Under the pieces are notes generated by a model, which saw nothing but the letters and a program-made list of their open reading frames with translations, searched no databases and had not been told where the DNA came from. From Rhodospirillales bacterium (lineage in GTDB: Bacteria; Pseudomonadota; Alphaproteobacteria; Geminicoccales; Geminicoccaceae), in the NCBI GenBank assembly GCA_015490605.1, contig WFXL01000152.1:1-54339 (forward strand): a stretch of DNA of 54,339 nucleotides. The letters are read 5' to 3'. This document shows positions 1 to 54,339 of this stretch, one piece after another. Each line of letters begins with the position of its first letter. The first letter of the stretch is position 1. The position numbers and the translations under genes were made by a program.

Positions 1-428
1 ACATCACTGCCCTCGCCCGTCATTTCGCCCGCCGTTTCGCCCGCCTCAACGGCCTGCCGGAACGGCTGCCGGACGAGGCCGCGCTCGCCCGCCTGAGGGC
101 CCACACCTGGCCGGGCAATGTCCGGGAACTCGAGAACTGCCTCCACCGGGCCGTACTGCTGGCGAGCGGCGATCACATCGGTCCCGAGGCCATCCTCCTG
201 GACGGCCCGGCGCCCGACCCGGCTCCGAGCCCGGTGGCTACCAATGCGCCCCTGGCCTGCCGGCCGCTTGCTGAGATCGAGCGCGAGGCCATTCTTCGCA
301 CCCTTGAGCGCACCCACGGCAACCGCACCCGCGCGGCCGAGCTTCTCGGCATCTCCATCCGCACCCTGCGCAACAAGCTGCGCCAGTATGCCGAGGCCGG
401 CATCGCCGTGCCGCCGGCGCGAGGCTGA
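1..428 (+). CDS. flbD: Sigma-54-dependent response regulator, C-terminal part (FlbD-like)
   Basis: The window opens inside this gene; the readable frame begins at base 3. What remains is the end of the AAA+ sigma-54 activator domain, with the WPGNVRELEN motif that closes this domain, then a proline-rich linker and a Fis-type helix-turn-helix (HGNRTRAAELLGISIRTLRNKL). Such proteins activate sigma-54 promoters through enhancer-bound oligomers. The immediate neighbour is flhA, and in alphaproteobacteria the class III flagellar regulator FlbD sits in that place, so FlbD is the best identity. The receiver and most of the AAA+ core lie outside the window, so whether the receiver is canonical cannot be judged. 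Another NtrC-family regulator remains possible. Confidence 0.8.
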   Translation, partial: ITALARHFARRFARLNGLPERLPDEAALARLRAHTWPGNVRELENCLHRAVLLASGDHIGPEAILLDGPAPDPAPSPVATNAPLACRPLAEIEREAILRTLERTHGNRTRAAELLGISIRTLRNKLRQYAEAGIAVPPARG

Positions 429-440
429 GGAGGCCCGTCC

Positions 441-2540
441 ATGCACGCCCTGGCCGGTCTCCTCCCACCGCGGCTTGTGGGCTGGTTGCGCCGTGGCGCC
501 GGCCAGCGGGACATTCTCTTCGGCCTGGGCGTGGTCGCCATCCTGGTGGTGCTGATCCTGCCGATCCCGACGGCGCTCTTGGACGTGTTGCTGGCGGTGT
601 CGCTGGGCTTCGCGGTGCTGGTGCTGCTCACCACCATGTTCGTCACCCGGCCGCTGGACTTCAGCGCCTTCCCCACGGTGCTGCTGGTGGCCACCATGCT
701 GCGGCTTGCCCTCAATCTCGCCTCCACCCGGCTGATCCTGGCCCAGGGCCATGAGGGGCCCACCGCCGCCGGCGAGGTGATCGCCGCCTTCGGCGGCTTC
801 GTCATGCAGGGCAATGTGGTGATCGGCCTGATCGTGTTCGCGATCCTGGTGATCGTGAACTTCGTGGTGATCACCAAGGGCTCCGGCCGCATCGCCGAGG
901 TGGCGGCGCGCTTTACCCTCGATGCCATGCCCGGCAAGCAGATGGCCATCGATGCCGATCTCTCCGCCGGGCTCATCGATGAGGAGACCGCCCGCCGCCG
1001 CCGGCGCGAGCTCGAGGAAGAGGCGGCCTTTTACGGAGCCATGGATGGTGCCGCCAAGTTCGTGCGCGGCGATGCCATCGCCGGCCTGCTGATCACCGCC
1101 ATCAATCTGGTGGGCGGGCTGGTGGTGGGGGTGGTGCAGATGGGCGTCGACCCCGCCCAGGCGATGCGCACCTATTCGGTGCTCACCATCGGCGACGGCC
1201 TCGTCTCCCAGATTCCGGCGCTGGTGATCTCCACCGCCGCCGGCATGCTGGTCTCCAAGGGTGGCACCCAGGGGCGCGCTGATGAGGCGCTGTTCGGCCA
1301 GCTCGGCGCCAACCCCCGCGCCTTGGCCATGACCGCCGCGCTGGTGGCAATCCTGGCGCTGCTGCCGGGCCTGCCGGCCTGGCCCTTCCTGCTGTTGGCG
1401 GCTGGCCTCGGTCTGCTGGCGCGCCACCTCGCCCGCCGCCAGCAGCAAGAGGCCACCACCGAAGCCGCCAGCGAGAGCCCCCGGGAGACCCGCGAGGCGC
1501 CGACCGCCGACGACCCGCTGCGGGCGCTTGCCATCGATCCGGTGCGGCTGGAGCTGGGCTATGGGCTGCTGCCGCTGGTGGATCGCGGCGAGGGGGCGAG
1601 CCTGCCCGACCAGATCCGCGCGCTTCGCCGGCAGCTCGCGGCCGAACTCGGCTTCCTCATGCCGGCGGTGCGCATCCAGGACAACATCCAGCTGCCCGCC
1701 GACACCTATGTGATCCGGGTCAAGGAGCTCGAGGCCGGCCGCGGCGAGGTTCGCCCCAACATGCTGCTGGTGATGAACCCGCGCGGCGATGAGATCGAGC
1801 TTCCGGGCGAGGATACCCGCGAGCCCACCTTCGGCCTGCCGGCCCGCTGGGTAGCACCACGCCACCGCGACGAGGCCCTGGCGCGGGGCTATACGGTGGT
1901 GGATGCGGCCACCGTCATCACCACCCACCTGACCGAGATCGTCAAGGACCATCTGGCGGAGCTCCTGGGCTTCGCCGAGACCCGGCGGCTCCTGGACGCG
2001 CTCCCCGAAGAGAGCCGCAAGCTGGTGGACGAGCTGGTGCCGTCCCGCCTCACCCTCACCGAGATCCAACGGGTGCTTCAGGGTCTTCTGGCCGAGCGCG
2101 TGTCCATCCGCGATCTGCCCACCATCCTCGAGGCCATCGCCGAGGCGGTACAGCACACCCGCAGCACCCTGCGCCTGATCGAACATGTGCGCAGCCGGCT
2201 TGCGCGTCAGATCAGCTTCGCCTGCCGCGGGCCCGGCGGCTATGTGCCGGTGGTCACGCTCTCGCCCGAGTGGGAGGAGGCCTTCCACAATGCCCTCACC
2301 GGCCCCGAGGACGAGCGCGTGCTCGACATGCCGCCGGACCGCATCCAAGCCTTCCTTCAGCGGCTGCGTGAGGTGTTCGAGGGGCTTGCCGCCCGTGGCG
2401 AGCTGCCGGTGCTGGTCACCTCGCCCACCATCCGCCCCTATGTGCGCTCGGTAGTGGAGCGCGCCCGCCCGGCCACGGTGGTGATCAGCCACGCCGAGAT
2501 CCACCCGCGGGTGCGCATCCGCGTCCTCGGGCAGGTGTAG
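441..2540 (+). CDS. flhA: Flagellar biosynthesis protein FlhA
   Basis: FlhA forms the ring-like export gate of the flagellar type III secretion system in the inner membrane; its cytoplasmic nonamer docks chaperone-substrate complexes. The 699-residue product has the usual length. Residues about 28-330 carry repeated hydrophobic segments, and the conserved FHIPEP-family loop is visible around residues 143-176 (ITKGSGRIAEVAARF, DAMPGKQMAID). The C-terminal half is the soluble substrate-docking domain. The ATG is preceded by a GAGGAGG ribosome site at good spacing. The gene follows the flbD-like regulator by 12 bases and precedes flhF by 3, so they are probably cotranscribed. No damage is seen. 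Confidence 0.97.
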   Translation: MHALAGLLPPRLVGWLRRGAGQRDILFGLGVVAILVVLILPIPTALLDVLLAVSLGFAVLVLLTTMFVTRPLDFSAFPTVLLVATMLRLALNLASTRLILAQGHEGPTAAGEVIAAFGGFVMQGNVVIGLIVFAILVIVNFVVITKGSGRIAEVAARFTLDAMPGKQMAIDADLSAGLIDEETARRRRRELEEEAAFYGAMDGAAKFVRGDAIAGLLITAINLVGGLVVGVVQMGVDPAQAMRTYSVLTIGDGLVSQIPALVISTAAGMLVSKGGTQGRADEALFGQLGANPRALAMTAALVAILALLPGLPAWPFLLLAAGLGLLARHLARRQQQEATTEAASESPRETREAPTADDPLRALAIDPVRLELGYGLLPLVDRGEGASLPDQIRALRRQLAAELGFLMPAVRIQDNIQLPADTYVIRVKELEAGRGEVRPNMLLVMNPRGDEIELPGEDTREPTFGLPARWVAPRHRDEALARGYTVVDAATVITTHLTEIVKDHLAELLGFAETRRLLDALPEESRKLVDELVPSRLTLTEIQRVLQGLLAERVSIRDLPTILEAIAEAVQHTRSTLRLIEHVRSRLARQISFACRGPGGYVPVVTLSPEWEEAFHNALTGPEDERVLDMPPDRIQAFLQRLREVFEGLAARGELPVLVTSPTIRPYVRSVVERARPATVVISHAEIHPRVRIRVLGQV

Positions 2541-2543
2541 GCC

Positions 2544-3470
2544 ATGCGGTTGCGCGTGTTCGAGGCTCCCACCCTGCAGCAGGCGCTCGCGGCCATGCGC
2601 CGGGAGCTGGGACCGGACGCGGTCATCCTCGGCACGCGCGAGGGGCCCCATGGAGCCCGGGTGACGGCCGCACGGGCGGTGGTCGAGCCCCCGCCGGCGC
2701 GCCTGCTGGAGGTGGAGCCCACCGCGGTGGCGGCCGCCCTCGCGCGCCATCTCGGAGCTCACCGCCTGCTGGAGTCCCACCGCCGGCGCCTGCTGGAGGC
2801 TGCGGAGGCCAGCGGACTGGCCGAAGCCGAGGCGGCCCTGGCCCACGCCTTGGCTCAGCTCGGCCGCTTTACCGCGCCCGAGGTGGTGGCGCGCGGCCGT
2901 TGGGCGCTGGTGGGACCGCCGGGCTCTGGCCGCACCACCCTCCTTGCGCGCATGGCCGCCGCCGCCCGGCTCGCCGGCACGGCTGTGCGCACCGCCTCGC
3001 TGGATCTCGAGCGCGCCGGTGTGCGGGCGCGGACGGAAGCGCTGCTGATGCCGCTGGGGCTCAGGCTCGAGCCGGTGGAGGCGGCAGCTGCTGGCGAGGC
3101 GGCGCTGGTGCTGGTGGACACCGCTGGTGTTGATCCCTTCGAGGGTGCTGCCCTCGCACGCCTTGCCTCCATCCTCGAACGGTTTCGGCTGGCGCCGCTG
3201 CTGGTCCTGCCCGCCGCCCAGGACGCCCTCGATGCCTTCGAGATCGCCTCCAACTTCCGTGCCCTCGGCTGCGAACACGCGCTCATCACCCGGCTCGATA
3301 CCGTCCGCCGCCTGGGCGGGGTCGTCGGCCTGCTGGCGGCGGGACCGGCGCTGGTGGGAGCCACCGCAAGCCCCCGGCTCGCCCACGGAATCCGGCCACT
3401 CACCCCGGCGGCTCTCGCCCGCCTTCTGATCCGTCTCTCACCATCCGATCTCCAGGAGAGCGATCCATGA
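2544..3470 (+). CDS. flhF: FlhF-like SRP-family GTPase with Arg in the P-loop
   Basis: FlhF is an SRP-type GTPase that marks the site of flagellum assembly. This 308-residue protein has the N-terminal segment typical of the family (ELGPDAVILGTREG) and a G domain from about residue 119. Visible G motifs are the P-loop GPPGSGRTT (residues 124-132), DTAG (192-195) and TRLD (249-252). The P-loop lysine expected in GxxGxGKT is Arg130, read directly from codon CGC. The G4 motif has Arg where TKLD is usual; as I recall, that variant also occurs in other alphaproteobacterial FlhF. The gene lies between flhA and flhG and overlaps flhG by 4 bases, which supports the identity despite the substitution. 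GTP binding may be weakened. Confidence 0.9.
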   Translation: MRLRVFEAPTLQQALAAMRRELGPDAVILGTREGPHGARVTAARAVVEPPPARLLEVEPTAVAAALARHLGAHRLLESHRRRLLEAAEASGLAEAEAALAHALAQLGRFTAPEVVARGRWALVGPPGSGRTTLLARMAAAARLAGTAVRTASLDLERAGVRARTEALLMPLGLRLEPVEAAAAGEAALVLVDTAGVDPFEGAALARLASILERFRLAPLLVLPAAQDALDAFEIASNFRALGCEHALITRLDTVRRLGGVVGLLAAGPALVGATASPRLAHGIRPLTPAALARLLIRLSPSDLQESDP

Positions 3471-4204
3471 GTCGCATGGTGGCCATCGCCTCAGGCAAGG
3501 GAGGCGTGGGCAAGACCTTCCTTTCGGCGACCCTCGGCCATGCGCTGGTCCGGCGCGGGCGTCGCTGTCTCGTCTTCGACGGCGACCTTGGCCTTGCCAA
3601 TCTCGACGTTCAGCTGGGCGTAGCGGCCTCGGCCGACCTCGGCCAGGTGCTCCGGGGACAGCTCGATCTCGCCGAGGTGGTGGTGCACCACCGCCCCACC
3701 GGCCTCGATCTGGTGGTGGGGCGCTCCGGCTCGGGCCTGTTCGCCGGCCTGCCGCCCGCACGGGTGGCGGCACTGGCCGCCCGCCTGCGGGAACTCGCCC
3801 GCGACTATGATGTGGTGCTGCTGGATCTCGCCGCCGGCATCGAACCCCCCTGTCGGGTGCTGGCACGAGCGGCCGACGAGGTGCTGGTGGTGACCACCGA
3901 GGAGCCTACCGCCCTCACCGATGCCTATGCGTTCCTCAAGGTGGCCTGCGACCGCCGGCGGCCGGTGGGGGTGGTGGTCAATTTCGCCGACGACCTCGCC
4001 CGCGGGCGCGAGACCTATGAGGCCCTGGCCCGCGCCTGCCGCCAGTTTCTCGGCCTCGAGCCACGGCTCGTGGGGATCATCCGCCGTGACCCAAGGGTGG
4101 CGGATGCGCTGCGCGCCCAGATGCCGTTCCTGCTGCGCCATCCCCAGAGCGTGGTGGCGGAGGATGTGGAGGGACTGGTGAGGGCCCTGGCGTCGGGAGC
4201 GTGA
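3467..4204 (+). CDS. flhG: Flagellar number regulator FlhG/FleN, MinD-like ATPase
   Basis: A ParA/MinD-type ATPase that partners FlhF and limits flagellar number. The deviant Walker A motif KGGVGKT is at residues 11-17, followed by FDGDLGLANLDVQLG, typical of FleN/FlhG, and a Walker B-like VLLDLAAGI. At 245 residues it starts directly at the Walker strand; the first possible start in this frame is the ATG that overlaps flhF (ATGA). It therefore has no N-terminal DQAxxLR activator helix like that of B. subtilis FlhG; P. aeruginosa FleN also lacks it. It is the last gene of the flagellar run, and a 1-kb gene-free stretch follows. Confidence 0.92.
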   Translation: MSRMVAIASGKGGVGKTFLSATLGHALVRRGRRCLVFDGDLGLANLDVQLGVAASADLGQVLRGQLDLAEVVVHHRPTGLDLVVGRSGSGLFAGLPPARVAALAARLRELARDYDVVLLDLAAGIEPPCRVLARAADEVLVVTTEEPTALTDAYAFLKVACDRRRPVGVVVNFADDLARGRETYEALARACRQFLGLEPRLVGIIRRDPRVADALRAQMPFLLRHPQSVVAEDVEGLVRALASGA

Positions 4205-5245
4205 GAGGCGGCAACGGAAGTCACCGGCGGTCCATCGGAGCGGGTGGTCCAGCTCGGTGGTGGCGGTCGAAGGGAATGGCCCCTGGCGCCCTGCCCTGAT
4301 GACAACCCCCCACCGTCGCCGAGCGACGGGCGATGGGCTTAGGACAAATGCGGACCCGTGGGCCTGCGATGGCCGAACGGGAACGATGGCTCTGCAGCCG
4401 GTGGACGGTGACGGCGGCGCCAACACCCGCCGGGACCAGAGGATGGCCGGTCCCGCGAGAGCCTCCCGGCCCGAGCGCCCACGGCTGCTGCCGAGGGCCG
4501 AGCCACCCGATCCATGGCTGGCAACCGGGCGTGGGAAGGGGGCAGGCCGGTGGCAAGGACTCCCCGGCGCCCCAACACGGCGGGCGTGCGCACCTGCAGG
4601 TCCGTGCCGGCCACGTGCATGCCGCGTCGATTCGCCGGGTATCGCCCCCCCCGGGTGACCGGCGTCCGCCGGAGGGTGACGGCTGCCGGCGCATGGCTAC
4701 CTGTGGGCGACCGCGATCCGTGCAGAATACCAGACCTCTGCTGCCACGGCGCACAATGCCGCCGCCCGGGAGAGCCGAGCGTGGCCATGGCGTGTCCGCC
4801 CCCCTACTGCGGTGCACGCGAAGGGCGATATGCCTTGGCTGTGCGGAGCTGCGGTCCCAAGGCGCTTCGTGCCACACGCGGGAGCCCATCCTTGACCTTG
4901 CGGATTGGGCTCTCCGTCCCGGGCCCCGGCGCGATGTGGCCACACCGCGCCCGCCGGTCTGTCGACCGGCCGAACCCGGCCTCCCACGTCCGATGCCATC
5001 CATCCTGGATCGCCGTCCCCCGTTGACAGCCTCCGTGCGGGGAGCGGGAGGGACGGCACCCCGCCGGCAGCGCGGGCGGGAGCGGATGAATCAGGTGACC
5101 CGGCTGGCGGTTGCGCCCGCAAGCACCATCGGCTAAAGCGCGCGCCCGGAGCCGGGGGGACACGACCGGTCACCCTCCGGTATGTGTTGCCGCCTGCCCG
5201 TCGCGCCATCGAAGAGCCGGACAAAAGCCAGGAGGCCCCGCGCCG
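4205..5245. other. 1.04-kb intergenic stretch without a credible gene
   Basis: Between flhG and livH no reading frame looks like a protein. The listed ORFs on both strands translate to Pro/Arg/Gly-rich peptides without domains, as expected for chance ORFs in GC-rich DNA. I found no T-tracted terminator hairpin. A TTGACA hexamer occurs at 5023-5028, but nothing resembling a -10 box lies 16-18 bases downstream. The livH promoter probably lies in the last 200 bases, but I cannot place it. The stretch is unusually long for this compact window. Confidence 0.6.
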
Positions 5246-8327
<3,082 letters not shown>

Positions 8328-8328
<1 letters not shown>

Positions 8329-9038
8329 TGCTGGAGGTGCAGGACGTCCACACCCACTACGGCCACATCGAGGCCCTCAAGGGGGTGACGCTCGAGGTGC
8401 GCCGCGGCGAGATCGTCACCATCATCGGCGCCAATGGCGCCGGCAAGACCACCCTGCTCATGACCATCTGCGGCGATCCGCGCGCGAGCGCCGGCCGCAT
8501 CCGGCTCGATGGCGAGGATATCACCCATCTGCCCACCTGGGAGATTGTCCGCCGCGGCGTCGCCCATGCGCCTGAGGGGCGACGCATCTTCCCGCGGATG
8601 ACGGTGCTCGAGAACCTCAAGATGGGCGCCACCGTCAATGGCGAGCAGTGGTTCGAGGAGGACGTGGAGCAGGTGTTCGCCCTGTTCCCGCGCCTCAAGG
8701 AGCGGCTGCATCAGCGCGGCGGCACCCTCTCGGGCGGGGAGCAGCAGATGCTCGCCATCGGCCGCGCCCTGATGGCCCGCCCCCGGCTGCTGCTGCTGGA
8801 CGAGCCATCCCTGGGGCTCGCCCCCAATCTGGTGCAGCAGATCTTCCGCGCCATCGTCGAGATCAACCGCAGCCGCGGCCTCACCATCCTGCTGGTGGAG
8901 CAGAACGCCTTCCAGGCGCTGAGGATCGCCCATCGCGGCTATGTGCTGGCCACCGGCGAAGTGGTGCTGCAGGGAACGGGCCGGGAACTTCTGGCCAATC
9001 CCGAGGTGCGCGCGGCCTATCTCGAGGGCGGACACTGA
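8328..9038 (+). CDS. livF: Branched-chain amino acid ABC transporter ATPase LivF
   Basis: Second nucleotide-binding subunit, 236 residues from the ATG at 8328; a GTG one codon earlier (8325) is an equally possible start. Walker A is [11 protein letters not shown], the signature [15 protein letters not shown] and Walker [14 protein letters not shown], followed by [12 protein letters not shown]. These are all typical of LivF. The stop of livG and this start share bases (TGATG). With livH, livM and livG this gives a full translocation unit, but no periplasmic binding protein is encoded in the window. Confidence 0.95.
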
Positions 9039-9049
9039 GGGAGGCGGTG

Positions 9050-9415
9050 ATGGCAAATTGGTTTGGCACCTCCTGGCCGGTGTTCCTGGGACTCACGGTG
9101 GTGCTGGCGGGCGGCGCGTCGGCGCTCGCCGGCCGGGCCATCGCCCAGAACTGGAAGCCCGCCTGGCATGTAGCCCTGGCCGCCCTCGGGCTGGCCCTGG
9201 CCGACCGGTTTCTGGTCTACGCCCTGTTCGAGGGCGAGCTTCTTTACCTTCCCGGTTTCCTCACGTCTTACGCGGTCCAGCTCGCCCTCGGCCTGCTCGC
9301 CTGGCGCATCGCCCGGGTGGAGGCGATGGTGCGCCAATACCCCTGGCTCTACCGCAAGGCCTCGCCCTTCCACTATGTCCCCATCGGCCCCGAGGCCGAG
9401 GCCGGCCGGGGCTAG
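9050..9415 (+). CDS. Small membrane protein of liv operon (DUF6867-like)
   Basis: A 121-residue protein starting at ATG 9050, with GGGAGG upstream and 11 bases after livF. It begins [20 protein letters not shown] and has about three hydrophobic segments (roughly residues 9-28, 37-57 and 70-90), then a conserved-looking tail ([17 protein letters not shown]). From memory, this pattern matches the uncharacterised DUF6867 family found beside liv genes in alphaproteobacteria; no database was consulted. Position and cotranscription suggest a membrane partner or accessory of the transporter. Its function is unknown. Confidence 0.75.
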
Positions 9416-9426
9416 TCCGCCATCCT

Positions 9427-10521
<1,095 letters not shown>

Positions 10522-10644
10522 GGCAGGCCTCCCCGCGACGGCCGCTCCCAGACTGGCGGGAGCCGGCGCGGCGGTAAAGGGATGTGGCGTTAACCTCTGG
10601 GTAAGGAAGAGATGGCAGGATGGCGGTGGTCTCTGGAGATGGCC

Positions 10645-11862
10645 ATGGCCACCGTCGAAGCCGCCCCAAGCCCCACCGTGGTGCGCCCGCGCTATCTGGC
10701 CCGCTTTCGCTGCCTCGGCAGCGACTGCCCCGATGACTGCTGCCATGGCTGGGGGGTGGAGGTCGATCGCACGACCCGCCGCCAATGGGAGCGCCACCCC
10801 GACCCCGCCTGGCGCACCCGGCTGCGGCAGGCGATCCGCCGCCATCCCGGCGGCAAGGTCAAACTCCGGCTCGAGCGTAACGGGCGCTGCCCGTTCCTGG
10901 CCGAGGACGGCCTCTGCGAGGTCCATCGCCGCCTCGGCCACGAGGCCCTGCCCCTCACCTGCCGCACCTTTCCCCGGCGCCACACCACCCTGGGCCAGGG
11001 GGTGGTGCTGGAAGCCGCCACATTGGCCTGCCCCGAGATCGCCCGGATTCTGATCGAGGATCCCGCGGCCCTGGTGGATGAGGAACGGCCGGTGCCGCTG
11101 CTGCCTGCCGACCCGCCGGGCTCGCTCGCGCATGGCTTTGCCGCCCTCGATCGGCTGCTGCTGCGGGATCTGGTGCTGCGCATCCTCAGCGCCCATCAGC
11201 GGCCGTGGCCAGCGCGGCTGGCGCTGCTGCGGATCGCGGTGGACGACATGGTGGCGGCCTTCCGCGCGGGGCGTCCGCTTGTGGCCGTGGCCGAGGCGGT
11301 GGAGGCGGTGCTGGCCACACCCGCCCTTGAGGAGCTGGCCCCACCACCGCCCGCCGAGGATGAGGTGGTGCTCCTGCAGATGCCGCTGGTGCGCGCCTTC
11401 CTTGCTCAGGTGACTCGTGGGGCGGCGCTGGATCCGCAGCGCGCAGGCCTGCTGGTCACCACCCTGGTGCGGCTGCGGGAGTCGGGTCTGACGCCCAGGG
11501 AACTGAGCGCTCGCGCGCGGGCGGGTGAGGGGGCGTGTGTACGGCCCCTGTTCGCCCAGCATCCGCACCTGCCGGGCAACCTCCTGGGCGGGCTGCTGCT
11601 GCAGGGCGGCCTGCCGCCGGAGGATCCGACAGCCCTCGAACGCTGTCTGTGGCACGCGGCGTATGGCTTTGCCCTCTGGCGCTTCCTGTTGGCGCTGGAG
11701 CCCGACGACGAGGAGACGGCGCTGCGGCGACGGGCGGTGACCCTCGCCTATCAGCTGGCCCGCTATCTGTTCCACAACCGCCGCTGGCTCGAGGAGCTCC
11801 ACCGCCACTATGAGACAGCTGGCCTGTGTCGCGCGCCCCTGTGGTTCGCGCTGCTGCGCTAG
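10645..11862 (+). CDS. fliB: FliB-like flagellin N-methyllysine transferase
   Basis: FliB methylates lysines on flagellin. The N-terminal part shows the family's cysteine-rich signature: RFRCLGSDCPDDCCHGWGVEVD, then GRCPFLAEDGLCEVH, LGHEALPLTCRTFPR and a later ATLACPEIARIL. Together these probably bind an iron-sulfur cluster. The remaining 250 residues are helical and less conserved. Three start codons compete: 10612, 10639 and 10645. I favour 10645, with GGAG 6 bases upstream, because codons before it (GCA, GGA, TCT) are atypical here; AAGGA also precedes 10612. It stands alone, divergent from the PotA-like gene, 6 kb from the flagellar genes. Confidence 0.8.
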   Translation: MATVEAAPSPTVVRPRYLARFRCLGSDCPDDCCHGWGVEVDRTTRRQWERHPDPAWRTRLRQAIRRHPGGKVKLRLERNGRCPFLAEDGLCEVHRRLGHEALPLTCRTFPRRHTTLGQGVVLEAATLACPEIARILIEDPAALVDEERPVPLLPADPPGSLAHGFAALDRLLLRDLVLRILSAHQRPWPARLALLRIAVDDMVAAFRAGRPLVAVAEAVEAVLATPALEELAPPPPAEDEVVLLQMPLVRAFLAQVTRGAALDPQRAGLLVTTLVRLRESGLTPRELSARARAGEGACVRPLFAQHPHLPGNLLGGLLLQGGLPPEDPTALERCLWHAAYGFALWRFLLALEPDDEETALRRRAVTLAYQLARYLFHNRRWLEELHRHYETAGLCRAPLWFALLR

Positions 11863-12613
11863 GCGCAGGGGAGACACCGACACCGGGGTACGCGGGTGGA
11901 GCGCGGCGTCGGTGACACTCGCGTGGGCGCGCCCGGAGCGGCGAGTGAGGCCAAGGGGGATGGCGTTCGGCTTACGACGCTTGCCTGCGCACGCAGGGGG
12001 GCAGCCATGGCCATGAACGCTTTAACGCGCACGCGTCGCTCGCCTGCGCACGCAGGCGAGGGTCAGGAGATGCCGCCGGCGATGGCCGGGCAGATGCGCG
12101 CGCCTTCGCGCGCAGGGGGAGTGTGGCTTGGCGACCTCTGACCACATCGCGGGCGGCCGCTCGCCTCCGCACGCAGGGGCGTGTTGTGGTGGTCCACGGG
12201 CGGGATCCTCGTCGCGGTCCGGGCCCTCACGGCACGGCACGAGGCGCTGCTCGCGCACGCGTGGGAACATCAAATCCGGCCCAATAACCGCCGGGGAATG
12301 AAGCCGCTACTCGCGCACGTGTGGGATCATCATCGACGTTGCCTGCCGTGCCCGGCTGTGGGTAGTCCCACAGCACGCAGCGGGAACATCCGGACGATCC
12401 TGCCAACCCATGCGGCGGCTGGCGGCCGACTATGGGCGAGAACGGTGGCACCCGCACGCCTCCGCCCACCACGCCGGGGCTTGGTGGGCAAAGCGACGAT
12501 CGCGGCGTGTCTGGCGCCACAGCGCGCCGGGCGCCGCTGGCACCATCCGGCCGGATGTGGGCACTGCCCTTGACGGGCTTTGGGCGGCTGCCTAAATGCG
12601 GGCTCGCCTTTAG
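11863..12613. other. Gene-free region between fliB and tRNA-Asp
   Basis: No protein-like frame is visible on either strand. Its middle holds the hairpin repeats described separately. Bases 11863-11977 include a GGGCGCGCCC palindrome near 11925 that falls one period before the first clear repeat, possibly a further eroded unit. Bases 12396-12613 lead to the tRNA and show no recognisable promoter. ORFs here translate to low-complexity Arg/Pro/Gly peptides. Confidence 0.6.
11978..12395. repeat. Degenerate ~60-bp-period hairpin repeats, CRISPR-like relic
   Basis: Seven related units of about 28 bases carry a short inverted repeat around a GCAC core. The core hexamers (GCACGC or variants) start at 11989, 12048, 12108, 12169, 12255, 12315 and 12373, giving steps of 59, 60, 61, 86, 60 and 58 bases. 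Units 1 and 2 share CCTGCGCACGCAGG; unit 2 has 8-base arms. Units 5-7 share GGGAACATC or GGGATCATC after the hairpin. Repeat size, roughly 32-base unique intervals and the hairpin resemble type I-E CRISPR units, but the repeats differ too much for an active array. No cas genes are in the window. A family of REP-like hairpins is the alternative. Confidence 0.45.
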
Positions 12614-12690
<77 letters not shown>

Positions 12691-13091
12691 CATCTCCTTT
12701 CCGTCGCCTGCCGCCAGCGCATTCCGCGGCGCGGAGGGTTCCTGCCGGGGGGCCGGGGCCGTCGGTAAGTCCGCACATCGGGGCTATTCGTTCGAGCAAG
12801 TCCCGGCCGTGGTCACGGGCGCGGATGATCCACGCGCACGTCTGCCCCTTGCGAAACCCACTGCCCGCATCGGTTTCCGGACGGGATTGGAACCACGTCA
12901 GAGCCATCCGGGCCGGGTGACGGCACCGTCGGGGCCGGCAGACCGGCGCACCGGCACCCCACGACCACCGGCCGTGCCCCTCCGCTTCCGGCCGGGCGGC
13001 CACGGTTCGCCTCCGCCTGGCGGGCGTCGGGGGCGTGCCCTTTGGGCCATACCTACCCCATGGAATGGCGAGCATTCTTGCTTTTCATAGG

Positions 13092-13115
13092 GTTGTTCCG
13101 TTGCATCGGAGCAAC
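13092..13115. promoter_or_regulatory. Inverted repeat upstream of the nuo promoter
   Basis: The sequence GTTGTTCCG-TTGCAT-CGGAGCAAC has 9-base arms with one mismatch (a G-T wobble in RNA). It ends 33 bases before the predicted -35 box, a usual place for an activator site. There is no T-run after it, so a terminator is unlikely. I do not recognise a known operator. Confidence 0.4.
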
Positions 13116-13148
13116 ACCTGCCCGATCGGGCTGCTACCACCTGTCCGC

Positions 13149-13177
13149 TTGGCAAGACCCCCAACGCATTCTATGTT
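13149..13177 (+). promoter_or_regulatory. Predicted sigma-70 promoter of the nuo operon
   Basis: A -35 box TTGGCA (13149-13154) and a -10 box TATGTT (13172-13177) are separated by exactly 17 bases. Transcription from about 13184 would give a leader of some 38 bases before the nuoA ATG, including its GGAGG ribosome site. It is the best promoter-like match in this gap. Confidence 0.45.
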
Positions 13178-13221
13178 GCGCACCGCCGAACGGGCGTGAG
13201 CCCTGCGACCGGAGGCACAAG

Positions 13222-13587
13222 ATGGCGGAGTATCTGGCCGAATACCTGCCGGTGCTGGTGTTTCTCGCCATCGCCATCGGCCTTGCGGTGATGATCGTGA
13301 TGGCCTCCTACATGATCGCACCGCAGCATCCTGAACGCGAGAAGCTCTCCGCCTATGAGTGCGGCTTCGAGCCCTTCGACGATACCCGCGGCCGCTTCGA
13401 TGTGCGCTTTTACCTTGTGGCGATTCTGTTCATCGTCTTCGATCTCGAGGTCGCCTTCCTGTTCCCCTGGGCGGTAGCGCTCGGGGACATCGGCGTGTTC
13501 GGCTTCTGGTCGATGATGCTGTTCCTCGCGGTGCTCACCATCGGCTTTCTGTACGAGTGGCGCAAGGGAGCGCTGGAATGGGAGTGA
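13222..13587 (+). CDS. nuoA: NADH-quinone oxidoreductase subunit A
   Basis: Small membrane subunit of proton-pumping complex I, 121 residues with three hydrophobic segments. The conserved loop [29 protein letters not shown], with its cysteine, is intact. I chose the ATG at 13222, preceded by GGAGG and at the normal family start; the ORF-track start 60 codons upstream runs through the promoter region. It is the first gene of a 14-gene operon and overlaps nuoB by 10 bases. Confidence 0.96.
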
Positions 13588-14102
13588 GCACGCTCGCGCC
13601 CGCCGCCGACAAGGGCCTGTGGCCGCAGGTGGACCACGGCCTCAAGGAACGTGGCTTCTTCGTCACCCGATTGGAGGCTCTGGTCAATTGGGCCCGCGCC
13701 GGCAGCCTCTGGCCCATGACCTTCGGGCTTGCCTGCTGTGCCGTGGAGATGATGCATGCGGCAGCAAGCCGCTATGACCTCGACCGCTTCGGTTGTGTCT
13801 TCCGGCCGAGCCCGCGCCAATCGGATGTGATGATCGTCGCCGGCACGCTCTGCAACAAGATGGCGCCGGCGCTGCGCAAGGTCTATGACCAGATGGCCGA
13901 GCCGCGCTACGTCATCTCCATGGGCAGCTGCGCCAACGGCGGCGGCTATTACCACTTCTCCTATTCGGTAGTGCGCGGCTGCGACCGCATCGTGCCGGTG
14001 GACATCTATGTGCCCGGTTGTCCACCCACCGCCGAAGCGCTGGTCTACGGCATTCTGCAGCTCCAAAAGAAGATCCGCCGCGAGGGTACGCTCGAGCGGT
14101 GA
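13578..14102 (+). CDS. nuoB: NADH-quinone oxidoreductase subunit B
   Basis: Peripheral-arm subunit (174 residues) that holds the N2 4Fe-4S cluster, which passes electrons to quinone. The ligand set is visible as the tandem cysteines in [12 protein letters not shown], then GSCANGGGY and [11 protein letters not shown]. The ATG at 13578 has GGGAG seven bases upstream; a GTG two codons later is a weaker alternative. The start lies inside the end of nuoA, which implies coupled translation. Confidence 0.96.
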
Positions 14103-14112
14103 GGAGAGAGAC

Positions 14113-14739
14113 ATGACGGTGGAGACCGGGCCCGAGGTGGTGGCGGCGCTGGAGGAGGCGCTCGAGACCATCGAGGCCGCCATCGGCGACGATCTTTTGG
14201 AGAAGTCCATCGCCCGCGGCGAGCTCACCATCGTCGTGCCCGCCGCCCACATCGTCAAGGTGCTCACCTTCTTGCGCGACGAACCCACGCTCCTGTTCAA
14301 GGAACTGGTGGATCTGTGCGGGGTCGACTGGCCCGAGCGCGAGCAGCGCTTCGACGTGGTCTACCACCTACTGTCACTGCACCACAACATGCGCATCCGG
14401 GTCAAGGTGCGCACCGACGAGCTGACCCCGGTGCCCTCGGTGGTGTCGGTCTATCCCACCGCCGGCTGGTTCGAGCGCGAGGCGTGGGACATGTACGGCA
14501 TCCTCTTCGAGGGCCATCCCGATCTCCGCCGGCTGCTGACCGACTACGGCTTCGACGGCCACCCGCTGCGCAAGGACTTCCCCCTCACCGGCTATGTCGA
14601 GCTGCGCTACGACGAGGAGCAGAAGCGGGTGGTCTATGAGCCGGTGAAGCTGCGTCAGGACTTCCGCACCTTCGACTTCCTCTCGCCCTGGGAAGGCATG
14701 GGCGAGCTGCTGCCGGGTGACGAAAAGGCGCAGTCCTGA
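14113..14739 (+). CDS. nuoC: NADH-quinone oxidoreductase subunit C
   Basis: The 30-kDa peripheral-arm subunit, 208 residues. The family signature is clear: ERETWDMYGI-type sequence ([29 protein letters not shown]) followed by [21 protein letters not shown]. The ATG at 14113 follows GAGGAGAGAG. It is separate from nuoD, not fused as in enterobacteria. The acidic N-terminal 30 residues are poorly conserved. Confidence 0.95.
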
Positions 14740-14807
14740 GGGCTTGCGCCGGCGGCGCACCATCGGCAAGCCCGCCGCGGGCGCGCCCAGGCGATGGGAC
14801 CGAGGCC

Positions 14808-15986
14808 ATGGCCGAGACCGAGATCCAGACCTTCAACGTCAATTTCGGCCCCCAGCATCCCGCCGCCCACGGCGTGCTGCGGCTGGTGCTGGAGATGGAC
14901 GGCGAGGTGGTGGAGCGGGCCGATCCCCACATCGGCCTGCTGCATCGCGGCACCGAGAAACTGATCGAATACCGCCCCTATCTGCAGAATATCCCCTATT
15001 TCGACCGGCTCGACTACGTCTCGATGATGTGCCAGGAGCACTCCTACGTGCTCGCGGTGGAGAAGCTCCTCGGCATCACCCCGCCCATCCGGGCGCAATA
15101 CATCCGCGTGCTGTTCTGCGAGATCACCCGCATCCTCAACCACCTCCTCAACATCACCACCATGGCGCTGGACATCGGCGCCATGACGCCGCTTCTGTGG
15201 GGCTTCGAGCAGCGCGAGAAACTGATGGAGTTCTACGAGGAGGTCTCGGGCGCGCGGATGCACGCCAATTATTTCCGCTTCGGCGGCGTCAACCGCGACC
15301 TGCCGGCCGGGCTCGAGGAGCGCATCGCCGCCTGGTGCGACCAGTTCGAGCCCTTCATGGACGACCTCGAGACGCTGCTCACCGAAAACCGCATCTTCAA
15401 GCAGCGTACCGTGGACATCGGCGTGGTCACGCCCGAACAGGCCCTTGCCTGGGGCTTTTCCGGGCCGATGCTGCGGGCCTCGGGCATCGCCTGGGACCTG
15501 CGCAAGGCCCAGCCCTATGAAGTCTACGATCGCATGGACTTCGACATCCCCATCGGCCGCCACGGCGACTGCTATGACCGCTATCTCGTGCGCATGCAGG
15601 AGATGCGCGAATCCCTCAAGATCATCCGCCAGTGTCTCGAACAGATGCCCGAGGGGCCGGTGCGCATCCCCAACCACAAGGTGACGCCGCCCTCGCGTCA
15701 CGAGATGAAGCGCTCCATGGAGGCGCTCATTCACCACTTCAAGCTCTACACCGAGGGCATCCATGTGCCCGCGGGCGAGGTCTATGTGGCGACCGAAAAC
15801 CCCAAGGGCGAATTCGGCGTCTATCTGGTGGCCGATGGCACCAACAAGCCCTACCGCTGCAAGATCCGCTCGCCCGGCTATGTCCATCTCCAGGCGCTGG
15901 AGATGATGTGCAAGGGCCATCAGCTGGCGGACACGGTGGCCATCATCGGCTCGCTCGACATCGTCTTCGGGGAGATCGACCGATGA
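14808..15986 (+). CDS. nuoD: NADH-quinone oxidoreductase subunit D
   Basis: The 49-kDa subunit (392 residues), which together with NuoB forms the quinone-binding site. Recognisable motifs are [21 protein letters not shown] near the N-terminus, [12 protein letters not shown], the quinone-pocket stretch [14 protein letters not shown], and the C-terminal [11 protein letters not shown]. The 68-base gap after nuoC is the widest inside the operon. The ATG at 14808 has only a weak GAGG-like ribosome site, but the family start matches. It overlaps nuoE by 4 bases. Confidence 0.96.
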
Positions 15987-16615
15987 GCCCGCGCTTTCCC
16001 AGGCGAAAGCCGGTGGGCGCCATGGCGCCGGATGTGGACCACTTCAGCTTCACCCCGGAGAACATGGCCAAGGCGCAGGAGATCATCGCCCGCTATCCCG
16101 AGGGCCGTCAGGCGAGCGCGGTGCTGCCGCTGCTCCATCTGGCCCAGGCCCAGCACGGCGGCTGGCTGCCCAAGGCGGCCCTCGACCATGTGGCTGACCT
16201 CCTGGGGATGCCCCGCATCCAGGTCTACGAGGTCGGCACCTTCTACGACATGTTCAATCTCGAGCCGGTGGGGCGGATCCAGGTGCGGGTGTGCACCACC
16301 ACCCCCTGCTGGCTGTGCGGCTCGGATGAGGTGCTGCGGGCCTGTCGTGATGTTCTCGGGGTGGAGCCGGGCGAGAGCACGCCCGATGGACGGTTCTTTG
16401 TCAGAGAATTCGAGTGCCTCGGCGCCTGTGCCAACGCGCCGGTGATGTGGATCGACGACGACTACTACGAGGACCTGGACTATGAGCGGGCGAAGCGGGT
16501 GCTGGAGGCCATCGCCCGCGGTGACAAGCCCCGGCCGGGCCCGCAGTCGGGCCGGCGCGGCTCCATGCCGGCCGGCGGCAAGACCACCCTGCTGTTCGCC
16601 GAGGAAGGGGAGTGA
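15983..16615 (+). CDS. nuoE: NADH-quinone oxidoreductase subunit E
   Basis: The 24-kDa subunit with the N1a 2Fe-2S cluster in the NADH dehydrogenase module; 210 residues. The four cysteine ligands are seen in [11 protein letters not shown] and [11 protein letters not shown] basic N-terminal leader (MSPRFPRRK) and a C-terminal tail ([17 protein letters not shown]) flank the thioredoxin-like core, as in other alphaproteobacteria. The start shares ATGA with the stop of nuoD. Confidence 0.94.
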
Positions 16616-16618
16616 GCG

Positions 16619-17899
16619 GTGCTGCAGGATCGCGATCGCATCTTCACCAACCTCTACGGCGAGCAGCCCTGGCAGCTGGAGGCGGCGCGCCGGCGCGGTG
16701 ATTGGGACGGCACCAGGGAGCTGATCCTCAAGGGGCGCGAGTGGATCGTCCAGCAGATCAAGGACTCCGGCCTGCGGGGCCGGGGCGGTGCCGGCTTTCC
16801 CACCAGCCTCAAATGGTCCTTCATGCCCAAGACCAGCGACGGCGGGCCGGTCTATCTGGTGGTCAACGCCGATGAATCCGAGCCCGGCACCTGCAAGGAC
16901 CGGGAGATCCTGCGCCACGAGCCCCATAAGCTTTTGGAGGGGGTCGTGCTCGCCGGCGCCGCCATGGGCTGCACCCATTGCTACATCTATGTGCGCGGCG
17001 AATTCGTGCGCGAGGCCCAGGTGCTGGAGGCGGCGGTGCAGGAGGCCTATGAGGCCGGCCTCATCGGCCGCAACGCCTGCGGCTCGGGCTATGACATCGA
17101 GGTGGTGGTCCACCGCGGCGCCGGCGCCTACATCTGCGGCGAGGAGACCGGGCTTTTGGAGAGCCTCGAGGGCAAGAAGGGCCAGCCACGGCTGAAGCCG
17201 CCCTTCCCCGCCCAGGTGGGGCTCTATGGTCGTCCCACCACTGTCAACAATGTCGAGACCATCGCGGTGGTGCCCACCATCCTCCGCCGCGGGGCCGACT
17301 GGTTCGCCGGGCTGGGACGGCCCAACAACACCGGCACCAAGATCTTCTGCATCTCGGGTCATGTGAACCAGCCGTGCACCGTCGAGGAGGAGATGGGCAT
17401 CCCCCTCAGGGAGCTCATCGAGAAGCACGCCGGCGGGGTGCGCGGCGGCTGGGACAATCTCCTGGCGGTGATCCCCGGCGGCTCGTCGGTGCCGCTCATC
17501 CCCAAGTCCGTCTGCGACACCGTGCGGATGGACTTCGATGCGCTGCGGGAGGCGGGCTCGGGCCTCGGCACCGCCGGCGTGATCGTGATGGACCGCTCCA
17601 CCGACATCGTAAAGGCCATCGCCCGGCTCTCGCGCTTCTACATGCATGAGTCCTGCGGCCAGTGCACCCCCTGCCGCGAGGGCACCGGTTGGCTCTGGCG
17701 GATGATGGAGCGGCTCGTGCGGGGCGAGGCCGAGATCGAGGAGATCGACCAGCTCTGGGATGTAACCAAGCAGATCGAGGGCCACACCATCTGCGCCCTG
17801 GGCGATGCCGCCGCCTGGCCGGTGCAGGGCCTGATCCGCCACTTCCGCGACGAGCTCGAACGGCGCATCCGCGAGCGCAAGCGCCGCCAGGCGGCCTGA
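16619..17899 (+). CDS. nuoF: NADH-quinone oxidoreductase subunit F
   Basis: The 51-kDa subunit that binds NADH and FMN and carries the N3 4Fe-4S cluster; 426 residues. The FMN/NADH site appears as [18 protein letters not shown] and later [22 protein letters not shown]; the cluster ligands are in [12 protein letters not shown] plus a C-terminal cysteine in GHTICALGD. The start is GTG at 16619 with GGGGAG upstream, three bases after nuoE. Confidence 0.96.
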
Positions 17900-17915
17900 G
17901 GGAGCGAACCGCACC

Positions 17916-19982
17916 ATGCCGAAGGTCACCATCAACGGCAGGGAATATGAGGTTCCGGCGGGGATCACCGTCTTTCAGGCGTGCGAGCTCGCCGGCATCG
18001 AAATCCCCCACTTTTGCTACCATCCCAGGCTGAATATCGCCGGCAACTGCCGCATGTGCCTGGTGGAGGTGGAGAAGTCGCCCAAGCCGGTGGCCTCCTG
18101 CGCCATGCCGGTGATGGACGGGATGGTGATCCGCACCGACACGCCCATGGTGCACAAGGCCCGTCGCGGGGTGCTGGAGTTCCTGCTAATCAACCACCCG
18201 CTGGACTGCCCCATCTGCGACCAGGGCGGCGAGTGCGATCTCCAGGACCTGACGCTGTTCTATGGGCCAGACCATTCGCGCTATCGCGAGAACAAGCGCG
18301 CGGTGGCGGACAAGTATCTCGGCCCGCTGATCTCCACCCACATGACCCGCTGCATCCACTGCACCCGCTGCATCCGCTTCCTCACCGAGGTGGCGGGGGT
18401 GCCGGAGCTCGGCGGCATCAACCGCGGCGAGCATATGGAGATCACCAACTATATCGAACGGGCCCTCACCTCCGAGCTCCAGGGCAATATCATCGACCTG
18501 TGCCCGGTGGGTGCCCTCAACTCCAAACCCTATGAATACCGCGCCCGCACCTGGGAGCTGCGCAAGACCGAGTCGGTTGATGTGATGGATGCGGTGGGCT
18601 CGGCCATCCGCGTCGATTCCCGCGGCAATGAGGTGATGCGCATCCTCCCGCGCCTCCATGAGGAGGTGAATGAGGAGTGGATCTCCGACCGCACCCGCTT
18701 CGCCTATGACGGCCTCAAGTATCGCCGGCTGGATGTGCCCATGGTGCGACGGGCGGGCCGGCTGGAGGAGGCCGACTGGCGCGAGGCCTTCCGCGCCATC
18801 CGCGACCGCCTCGCGGGCGTACCGGGCGAGCGCGTAGCTTTCATCATTGGCGATCTGGCCTGCTTGGAGTCCATGGTGCTGGTGCGCGAGCTGGCGGCGC
18901 GCCTGGAATGTCCCCATGTGGACAGCCGCCAGCTGGGCGAGCGGCTCTCGGGCCGGGTGCGGGTGGAACATCTGTTCAACCCCACCATCGCCGGCATCGA
19001 GCGGGCCGATCTGTGTCTTTTGGTGGGCACCAATCCGCGCTGGGAGGCGCCGCTGGTCAACGCCCGGCTGCGCAAGGCCTGGCGGCTTTCGGGCCTCGAG
19101 GTGGCGCGGCTGGGCTGTCCCTTCGACCTCACCTATCCGGTGGATCATCTCGGCGACTCCCCCACCATCCTCGAGGCCATCGCCGACGGCAGCCATCCCT
19201 TTGCCCGCCGGCTCGAGAAGGCCGAACGACCGCTTCTGATCCTCGGCACCGGCGCGGTGGCGCGGCCCGATGGCGCCGCCATCCTCCATCTCGCCTGGCG
19301 CATCGCCGAGCGTTACGGGCTCGTGCGCGACGACTGGACCGGCTATGGCTTCCTCCACCATGCGGCGGCGCGGCCCGGGGCGCTCGAGCTGGGTCTGGTG
19401 CCGGCCGAGGGCGGGCGCGATGTGGCCGCCATCCTCGAGGGTGCCGAGCGCGGCGAGATCGAGGTGGTGTTCCTGCTGGGGGCCGATGAGATCGACGCCA
19501 CCCGGCTGGATGGCGCCTTCCTGGTCTATCTCGGCACCCATGGTGATCGCGCCGCCCCCCATGCCGACGTGATCCTGCCGGGGGCGGCCTACACCGAGAA
19601 GAACGCCACCTGGGTCAACACCGAGGGGCGGCCCCAGCGCGGCCGGCTGGCCGTGTTTCCCCCGGGGGAGGCGCGCGAGGACTGGAAGATCCTCCGCGCC
19701 CTCTCGGAGGCGCTGGGGCGCACCGTGCCCCTCGACAATCTCGGCCAGGTGCGCGCCCGCATGGCTGAGATCAATCCCGCCCTCTCGCTGGTGGACGCCA
19801 TCTCGCCGGCCGCCTGGGAGCCCTTCGGCAGCCCCGGACCGGTGCAGGATGAGCCCTTCGTCTCGCCCATCCGCGACTTCTATCTCACCAATCCCATCAC
19901 CCGCGCGTCCAGGACCATGCAGCGCTGCAGCCGCGAGATCCTCCACGGCGAGCCTGCGGCCGAGGAAGCGGAGGTCGCCTGA
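17916..19982 (+). CDS. nuoG: NADH-quinone oxidoreductase subunit G
   Basis: The 75-kDa iron-sulfur subunit, 688 residues. The N-terminal 2Fe-2S ferredoxin domain shows CYHPRLNIAGNCRMCLVEV; next come CPICDQGGECDLQD and the 4Fe-4S ligands in MTRCIHCTRCIRF and DLCPVGAL. The rest is the molybdopterin-oxidoreductase-like domain, which has lost its cofactor role in complex I. The ATG at 17916 follows GAGGGAG. Length and order are normal. Confidence 0.96.
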   Translation: MPKVTINGREYEVPAGITVFQACELAGIEIPHFCYHPRLNIAGNCRMCLVEVEKSPKPVASCAMPVMDGMVIRTDTPMVHKARRGVLEFLLINHPLDCPICDQGGECDLQDLTLFYGPDHSRYRENKRAVADKYLGPLISTHMTRCIHCTRCIRFLTEVAGVPELGGINRGEHMEITNYIERALTSELQGNIIDLCPVGALNSKPYEYRARTWELRKTESVDVMDAVGSAIRVDSRGNEVMRILPRLHEEVNEEWISDRTRFAYDGLKYRRLDVPMVRRAGRLEEADWREAFRAIRDRLAGVPGERVAFIIGDLACLESMVLVRELAARLECPHVDSRQLGERLSGRVRVEHLFNPTIAGIERADLCLLVGTNPRWEAPLVNARLRKAWRLSGLEVARLGCPFDLTYPVDHLGDSPTILEAIADGSHPFARRLEKAERPLLILGTGAVARPDGAAILHLAWRIAERYGLVRDDWTGYGFLHHAAARPGALELGLVPAEGGRDVAAILEGAERGEIEVVFLLGADEIDATRLDGAFLVYLGTHGDRAAPHADVILPGAAYTEKNATWVNTEGRPQRGRLAVFPPGEAREDWKILRALSEALGRTVPLDNLGQVRARMAEINPALSLVDAISPAAWEPFGSPGPVQDEPFVSPIRDFYLTNPITRASRTMQRCSREILHGEPAAEEAEVA

Positions 19983-19985
19983 GCC

Positions 19986-20996
19986 ATGGCGGAGTTTTTC
20001 TGGGGCGTGATCTGGCCGGTGGTGGTGCTGGCCGTGCTCACGGTGGTGATCATCGTGCCGCTGCTGTTGGCGGTGGCCTATCTCACCTACGCCGAACGCA
20101 AGATCATCGCCGCCATGCAGCTCCGCCAGGGGCCCATGTTCGTCGGGCCCTACGGCCTGCTGCAGCCGCTCGCCGACGGCCTCAAGCTGTTCTTCAAGGA
20201 GACCGTCATCCCCAGCCGCGCCAACAAGGGCGTATTCCTGCTGGCGCCCATGATCACCTTCATCCTGGCGCTGATCGGCTGGGCGGTGATCCCCTTCGGC
20301 GAGGGCCTGGTGCTGGCCGACATCAATGTCGGCGTGCTCTACCTCTTCGCGGTGAGCTCGCTGGGCGTCTATGGCATCATCATGGCCGGCTGGGCGTCCA
20401 ATTCGCGCTACGCCTTTCTCGGCGCGCTGCGTTCTTCGGCGCAGATGGTCTCCTATGAGATCTCCATGGGGCTGATCATCATCAATGTGCTGATGACGGC
20501 CGGCTCCCTCAATCTCTCCGAGATCGTCCGCGCCCAGGCGGAGCACGGTTGGTACGTCCTCTGGCACTTTCCCATGTTCATGATTTTCCTGGTCTCCATC
20601 ATCGCCGAGACCAACCGCCTGCCCTTCGACCTGCCGGAGGACGAGGCCAGCCTGGTGACGGGCTACAACGTCGAGTACTCGTCCATGACCTTCGCGCTCT
20701 TCTTCCTGGGCGAGTACGCCAACATGATCCTCATGAGCGCCATCGCCACGATCCTCTTCCTGGGCGGCTGGCTGCCGCCGTTCGAGGTGGCGCCCTTCAC
20801 CTGGATCCCGGGGCCGATCTGGTTCTTCCTCAAGGTGGCGTTGATCCTGTTCGTCTACATCTGGGCACGGGCGACCCTGCCGCGTTATCGCTATGACCAG
20901 CTCATGCGGCTCGGCTGGAAGGTGTTTCTGCCGCTGTCGCTGGCCTGGATCGTGCTCACCTCGGCCGTGCTCGTCTTCTTCGACCTCGCACCGTGA
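19986..20996 (+). CDS. nuoH: NADH-quinone oxidoreductase subunit H
   Basis: Membrane subunit next to the quinone chamber; 336 residues with about eight hydrophobic segments. Signature stretches include [32 protein letters not shown] and [25 protein letters not shown], which contains the acidic residues of the channel entrance. It starts three bases after nuoG and its end overlaps only a rejected upstream GTG of nuoI. Confidence 0.97.
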
Positions 20997-21007
20997 GGAG
21001 AGAGGCC

Positions 21008-21496
21008 ATGCCCACCCTCGACCGCATCGCCCGCACGGTGCTGTGGCAGGAGCTGGTGAAGGGCTTTGCCCTCACCTTCCGCTACATGTTCCGGCCCAAG
21101 GTCACCCTCAACTATCCCTATGAGAAGGGCCCGCTGTCGCCGCGCTTTCGCGGCGAACACGCGCTGCGGCGTTACCCCAACGGTGAGGAGCGCTGCATCG
21201 CCTGCAAGCTGTGCGAGGCCATCTGCCCGGCCCAGGCCATCACCATCGAGGCCGAGCGCCGGGCCGACGGCAGCCGCCGCACCACCCGTTATGACATCGA
21301 CATGACCAAATGCATCTACTGCGGCTTCTGCGAGGAGGCCTGCCCGGTGGATGCCATCGTCGAGGGGCCGAACATGGAGTTCGCCGCCGAGACCCGCGAG
21401 GAGCTGTTCTACACCAAGGAGAAGCTCCTGGAAAACGGCGAGCGCTGGGAGGCCGAAATCGCCGCCCGGCTGGAGATGGACGCCCCCTACCGCTGA
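21008..21496 (+). CDS. nuoI: NADH-quinone oxidoreductase subunit I
   Basis: The 23-kDa ferredoxin-like subunit (162 residues) carrying clusters N6a and N6b. Two 4Fe-4S motifs are complete: [16 protein letters not shown] and [17 protein letters not shown] prefer the ATG at 21008, preceded by GGAGAGAGG, over the GTG at 20993 that lies inside the nuoH stop. An amphipathic N-terminal helix ([12 protein letters not shown]) attaches it to the membrane arm. Confidence 0.97.
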
Positions 21497-21518
21497 TCCC
21501 TGGGATGGACCCGGCACC

Positions 21519-22124
21519 ATGACCGCTGCGTTGTTCGTCTTCTACGTTCTCGCCCTGGTCACCGTCGCCGCGGCGGTGATGGTGATCGCTGCCCGCAATC
21601 CGGTCCATTCGGTGCTGTTCCTGATCCTGGCGTTCTTCAACTCGGCCGGGCTTCTGATCCTCATCGGCGCCGAGCTCGTGGGCATGCTGCTGGTGGTGGT
21701 CTATGTGGGTGCCGTGGCGGTGCTGTTCATGTTCGTGGTGATGATGCTGGACATCAACTTCGTCCAGCTGCGGGAGGGCTTCCTTCAGTATCTGCCCCTG
21801 GGGGCGCTGGTGGGGCTGATCCTGCTGCTGGAGCTGGTGATGGTCATCGGCACCCGCGCAGTCCCCACCACCGTCGCCGCCATGCCCCAGGCGACGCCGC
21901 CCGGGGTGAACAATACCGAGGCCCTGGGGCGGCTGCTCTATACCGATTACTTCTATTTGTTCCAGGCGGCCGGAGTGATCCTGCTGGTGGCCATCATCGG
22001 CGCCATCACCCTCACCCTGCGCCACCGTCCCGATGCCCGCCGCCAGGACATCGCCGCCCAGGTCCACCGGCGACCGCAGGACACTCTCGAAGTGCGCAAG
22101 GTGCGCCCGCGCAGCGGCATCTGA
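21519..22124 (+). CDS. nuoJ: NADH-quinone oxidoreductase subunit J
   Basis: Membrane subunit of 201 residues with five hydrophobic segments. The conserved stretch [27 protein letters not shown], containing the helix with the pi-bulge, is intact. The ATG at 21519 has no strong ribosome site. It lies 22 bases after nuoI and 11 before nuoK. Confidence 0.94.
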
Positions 22125-22135
22125 GGAGACCGACG

Positions 22136-22450
22136 GTGAGCTTTCCGATCCCGCTGTCCCACTATCTGGTCCTCGCCGCGGTGCTGTTTACCATCGGCGT
22201 GTTCGGCATCTTCCTCAACCGCAAGAACGTCATCGTCATCCTCATGTCCATCGAGCTGCTGCTGCTGGCCATCAATATCAATTTCGTCGCCTTCTCCGCC
22301 TATCTCGGCGACCTGGCGGGCCAGGTGTTCGCCCTGTTCGTGCTCACCGTGGCCGCGGCCGAGGCCGCCATCGGCCTCGCCATCGTGGTGGTTTACTTCC
22401 GCAACCGCGGCAGCATCGAGGTCGAGGACATCCATCTGATGAGAGGCTGA
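22136..22450 (+). CDS. nuoK: NADH-quinone oxidoreductase subunit K
   Basis: A 104-residue three-helix membrane subunit related to MrpC. It retains the conserved membrane glutamates in [14 protein letters not shown] and in the third helix ([20 protein letters not shown]). The start is GTG at 22136, with GAGGAGA seven bases upstream; no ATG fits the family start. Confidence 0.96.
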
Positions 22451-22456
22451 GCCGGC

Positions 22457-24376
22457 ATGCTCCACATCCTGCTGGTCTTCTCGCCGCTCCTGGGCAGCGT
22501 CATCGCGGGCCTGTTCGGCCGGCTGATCGGCGCCCGCGCCGCCCAGCTGGTGACCGTGGCGCTCATGGGGGTTTCCGCCATCGCCGCGGTGATCGGCCTC
22601 AGCTACATCGGCACCGAGCCCTTCACCGTGCCGCTGTTCACCTGGGCGGTGGTGGACGGTTTCCAGGTGGAGTGGGCGCTTCGGGTAGACTCCCTCTCCA
22701 CCGTCATGATGTTCGTCGTCGCCGGCATCAGCTTTCTCATCCACGTCTATTCCATCGGCTATATGGCTGACGATCCGGGCGTAGCGCGGTTCTTCAGCTA
22801 TCTGTCGTTCTTCACCTTTGCCATGCTGATGCTGGTCACGGCCGACAACCTCATCCAGCTCTATTTCGGCTGGGAGGGTGTGGGCGTGGCCTCCTATCTG
22901 CTGATCGGCTTCTGGTACACCCGCGCCTCGGCCTGTTCGGCCGCCATCAAGGCCTTTGTGGTCAACCGGGTGGGCGATTTCGGCCTCGCCCTCGGCCTCG
23001 CCGCCACCTACTTCGCCTTCGACAGCGTCCGCTTTGATGACATTTTCGCTGCCGCGACCGAACTCGCCGGCACCCGGCTTGCGGTCTTCGGTGCCGAGTT
23101 CGACACCCTCACCCTGATCGCCCTGCTCCTGTTCGTGGGCGCCATCGGCAAGTCGGCGCAGCTGCCGCTTCACACCTGGCTGCCCGACGCCATGGAGGGC
23201 CCCACACCGGTCTCGGCGCTGATCCATGCCGCCACCATGGTGACCGCCGGCGTGTTCCTGGTGGCGCGCTTCTCGCCACTGTTCGAATACACCCCCGAGG
23301 CGCTGGCGGTGGTCACCTTCATCGGCGCCACCACCGCCTTCTTCGCCGCCTCGGTGGGGCCCACCCAGAATGACATCAAGCGGGTGATCGCCTACTCCAC
23401 CTGCTCGCAGCTGGGCTACATGTTCGCCGCCGCCGGCGTGGGCGCCTATGCCATCGCCATCTTCCACCTGTTCACCCACGCCTTCTTCAAGGCGCTGCTG
23501 TTCCTCGGCGCCGGCTCGGTGATTCACGCGCTCCACCATGAACAGGACATGTGGCGCATGGGCGGGCTCTGGCGCAAGATGCCCATCACCTACGCCACCA
23601 TGTGGATCGGCACGCTGGCGCTGGTGGGCTTTCCGCTCACGGCCGGCTACTTCTCCAAGGACGCCATCATCGAGGCCACCTGGGTCGCCGACAGCGCCTT
23701 CGCCGGCTACGCCTTCTGGCTGTTGCTGATCTCGGCGGTGCTCACCGCCTTCTACTCGGGCCGGCTGATGTTCCTCACCTTCCACGGCCGCCCACGGGTG
23801 CCGGAGCTTGCCGCCCATGCCCATGAGAGCCCGCCGGTGATGACCGTGCCGCTCCTGGTGCTGGCGGTGGGCGCGCTGGTGGCGGGCTTTGCCGGGCTTA
23901 GCATGATCGCGCCCGAGGGCGAGTTCTGGGGGCCGGCCATCTTCACGCGGTCCGACAATGAGGTGCTGGCGGCCATCGAGGAGGTGCCGGCGCTGGTGAA
24001 ATGGTCGCCTACCCTCGCCATGGCCCTGGGCCTTGCCCTCGCCTGGCTGTTCTACATCAAGGCGCCGGAACTGCCCGGCCGTCTCGCCCAGGCGTTCGCA
24101 CCGCTCTACCGCTTCCTCTTCCGCAAGTGGTACTTCGACGAACTCTATGATGCCCTGTTCGTGCGCCCCGCCTTCGCCCTCGCCCGGGCGCTGTGGCAGG
24201 GTTTCGATGTGGCGGTGATCGACCGCTTCGGCCCCGATGGCGTGGCCGCCGCCACCCTCACCGCCACCCGCCGGATGGTGCGCCTGCAGACCGGCTATCT
24301 CTACCACTACGCCTTCGCCATGCTGGTGGGGGTGGTGGTGCTGGTGTCCTGGTACCTCATCGTGGTCCGTCCCTGA
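22457..24376 (+). CDS. nuoL: NADH-quinone oxidoreductase subunit L
   Basis: Largest antiporter-like proton-pumping subunit, 639 residues. Key charged residues sit in familiar motifs: [55 protein letters not shown] and [22 protein letters not shown]. The C-terminus includes the long lateral helix region and a final transmembrane segment. The ATG is 6 bases after nuoK. Confidence 0.97.
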
Positions 24377-24386
24377 TCGGGGGTGA

Positions 24387-25889
24387 ATGCTCGTGAGCGA
24401 CTGGCCGATTCTCTCGCTGGTCACCTTCCTGCCGCTGGTCGGCGTTGCCTTCATCCTCTTCATCCGCGGCGAACCCGAGGTGGTCGCCCAGAACAGCCGC
24501 GCGGTGGCGCTGTGGACCGCGCTGGTGACCTTCCTGCTCTCGCTCCTGATCTGGGTGAACTTCGACCCCTCCCAGCCGGGCTTCCAGCTGGTGGAGAAGA
24601 GCCCCTGGCTCGCCGGCTTGGGGATCAACTATTATGTCGGTGTTGACGGCATCTCCCTGTGGTTCGTCATCCTCTCGACACTACTGACGCTGGTATGCAT
24701 TGTTGATTCCTGGTACTCGGTCGAGTACCGGGTAAAGGAATACATGATCGCCTTCCTGTTGATGGACACGCTCATGGTGGGCGTGTTCGTCGCGCTCGAT
24801 ATCGTGCTCTTCTACGTATTCTTCGAGGGGATCCTGATCCCCATGTATCTCATCATCGGCGTCTGGGGCGGTCCGCGGCGGATCTATGCGGCGTTCAAAT
24901 TCTTCCTCTACACCCTCGCCGGCTCGGTGCTGTTCCTGGTGGCGCTGATCGTCATGTACCTGCAGACCGGCACCACCGAGATCCCCGAGCTCATGAACGC
25001 CCGCTTCGACCCCTCGCTGCAGTGGTGGCTGTGGCTCGCCATGTTCGCGAGCTTCGCTATCAAGGTGCCCATGTGGCCGTTCCACACCTGGCTGCCGGAT
25101 GCCCATGTGGAAGCGCCCACCGCCGGCTCGGTGCTGCTCGCGGGCATCCTCCTCAAGCTCGGCGGCTATGGCTTCGTACGCTTCTCCCTGCCGATGCTGC
25201 CCGAGGCCTCGCTCGCCTTCGCGCCGCTGATCTTCGCCCTGTCGGTGGTAGCGGTAATCTACACCTCGCTCGTGGCCCTCGCCCAGACCGACATGAAGAA
25301 ACTCATCGCCTACAGTTCGGTGGCGCACATGGGTATCGTCACCATCGGTCTATTCTCGCCCAACGCTTTGGCCATCACCGGCGGCATCGCCCAGATGATC
25401 TCCCACGGCTTTGTCTCGGCGGCGCTGTTCATGGTGGTGGGGGTGGTCTATGACCGCATCCACAGCCGCGACATCGAAGCCTATGGCGGGCTGGCGGAGC
25501 GCATGCCGGTCTATGCCACCATCTTCATGCTGATGATGCTGGCTTCGGTGGGGCTGCCCGGCACCAGCGGCTTTGTCGGCGAGATCCTGGTGATCGTCGG
25601 GGCCTTCCAGGTCAACGCCTGGGTAGCGGCGCTAGCGGCCACCGGCATGATCCTGGGCGCGGCCTACATGCTCTACCTCTACCGGCGGGTGATCTTCGGT
25701 CCGCTGGTCAAGGATGCGCTCAAGTCCATCCGCGACATGCGCCCCAACGAGATCATCGCCTTCGCCCCGCTGGTGGTGCTGACGCTGTTCATGGGCATCT
25801 ATCCGCAGTTCTTCCTCGAACCCATCACCAGTTCGGTGGGCCCGGTGCTGGCACGCCTCCAGCCGGCCCTCGAGCTGGCCATGCGCTGA
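24387..25889 (+). CDS. nuoM: NADH-quinone oxidoreductase subunit M
   Basis: Second antiporter-like subunit, 500 residues. Conserved stretches are FFEGILIPMYLIIGVWGG, KVPMWPFHTWLPDAHVEAPTAGSVLLAGILLKLGGYG and SHGFVSAALFMVVGVVYDR. The ATG at 24387 has GGGGGTGA directly upstream; a GTG two codons later has better spacing and is a possible alternative start. The gene sits 10 bases after nuoL. Confidence 0.96.
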   Translation: MLVSDWPILSLVTFLPLVGVAFILFIRGEPEVVAQNSRAVALWTALVTFLLSLLIWVNFDPSQPGFQLVEKSPWLAGLGINYYVGVDGISLWFVILSTLLTLVCIVDSWYSVEYRVKEYMIAFLLMDTLMVGVFVALDIVLFYVFFEGILIPMYLIIGVWGGPRRIYAAFKFFLYTLAGSVLFLVALIVMYLQTGTTEIPELMNARFDPSLQWWLWLAMFASFAIKVPMWPFHTWLPDAHVEAPTAGSVLLAGILLKLGGYGFVRFSLPMLPEASLAFAPLIFALSVVAVIYTSLVALAQTDMKKLIAYSSVAHMGIVTIGLFSPNALAITGGIAQMISHGFVSAALFMVVGVVYDRIHSRDIEAYGGLAERMPVYATIFMLMMLASVGLPGTSGFVGEILVIVGAFQVNAWVAALAATGMILGAAYMLYLYRRVIFGPLVKDALKSIRDMRPNEIIAFAPLVVLTLFMGIYPQFFLEPITSSVGPVLARLQPALELAMR

Positions 25890-25902
25890 ACGGGGAGCGG
25901 AG

Positions 25903-27354
25903 ATGACGAGCCTCGTGGTGGGACCCGCCGTACCGGAAGCCTTCCTGTTCATCACCGCGACGCTGCTTCTCGGCATCGCCGCCTTCCTGCCGGAGCGCCG
26001 GGCCGCCGAGATCACCACGCCGGTGGCGGTGATCCTGCTGCTGGTGACCGCCATGCTGGTGGTGGCGGTGGGCGGCGGCCGCGCCCTCGCCTTTGGCGGC
26101 CACTTCGTTCAGGACGAGTTCGCCGCTTTTCTCAAGGTGCTCACCCTGGTGGTGGCGGCCGGTACGGTGCTGGTGGCGCCGGGCTATCTCGCCGACGAGC
26201 GCATGGAGCGGTTCGAATATCCGCTGCTGGCGCTGTTCTCGGCGCTGGGCATGATGATGATGATCTCGGCCAACAGCCTTCTGGCGCTGTACATGGCCAT
26301 CGAGCTCCACAGCCTGCCGCTCTATGTCATGGCCGCCATCAAGCGCGACAGCGTGCGAGCAGCAGAAGCAGGGCTCAAATACTTCGTTCTGGGGGCGCTG
26401 GCCTCGGGCCTGCTGCTCTATGGCGCGTCGCTGGTCTATGGTTTCACCGGCACGCTGATGTTCGACGAGCTCACTCAGCGCTATGCCGGCGCCGAGGCAG
26501 CGCCGCTGCCGCTGGGAGCGCTTGTGGGCCTGATCTTTCTGGTGGCGGGTTTTGCCTTCAAGCTCGCGGCCGTGCCCTTCCACATGTGGACCCCCGATGT
26601 CTATGAGGGCGCGCCCACGCCGGTCACCGCCTTCGTCGCCGCCGCCCCCAAGCTCGCCGCCGTGGGCCTCACCCTGCGGGTGCTGTTCGAGCCCTTCGGC
26701 GCCATGGTGGAGGAGTGGCGCCAGGTGATCGTGCTGGTGGCGCTGGGATCCATGATCCTCGGCGCCTTCGCCGCCATCGGTCAGAGCAACATCAAGCGGC
26801 TGATGGCCTATTCCACCATCGGCCATGTGGGCTATGCCTTCGTGGGTCTCGCCGCCGGCAGTGTCACCGGGGTGCAGGGCGTGCTGGTGTATATGGCCAT
26901 CTATGCGGTCATGACCCTCGGCACCTTCGCCTGCATCCTGATGATGCGCCGCCAGGGGCGCTATGTGGAAACCCTGGATGATCTCGCCGGTCTCTCGCGA
27001 AGCGACCCGCTCATGGCGCTGGCCATGGCGCTGCTGATGTTCTCGCTTGCCGGAATTCCGCCGCTGGCGGGCTTCTTCGCCAAGCTCTACGTGTTCCTCG
27101 CGGCGGTGCAGGCGGGGCTGACCTGGCTTGCGGTGGTGGGCGTGCTCACCAGCGTGGTGGCGGCCTACTACTATATCCGCATCGTCAAGCTCATGTATTT
27201 CGACGAGCCGGCCGAGGCCTTCGACCGGCTGCGGCGCCCCGAACTCCAGCTGGTGGCTGCTGCCAGTGCCGCCTTCGTCGCCCTGTTCGTGCTGTGGCCG
27301 ACACCGCTTCTGACCGCCGCCGAGGCGGCCGCGCGGGTGCTGGTAGGTACCTGA
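25903..27354 (+). CDS. nuoN: NADH-quinone oxidoreductase subunit N
   Basis: Third antiporter-like subunit, 483 residues and the last nuo gene. It carries YMAIELHSLPLYVMAAIKRDS, AGFAFKLAAVPFHMWTPDVYEGAPTPVTAFVA and the conserved GIPPLAGFFAKLYVF. The start lies 13 bases after nuoM. With it, all 14 subunits are present without interruption, a complete complex I. Confidence 0.97.
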   Translation: MTSLVVGPAVPEAFLFITATLLLGIAAFLPERRAAEITTPVAVILLLVTAMLVVAVGGGRALAFGGHFVQDEFAAFLKVLTLVVAAGTVLVAPGYLADERMERFEYPLLALFSALGMMMMISANSLLALYMAIELHSLPLYVMAAIKRDSVRAAEAGLKYFVLGALASGLLLYGASLVYGFTGTLMFDELTQRYAGAEAAPLPLGALVGLIFLVAGFAFKLAAVPFHMWTPDVYEGAPTPVTAFVAAAPKLAAVGLTLRVLFEPFGAMVEEWRQVIVLVALGSMILGAFAAIGQSNIKRLMAYSTIGHVGYAFVGLAAGSVTGVQGVLVYMAIYAVMTLGTFACILMMRRQGRYVETLDDLAGLSRSDPLMALAMALLMFSLAGIPPLAGFFAKLYVFLAAVQAGLTWLAVVGVLTSVVAAYYYIRIVKLMYFDEPAEAFDRLRRPELQLVAAASAAFVALFVLWPTPLLTAAEAAARVLVGT

Positions 27355-27358
27355 GGCG

Positions 27359-28117
27359 GTGCTGCGCTTTCGCCTGGAGCCGCACGACGAGGTCATCAGC
27401 ACCAACGATCTGGCGCTCGCCCGCGCCCGCACTGGCGCTCCCGAGGGGCTGGTGGTGCTGGCACGGAGCCAGCGGGGCGGGCGCGGCCGGCTGGGCCGCC
27501 GCTGGCACTCGCCGCCGGGCAATCTCTACGCTTCGCTGCTGCTGCGGCCGGAGCGGCCGCTTGCCGCCTGCACCCGCCTGGCGCTGGTGGCGGGGCTTGC
27601 GCTGCAGCGCACCCTCGAGGCCCTGGCGCCGGCCCTCGCGCCGAAGCTGCGCCTCAAATGGCCCAATGACCTGCTGCTGAATGGCGCCAAGCTTGCGGGC
27701 GTGCTGGTGGAGGCGGCGGGATCCACGGGCCGCGACGGCATCATCATCGGCATGGGCGTCAATCTCACCAGCCACCCGCACCTTGAAGACCGCCCCACCA
27801 CCCATCTCGCCGCCCATGGGGTAGAGCTCGAGCCCACAGCGCTGGTAGAGGCGCTCGAGCCCGAGTTCGCCCGGCTCTACCGGCGCTGGCTGGATGAGGG
27901 TTTCCCCGCTCTGGCCCATCTCTACCGCGCGGCGCTGACCGGACTCGGCCAGCCGGTGGTGGTGCAACGGCCTCAGGGCCGGCTTTCGGGCATGCTCGAG
28001 GATGTGGACGTGGAGGGGGCGGCACTGGTGCGCTGCGGCCCCCGCCGGGTGCGGGTGCTGGCGGGCGAACTCGAGCTCCTGTGGTGGGAAGGAGGGCACC
28101 ATGCTGCTGGCACGTGA
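27359..28117 (+). CDS. birA: Biotin--[acetyl-CoA-carboxylase] ligase (class I BirA)
   Basis: Activates biotin as biotinyl-AMP and transfers it to the biotin carrier protein of acetyl-CoA carboxylase. The 252-residue protein has the catalytic motifs GGRGRLGRRWHSPPGNLYAS (biotin/ATP loop) and LKWPNDLLLNGAKLAGVL (active-site Lys), plus the small C-terminal SH3-like domain. It lacks the N-terminal repressor helix-turn-helix of E. coli BirA, so it is a class I ligase. The start is GTG at 27359, 4 bases after nuoN; birA directly after nuoN is a common alphaproteobacterial order. Confidence 0.93.
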   Translation: MLRFRLEPHDEVISTNDLALARARTGAPEGLVVLARSQRGGRGRLGRRWHSPPGNLYASLLLRPERPLAACTRLALVAGLALQRTLEALAPALAPKLRLKWPNDLLLNGAKLAGVLVEAAGSTGRDGIIIGMGVNLTSHPHLEDRPTTHLAAHGVELEPTALVEALEPEFARLYRRWLDEGFPALAHLYRAALTGLGQPVVVQRPQGRLSGMLEDVDVEGAALVRCGPRRVRVLAGELELLWWEGGHHAAGT

Positions 28118-28643
28118 GCGCAGTCTCCTGTTTGTCGTGGACGTGCAGGAACGGTTGCTGCCGGCCATGGCAGCGGGCGAGGCCTGTGTCGCCCGCATCC
28201 GCCTGCTGCTGGAGGGCGCGCGCCATCTGGGCGTGCCGGTGATGGCATCGGAACAGTACCCCAAGGGCCTCGGGCCCACGGTGGCGCCGGTGCGCGAGGC
28301 GCTGGGGGCGGCACCCGTATTCGAGAAGATCACCTTTTCGTGTGCGCGCGATGCCACCATCCGCGAGGCGGTGCTGGCCAGCGGCCGCCGCCAGCTGGTG
28401 CTGTGCGGCATCGAAGCCCATGTGTGCGTGCTGCAGACCGCCCTCGACTTCACCGCCGAGGGCCTGCGGGTGGCGGTGGTGGCGGATGCGGTGGATTCGC
28501 GCCGCCGCGAGAGCCGCCGGCGGGCGCTCGTGCGGCTGCGCCAGCACGGGGTCGAGCTGGTGGAGAGCGAGATGGTGCTGTTCGAATGGCTCGAGCGCGC
28601 CGGCACCAACGAGTTCCGCACCATCGCGCGACTGGTCCGTTGA
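28101..28643 (+). CDS. Isochorismatase-family cysteine hydrolase
   Basis: A 180-residue hydrolase of the isochorismatase/nicotinamidase fold. The catalytic triad of the family can be placed at Asp14 (FVVDVQERL), Lys76 (FEKITFSC) and Cys109 (GIEAHVCVLQTA). The ATG at 28101 has GGAGGG upstream and overlaps the last 17 bases of birA. The family covers many amide and ester substrates, and nothing here identifies the true one. The short, single-domain form resembles YcaC-like hydrolases more than EntB. Confidence 0.88.
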   Translation: MLLARERSLLFVVDVQERLLPAMAAGEACVARIRLLLEGARHLGVPVMASEQYPKGLGPTVAPVREALGAAPVFEKITFSCARDATIREAVLASGRRQLVLCGIEAHVCVLQTALDFTAEGLRVAVVADAVDSRRRESRRRALVRLRQHGVELVESEMVLFEWLERAGTNEFRTIARLVR

Positions 28644-28664
28644 TCCTGCGGGAGGGCAGGCGCC

Positions 28665-29102
28665 ATGGCCACCACCCCCCATCATGCGGTGCTCACCCTC
28701 ACCACCCGCAGCCGCCGCGAGACCCACGACCTCACCGATCAGGTGGCGACGGTGGTGCGCGCAAGCGGCATCCGCCGCGGGCTGGTCCATGTGGCCTCAC
28801 TCCACACCACCGCCGCCATCACCATCAATGAGCACGAGCCGCGTCTGATGCAGGACCTGCTCGACTGGCTCCACCGAATCGCCCCGGCCGGCGCCGGTTG
28901 GCGCCACGACGCCCTCGCCGCCACCATCCCGGGCGAGCCGCCCAACACCGATGCCCATCTTGCCGCCATGCTGCTGGGCCGCGGTCAGACGGTGCCCGTC
29001 GAGGAGGGGGCGCCGCTCTTGGGCACCTGGCAGCGGATCATCCTGGTGGAGCTGGACGGCCCGCGCACGCGGCGGGTGGCGGTGACGGTCACCGGCCCAT
29101 GA
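28665..29102 (+). CDS. YjbQ family protein (UPF0047)
   Basis: A 145-residue protein of the secondary thiamine-phosphate synthase / YjbQ family. The conserved HTTAAITINE and NTDAHLAAMLLG motifs with their histidines are present, as is the C-terminal ILVELDGPRTRRVAV stretch. Weak thiamine-phosphate synthase activity has been reported for the family, but the physiological role is unsettled. The ATG at 28665 follows GGGAGGG. It overlaps the next gene by ATGA. Confidence 0.92.
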   Translation: MATTPHHAVLTLTTRSRRETHDLTDQVATVVRASGIRRGLVHVASLHTTAAITINEHEPRLMQDLLDWLHRIAPAGAGWRHDALAATIPGEPPNTDAHLAAMLLGRGQTVPVEEGAPLLGTWQRIILVELDGPRTRRVAVTVTGP

Positions 29103-29872
29103 GCGCGCTCAGGGCGCTGCTGTGGGACGTGGACGGCACCCTTGCCGAGACTGAAGGGCTGCACCTCGAGGCCTTCAACCGCGCTTTCCACGACTTCGGC
29201 CTAGATGTGACCTGGTCGGAGGATCTCTATCGCGAGCTCCTGCAGGTCACCGGCGGGCGCGAGCGGCTGCGCCACTATTTCGCCCGCTACCGCCCGGACC
29301 TCGTGGCGCGGGTGGATGTGGCCGCGCTTCACGCCCACAAGACCCGTCTTTACGGCGAACTCGCCCGCAACCGGCTGCAACTGCGCCCGGGGGTGGTGCG
29401 GTTGCTTCGGGAGGCGAAGGCCACGGGCCTCGCCCAGGCGGTGGTCACCACCACCAGTCGGGTCAATGTCCAGACGCTGCTGCGCCAGACCCTGGGGGAG
29501 GAAGGCGAGCGCCTGTTTGACGTCTTTGCCACCGGCGAGGATGTGACGCGCAAGAAGCCGGCGCCGGACCTCTACCGGGTTGCGCTGGCGCGACTTGGGC
29601 TTGCGCCCGAAGCCTGTCTCGCCCTCGAGGACAGCCCCCTCGGCGTGGCGGCCGCGCGGGCGGCCGGGGTGCCGGTGGTGGTGGTGACCAGCCCCTGGAC
29701 CCGGGATGCGCGCTTTTCTGGGGCGCTCGCCGTGTTCGACGGTTTCGGCGAACCGGATGCGCCCGGCCGGCGGCTCGATGGCGGGTCCCCACCACCGGGC
29801 GGATGCCTCGATCTCGCCAGCCTGCGGGCCCTTCACCGCGAGGCTGTCAGGGACGCGGGGCGCGCTTGCTGA
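29099..29872 (+). CDS. cbbY: CbbY-like HAD phosphatase
   Basis: HAD-superfamily sugar phosphatase, 257 residues. Motif I is WDVDGTLAETEGLH, motif II is VVTTTS, motif III is RKKPAPDLY and motif IV is LEDSPLGVAAARAAG. Cap-domain sequence (YRELLQVTGGRERL) resembles proteobacterial CbbY, which removes the Rubisco inhibitor xylulose-1,5-bisphosphate. That suggests a Calvin cycle elsewhere in the genome, but no cbb gene is present here. The ORF track begins 67 codons too early; the ATG at 29099 overlaps the YjbQ stop. Its 3' end overlaps the convergent response regulator by 26 bases. Confidence 0.78.
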   Translation: MSALRALLWDVDGTLAETEGLHLEAFNRAFHDFGLDVTWSEDLYRELLQVTGGRERLRHYFARYRPDLVARVDVAALHAHKTRLYGELARNRLQLRPGVVRLLREAKATGLAQAVVTTTSRVNVQTLLRQTLGEEGERLFDVFATGEDVTRKKPAPDLYRVALARLGLAPEACLALEDSPLGVAAARAAGVPVVVVTSPWTRDARFSGALAVFDGFGEPDAPGRRLDGGSPPPGGCLDLASLRALHREAVRDAGRAC

Positions 29873-30404
29873 GGATGCGCTGGAGGGTGCGGCGGTGCAT
29901 GCCGAGCCGGCGGGCGGTCTCGGAGACATTGCGGCCGCACTGCTCATAGATCCGCTGGATGTGCTCCCAGCGCACCCGATCGGCCGACATCGGCCGTGCC
30001 TCCTCCACCGCCGCCAGCGCCATGGGATCGCCCAGCAGCGCCGCCGCCAGCCGTTCGGCGTCCACCGGTTTGGCGAGATAGGCCCAGGCACCGCTCTTTA
30101 CCGCCACCACCGCCGAGGCGATGCTGTCGAAGCCGGTAAGCACCACGATGCGGGCCTGGGGGTAGTGGGTGCGCAGCTCGCGCACCAGGTCCATGCCGTG
30201 GCCGTCGGCGAGGTTGAGGTCCACCACCGCAAAGGCCGGGGTGAAGTCCTCCAGCACCTCATAGGCCTCATCGAGGCTGCCGGCGGTGCGCACCGCAAAG
30301 CCGTGGCGCTCCAGAAGACGCTGGAAGGTGCGCCGCAACCCGGGATCGTCGTCTACCAGAAGCAGCGGCCCGGGCCGCGCGGACATCGCCTCCGGACGGG
30401 GCAC
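29847..30404 (-). CDS. RegA/ActR-type response regulator, divergent paralogue
   Basis: A 185-residue response regulator. The receiver has the acidic pair DDD, phosphoacceptor Asp62 (FAVVDLNLADGHG), Thr in VVLTGF and Lys in LAKPVDAE. The C-terminus is the Fis-type RegA helix-turn-helix (MSADRVRWEHIQRIYEQCG...), nearly identical to that of its upstream neighbour, while the receivers differ widely. The poly-proline hinge of RegA is missing here. The start is GTG at 30404 with GGGAG upstream, 3 bases after the canonical regA. It probably binds the same DNA sites as RegA but responds to a different or modified input. Confidence 0.88.
   Translation of the reverse strand: MPRPEAMSARPGPLLLVDDDPGLRRTFQRLLERHGFAVRTAGSLDEAYEVLEDFTPAFAVVDLNLADGHGMDLVRELRTHYPQARIVVLTGFDSIASAVVAVKSGAWAYLAKPVDAERLAAALLGDPMALAAVEEARPMSADRVRWEHIQRIYEQCGRNVSETARRLGMHRRTLQRILSKRAPRP
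29860..29990. repeat. Direct repeat A: DNA-binding domain coding segment
   Basis: These 131 bases encode the helix-turn-helix end of the downstream regA paralogue. They match 30421-30551 with 8 mismatches by eye, all transitions, about 94% identity. Only two differences change an amino acid (Ser/Asn and Ile/Val). Confidence 0.9.
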
Positions 30405-30407
30405 GGA

Positions 30408-31001
30408 TCACTCCCGCGGGGCGCGCTTGTTGAGGATGCGCTGGAGGGTGCGGCGGTGCATACCGAGCCGGCGGGCGGTCTCGGAGACGTTGCGGCCGCA
30501 CTGTTCGTAGACCCGCTGAATGTGTTCCCAGCGCACCCGATCGGCCGACATGGGCTTGCACGGCGGCGGCGGCAGGCTGCTGCCGGCATAGAGCAGGGCG
30601 TTGGTGATGGAATCGGCGTCGGTAGGCTTGGCGAGATAATCCACCGCGCCCGCCTTGATGGCGGCCACCGCGGTGGCGATGTTGCCGTAGCCCGTGAGGA
30701 TCACGATCCGCATGCGCGGGTGGATCTCACGGAGCTTCTTCACCAGCTCCAGCCCATTGCCGTCCTCAAGGCGCATGTCCACCACCGCGAACTCGGGCTT
30801 GACGTTCTGCGCCACCGGCAGCGCTTCCTGCACCTTGGCAACGGCGTGAACGCGAAAGCCCCGGCGCTCCAGCGCCCGCACCAGCATTCGGCGGAGCGGC
30901 GCGTCATCGTCGATCAGCAGCAGGTTGGGCGGCTCGGTGCCATCGCTCAGCCCCAGTGCCGCGGCTGCACGACGCGCATCGACGACGGTCTCGGTGGTCA
31001 T
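30408..31001 (-). CDS. regA: RegA/PrrA/ActR redox response regulator
   Basis: Canonical RegA-type regulator, 197 residues. The receiver has DDD at 31-33, phosphoacceptor Asp75 (FAVVDMRLEDGNGLELV), and the hallmark LTGYGNIATAVAAIKAGAVDYLAKPTDAD. A PPPP hinge precedes the Fis-like helix-turn-helix MSADRVRWEHIQRVYEQCGRNVSETARRLGMHRRTLQRIL. In purple bacteria RegA controls photosynthesis, respiration, carbon and nitrogen fixation genes in response to redox state. The ATG at 31001 follows GAGGAGGAG; the longer ORF is the regB frame-shadow. It overlaps regB by 4 bases (ATGA). Confidence 0.95.
   Translation of the reverse strand: MTTETVVDARRAAAALGLSDGTEPPNLLLIDDDAPLRRMLVRALERRGFRVHAVAKVQEALPVAQNVKPEFAVVDMRLEDGNGLELVKKLREIHPRMRIVILTGYGNIATAVAAIKAGAVDYLAKPTDADSITNALLYAGSSLPPPPCKPMSADRVRWEHIQRVYEQCGRNVSETARRLGMHRRTLQRILNKRAPRE
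30421..30551. repeat. Direct repeat B: DNA-binding domain coding segment
   Basis: Partner of 29860-29990, in the canonical regA. The identity stops sharply at the receiver boundary, just where the PPPP hinge begins in this copy. Confidence 0.9.
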
Positions 31002-32413
31002 GGCGTCTCCTCCTCGATGGCCCGTTGCAGTCGATCCTCCGGCCAGTGCAGGCACACCCGTGCTCCCCGAGCCCCGTTGGCGAACTGGATACGAGCGCCG
31101 GTGCGCTCGAGCAACGTCTTGGCGATGAACACCCCGAGCCCGAGCCCGCCCTCGCCGCGGCGGGTGGAGACATAGGGCTCCCCCAGCCAGTCGAGGATGT
31201 CGGGGGCAAAGCCGGGGCCGTCGTCCTCGATGGTAACGGTGATCCCGGTGCGCGCCAGTTCCACCTGGATCTCCACCCGGCTGGTGGCGAACTCGCAGGC
31301 GTTCTCGATGAGATTGGCGAAGGCGTGGCGCAGCTCCGGCGGCAGGGTGACCTCGGGTTCGGGCGTGTCGTCGTGGTGGACGGTCTCCACTTCCACCGTG
31401 ATCCCCGGCCGCCCCCATTCCTCGGCGATATCGGCAAGGGCGTGGGATAAGGGGATACGGCTCAGCCGCGCCAGCTCGCGATCACGGGCATGGCGCCCGA
31501 GCCCGCGGAGGATCTCGCGGCAGCGCTCCGCCTCCTGGACGATGCAGGCCACATCCTCACGCAGCGGATGGTCCTCCGGCAGGGCGCTGAGCACCTCGCG
31601 CGCCGCCACAGTGATGGTGGCAAGCGGGCTTCCCAGCATGTGGGCAGCGGCCGCCGCCTGGCTGCCCAGGGCCGACATCTCGCGCTCGCGCGCAAGCGCC
31701 AGCTGGGCTTCCACCAGCGCGCTCGCCCGCCGCCGGGCTTCCTCGGCGAACTGGAAGGTGTAGGTCGCCAGGAGCACCGTGCCTACGAGGAAACCGGTCC
31801 ACACCGCCACCCGATAGAGCGGCGGGAAGGCGAGGGTGCCGTCGAACCAGGGAAGCCCGTCGTCGGTCAGGGCCAGAAGGGTGGCGAGCGCGATGGCGGT
31901 GAGGCCCACCACCACCGTCCAGTTGCGCCCCAGCTGGCCGGCAGCCAGCGCCACCGGCACCAGCATCAGCAGCGCGAAGGGGTTGGCGAGACCGCCGGTA
32001 AAGTGGAGCAGCCAGGCGAGCTGGGCGAGATCGAAGAGGAACAGCAGCCCCACCGCCCGCTCCGACAGCCGCGCCGACCAGCCCAGCACCAGCCCCAGGG
32101 TGATGTTGACCAGAATGCTGGCAGCAATCGCCGGCAACAGCCAGCTCAGGGGCAGCGGGATGCCGAGGGAGAAGTGGACGAACAGGACGGTGAACAGCTG
32201 ACCGATGACCGCCACCCAGCGGGTGAGCGCCAGGGTGTAGTGGCCGATGCGACCGTGGTCGGCGAAACCGGCCTCACCGTCGCGTTCGGTCAGAAAGCGC
32301 AGGAGCCGCTCGCGCCAGCCGCCGAGCCGCGGGATCCCGAAGCGCAGCCGGGCGCGTCCGTCAACGCCCGGGACTGCGAGCGAGGACCGTCTCGAAGAGG
32401 CGGAGATAGGCAT
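30998..32413 (-). CDS. regB: RegB/PrrB/ActS-type redox sensor histidine kinase
   Basis: Inner-membrane kinase for RegA, 471 residues from the ATG at 32413. Six hydrophobic segments cover about residues 65-220; the RegB quinone-binding motif GGLANPF is at 140-146. The H-box reads AAAAHMLGSPLATI with His258; Cys298 lies 40 residues later, as Cys265 does after His225 in Rhodobacter capsulatus. The ATP domain has NLIENACEFA, DDGPGF and GGLGLGVFIAKTLL. The residue after the H-box His is Met instead of the usual Glu or Asp. Start choice is tentative; all in-frame starts overlap the upstream glycosyltransferase (53 bases here). Confidence 0.9.
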   Translation of the reverse strand: MPISASSRRSSLAVPGVDGRARLRFGIPRLGGWRERLLRFLTERDGEAGFADHGRIGHYTLALTRWVAVIGQLFTVLFVHFSLGIPLPLSWLLPAIAASILVNITLGLVLGWSARLSERAVGLLFLFDLAQLAWLLHFTGGLANPFALLMLVPVALAAGQLGRNWTVVVGLTAIALATLLALTDDGLPWFDGTLAFPPLYRVAVWTGFLVGTVLLATYTFQFAEEARRRASALVEAQLALAREREMSALGSQAAAAAHMLGSPLATITVAAREVLSALPEDHPLREDVACIVQEAERCREILRGLGRHARDRELARLSRIPLSHALADIAEEWGRPGITVEVETVHHDDTPEPEVTLPPELRHAFANLIENACEFATSRVEIQVELARTGITVTIEDDGPGFAPDILDWLGEPYVSTRRGEGGLGLGVFIAKTLLERTGARIQFANGARGARVCLHWPEDRLQRAIEEETP

Positions 32414-33458
32414 CGACCATCCGCTCGCGCCCGAACAGCCGCCGACAGCGGCGGCGGTTCGCCCGTCCCAGCTCGGCCCGGAGGTCCGGTGCGGCCGCGA
32501 GGGCCACAAGCGCGCGTGCGAGCGCGTCCGGTGCCTCGCCGGTCACAATATAGGGCCGGTTGGCCGGTGCGACCATCCATCGCACATCGCCCACATCCCG
32601 CGCCACCACCGGCAGGCCCGCCGCCATCGCCTCCAACAGCGCCAGCGGCATCTGTTCGGTGTCGGAGGCGAGGGCGAAGAGATGGGCCTGGGCCAGCCGG
32701 CGCGCCGGATCCGACTCATGGCCGACGAACACCACCCGCCCGGCGAGATCCGCCCGGGCGGCACGGGCCTCGAGCCGTGCCCGCTCAGGTCCGTCCCCTA
32801 CCACCAGGAGCCGCAGGGGCATCTGCGCAACCGCCCGCGCCAGCGCCTCCAGCAGCAGGTCCACCCGCTTCTCCCGCCGCAGCGGTGCTACCGTCACCAG
32901 CCGTAGCGGTCCGCCGTCGCCCGCCGCCGGCCGGGCCCGAGGCACATCCGTCTCCACCCCGTTGGGAATGTGGACGATCCGCGCGGGCGGCAGCTGCCAG
33001 ACGCGACGAGCAAGCCGGGCAAGCTGCCGCGAGGGGACCACCAGCGCACGCGCCCGGCGCAGCAGCAGCACCCGTGCCAGGTCGCGCCGCAGGTGGCGGC
33101 GGCGCGCCTCGTCGGCACCGAACCCGTGTTCGGTATGGACATGGGGCAGCAGTGTGGTGGGTGCGTGGGCCGCCACCACCCAGTCGAAGCTGCCCCAGTT
33201 GCAGGTGACCAAAAGCGCCGGCCGCCGTGCCCTGAGCCACGCCCGGCGCGCCCGCCAGTCCTCGAGGCGGCGGCCGTCGATCCGAGCCACATGCTCGAGC
33301 CCCGCGGCATCCGCCGCCTCGAAGCGGCCGTCCAGCGCCACCACCGTGTGGCGGAAGGCACGGTGGCCTTCGGCCATCACCGCCGCCGCCACCCGCTGGG
33401 CGCCGCCCACGGCGAAGGTGGGGAAGACGTAGAGGATCTCCGGCCGTTCAGCGAGCAC
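32361..33458 (-). CDS. Glycosyltransferase family 4-like protein
   Basis: A GT-B fold glycosyltransferase of 365 residues. The N-terminal domain contains FPTFAVGGAQR, the usual acceptor-side glycine motif; the C-terminal domain has IPNGVETDVPR, LVTVAPLRREKRVDLLLEAL and EQMPLALLEAMAAGLPVVARDVGDV with the E-x7-E nucleotide-sugar motif. I chose the GTG at 33458, overlapping the sugar transferase by 11 bases; the longer ORF is antisense-like sequence. It probably adds a sugar to the lipid-linked unit begun by the neighbouring transferase. Confidence 0.88.
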   Translation of the reverse strand: MLAERPEILYVFPTFAVGGAQRVAAAVMAEGHRAFRHTVVALDGRFEAADAAGLEHVARIDGRRLEDWRARRAWLRARRPALLVTCNWGSFDWVVAAHAPTTLLPHVHTEHGFGADEARRRHLRRDLARVLLLRRARALVVPSRQLARLARRVWQLPPARIVHIPNGVETDVPRARPAAGDGGPLRLVTVAPLRREKRVDLLLEALARAVAQMPLRLLVVGDGPERARLEARAARADLAGRVVFVGHESDPARRLAQAHLFALASDTEQMPLALLEAMAAGLPVVARDVGDVRWMVAPANRPYIVTGEAPDALARALVALAAAPDLRAELGRANRRRCRRLFGRERMVDAYLRLFETVLARSPGR

Positions 33459-34794
33459 CCTGTCCCCACACCACCACCTGGAAGGTGCGCAGCAGGATGG
33501 CGAGGTCGAAGGCGAGGCTCCAGTGGCGCAGATAGTAGAGGTCATAGGCCAGCTTGAGCCGGGTGGTGGCGAGATCGGCGGCGTAGGGGGCATTGAGCTG
33601 CGCCCAGCCGGCGAGCCCCGGCTTGATGCGGTGGCGCTGTTCGAACCAGGGCACCAGTTCGCGGAAGCGCTGGACGAACTCGGGCCGCTCCGGCCGCGGG
33701 CCGACGAAGCTCATCTCGCCGGTGAGCACATGGATGAGCTGGGGCAGCTCGTCGATGCGAAAGCGCCGCAGCACCCGGCCCACCCGGGTGGTGCGGGGAT
33801 CGCGCGCATCGGCAAAGCGGGGGCCGTCGCGCTCGGCGTCCGGCCGCATGGTGCGGAACTTGTAGAGGCGGAAGGGCACGCCGCAGCGGCCGATGCGGAT
33901 CTGGCTGTAGAAGATGGGCCCGCCATCCTCGAGCTTGATGGCGAGCGCCGCCAGCGCCATCAGCGGGGCGGTGAGGGCCAGCACCACGCTCGCCACCACC
34001 AGATCGAACAGCCGCTTGCCGAAATGATCCAGACGCGAGCCCTCGAACCCGTCCACGAAGACGAACCAGCTGGGCCGCACCGCATCCAGGTCGACCCGGC
34101 CGGTCGCCTGCTCATAGAGGTCCTCATAGGCCACCACGCGGATGCCGCGCATGCGCACCGCCAGCAGCAGGTGTAGCGGCAGCCGCCCGCGGCGCTCGCG
34201 CGCGGCCACCACCAGATCGGCGATGCGCTGGCCCTCGAGGGTGGCGGCAAACGCCTCCGCCTCGGCCGGCCCCAGCTGCCGCACCTGATCCAGCGCCCGA
34301 CTGTCCACCACCACGAAATCGCCGCTCTCCACCGCCGCTTCTCTGAGGCGCGTGAGGAAAGGCTCGTCGCCGATGGCAAAGACCCGTCGCGCCACCGGGC
34401 CGAGGTCGACCATGCGCACCAGCAGCTGGCGGCCGATCCAGAAGCATACCAGCGAGGTGGCCAGCGCCGGCATCACGCCGCTGCGCCAGACCAGGAGCTC
34501 GCGGAAGAGAAAGCCGGTCAGTGCAAGCGGCACCAGCGCGAGGAAACCCGCCAGGAGCAGCCGGGCGGCGATGGTGCTGCCCCGGCGGATCACCGGGATC
34601 TCATAGCCGCCGCAGGCGGCCACTGCCACCAACAGCGCGAAGGCGAAGAGGGCCGCGTGCGGCAGATAGCGCAGGAATTCGGCCGGCAGATGGTCGGGAT
34701 CGGCGTAACGCAGGAAATAGAACAGATAGAGCCACAGCGCCGCCACCAGGGCGTCGACCACGATCAGAACAACCGGGCGGGTACCGCGGAACAT
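33448..34794 (-). CDS. Undecaprenyl-phosphate sugar phosphotransferase (XrtA/EpsB-like)
   Basis: Initiating transferase for exopolysaccharide: moves a sugar-phosphate from UDP-sugar to undecaprenyl phosphate. The 448 residues contain about four N-terminal transmembrane segments, a CoA-binding-like domain, a further membrane helix (RLFDLVVASVVLALTAPLMAL), and the catalytic domain with YSQIRIGRCGVPFRLYKFRTM, RFRIDELPQLIHVLTGEMSFVGPRPERPEF and KPGLAGWAQLNAPY. The ending (YDLYYLRHWSLAFDLAILLRTFQVVVWGQGAR) resembles the PEP-CTERM/XrtA-associated EpsB family, as I recall it. The start has only a weak ribosome site. Confidence 0.9.
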   Translation of the reverse strand: MFRGTRPVVLIVVDALVAALWLYLFYFLRYADPDHLPAEFLRYLPHAALFAFALLVAVAACGGYEIPVIRRGSTIAARLLLAGFLALVPLALTGFLFRELLVWRSGVMPALATSLVCFWIGRQLLVRMVDLGPVARRVFAIGDEPFLTRLREAAVESGDFVVVDSRALDQVRQLGPAEAEAFAATLEGQRIADLVVAARERRGRLPLHLLLAVRMRGIRVVAYEDLYEQATGRVDLDAVRPSWFVFVDGFEGSRLDHFGKRLFDLVVASVVLALTAPLMALAALAIKLEDGGPIFYSQIRIGRCGVPFRLYKFRTMRPDAERDGPRFADARDPRTTRVGRVLRRFRIDELPQLIHVLTGEMSFVGPRPERPEFVQRFRELVPWFEQRHRIKPGLAGWAQLNAPYAADLATTRLKLAYDLYYLRHWSLAFDLAILLRTFQVVVWGQGAR

Positions 34795-34893
34795 GGCGCG
34801 CTCAACTCTCAGAAGAGACGCGGGTTGGATATGTCACCGTGAAGGTGAAGATGATTCCGCTCCCTGCGAAGGGCCGGGACCTACGCTTACATA

Positions 34894-34907
34894 CTTTCGT
34901 ACGAAAG
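34894..34907. promoter_or_regulatory. 14-bp perfect palindrome upstream of the EPS/reg operon
   Basis: CTTTCGTACGAAAG is a perfect 14-base palindrome in the 166-base gap between hemN and the sugar transferase, about 100 bases before the latter's ATG. The surrounding DNA is less GC-rich than usual here. A -10-like TATGTA adjoins it on the minus strand, so it may be an operator. I do not recognise the cognate regulator. Confidence 0.4.
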
Positions 34908-34960
34908 CCAATGCCTCCGGAGCATATTCCGGGGTGGTTTGGAAATCTGCGGAGCCAGGA

Positions 34961-36310
34961 TCACAGGGCGGCGGCGTGGCGCAGCGGCCCGGCCTGGAGG
35001 TAACGGTCGAAGCAGGAGGCCACCACCCGCAGCAGCGGGCGCATGGTCTCGGGCACCCGCACGCGCATCCCCTCGCGCACCGCCAGCCCCAGGGCCTCGG
35101 CTTCGGCCATGCGGGCCGGCTCGGGCTCCAGCAGCGCCACCGGTAGCCGGTGGCGGGCGGCCACGGCCTCGAGGTCCACCGCCAGCTCGCACATGAGCCG
35201 TTCGATCACCTCGCGGATCGCCCGATCGATGCGCGAGACCGGCCGCCCCCGCACCGTCGGCAGCCGGCCCTCACCCAGAAGCCGCCGCCACCGTTTGAGA
35301 TCGGGTGCACTCTGGGCATAGCCCTGGGGCAGATCGGAGATGGCCGAGGCGCCGAAGCCCACGAGCACCTCGGCGGGATCGTCGGTATAGCCCTGGAAGT
35401 TGCGCCGCAGCCGGCCGGCACGCAGCGCCTTTGCCAGCGGATCTTCGGGCCGGGCGAAATGGTCGAGGCCGATGGCCTCATAGCCGTGGGCGGTGAGGGT
35501 GGCGGCGATGGCCTCGAACTGGGCCACCCGCTCGGCCGCATCCGGCAGTGGATGGCGCTCCAAGAGCCGCTGATGGCGCTTGAGCTGCGGCAGGTGGGCA
35601 TAGCCGAACACGGCAAAGCGGGGAATGCCCAGGGCCGCGAGACGGGCGGCGGAATCCACGGCACTTTCCACCGTCTGACACGGCAGCCCGTACATCAGGT
35701 CCACCGCCATCCGCTCGAGCCCGGCTGTGCGCAGCCGTTCGATCACGGCGAGCACCTGCTCGGCCGGCTGGATGCGCGCCACCGCCCGCTGCACTGTGGG
35801 ATCGAGGGTCTGCACCCCGAGGCTCACCCGGTTGAAGCCGAGGGCCACCAGCCCCTCCACCAGCGCCGCATCCACCTCGCGGGGATCGAGCTCGATGGCC
35901 ACTTCCGCCTCGGGACGGATGTCGAAGTGCGCCCGAAGAGCGGCGAGGATGCGGCCGAGGCCGGCGGGGCCGGCGGTGGAGGGGGTGCCGCCGCCGAAAT
36001 GGAGGTGCACCACCGGCAGGCGCGCGGGCAGCCGAGCCGCCACCAGCTCGATCTCCCGCAGCAGCAGCTCCACATAGGCGTCGATCCGGTGCTGCCGGGC
36101 GCTGATCCAGGTGTGACAGCCGCAGTACCAGCAGAGGTGGCGGCACCAGGGGATGTGGACGTAGAGCGAGAGCCGCGTGGTGGGCGCGAGCTCGCCCAGC
36201 CAGCGCGTGAAGGTGTCAGCCTCGAGCGCGCCGAAGTGCACGGCGGTGGGATAGCTGGTATAGCGCGGCACCCGCGCGTGCTCGAAATAGCGGATCAGAT
36301 CCGCCCTCAC
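34961..36310 (-). CDS. hemN: Oxygen-independent coproporphyrinogen III oxidase HemN
   Basis: Radical SAM enzyme that converts coproporphyrinogen III to protoporphyrinogen IX without oxygen, for heme (and bacteriochlorophyll if made). The 449 residues include YVHIPWCRHLCWYCGCHT, with cysteines at 56, 60, 63 and 65 (the CX3CX2CXC pattern of true HemN rather than HemW), HLHFGGGTPS, and DLMYGLPCQT. The C-terminal HemN domain follows. I chose the GTG at 36310 because GGGGAG lies 8 bases upstream; the ORF-track GTG 15 codons earlier lacks family similarity. Confidence 0.95.
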   Translation of the reverse strand: MRADLIRYFEHARVPRYTSYPTAVHFGALEADTFTRWLGELAPTTRLSLYVHIPWCRHLCWYCGCHTWISARQHRIDAYVELLLREIELVAARLPARLPVVHLHFGGGTPSTAGPAGLGRILAALRAHFDIRPEAEVAIELDPREVDAALVEGLVALGFNRVSLGVQTLDPTVQRAVARIQPAEQVLAVIERLRTAGLERMAVDLMYGLPCQTVESAVDSAARLAALGIPRFAVFGYAHLPQLKRHQRLLERHPLPDAAERVAQFEAIAATLTAHGYEAIGLDHFARPEDPLAKALRAGRLRRNFQGYTDDPAEVLVGFGASAISDLPQGYAQSAPDLKRWRRLLGEGRLPTVRGRPVSRIDRAIREVIERLMCELAVDLEAVAARHRLPVALLEPEPARMAEAEALGLAVREGMRVRVPETMRPLLRVVASCFDRYLQAGPLRHAAAL

Positions 36311-36459
36311 CGCAGCGACTCCCCGGGCGATCACCGCCCATCTCGTGCACCACACCGGCGGGTCAAGCGCCGTGCGGCTTCAGGGCACCCTGTTCGCCTG
36401 CACGGTCCCGGTCTATCACCCCAGCTGCAGCGGCGCGAAGCCGTGGGGAGCGGTCGAAG

Positions 36460-37479
36460 ATGCGGCGGATCGGCCTGGTGGTGACGGCGGCAGCGGGGCT
36501 GCTGGTGGGAGCGGCGGCACTGGCCATGAGCGGATGGCTGCCGCGCACCTGGCTGCCGGCACCGGCAGAGCCGCCGAAGGTGATCCGTCTCTACGGCAAT
36601 ATCGATCTCCGGGAAGTGCGCCCGGGCTTCAACCTGGCCGGGCGGATCGCCTCCATGGAGCTGGAGGAGGGCGATCGGGTGGAGCCCGGGCGGCTGCTGG
36701 CGACGCTGGAGGATGCGGTGTTCCGCGCCCAGGAGCAGATGGCCCGCGCAGCACTCGCCGGCGCCCGCGCCCGCCTGGCCCGGCTGGAAGCCGGGAGCCG
36801 TCCGCAGGAGATCGAGCGGGCCCGGGCCGAACTCGCCCGGCTGCGGGCGCTGGCGCTGGATGCCGAACGCACGGTCACACGGCTCCGTCGGCTTGCGGCC
36901 GACCGTTTCGCCCCCAAGGCCGAGCTCGATGCCGCCGAAGCCCGGCTCGAGGCCCTGCGGGCCCAGATCCGCGCCCAGGAACAGACCCTCTCGCTGCTGA
37001 TCGAGGGCCCGCGGCAGGAGGACATTGCCGCCGCCCGCGCCGAGGTGGCGCGGCGCGAGGCGGAGCTTGCCATCGCCACCAAGCGCCTTACTGACACCCG
37101 CCTTGTGGCCAACGCCCGCGGGGTGGTGACGGCGCGGCTGCATGAGCCGGGTGATGTGGTGCTGCCCCACACGCCCATCTACATCATCGCCCTCGAGGAT
37201 ACGGTGTTCGCCCGGGTCTATGTGGAGGAGCCGCTGCTGGGACACCTGCGCGAGGGGATGGCGGCCCGCATCCTTACCGATTCCGGCGGCGTCTATGAGG
37301 GCTGGGTGGGCTACATCTCGCCGGTGGCGGAATTCACACCGAAGACCGTTCAGACCGAGGAGCTGCGCACCAGCCTCGTCTATCAGCTGCGGGTCTATGC
37401 CCGCAATGGCGACGGCGGGCTGCGCCAGGGCATGCCGGTGACGGTGGAGATCCCGCTCTCCGACGGGGCGGTGCGGTGA
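36460..37479 (+). CDS. HlyD-family periplasmic adaptor (YbhG-like)
   Basis: Membrane fusion protein, 339 residues. Residues 5-24 form a membrane anchor or signal segment; two lipoyl-like half motifs (GFNLAGRIASMELEEGDRVEPGRLL and TRLVANARGVVTARLHEPGDVV) flank a long Ala/Arg/Glu-rich coiled coil at roughly residues 85-210. A beta-barrel domain follows. In YbhG-type exporters this adaptor links the ABC-2 permeases to the outer membrane. The ATG has GGGGAG upstream; its stop overlaps the ATPase start (GTGA). Confidence 0.9.
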   Translation: MRRIGLVVTAAAGLLVGAAALAMSGWLPRTWLPAPAEPPKVIRLYGNIDLREVRPGFNLAGRIASMELEEGDRVEPGRLLATLEDAVFRAQEQMARAALAGARARLARLEAGSRPQEIERARAELARLRALALDAERTVTRLRRLAADRFAPKAELDAAEARLEALRAQIRAQEQTLSLLIEGPRQEDIAAARAEVARREAELAIATKRLTDTRLVANARGVVTARLHEPGDVVLPHTPIYIIALEDTVFARVYVEEPLLGHLREGMAARILTDSGGVYEGWVGYISPVAEFTPKTVQTEELRTSLVYQLRVYARNGDGGLRQGMPVTVEIPLSDGAVR

Positions 37480-39224
37480 CCCCGGTCATCCGGCTCGAGG
37501 CCCTCCGCAAGCGCTTCCGCCCGGCCTCCCGGCCGGCGCTCGATGATCTTCACTTCACCGTGGCGACGGGCGAGCGGGTGGCCGTGGTGGGACCCGATGG
37601 CGCCGGCAAGACCACCCTCTTCCGCCTGCTGGCCGGCCTGCTGCGGCCCGATGGCGGCCGCGGTGAGGTGCTGGGCTATGACCTCAGCCGTGAGGCGGGC
37701 CGGGTGCAGGCGACCGTCGGCTACATGCCCCAGCGCTTCGCCCTCTATGAGGAGCTCTCGGTGGGCGAAAACCTGGAGCTGCGTGCCGATCTTCTGGGGC
37801 TCCAGGGGACTGCGCGCGCAACCCGCATCCGCCACATCCTCGAGGCCACCGGCCTTGCCCCCTTCGTGGCCCGGCGCGCGGGGCGCCTTTCCGGCGGCAT
37901 GAAGCAGAAGCTGGCGCTCGGGGCGGTGCTGCTGCGGGTGCCGCCGCTGCTGCTCCTGGACGAGCCCACCGTGGGCGTCGATCCGCTCTCGCGGCGCGAG
38001 CTCGCCGGTCTGCTGACACAGCTTGCCGGCCCCGCCACCACGGTGCTGTGGAGCACCGCCTATCTGGATGAGGCTGAGCGCTTTCCGCGGGTGCTGCTGC
38101 TGCATGAGGGGCGCATCCTCGCCGATGCCGCCCCCGCCACCCTCACCGCCGCCCTCGCCGGCCGGGTGTTGCGTCTCGAGACGGAGGCAGGCCGCCGCCG
38201 CCATCTCGCCCGCCGGCTGGCCGGCCTCGCGGGGGTGGTGGATGTGACCCCGCGGGCCGGCGCGCTGCGGGTGGTGACCGACCGGCCCGGGCGGGAGAAG
38301 GCGCTCGCCATAGAGGGTGTGCTTGGGGTGGAGGTGGTGCGGCCGCGGCTGGAGGATGCCGTCACTGCCACTCTCGCAGCCGCCGGCGTGCGCGGCGAGG
38401 GTTTCGGCCCAAAGGCGGCCGAGCGGGGCGACGATCCCCAAGAGCCGCCGGCACGGTCCAATGAGGGCGAGCCCCCGTTGGTGGAGGTACGCGATCTGGT
38501 GCGCTGCTTCGGCCGCTTTCGCGCCGTCGACGGCATCTCCTTCCGGGTCCACCGGGGCGAGGTGTTCGGCCTTCTGGGCCCCAACGGCGCCGGCAAGTCC
38601 ACCACCTTCCGCATGCTCTGCGGCCTGTTGCCGCCCACCGCCGGCAGCGCCCGGGTGCTGGGCTTCGACCTCGCCCGGGCGGCGGCCCAGGCCCGCGCGC
38701 GCATCGGCTACATGGCCCAGAAGTTCGCCCTCTACGGTGAACTCACGGTGCGCCAGAATCTGCGCTTCTTCGCGGCGGTCTATGGGCTGGCGCGGCCCCA
38801 GCGGCGCCGGCGGGTGGCGGAACTGCTGGCCGAATTCGGCCTTGAGGGGGTGGCCGACCAGCGCGCCCAGGGCCTGCCCCTCGGCTTCGAGCGACGCCTG
38901 TCCATGGCGGTGGCGGTGATCCACCGGCCCGATGTGCTGTTCCTGGACGAGCCCACCTCGGGGGTCGATCCCCTCACCCGGCGATCCTTCTGGCGCCGCA
39001 TCCTGGCGCTGGCCGACGGCGGTGTGACGGTGGTGGTGACCACCCACTTCCTGGATGAGGCCGAGTATTGCGATCGGGTGGCCATCATGGACCGCGGGCG
39101 CATCCTCGAACTGGGCCCGCCGGCCGCCATCGTCGCCCGCACCCGCGAGCTGGAGTCGGCGGTGGAAACCCTCGAGGAGGCCTTCGTGAGCCTGCTCCAG
39201 CGACGGCGGGAGGCGGCCGCATGA
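37476..39224 (+). CDS. Tandem-domain ABC exporter ATPase (YbhF-like)
   Basis: Two nucleotide-binding domains in one 582-residue chain. Domain 1: GPDGAGKTT, signature LSGGMKQKLALGAVLL, Walker B LLLLDEPTVGVD. Domain 2 (from about residue 330): GPNGAGKST, degenerate signature LPLGFERRLSMAVAV, Walker B VLFLDEPTSGVD and the switch THFLDEAEYCDR. The same arrangement occurs in YbhF, which works with YbhS, YbhR and YbhG in drug or cation export. A GTG start overlaps the adaptor stop, and the stop overlaps the first permease. Confidence 0.92.
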   Translation: MTPVIRLEALRKRFRPASRPALDDLHFTVATGERVAVVGPDGAGKTTLFRLLAGLLRPDGGRGEVLGYDLSREAGRVQATVGYMPQRFALYEELSVGENLELRADLLGLQGTARATRIRHILEATGLAPFVARRAGRLSGGMKQKLALGAVLLRVPPLLLLDEPTVGVDPLSRRELAGLLTQLAGPATTVLWSTAYLDEAERFPRVLLLHEGRILADAAPATLTAALAGRVLRLETEAGRRRHLARRLAGLAGVVDVTPRAGALRVVTDRPGREKALAIEGVLGVEVVRPRLEDAVTATLAAAGVRGEGFGPKAAERGDDPQEPPARSNEGEPPLVEVRDLVRCFGRFRAVDGISFRVHRGEVFGLLGPNGAGKSTTFRMLCGLLPPTAGSARVLGFDLARAAAQARARIGYMAQKFALYGELTVRQNLRFFAAVYGLARPQRRRRVAELLAEFGLEGVADQRAQGLPLGFERRLSMAVAVIHRPDVLFLDEPTSGVDPLTRRSFWRRILALADGGVTVVVTTHFLDEAEYCDRVAIMDRGRILELGPPAAIVARTRELESAVETLEEAFVSLLQRRREAAA

Positions 39225-40324
39225 GCGCTTCCTGGCGGCGGCTGCGCGCGCTCCTGCGCAAGGAATGGCTGCAGATCCTGCGCGATCCCTCGAGTTTCGC
39301 CATCGCCTTCCTGCTGCCGGTGCTGCTGCTGGTGATCATCGGCTTCGGTGTGTCCCTCGACCCCCGCACCCTGCGGGTGGCGGTGGTGGTGCCGACGCCC
39401 TCGGCTGCGAGCGACGAGCTCATCGCAGCACTTAAGGGCTCGCCCTGGTTCCAGGTGGAAGTGGCGCGCGCCCGCCAGCCGGCCGAGGCCCGGCTCGCCC
39501 GCGGCGAACTCCACGCGGTCCTCGCCCTCGATGGTGAGTTCGCCGGCCGGCTCGCCGCCGGCACCGCCCACATCCAGCTGCTGCTGGATGGGGTCGATGC
39601 CAACACCGCGCGGCTCACCGAGGGCTATCTGCGCGGGGTGGTGGCGCTGTGGGCCGCCCGCCAGGGCTGGCAGCCGGCGCCGCTGCAGATCGAGACCCGC
39701 ATGTGGTTCAACACCGCCGCCGAGAGCCGCGACTTCCTGATCCCCGGTCTCACGGCGGTGGTGCTCACCCTCACCGGCGCCCTGCTCACCGCCATGGTGG
39801 TGGCGCGGGCGTGGGAGCGCGGCACCATGGAGGGGCTGTTCGCGAGCCCCGCCCGCCGCCTCGAGATCTTTCTCGGCGCTTTCCTGCCCTATCTGCTCAT
39901 GGGCTTTGCCGCGAGCGCGCTGGTGGCGGCCGCGGCCGTGTGGGTGTTCCAGGTGCCGCTTCGGGGCTCGCTGCCGTTCCTGGCGCTGGCGGCGCTGCTC
40001 TATGTGACCATCATGGCCGGCTGGGGGCTCGCGGTCTCGGCCGCCACCCGTCACCAGTTCCTGGCCGCCCAGATCGTGCTCTATTCCTCGCTGCTGCCGA
40101 GCTTCATGCTCTCGGGCTTTCTCTTCGACATCGCCAGCATGCCCGCCTGGCTGCAGGCCCTCACCCTGCTGGTCCCGGCCCGCTGGTATGTTTCGCTGCA
40201 GCAGACCCTGTTCCTGGCCGGTGATGTGGCTGCACTCCTTCTGCGGGATCTCGCGGTGCTGGCGCTGATGGCCCTGGCGCTGGCGCTGCTCGCCTACCGC
40301 GGTTTCCGCAAGCGGCTGGACTAG
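39221..40324 (+). CDS. ABC-2 type exporter permease 1 (YbhS-like)
   Basis: A 367-residue ABC-2 permease: an N-terminal transmembrane helix ([23 protein letters not shown]), a periplasmic domain of about 150 residues, then five or six helices, including [33 protein letters not shown]-like sequence (here [13 protein letters not shown]). I set the ATG at 39221, overlapping the ATPase stop; the ORF-track extension reads the ATPase in another frame. It pairs with the next gene as a heterodimeric channel. Confidence 0.9.
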   Translation: [367 protein letters not shown]

Positions 40325-40328
40325 GACC

Positions 40329-41429
40329 ATGTGGCGTCGCCTGGCTGCGCTGGTGCGCAAGGAGCTGCTGGTGTTCCTCCAGGATCCGCGGGCGCGCATC
40401 GTGGTGCTGGCGCCACCGGTGATCCAACTGTTCGTCTTCGCCTATGCCGCCACCTTCGATGTGCGCCACGTTCCCTTGGCGGTGCTGGATCGCGATCGCA
40501 CCGGCCTGTCGCGCGCCTTCATCGCCCGGCTCGAGGGGGCCCCCGACTTCCGGCTGGTGCGGGCATCGGCCGAGGCCGAGCTGCGCCGGCTGATCGACCG
40601 CCAGCGGGTGGTGGGAGCGGTGGTGATCCGCGAGGGCTTCGCGCGCGAGCTCCTGGCCGGGCGGCCGGCGCCGGTGCAGCTGCTGCTGGATGGCCGAGGC
40701 TCCAACACCGCCCAGGCGGTGGCCACCTATCTCCGCCGCATCGCCGCCGACTTCCGGCCGCTGGAGACGGAGGCGGAGCGGCCGCGCGCACCGCCGCTTG
40801 CGGTGCGCGCCTGGTTCAACCCCAATCTCGAGAGCGTCGCCTTCGTGGTGCCGGCGCTGGTGGCCATGATCACCATGGTGGCGGTGATGGGGGTGACGGG
40901 ACTCGCCATCGCGCGCGAACGCGAGCTCGGGACCATGGATCAGCTGATGGTAACCCCCCTGAGGCCGCTGGAGCTGGCCCTGGGCAAGCTGCTTCCCGGG
41001 GTGCTGCTGGGGCTGGTGGAGGGAGCGCTGGTGGTGGCCGTGGCCATCCTCTGGTTCGAAATTCCCCTGCGCGGTCCGCTCCTGACCCTGGCGCTGGCGC
41101 TTTTGGTCTTCGCCGTGGCGGTGGCGGGCGTGGGACTGATGATCTCGGCCCTCGTCCGCACCCAGCAGCAGGCCATGGTGGCGCTGTTCTTCTTCATCGC
41201 CCCGGCCGCGATTCTCTCGGGCTTCGCCACCCCCATCGACAACATGCCCGACTGGCTCCAGCAGGTGACCCTGATCAACCCGCTGCGCTACATGATCACC
41301 GTGGTCCGCGGCGTGTTCCTGCGCGGGCTCGGCCTCGAGGAACTCGCCGGCGAAATCTGGCCGATGGCGCTCATCGGCCTCATCACCCTCACCCTCGCTG
41401 CCCTGGTGTTCCGCCGTCACGTCACATGA
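40329..41429 (+). CDS. ABC-2 type exporter permease 2 (YbhR-like)
   Basis: Second ABC-2 permease, 366 residues. The layout mirrors its neighbour: N-terminal LVRKELLVFLQDPRARIVVLAPPVIQLFVFAYAATFDV, a periplasmic region, then AIARERELGTMDQLMVTPLRPLELALGKLLPGVLLG and FFFIAPAAILSGFATPIDNMPDWLQ. The ATG is 4 bases after permease 1 and the stop overlaps the ydcF-like gene. The substrate cannot be read from the sequence. Confidence 0.92.
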   Translation: MWRRLAALVRKELLVFLQDPRARIVVLAPPVIQLFVFAYAATFDVRHVPLAVLDRDRTGLSRAFIARLEGAPDFRLVRASAEAELRRLIDRQRVVGAVVIREGFARELLAGRPAPVQLLLDGRGSNTAQAVATYLRRIAADFRPLETEAERPRAPPLAVRAWFNPNLESVAFVVPALVAMITMVAVMGVTGLAIARERELGTMDQLMVTPLRPLELALGKLLPGVLLGLVEGALVVAVAILWFEIPLRGPLLTLALALLVFAVAVAGVGLMISALVRTQQQAMVALFFFIAPAAILSGFATPIDNMPDWLQQVTLINPLRYMITVVRGVFLRGLGLEELAGEIWPMALIGLITLTLAALVFRRHVT

Positions 41430-42196
41430 GTGCCTACGAACTCGCCCGCACCCTGGTACAGCCGAGCCATGCGCTGATGCTGCTGGCGGTGCTGGGTCTG
41501 CTGCTCCTCGTGCTGCGCTGGCGCCGCACCGGCCTCGGCCTGAGCGCCCTAGGCCTCGGCGGCCTTCTGGTGACGGGGGTCCTGCCGGTGGGCGCCTATC
41601 TGGCCCAGGGGCTCGAAGCGCGCCATCCGCGCCCGACATCGCCGCCAGCGCGGGTGGACGGCATCCTCGTGCTGGGCGGCTTCACCGCGCCCGATGCCAC
41701 CTGTGCCGACCGCCACATCCGCCTCAATGATGCCGCCGAGCGGCTGCTGGAGGTGCTGGTGCTGGCGCGCCGCTATCCCGACGCCCGGCTGGTGATCAGC
41801 GGCGGCGGCTGGGCCTTTGCGCAAGGTTGCAGCGAGGCCGAACAGACCGCCCGCTTTCTCGCCCGCTACGGCTTCGACATGACTCGGCTCGAGCTCGAGA
41901 CCCGCTCGCGCAACACCTTCGAGAACGCCCTCTTCACCTACCGGCAGGTGCGGCCGCAGCCGGATGAGGTGTGGCTGCTGGTGACATCCGCCGTCCACAT
42001 GCCCCGGGCGGTGGCGGTCTTCGAACGGGTGGGCTGGCGCGTGGTGCCCTGGCCGGTGGACTTCATCGGCACCGACACCCTCTGGCACCTGCCGGCGGTG
42101 ATCGACCTGCCGCGCCGCTGGCGCGAGCTCGACCTGGTGGCCCACGAGGCCCTGGGCCTCCTGTGGTATCGCTGGCGCGGCCGCATCGCGGGCTGA
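41426..42196 (+). CDS. YdcF/ElyC-like DUF218 membrane protein
   Basis: A 256-residue protein with two N-terminal hydrophobic segments and a DUF218 domain from about residue 76 (VDGILVLGGFT, RLVISGGGWAF, LETRSRNTFENALFTYRQV, WLLVTSAVHMPRAVAVFERVGW). DUF218 proteins such as ElyC and SanA act in envelope polysaccharide or lipid-carrier metabolism, though the reaction is unclear. Start overlaps permease 2 (ATGA). It may support the export system or only share its transcript. The convergent inositol ATPase gene ends 11 bases away with no visible terminator between. Confidence 0.88.
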   Translation: MSAYELARTLVQPSHALMLLAVLGLLLLVLRWRRTGLGLSALGLGGLLVTGVLPVGAYLAQGLEARHPRPTSPPARVDGILVLGGFTAPDATCADRHIRLNDAAERLLEVLVLARRYPDARLVISGGGWAFAQGCSEAEQTARFLARYGFDMTRLELETRSRNTFENALFTYRQVRPQPDEVWLLVTSAVHMPRAVAVFERVGWRVVPWPVDFIGTDTLWHLPAVIDLPRRWRELDLVAHEALGLLWYRWRGRIAG

Positions 42197-42207
42197 GGCG
42201 AGGCGTC

Positions 42208-43140
42208 TCACTCCGGCACCTGCGACTGGCGGCGCTGGCGGTGGAGCGCCCGCTCCTCCTCGGCGAAGTGCCGCGTCTCCTCGAGTTCCTGCTGCAGTTC
42301 CGCCGCCACCTCCGCCTCCACCGCGGCCTCGCGCTGTGCCCGGGCGGCATCGGCACGGGCGAATTCGGCGAGTTCGGCCGAAAGCTCTTCGAGTTCGCGC
42401 CCGCCCGCCATCATCTCCAGGAGCTGTTCGCGGGTGATCTCCTCCTTGCGGAAGGTGCCGAGGGTGCGGCCACGGTTGAGCACGGTGAAGCGATCGCCCA
42501 CCGCCCAGGCGTGGTGGACATTGTGGGTGATGAAGATCACCCCGAGCTCGCGCGCGCGCGCCTGGGCGATGTAGCGCAGCACCACCGAGGCCTGTTTGAC
42601 GCCGAGGGCTGAAGTGGGCTCGTCCAGGATCAGCACCCGCGCGCCGAAATAGACCGCCCGGGCGATGGCCACGCACTGGCGCTCGCCGCCCGAGAGGGTG
42701 CCCACCGCCTGGGAGGGATCGCGCACATCGATGCCGATCCTGGCCATTTCCTCGCGGGCGATGGCATTGGCCTTCTTCACATCGAGCCGGCGGAAGAGGC
42801 CGCGCCCCTTGGTCACCACATGTTCCCGGCCCATGAAGAAATTGCGGGTGATGCTCATGAGCGGGATCAGCGCCAGGTCCTGATAGACGGTCGCAATGCC
42901 GCGATCGAGCGCATCCCGAGGGCTCTCGAACACCACCGGCCGGCCGTCCAGCAGGATCTCGCCGCGAGTGGGCTTGTGGACGCCTGAGAGGGTCTTGATC
43001 AGGGTCGACTTGCCGGCGCCATTGTCGCCCAGCAGACAGTGCACCTCGCCGGCATAGACCTGCATGGACACGCCCTCGAGGGCGATCACCGAGCCGAAGT
43101 GCTTGGAGACGTTGCGGACCTCGATCAGGGGAGTGGTCAT
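42208..43140 (-). CDS. Sugar/inositol ABC transporter ATP-binding protein
   Basis: Single-domain CUT2-type ATPase, 310 residues. Walker A is [19 protein letters not shown]-loop [23 protein letters not shown], signature [16 protein letters not shown], Walker [16 protein letters not shown] and H-loop [10 protein letters not shown]. Most CUT2 ATPases have two domains; single-domain forms occur in alphaproteobacterial fructose (FrcA) and inositol systems. After residue 250 an unusual tail of about 60 residues, rich in Glu, Ala and Arg, is predicted to form a coiled coil. It overlaps the permease by ATGA. Neighbouring iol genes suggest myo-inositol as the substrate. Confidence 0.9.
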
Positions 43141-44246
43141 CGCGCCTCCGTCGCCTTGCGGCGGACATAGTTGTTGAACAGCACCGCCACCAGCATCATC
43201 ACCCCGAGGAATACCTTGAACCAGTCGGTGTTCACGCCGGTGTAGAAGATCCCCATCTGCACCGTGCCGAAGATCAGCGCGCCGAAGGTGGCGCCGATGG
43301 CGGACCCGTAGCCGCCGGTGAGCAGACAGCCGCCGATCACCGAAGCGATGATGGCCTCGAACTCCTTGAGCTGTCCCCGCAATACGTCGGCCGAGCCCAC
43401 CGACAGGGTCTGCACCAGGGCGAAGATGGTGGCGGCCACGGCGGTGAACATGAACAGGCCGGTCTTCACCCGTGCCACCGGCACGCCCACGTTGCGGGCC
43501 GCATTGGGATCGCCGCCGCAGGCGAAGATCCAGTTGCCCAGGCGGGTGCGCAGCAGCACCCAGGTGGCGAGCGCCGTCAGCACCAGCCACCAGACGATGG
43601 ACATGGGGATCCCCTGCGCCAGCGGCGTGCCGTCGGCGCGGGCGGCGATCCAGCCCATGTCCGCGAGCCACTGCATCAGCCCCTGGCCCACCTTGCCGGC
43701 GAACAGCGGCGCCAGCGGATCTCCCGCCATCACGTCGCGCAGACCCGGGATCTGGGTGCGGCCGGTCAAAAGCCGCGTAAGACCGAGGGTGAGCCCGCGG
43801 AGGATGAACAGGCCGCCCAGAGTGACGATGAAGGAGGGCAGGCCGGTGCGCATGACGATGGTGCCGTTCACCAGCCCCACCAGCAGCGCCACGCCGAAGG
43901 CCAGCAGGATGCAGAGCCACAGCGGCCAGCCCCATTCCACCGCCGGCAGCGCCACCACGATGCCGGCAAAGCCGATCATGGAACCGACGGAGAGGTCGAA
44001 CTCGCCGCCGATCATCAGCATCGCCGCCGCCACCGCGATGATGCCCAGCTGGGCCGAGACCTCGAGGAAATTGATGATACCCAGCGCCGAGAACATGCCG
44101 CTGTCGCCCGCCACCACGGCGAAGAACAGCAGCACCAGCACGAAGCCGGCCACCGAGCCGAGCTCGGGGCGGGAGAACAGCCGCCTGAGCCAGGTGGTCT
44201 CGCGTAGCCGCTCGTCCCGACCGGCGGCCGATGTGGCGGTGGTCAT
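43137..44246 (-). CDS. Sugar/inositol ABC transporter permease (CUT2)
   Basis: RbsC-like permease, 369 residues with about ten hydrophobic segments. Signature CUT2 stretches are [40 protein letters not shown] and [22 protein letters not shown]. An extra periplasmic loop around residues 165-210 ([22 protein letters not shown]...) is also typical of FrcC-like members. Its ATG follows a GGAGGGGAGG ribosome site and lies 61 bases after the binding-protein gene, with a strong hairpin in between. Confidence 0.92.
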
Positions 44247-44273
44247 GGCGTCACCTCCCCTCCCGGACCGACG

Positions 44274-44300
44274 GCGGGGCCCCGCCCGGCGGGGCCCCGC
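44274..44300 (-). promoter_or_regulatory. GC-rich double hairpin between binding-protein and permease genes
   Basis: Two copies of the self-complementary 12-mer GCGGGGCCCCGC are separated by 3 bases. The RNA could fold as one very stable stem. No T-run follows in the direction of transcription, so it does not look like a full intrinsic terminator. Such hairpins after binding-protein genes often protect the upstream mRNA or reduce read-through, giving more binding protein than permease. Confidence 0.6.
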
Positions 44301-44307
44301 AAACGGT

Positions 44308-45255
44308 TCAGCGGATGCCCTTCTTGGCCAGTTCGATCACCTGCTTGGCGTTCTCGGGCGTCACGAAGCCCGGGCCGGTCATCACCACGCCCGCCGGCAT
44401 GAGGCCGTACTTGGCGTTGAGGGTGAGGAACACCACCGGCAGATAGCCCTGGAGGTACTGCTGCTGGTCGATGGCAAAGAGCATCTTGCCCTCGCTCAGC
44501 GCCTGCAGCACCGCCGGCGAGAGGTCGAAGGTGGCGAGCTTGACCTTGCCCAGAAGCCCCATCTCCTCGAGCGCCTGCATGATGGGCTCGGCCGCCGCCG
44601 GCCCGAGCGCGAGAATGCCCTCGGTGTCGGGATTCTTGGCGAGATAGGCCTTGATGGCGTTGCGGGTCTCGGTGGGGTCCATGCTGGTGGCCAGCACCTC
44701 ACTCTGGCCGCCGAGGCCCTTGGCAAAGCCCTCGCAGCGCAGATCCAGCGCCACATTGCCCACCTCGTGATTGACGCAGACCGCCTTCTTCACCCCGGCT
44801 GCCGCCATCCGCTTGCCGCCGCCGAGGCCGGCCTCGAACTCGGTCTGGCCCACATGGACCCGCACGCCCAGCTTGTCATAGACGTCCGAGCCGGAATTCA
44901 GCGACACCACCGGGATCCCCGCGGCCACCGCATTCTGGATCGAGGGCCCGAGTGCATCGGCATCGGGGATCGAGACGGCGAGGCCGTCGGGCTTGGAGGC
45001 CACGGCCGCGTCGATGAGCTGGGACATTTTCACCATGTCGAAGGTCTCGGGCGCCCGGTACTCCACCTTGACGCCATATTTGGCCATGTCGGCCGCGGCC
45101 GCATCGACCCCATTCTTGACCACGTTCCAGAAGGGATCCGAGGCCTGACCGTGGGTCACCACCACGATGCGGATGTCCTCGCCGGCCGTCGCCGTGCCGG
45201 CCACGACCCCGGCCGCCAGCACGGCCGATGCGAGCAGCCGTCCGAATCGCTTCAT
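44308..45255 (-). CDS. Periplasmic sugar/inositol-binding protein
   Basis: Type I periplasmic binding protein of a CUT2 importer, 315 residues. Residues 1-24 form a signal peptide ([23 protein letters not shown], cleavage before GED). The mature protein begins [27 protein letters not shown] and includes [11 protein letters not shown] and [32 protein letters not shown] chose the ATG at 45255, preceded by GGAGGGAAGG. It is the first gene of the transporter operon, divergent from the RpiR regulator, with two palindromic sites in the shared promoter region. Confidence 0.93.
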
Positions 45256-45315
45256 CGCTGCCTTCCCTCCATCTCGGGGGAGCGCCGTGCTCCCGCCTTG
45301 TCCATGGACGCCGCG

Positions 45316-45333
45316 ATGGAAATCTGTTTCCAT
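45316..45333. promoter_or_regulatory. Predicted operator O1 (RpiR-type regulator)
   Basis: ATGGAAA-TCTG-TTTCCAT is a perfect palindrome with 7-base arms in the divergent region between binding-protein and rpiR-family genes. Its centre lies 30 bases, about three helical turns, from that of O2. Confidence 0.6.
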
Positions 45334-45346
45334 TCGGGCAGCTCGA

Positions 45347-45362
45347 TGGAATACACATTCCA
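45347..45362. promoter_or_regulatory. Predicted operator O2 (RpiR-type regulator)
   Basis: TGGAAT-ACAC-ATTCCA is a perfect palindrome with 6-base arms. It shares the TGGAAW-N4-WTTCCA pattern of O1. On the minus strand it overlaps a promoter-like pair TTGTGT / TATTCC with 16-base spacing that could serve the transporter operon. Confidence 0.6.
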
Positions 45363-45400
45363 GCCATGAACACAAGCCCTCGCGTGCCGGGGAGAGCCGC

Positions 45401-46282
45401 ATGAACGACGCCAGCCGAAGGGGGACACCGCCCGCCGACTATGAGGCGCTGCGGGTGCGCCTCGCCCGCGAGCACGAACGACTCAGCCCGCGGCTTAGGC
45501 AGATCGCCGAATTCGCCCTGGCCCATCCCGATGAGGTGGCGCTGGAGACGGTGGCGGGCCTGGCCGCCCGCATCGGCGTGCCGCCCTCGGCGCTGGTGCG
45601 CTTCGCCCAGGCCTTCGGCTATTCCGGCTTCAGCGCGCTGCAGCGGATCTTCCGCGAGCGGCTGGTGGCGCGCCTGCCCGCTTATGCCCAGCGCATCCGC
45701 CGCGCCCGGCGCGAGGCCGGCCGGCTGCAGCCGGCCCTGGCAGCCTTCCTGGAAGCCGCCCAGCAGGCCTGCGCCCGCCTGCCGGTGAGCGAACTGCAGG
45801 AGCGGCTGGCGGCCGCCGCTGGCCTTCTGGCATCCCGGCCGCGCCTTGCGGTGGTGGGCATGCGCCGGAGCTTTCCGGTGGCCGCCTATCTCGCCTACGC
45901 CTTCGCCCGGCTGGGGCGGGATGCGCGCCTGCTGGCCGGCCCCGGCGGCACGCTGGCGCTGGAATATCCCTGTCTCGATGCCGAGCGGGCGCTGTTGGCG
46001 GTAAGCTTCTCCCCTTATGCGCCCGAGACCCTCGAGACCATCGGCGTCGCCCGGCGTGCCGGTGCGCCGGTGGTGGCCCTCACCGACGGGCCCCTGTCGC
46101 CGCTGGTGCGGGAGGCGGATGTGGCGCTGGTGGTGGCCGATCCCGAGGTGGAGGGGGTGCGCGGACTTGCGGCCAGCATGACGGTGGCCTCCGCCCTGGT
46201 GCTGGAGCTGGGGCGGCGGCTGGTGGAAACCGACGGCGAGGCCGGGGCCGACGCCGCCGGCAGCCATGGTGATAGAACGTGA
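45401..46282 (+). CDS. RpiR-family transcriptional regulator of inositol genes
   Basis: A 293-residue RpiR-type regulator: N-terminal helix-turn-helix ([57 protein letters not shown]) and a C-terminal SIS sugar-phosphate sensing domain from about residue 125 ([52 protein letters not shown]). The ATG at 45401 has GGGGAGAG upstream; the ORF-track start is antisense to the binding protein. RpiR-type regulators control iol genes in several alphaproteobacteria and sense a phosphorylated intermediate. Position between the transporter and catabolic genes supports that role. Confidence 0.9.
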
Positions 46283-46288
46283 ATTCCA
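46273..46288. promoter_or_regulatory. Predicted operator O3, degenerate (RpiR-type regulator)
   Basis: TAGAAC-GTGA-ATTCCA keeps one perfect half-site and 4 of 6 bases of the other, relative to O2. It overlaps the rpiR-family stop codon and lies 31 bases before O4, nearly the same spacing as O1 and O2. Confidence 0.45.
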
Positions 46289-46303
46289 GCTCTTGCCGGC
46301 CAT

Positions 46304-46319
46304 TGGAATTCGTGTTTCA
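46304..46319. promoter_or_regulatory. Predicted operator O4, degenerate (RpiR-type regulator)
   Basis: TGGAAT-TCGT-GTTTCA has one perfect half-site and 4 of 6 bases of the other. Together with O3 it forms the outer-arm inverted repeat GAATTCCA-N15-TGGAATTC just upstream of iolC. Confidence 0.45.
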
Positions 46320-46353
46320 TAGCCGCGGGGCACCGCAGCGGGAGCAGCCGGGA

Positions 46354-48264
46354 ATGGACCGGCTCGATGTCCTCACGGTCGGGCGCATCGGCGTCGATCT
46401 CTACGGCGAGCAGTGGGGCGGGCGGCTCGAGGATGTGGCAAGCTTTGCCAAATATCTCGGCGGCTGCCCCGCCAACATCGCCGTCGGCTGCGCCCGGCTG
46501 GGGCTGCGGAGCGGGCTGGTCTCGGCCGTGGGCGACGAGCCCATGGGCCATTTCCTGCGGGAGGAGCTCATCCGCAACGGCGTCGATGTCCGCGGCCTGC
46601 AGGTGGACCCCGAGCGCCCCACGGCGCTGGTGATCCTCGGCATCCGTGACCGCGACACCTTCCCGCTGGTGTTCTTCCGCGAGAACTGCGCCGATGGCGC
46701 GCTCACCGCCGAGCGGCTCGATCCCGCCCTGTTGGGCGCAACCCGCTGTCTCGTGGTCACCGGCACCCATTTCTCGCGTCCCCATCTCGCCGCCATGCAG
46801 CAGCACGCCATGGCGCTGGCGCGCACGGGTGGCGCCCGCCTGGCCTTCGACATCGATTACCGGCCGGTGCTGTGGGGGCTCACCCCGCGGGCCCTGGGGG
46901 AGATCCGCTATGTCCCCAGCGCCGAGGTCACCGCACGGCTGCAGGCGGTGGTGCGGCAGGTGGATCTGGTGGTGGGCACCGAGGAAGAGTTCCGCATCGC
47001 CGGCGGCAGCGAGGATGTGATGGAATCACTGCGCCGCCTGCGCACCTGCGCCCCGCAGGCGCTGTTCGTGCTCAAGCTGGGGGCGCGCGGCGCCGCCGCC
47101 TTTCCCGGCGCCATCCCCGAGCGGCCCGAGGACGGCATCTACCACCCCGGCTTTCCCATCGAGGTCTACAATGTGCTGGGGGCGGGGGATGCCTTCATGG
47201 CCGGCTTCCTCTCGGGCTGGCTGCGGGATCTTCCGCTGCAAGAGTGTCTGCGGCGGGCCAACGCCTGCGGCGCCATCGTGGTCTCGCGCCACGGCTGTGC
47301 GCCGGCCATGCCCACCGCCCCCGAGCTCGACTTCTTCCTCGAGCGCGGTGTGCGGGTGCGGGCGCTGCGTCATGACGCCGAACTCGAGCACCTGCACCGG
47401 GTCACCACCCGCCGCGGCCACTGGCCGCGCCTGTTCGCCCTCGCCTTCGACCACCGCAGCCAGTTGCAGGAGCTGGCTGCCACCAGCGACCGCGGGCCCG
47501 AAGCCATCGCCGCCTTCAAGCGGCTGATCTATCGGGCGCTTCTGGAGGTGGCCGAGCGACGCGAGGATGTGGGTCTGCTGGTGGACGACCGCTTCGGCGA
47601 GGACATTCTCGCCGATGCCGCCGCCCGGCCGCTCTGGGTGGGGCGGCCGGTGGAGGAGCCGGGAAGCCTGCCGCTGCGCTTTGCCATCGGGCGCGATCTT
47701 GGCAGCCAGCTGCGCCGCTGGCCCGTCACCCAGTGCGTCAAATGTCTGGTGCTCTACCACCCGGACGACCCCGAGCCGCTCCGCCGCAGCCAGGAGGAGG
47801 CACTGCTCACCCTTCAGGAGGCCTGTTTTGCCACCGACCACGAGCTGCTGCTGGAGGTGGTGGCAAGCCGCTCGAACCTGCCGGTCGGGGCCGACACCCT
47901 GGCGCGCGCCCTGACGCAGCTGTATGACTGCGGACTCAGACCGGACTGGTGGAAGCTGCCGGATCCCGGCAGCGATGAAGGGTGGGAGGCGGTGGCGGCG
48001 GTGGTGAAGGCGCGCGATCCCTGGTGTCGCGGGGTGCTGCTTCTGGGGCTGGATGCGCCGCTGGCGGAGGCGGAGGCGGCCGTCGTCCGGGCGGCGCGCC
48101 ATCCGCTGGTGAAGGGGTTTGCCATCGGCCGCACCATCTGGGGCGAGGCTGCCCGCGGCTGGTTCGCTGGCACCATGGGCGATGAGGAGGTGGTGGCGCT
48201 GGTGGCCGGACGCTATCGTCGGCTGATGGCGGCCTTCGAGCGGGCGCGGGGAGGAGGGCCATGA
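46354..48264 (+). CDS. iolC: 5-dehydro-2-deoxygluconokinase fused to DUF2090 domain (IolC)
   Basis: IolC phosphorylates 5-dehydro-2-deoxygluconate in inositol breakdown. The first 330 of 636 residues are a PfkB kinase: FAKYLGGCPANIAVGCARLGL near the start and VYNVLGAGDAFMAGFLSGW with the catalytic Asp. The remainder is a DUF2090 domain (LFALAFDHRSQLQELA, CVKCLVLYHPDD, LLLEVVASRSN), an aldolase-like module thought to act as the IolJ step, cleaving the product to dihydroxyacetone phosphate and malonate semialdehyde. I use the ATG at 46354, where the kinase fold begins; the earlier GTG would run through the operator region. Confidence 0.93.
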   Translation: MDRLDVLTVGRIGVDLYGEQWGGRLEDVASFAKYLGGCPANIAVGCARLGLRSGLVSAVGDEPMGHFLREELIRNGVDVRGLQVDPERPTALVILGIRDRDTFPLVFFRENCADGALTAERLDPALLGATRCLVVTGTHFSRPHLAAMQQHAMALARTGGARLAFDIDYRPVLWGLTPRALGEIRYVPSAEVTARLQAVVRQVDLVVGTEEEFRIAGGSEDVMESLRRLRTCAPQALFVLKLGARGAAAFPGAIPERPEDGIYHPGFPIEVYNVLGAGDAFMAGFLSGWLRDLPLQECLRRANACGAIVVSRHGCAPAMPTAPELDFFLERGVRVRALRHDAELEHLHRVTTRRGHWPRLFALAFDHRSQLQELAATSDRGPEAIAAFKRLIYRALLEVAERREDVGLLVDDRFGEDILADAAARPLWVGRPVEEPGSLPLRFAIGRDLGSQLRRWPVTQCVKCLVLYHPDDPEPLRRSQEEALLTLQEACFATDHELLLEVVASRSNLPVGADTLARALTQLYDCGLRPDWWKLPDPGSDEGWEAVAAVVKARDPWCRGVLLLGLDAPLAEAEAAVVRAARHPLVKGFAIGRTIWGEAARGWFAGTMGDEEVVALVAGRYRRLMAAFERARGGGP

Positions 48265-49067
48265 CGGAATTTCTGCGCAAGGGCGGTGAGCCCGACGCGC
48301 GCGGGCTGGTCCACCGGCTGACCCCGGCCGATGCCGGCTGGACCTATGTGGGCTTCGAACTCTGGCGGCTGCAGCCGGGCATGCGGCTGGAGCAGGCGGG
48401 TGACGACCGCGAGCGCTGTCTGGTGTTCATCGGCGGGCGCGCGCGGGTGGAGGCCGGTGGTCGCAACTTCGGTCTTGTGGGCGCGCGCACTTCGCCCTTC
48501 GAGGGCGAACGCCCGCGGCCCCATGCCGTCTATCTGCCGCAGGGCTGCGGCTTTGCGCTGGAGGCGGTGAGTGCGCTTGAGCTGGCGGTGGCCAGCGCTC
48601 CGGGTGGTGGTGACTTCCAGCCGCGCCATATCCGCCCCGAAGAGGTGGCCGCCTCGGTGCGCGGTACGGGCACCAACACCCGCTACATCCACGACATCCT
48701 GCCGGAGACCGAGCCCGCCCACAGCCTTCTGGTGGTGGAGGTATTCACCCCCGGCGGCCACTGGTCCGGCTATCCGCCCCACAAGCACGATCGTGACGCC
48801 CTGCCGGCGGAATCGCTTCTGGAGGAGACCTATTACCACCGCATCCACCCGCCCCAGGGCTTCGCCTTCCAGCGGATCTACACCGACGATCGCAGCCTCG
48901 ATGTGACCCTGACCGTCGAGGACGGCGATCTGGTGCTGGTGCCGCGGGGCTATCATCCGGTAGGTGCGGCCCACGGTTACGATCTCTACTATCTCAACGT
49001 CATGGCCGGGCCGCGGCGGGTCTGGCGCTTCGCCAACGACCCGGCTCATGCGTGGCTGGTGCGCTGA
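48261..49067 (+). CDS. iolB: 5-deoxy-glucuronate isomerase IolB
   Basis: Cupin-fold isomerase, 268 residues, that converts 5-deoxy-glucuronate to 5-dehydro-2-deoxygluconate. Diagnostic motifs are WTYVGFELWRLQPGM, GTGTNTRYIHDILPE, the metal-binding cluster GYPPHKHDRDALPAESLLEETYYHRIHPPQGF, and VPRGYHPVGAAHGYDLYYLNVMAG. The ATG overlaps the iolC stop. It belongs to the same operon. Confidence 0.96.
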   Translation: MTEFLRKGGEPDARGLVHRLTPADAGWTYVGFELWRLQPGMRLEQAGDDRERCLVFIGGRARVEAGGRNFGLVGARTSPFEGERPRPHAVYLPQGCGFALEAVSALELAVASAPGGGDFQPRHIRPEEVAASVRGTGTNTRYIHDILPETEPAHSLLVVEVFTPGGHWSGYPPHKHDRDALPAESLLEETYYHRIHPPQGFAFQRIYTDDRSLDVTLTVEDGDLVLVPRGYHPVGAAHGYDLYYLNVMAGPRRVWRFANDPAHAWLVR

Positions 49068-49084
49068 GGGGAGGGAGGCAGGCG

Positions 49085-50929
49085 ATGGAGACGGTGCGGC
49101 TCACCATGGCCCAGGCGCTGGTGCGCTTTCTCGTCAACCAGCGGATCCGCCTGGACGGGCGCGAGGAGCTCCTGTTCCCCGGCATCTTCGCCATCTTCGG
49201 CCACGGCAATGTCACCTGCCTGTCGGAAGCGCTGTGGCAGGTGCGCGACATCTTCCCCACCTGGCGTGGCCAGAATGAACAGGGGATGGTGCTGGCGGCG
49301 CTGGGCTTCACCAAGGCCAAGCGCCGTCGCCAGATCATGTGCGCCACCAGCTCCATCGGCCCCGGTGCCACCAACATGGTCACCGGTGCTGCGGTGGGCC
49401 ACGCCAACCGCCTGCCGGTGCTGCTGCTGGCGGGGGATTCCTTCGCAAGCCGCGCCCCCGACCCGGTGCTGCAGCAGGTGGAACACTTCCACGACCCCAC
49501 CATCACCGTCAATGACGCCTTCCGTGCCGTCACCCGCTGGTGGGACCGCATCACCCGCCCGGAGCAGATCGTCGAATCGCTGCCGCAGGCGGTGGCCACC
49601 ATGCTCGATCCCGCAAGCTGCGGCCCCGCCTTCCTCGGCCTCGCCCAGGACGCCCAGGGCGAGGCCTTCGACTATCCGGCGCGCTTTTTCGAGCCTACCG
49701 TCCACGAGATCCCGCGCCCGCGGCCTGATCGCGGTGAACTGCGCGCCGCCGCCGAACTGCTGCGCCGGGCCGAGCGCCCGCTGCTGATCGCAGGCGGTGG
49801 TGCGCGCTACAGCGAGGCCGAACAGATCCTCGCCGACTTCGCCCTCAGGCGCGGCATCCCGGTGGCCGAGACGGTGGCGGGACGGGCGCTGCTGCCCCAT
49901 GACCATCCCGCCAATGTCGGCCCCATCGGCATCCTCGGCTCCGCCAGCGCCAACCGGCTTGCCGGCGAGGCCGATGTGGTGGTGGCGGTGGGCACACGGC
50001 TGCAAGATTTCGTCACCGCCTCCTGGACCCTGTTCGCCGCCGATGCCCGCTTCATCCACCTCAATGCCGCCCGCTTCGATGCCCACAAGCACCGCGCCCA
50101 GCCGGTGGTGGGCGATGCCCGCGAGGCCCTGCGGGAGCTGGACGAGGCGCTGGGCGACTGGCGCGCGCCCGCGGCCTGGATGGAGCGTGCCCGGCGCGAA
50201 TATGAGGCGTGGAACCGCTTCATCGAAGAGCGCACCCGCCCCACCAATGCCGAATATCCCTCCTACGCCCAGGTGGTGGGGGAGGTAAACCGGCTGGTGG
50301 ACGAGCGCGCGCTGGTGCTCACCGCCGCCGGCGGCCTTCCCGGCGAGCTCTGCATGAACTGGCGGGCCAAGGCGCCCGATACTTTCGACTGCGAGTTCGG
50401 CTATTCCTGCATGGGCTATGAGATCTCCGGCGCCTGGGGCGCCAAGATGGCCGACCCCTCGCGCGAGGTGGTGGCGATGGTGGGGGATGGCAGCTATCTG
50501 ATGATGAACTCCGACATCTACAGCTCGGTCCTCACCGGCCACAAGCTCATCGTCGTGGTATGCGACAATGGCGGCTTCGCCGTAATCGAGCGGCTGCAGC
50601 GGGCCAAGGGCATTCCCGCCTTCAACAACCAGCTGGAGAGCTCGCGGGTGCAGGAGCTCGTGCGGGTGGACTTCGCCCGCCATGCCGAGTCCATGGGCGC
50701 CCTGGGGCTGCGGGCGCGCGGCATCGGCGAGTTCGAGGACTGTTTCCGCCGGGCGCTTGAGGCTGACCGCACCACCGTGATCCATATCGAGACCGCGCCG
50801 CACGACTGGACCGAGGGCAATGGCGCCTGGTGGGAGACGGGCACGCCCGAGGTCTCGCCGCTCGAGGAGGTGCGCCGGGCGCTTGAAGAGCATCGCGCCG
50901 GCAAGCGCCGCCAGCGCCTGGGCGTCTGA
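49085..50929 (+). CDS. iolD: 3D-(3,5/4)-trihydroxycyclohexane-1,2-dione hydrolase IolD
   Basis: ThDP-dependent ring-opening enzyme of inositol catabolism, 614 residues. The N-terminal domain begins TVRLTMAQALVRFLVNQR, typical of IolD, with FGHGNVTCLSEAL and the ThDP glutamate region RGQNEQGMVLAALGF; the C-terminal cofactor motif is MVGDGSYLMMNSDIYSS through VVVCDNGGF. I chose the ATG at 49085, preceded by GGGAGGGAGG; the ORF-track start 11 codons earlier reads iolB codons in another frame. Confidence 0.96.
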   Translation: METVRLTMAQALVRFLVNQRIRLDGREELLFPGIFAIFGHGNVTCLSEALWQVRDIFPTWRGQNEQGMVLAALGFTKAKRRRQIMCATSSIGPGATNMVTGAAVGHANRLPVLLLAGDSFASRAPDPVLQQVEHFHDPTITVNDAFRAVTRWWDRITRPEQIVESLPQAVATMLDPASCGPAFLGLAQDAQGEAFDYPARFFEPTVHEIPRPRPDRGELRAAAELLRRAERPLLIAGGGARYSEAEQILADFALRRGIPVAETVAGRALLPHDHPANVGPIGILGSASANRLAGEADVVVAVGTRLQDFVTASWTLFAADARFIHLNAARFDAHKHRAQPVVGDAREALRELDEALGDWRAPAAWMERARREYEAWNRFIEERTRPTNAEYPSYAQVVGEVNRLVDERALVLTAAGGLPGELCMNWRAKAPDTFDCEFGYSCMGYEISGAWGAKMADPSREVVAMVGDGSYLMMNSDIYSSVLTGHKLIVVVCDNGGFAVIERLQRAKGIPAFNNQLESSRVQELVRVDFARHAESMGALGLRARGIGEFEDCFRRALEADRTTVIHIETAPHDWTEGNGAWWETGTPEVSPLEEVRRALEEHRAGKRRQRLGV

Positions 50930-50951
50930 ACCCCAGGGCGGAGGGAGTCCG

Positions 50952-51851
50952 GTGCGGGTGCGCCTTGCGGTCTCGCCCATCGGCTGGAAGAATGACGATC
51001 TGCCGGAGATCGGCGCCGACATCCCGCTCGAGCGGGTGCTGGCGGAAGCGGCTTTGGCCGGCTATGCCGGGATCGAGCGGGGTGGCAGCTTTCCCACTGA
51101 TCCCGAAGTGCTGCGCCGGCTGCTGGCCCGCTATGGGCTGGCGTTGGTGGGCGGTTGGGTGTCGGGGCGGCTGCTCGAGCTTGGGGTGGAGGCGGAGCTC
51201 CGGCGTCTCGCGCCCACTCTCGAGCTGTTCCGCGCCTGCGGCGCCAGCGTGCTGGTCTACGCCGAGACCAGCGGCAGCATCCAGACCCGCCGCCAGGTCC
51301 CCCTCGACCAGCGACCGCGGCTGGATGAGCGTGGACTCGCCGACCTCGCCCGGGCGCTCTCGGAGATAGCCCGCCATTGCGCCGATGCCGGCGTGCCGCT
51401 GGTCTACCACCACCACATGGGCACGGTGGTGGAGACGGCGGCTGAGGTGGATGCGCTGATGCGGGCCTCCCACGACTCGGTAGGGCTGCTGCTGGATACC
51501 GGCCATCTGGTGTTCGCCGGCGCCGATCCGCTGGAAGTGGCCCGCCGCTGGCGCGCGCGCATTCGCCACGTCCACTTCAAGGACGTGCGGCCGGCGGTGC
51601 TGGCGCAGGTGCGGGCTAAGCCCACGAGCTTTTTGGATGCGGTGCTGGCGGGGGTCTTCACCGTCCCCGGCGATCCCACTGGTTGCGTCGACTTCGCTGC
51701 TGTGGCGCGAGTGCTGCACCAGGCCGGCTATGACGGCTGGGTGGTGGTGGAGGCAGAGCAGGACCCGGTCCGGGCCGAGCCCTTCACCTATGCCCGGCTC
51801 GGCCGCGCGGCCACCGAGGCGGCCCTGCTGGCGGCGGAGGTGGCGGCGTGA
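50952..51851 (+). CDS. iolE: Myo-inosose-2 dehydratase IolE
   Basis: TIM-barrel dehydratase, 299 residues, acting on 2-keto-myo-inositol. Motifs include LAVSPIGWKNDDLPEIG, GYAGIERGGSFP, VYAETSGSIQ, VPLVYHHHMGTVVET, LLLDTGHLVFAGADP and RHVHFKDVRP, which hold the metal ligands. The start is GTG at 50952 with GGAGGGAG upstream; earlier starts lie in the iolD frame-shadow. Its stop overlaps the following gene by 4 bases. Confidence 0.95.
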   Translation: MRVRLAVSPIGWKNDDLPEIGADIPLERVLAEAALAGYAGIERGGSFPTDPEVLRRLLARYGLALVGGWVSGRLLELGVEAELRRLAPTLELFRACGASVLVYAETSGSIQTRRQVPLDQRPRLDERGLADLARALSEIARHCADAGVPLVYHHHMGTVVETAAEVDALMRASHDSVGLLLDTGHLVFAGADPLEVARRWRARIRHVHFKDVRPAVLAQVRAKPTSFLDAVLAGVFTVPGDPTGCVDFAAVARVLHQAGYDGWVVVEAEQDPVRAEPFTYARLGRAATEAALLAAEVAA

Positions 51852-52996
51852 GCCGGCGGCTGCGGTTTGGCATGATCGGTGGCGGCGAAGGCGCCAACAT
51901 CGGCCGCATCCACCGCCATGCCGCCGCCCTCGACGGCCGCTTCGAGCTGGTGGCTGGTTGCTTCGATGCCGAGCCCGCGCGCAGTGTGCGTTTTGGCCGC
52001 GAGGTGCTGGGGCTGGATCCGGCCCGCTGTTATCCTGACCTTGATGCCTTCATCGAAGGCGAGAGCACCCGGGACGACGGGGTGGAGCTGGTGGCGGTGG
52101 TCACCCCCAACCACACCCACGCCCCCATCGGCCGGCGCCTTCTGGAGGCCGGCTTCCACCTGCTGATGGAAAAGCCGCTTGCCACCGACCCGGCCCAGGC
52201 GCGCGAACTCGTTGACCTTGCCGCCCGAAGGCGGCGGCTTCTGGCGGTGGCCTACTGTTATTGGGGTTTCTCGCTGGTCCAGGAGATGCGCGCCCGCATC
52301 CGCCGCGGTGATCTCGGCCGCATCCGCGCACTCCGCGCCGTCTGCCCGATCCAGTGGCTCGCTGCTCCTCTCGAGCGCAGCGGCCATGCGGCCGCCGCCT
52401 GGCGCACCGATCCCGCAAGGGCCGGCCCCGGCGGCTGCATCGCCGATGTGGGCACCCATGCCTTCCACTTGGCCCGCTATGTCACCGGCCTTCGGCCCCG
52501 GCGGCTTGCGGCCGATCTGGCGCCGCTGGTCGAGGGGCGGGTGCTGGACGATGATGCCGCCCTGTGGGTGGAGTTCGAGGGCGGCGTGCGCGGGCGCTTC
52601 TGGTTTTCCCAGATCGCCATCGGCCACAGCCAGGGCCTTGCGCTTGAGGTCTTCGGCGAACAGGGAGCCCTCGCCTGGTCGCTGCCAAAGGCAAGCCGGC
52701 TTGCCTGGACGCCGCTTCATGGGCCCACGCACCTGTTGGAGGTGGGCTGTGGCGCGCTGGCGCCCGAGGCGCGGGCGTTTGCCCGCGTACCCCAGGGTCA
52801 TCCCGAGGGCTATATCGACGCCTTTGCCAATCTCTACCGGGGTATCGCCGCGTGCCTTCGGGGCGAGGACCATCCCACCGCCCGGAGCCTTCCCACCGGC
52901 ACCGACGGCCTCGAGGGGGTGATGCTGGTGGCAACGGCAGTCGCGGCAAGCCGCCGCGGCGGCTGGGTCGATTGGCCGGAGGAGGAGGTGTCATGA
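51848..52996 (+). CDS. Gfo/Idh/MocA-family oxidoreductase (inositol cluster)
   Basis: NAD(P)-dependent oxidoreductase, 382 residues. The Rossmann start is RFGMIGGGEGANIGRIHRHAAAL; the EKP motif is LLMEKPLATDP; the catalytic His/Asp region is GGCIADVGTHAFHLARYVTG. Similar genes occur in alphaproteobacterial iol clusters. It may oxidise an inositol stereoisomer or a rare sugar. The start is GTG overlapping the iolE stop. It is distinct from the IolG-like enzyme that follows. Confidence 0.88.
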   Translation: MSRRLRFGMIGGGEGANIGRIHRHAAALDGRFELVAGCFDAEPARSVRFGREVLGLDPARCYPDLDAFIEGESTRDDGVELVAVVTPNHTHAPIGRRLLEAGFHLLMEKPLATDPAQARELVDLAARRRRLLAVAYCYWGFSLVQEMRARIRRGDLGRIRALRAVCPIQWLAAPLERSGHAAAAWRTDPARAGPGGCIADVGTHAFHLARYVTGLRPRRLAADLAPLVEGRVLDDDAALWVEFEGGVRGRFWFSQIAIGHSQGLALEVFGEQGALAWSLPKASRLAWTPLHGPTHLLEVGCGALAPEARAFARVPQGHPEGYIDAFANLYRGIAACLRGEDHPTARSLPTGTDGLEGVMLVATAVAASRRGGWVDWPEEEVS

Positions 52997-54009
52997 TCGG
53001 CCTTGCCCTCCTGGGCTGCGGGCGCATCGGCCGGATCCACGCGGCCAATATCGCCGCCCATCCGAAGGCGCGGCTCGTGCGGGTGTTCGACCCCGTGGAG
53101 GCGGCGGTGGCGGCGGTGGTGGCCCGCTGCGGCGGGCGTCCGGCGGCGGATGCGGCCGAGGCCATCCGGGATCCCGAGGTGGCGGCGGTGGTGATCGCCA
53201 CCCCCACCGACACCCACCTCGAACTCCTGGCCGAGACCCTCGAGGCCGGGCGCTGGGCGTTTCTGGAAAAGCCCATCGATCTCGACATCCGCCGGGTGCT
53301 TGCGGCCCGCCGCCGGCTCGCGCCCGCACTCGGGCGGGTCCAGCTCGGCTTCAACCGCCGCTTCGACCCCCATTTCCGGGCCTTCCGCCGCGAACTCCGG
53401 CAGCTGGGCCGGCTCTACCGGCTGCGGATCACGAGTTTCGACCCCGAGCCGCCGCCGGTGGACTATCTCCGGCGCTCGGGCGGGCTCTTCCGCGACATGA
53501 CCATCCACGATTTCGACATGGCCCGGTTCCTGTTGCCGGCCGAGCCCCGCCATGTGGTGGCGGTGGCGGCAGCGCGGGTGGATGGGGCCACCCTCATGGC
53601 GGGGGATGTGGATGTGGCCACAGTGGTGCTGGAGAGCGAAGACGGCCTTTCGGCGGTGATCGAGAACTGCCGCCGGGCGGCCTATGGCTATGATCAGCGG
53701 CTCGAGGCGCTGGGCGAAAAGGGGCTGTTGCAGGCCGACAATCCCCGTCCCACCACCCTCAGCCGCTGGCATGCGGATGCCACCGCCGCGCGCGATCCGC
53801 TGCTGCCCTTTTTCCTCGAGCGCTATGCCGCCAGCTATCAAGCCGAGCTCGACGCCTTCCTGCAGGCGATCATCACCGATGCCGCACCCTCGCCCGGCTT
53901 TGAGGACGGCGTGCGGGCGCAGCTCCTGGCGGAAGCGGCGGTGGTGGCCCATGGCGAAGGACGACGGGTGGATGTCCGGACCCTCGAAGCAACCCTCGAC
54001 GCTGGATGA
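52993..54009 (+). CDS. iolG: Inositol 2-dehydrogenase IolG-like
   Basis: Gfo/Idh-family enzyme of 338 residues that oxidises myo-inositol to 2-keto-myo-inositol, the first catabolic step. It has ALLGCGRIGRIHAANIAAHPKARL, Lys93 in LEKPIDLD, and Asp168 and His172 in RDMTIHDFDMARFLL; these match the Lys-Asp-His catalytic set of inositol dehydrogenases. The ATG at 52993 overlaps the previous stop; the ORF-track start lies in a shadow frame. Placement in the iol operon makes this the best IolG candidate. Confidence 0.92.
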   Translation: MIGLALLGCGRIGRIHAANIAAHPKARLVRVFDPVEAAVAAVVARCGGRPAADAAEAIRDPEVAAVVIATPTDTHLELLAETLEAGRWAFLEKPIDLDIRRVLAARRRLAPALGRVQLGFNRRFDPHFRAFRRELRQLGRLYRLRITSFDPEPPPVDYLRRSGGLFRDMTIHDFDMARFLLPAEPRHVVAVAAARVDGATLMAGDVDVATVVLESEDGLSAVIENCRRAAYGYDQRLEALGEKGLLQADNPRPTTLSRWHADATAARDPLLPFFLERYAASYQAELDAFLQAIITDAAPSPGFEDGVRAQLLAEAAVVAHGEGRRVDVRTLEATLDAG

Positions 54010-54169
54010 GTGGCTCGCGCGCCCGTGGCACCGCCGCGGGCTCATAGGATTCCTCACGGGCTGGCTGCTGCTGGAGCTGTGGCTCGATCCCCGCTCCCTG
54101 TGGGTGCTGGTGGTGGCGGGACTGCTCGCCTTCGTGCTGATCCGGATCGGCCGGCTGCGCCGGGGCTGA
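53972..54169 (+). CDS. Small two-helix membrane protein, hypothetical
   Basis: A 65-residue reading frame starting at ATG 53972, inside the end of iolG (38 bases overlap). GAAGGA lies upstream; an ATG seven codons earlier is possible. Two hydrophobic segments (LIGFLTGWLLLELWL and LWVLVVAGLLAFVLI) are separated by DPRS, and the C-terminus is basic (RIGRLRRG), which suggests a small inner-membrane protein. I recognise no family. Codon use is like that of neighbours, and it follows the operon direction. Confidence 0.55.
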   Translation: MSGPSKQPSTLDEWLARPWHRRGLIGFLTGWLLLELWLDPRSLWVLVVAGLLAFVLIRIGRLRRG

Positions 54170-54181
54170 GCCCCATTTGCC

Positions 54182-54339
54182 TCAATAGTCGAGATCGACG
54201 ATGAGGGGGAAGTGGTCGGAGGCGTGGGTTTGGTGGTCGATGTGGGCGTGCTGGACGCGGTCGAACAGCCAGGCGGAGAGGAGGATGTAGTCGATGCGTT
54301 TGCCCTGGCAGGTGACACCTTCGCGCTCGTCATGGCCGG
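54182..54339 (-). CDS. Endonuclease/exonuclease/phosphatase family protein, C-terminal fragment
   Basis: The window ends inside this gene; only its last 51 codons are visible. They read GHDEREGVTCQGKRIDYILLS, then DHQTHASDHFPLIVDLDY and stop. The RIDYILLS and SDHFPL motifs are the metal- and phosphate-binding end of the EEP superfamily (DNase I, exonuclease III and sphingomyelinase-like enzymes). The exact member cannot be decided from this fragment. It is convergent with the small membrane ORF, 12 bases away. Confidence 0.8.
   Translation of the reverse strand, partial: GHDEREGVTCQGKRIDYILLSAWLFDRVQHAHIDHQTHASDHFPLIVDLDY

Follow-up and report, generated by a model that had tools for sequence, protein, structure and literature searches.

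The FlhF protein encoded in the window (the whole stretch of DNA that was analysed, 54,339 nucleotides of contig WFXL01000152.1 from a Rhodospirillales bacterium, assembly GCA_015490605.1) carries arginine in place of the P-loop lysine, and this substitution is real, rare and recent and lies in a gene that looks functional. An earlier note on this DNA had pointed to the change, and the observation is borne out: codon CGC at positions 2931-2933 specifies Arg130 in the motif GPPGSGRTT, which departs from the intact G1 pattern GxxxxGK[ST]. The note's interpretation of it is supported in part.

To compare the residue in relatives, as the same note had proposed, FlhF proteins were collected at the level of genus, family, class, phylum and beyond and aligned over the GTPase core (247 distinct proteins). 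The P-loop lysine was kept in 245 of these, including all three other species of the genus, each with codon AAG. By group, it was kept in 23/24 members of the family, 129/129 other alphaproteobacteria, 70/70 proteins of a set dominated by gammaproteobacteria, 1/1 Magnetococcales and 22/23 others. The second exception is a Dehalococcoidia protein (L109, metagenome-assembled genome HKST-UBA80) that reads GPAGGGRST. L109 is a very divergent FlhF-like protein encoded downstream of flhA, with an independent P-loop arginine and weak G3 and G4 motifs.

Locus, fold and nucleotide pocket

The gene is flanked by flhA (5') and flhG (3'), the position expected of flhF (Table 1). The source assembly (2.19 Mb, 157 contigs, 89% complete) looks like a metagenome-assembled genome and holds, besides FlhA and FlhG, two flagellins and FliG. 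Three SRP54-family matches were found in it; apart from flhF they are FtsY and Ffh, and a second FlhF copy was therefore rejected.

Table 1. Features of the flhF locus and motifs of its product, in positions of the window
Feature	Position	Strand	Remarks
sigma54 activator, C-terminal part	3..428	+	Translation with WPGNVRELEN and C-terminal HTH; contig begins inside the gene; presumably FlbD
flhA	441..2540	+	Export gate gene; operon shared with flhF
flhF	2544-3470	+	308 aa, lysine-free, SRP-type GTPase
FlhF N-terminal domain (aa 1-46)	2544..2681	+	Expected FliG-interaction domain, beta-alpha-beta-beta
P-loop (G1) GPPGSGRTT	2913..2939	+	Arg130, codon CGC
G2 D154-L-E-R157	3003..3014	+	Asp and catalytic-type Arg kept; aromatic residue of DTYR missing
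G2 Gln position (xxQL in most FlhF)	3030..3032	+	Arg163; common to the window and two relatives (G002, G003)
G3 DTAG	3117..3128	+	By alignment
G4 TRLD	3288..3299	+	Ordinary for the class
flhG	3467..4204	+	245 aa, MinD-type ATPase without DQAxxLR helix; 4-base overlap with the end of flhF

The product matched the Pfam SRP54 family above its cut-off (3.2e-10). Against the FlhF family TIGR03499 it scored 69.3 bits (5.1e-19), below the curated cut-off of 174; the listed alphaproteobacterial FlhF proteins likewise score below it, and the cut-off does not discriminate here. An AlphaFold2 model (alignment of 25 sequences) had a mean pLDDT of 92.7, and the best FlhF matches of this model in the PDB by Foldseek were 8r9r (TM-score 0.80) and 2px3 (TM-score 0.78; both by target length). 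Pfam and Foldseek together place the protein in the SRP-type NG GTPase fold. Residues 2-44 are predicted to form strand, helix, strand and strand (E2-8, H11-22, E27-34, E37-44), followed by a short linker (about residues 47-60 in the model) and the NG fold. The FliG-interaction domain (FID) of S. putrefaciens FlhF was crystallised with three strands and one helix (PMC11236974), and the predicted N-terminal domain of the window protein matches it. This domain is among the best-conserved parts of the protein, with 84% identity to the same-genus sister species (G002); the G4 region has 88%.

The nucleotide pocket retains the P-loop Gly and Thr, G2 Asp154 and Arg157, DTAG and G4 Asp252, and has lost the P-loop Lys and the G2 Gln. 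By alignment, Arg157 would be equivalent to Vibrio R334 and Pseudomonas R251, the role of the catalytic arginine being taken from the Vibrio study (PMC6092412). At the G2 Gln position, 133 of 153 alphaproteobacterial FlhF have Gln and 15 have Arg. This residue was probably lost earlier than the P-loop lysine, because it is also missing in G002 and G003. The G4 arginine, which the earlier note had singled out, is indeed present but is no special sign: T-R-x-D is the majority form outside the family (99/129 alphaproteobacterial FlhF; 9/24 within the family), and Ffh of the same genome also reads TRLD. DTAGR was likewise rejected as a hallmark common to FlhF, as most gammaproteobacterial FlhF differ after DTxG.

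Compared with described FlhF (TIGR03499; PDB 2PX0/2PX3 and 8R9R), the window protein shares the beta-alpha-beta-beta N-terminus, the NG fold, the flhA-flhF-flhG operon, the G2 Asp and Arg, DTAG and the G4 Asp, but differs in its P-loop arginine, lack of any lysine, short linker, score under the cut-off and missing G2 Gln and aromatic residue. It resembles the short alphaproteobacterial FlhF in length (about 310-350 aa), TRLD, a DTxGxNP-type G3 and a partner FlhG without DQAxxLR, whereas all 152 other distinct members examined have the P-loop lysine.

FlhG and the activator helix

FlhG begins directly at the Walker strand (MSRMVAIASGKGGVGKT) and, as the earlier note had remarked, lacks the DQAxxLR activator helix. 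An earlier start that would add the motif was rejected, since DQAxxLR was not found in the in-frame upstream extension of flhG, and an orphan motif elsewhere in the genome was rejected because four pattern matches against three in a reversed control amount to chance. The helix is absent from all 146 alphaproteobacterial FlhG found, whether the FlhF of the same genome keeps its lysine or not. DQAxxLR was present in 28/64 FlhG of the gammaproteobacterial set and in 15/22 others (a few loose matches counted), and Pseudomonas FleN is also without it (PMC12713375). Helix loss as a trait of the window was rejected; it is class-wide. Two of the three points raised beforehand (TRLD and the FlhG helix) thus describe the class and not this FlhF itself. 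The absence of the helix across the class shows that activation of FlhF by FlhG, as textbooks describe it, is not universal, and the single substitution points to a class-wide question.

Pairing of the helix with the G2 loop was counted over the 247 FlhF loci. All 40 FlhG with a strict DQAxxLR outside alphaproteobacteria had a partner FlhF with Tyr, Phe or His at the third G2 residue (the DTYR type). Conversely, such a residue was missing from 166 FlhF (143 from alphaproteobacteria), and none of these was paired with a DQAxxLR FlhG; 27 FlhF had the aromatic-type residue without the FlhG helix. These counts, which ignore kinship and serve as a lead only, suggest that the activator helix of FlhG and the G2 loop of FlhF were lost or changed together.

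The Walker A motif of FlhG varied as well. In the three species examined of one genus of the family (g10; L022, L023, L024) it reads SAKGGVGRT or SGKGGIGRT, with Arg for Lys, and their FlhF keep GKS. One further FlhG (L010, genome G020) reads SGKGGAGTT, with the second Lys missing, and another (L008, genome G026) shows a disruption or frameshift in the assembled sequence.

Nucleotide binding and hydrolysis

The need of FlhF for GTP hydrolysis varies among the species studied. In V. alginolyticus, R334A abolished GTPase activity and left localisation and flagella normal, and K305A gave fewer flagella (some were still made), less polar FlhF and a protein that precipitates; hydrolysis by FlhF is shown to be dispensable in Vibrio, whereas function in V. 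cholerae and V. alginolyticus is linked to GTP binding, which seems to be the step that matters (PMC6092412). K305 is the same P-loop position as Arg130, and R334A indicates that flagella are compatible with loss of hydrolysis, but both are laboratory mutants, K305 was changed to Ala, and the window FlhF keeps its catalytic Arg. The identical Lys-to-Arg substitution in RecA (K72R) removed the ATPase almost wholly (PMC4001326), although RecA is an ATPase of another fold and the change was engineered. A natural G1 arginine occurs in the septin pseudoGTPase Cdc11, which is still used for assembly (PMC10731463), though as a fixed hetero-oligomer subunit of a eukaryotic family.

We consider it about an even call that the window FlhF, which is of the short alphaproteobacterial type, is a working protein and a non-cycling tether between the pole and FliG, with GTP bound but poorly hydrolysed. 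This reading is favoured because the kept pocket residues and the Vibrio, RecA and septin results point the same way together, and impaired hydrolysis upon loss of the P-loop lysine is a plausible prediction. In the mechanism we propose, Arg130 would still neutralise the beta and gamma phosphates, GTP (perhaps also GDP) would be held at lower affinity, and hydrolysis would be slow or absent. The N-terminal domain would bind FliG and the NG domain would sit at the cell pole, giving a nucleotide-stabilised or static tether that could work without a fast GTPase cycle. We infer the FliG and pole contacts from Shewanella, in which the first 44 residues of FlhF bind FliG and the NG domain binds HubP independently of nucleotide (PMC11236974). 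The change may have been tolerable because FlhG throughout the class has no activator helix, so that stimulated hydrolysis was perhaps of little importance even before, and because the strong Lys-to-Arg bias of this GC-rich genome had already removed every other FlhF lysine. Against this reading, loss of the lysine could cost binding and stability, as in Vibrio K305A, though Arg is a milder replacement than Ala, and the divergence of flhF, about twice that of flhG per synonymous change, possibly reflects relaxed constraint.

A wider version of the proposal would hold that alphaproteobacterial FlhF-FlhG pairs have no FlhG-stimulated hydrolysis and that FlhF is a static GTP-bound tether throughout, with the window lineage as the end point at which even the P-loop lysine was lost. 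It is drawn from the FlhG without activator helix and the FlhF without G2 aromatic residue, and we hold it only tentatively, at well under even confidence.

The nucleotide-independent FlhF suggested by the earlier note is not favoured. It would be a pseudoGTPase in which Arg130 fills the phosphate pocket and the protein is a purely structural adaptor between the pole and FliG. The G1 Arg of Cdc11 is seen where a clash with the phosphate is expected (PMC10731463), the Shewanella NG-HubP contact needs no nucleotide, and the G2 Gln is missing too; however, docking has the Cdc11 Arg touching the beta and gamma phosphates instead (PMC10731463), the Vibrio results link function to GTP binding, and DTAG, the G4 Asp, the P-loop Thr and the G2 Asp and Arg are all kept, although their loss would be expected from a pocket no longer in use. 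On balance we judge this alternative unlikely.

Lysine loss, timing and selection

The window FlhF has no lysine in all 308 residues and 35 Arg in 300 aligned residues. Its sister in G002 has one lysine, that of the P-loop, and the rest of the family has 1-7. Across the window genes, K/(K+R) averages about 0.13 (gene calling was crude and took in some antisense frames). From these counts (none, then the P-loop residue alone in the sister, then few in the family), the P-loop lysine was the last one left in a protein from which lysines had long been disappearing. Lysine is thus available neither in cis nor from the other subunit of a homodimer, and the window and sister FlhF form a clean natural pair for testing the role of hydrolysis.

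Such drift bears on a further alternative, somewhat less likely again than the pseudoGTPase, namely that the replacement was conservative and nearly neutral in a GC-rich genome and left the GTPase cycle essentially normal. Lysine has been swapped for arginine across the whole protein, the rate of FlhF is unchanged after the substitution (see below), and the genus described above carries Arg in the FlhG Walker A in three species. General base-composition pressure alone is nevertheless insufficient, because Ffh, FtsY, FlhG and the ABC ATPases of the window genome retain GKT or GKS under the same bias; 23 of the 24 FlhF of this GC-rich family keep the P-loop lysine despite few others, and RecA K72R demonstrates that this very exchange can almost abolish hydrolysis.

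In a maximum-likelihood tree of FlhF, the window protein pairs with that of G002 (support 100/99; terminal branches 0.29 and 0.25, respectively), and the P-loop lysine was lost on the terminal branch of the window only. The change is recent and confined to one branch, because the sister protein, 70% identical, keeps Lys. A relative-rate test with G003 as outgroup counted 18 unique changes in the window against 19 in G002; the substitution rate has not accelerated since the loss. Pairwise dN/dS against G002 (NG86) was about 0.30 for flhF, 0.16 for flhG and 0.20 for flhA (498 aligned residues). Purifying selection thus acts on flhF, though with weaker constraint than on flhG and flhA. Early decay would mean that the lineage has ceased to need FlhF and that its loss begins to show in the P-loop change. 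It would fit the flhF ratio, which is about two times the flhG value and 1.5 times the flhA value, and seven other family genomes gave no FlhF match in the search used. The intact frame, the dN/dS of about 0.3, the equal relative rates, the conserved N-terminal domain and G4 region and the presence of flagellar genes speak against decay, which we regard as improbable.

Least credible is an assembly or consensus error, although the genome is represented by one assembly and a second assembly of the species was not found. The earlier note had named a sequencing error at this codon as a possible refutation. CGC has no base in common with AAG or AAA at any of the three codon positions, which rules out a single wrong base call; three adjacent wrong bases would be required, within flanking sequence that is in frame and aligns well.

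Two other observations were made in the FlhF sample. The FlhF of genome G029 (L013) has the P-loop GPPGASKT, in which the Gly preceding the Lys is replaced by Ser, and one alphaproteobacterial genome (G038) carries two FlhF-like genes (L025 and C40:23802-24503).
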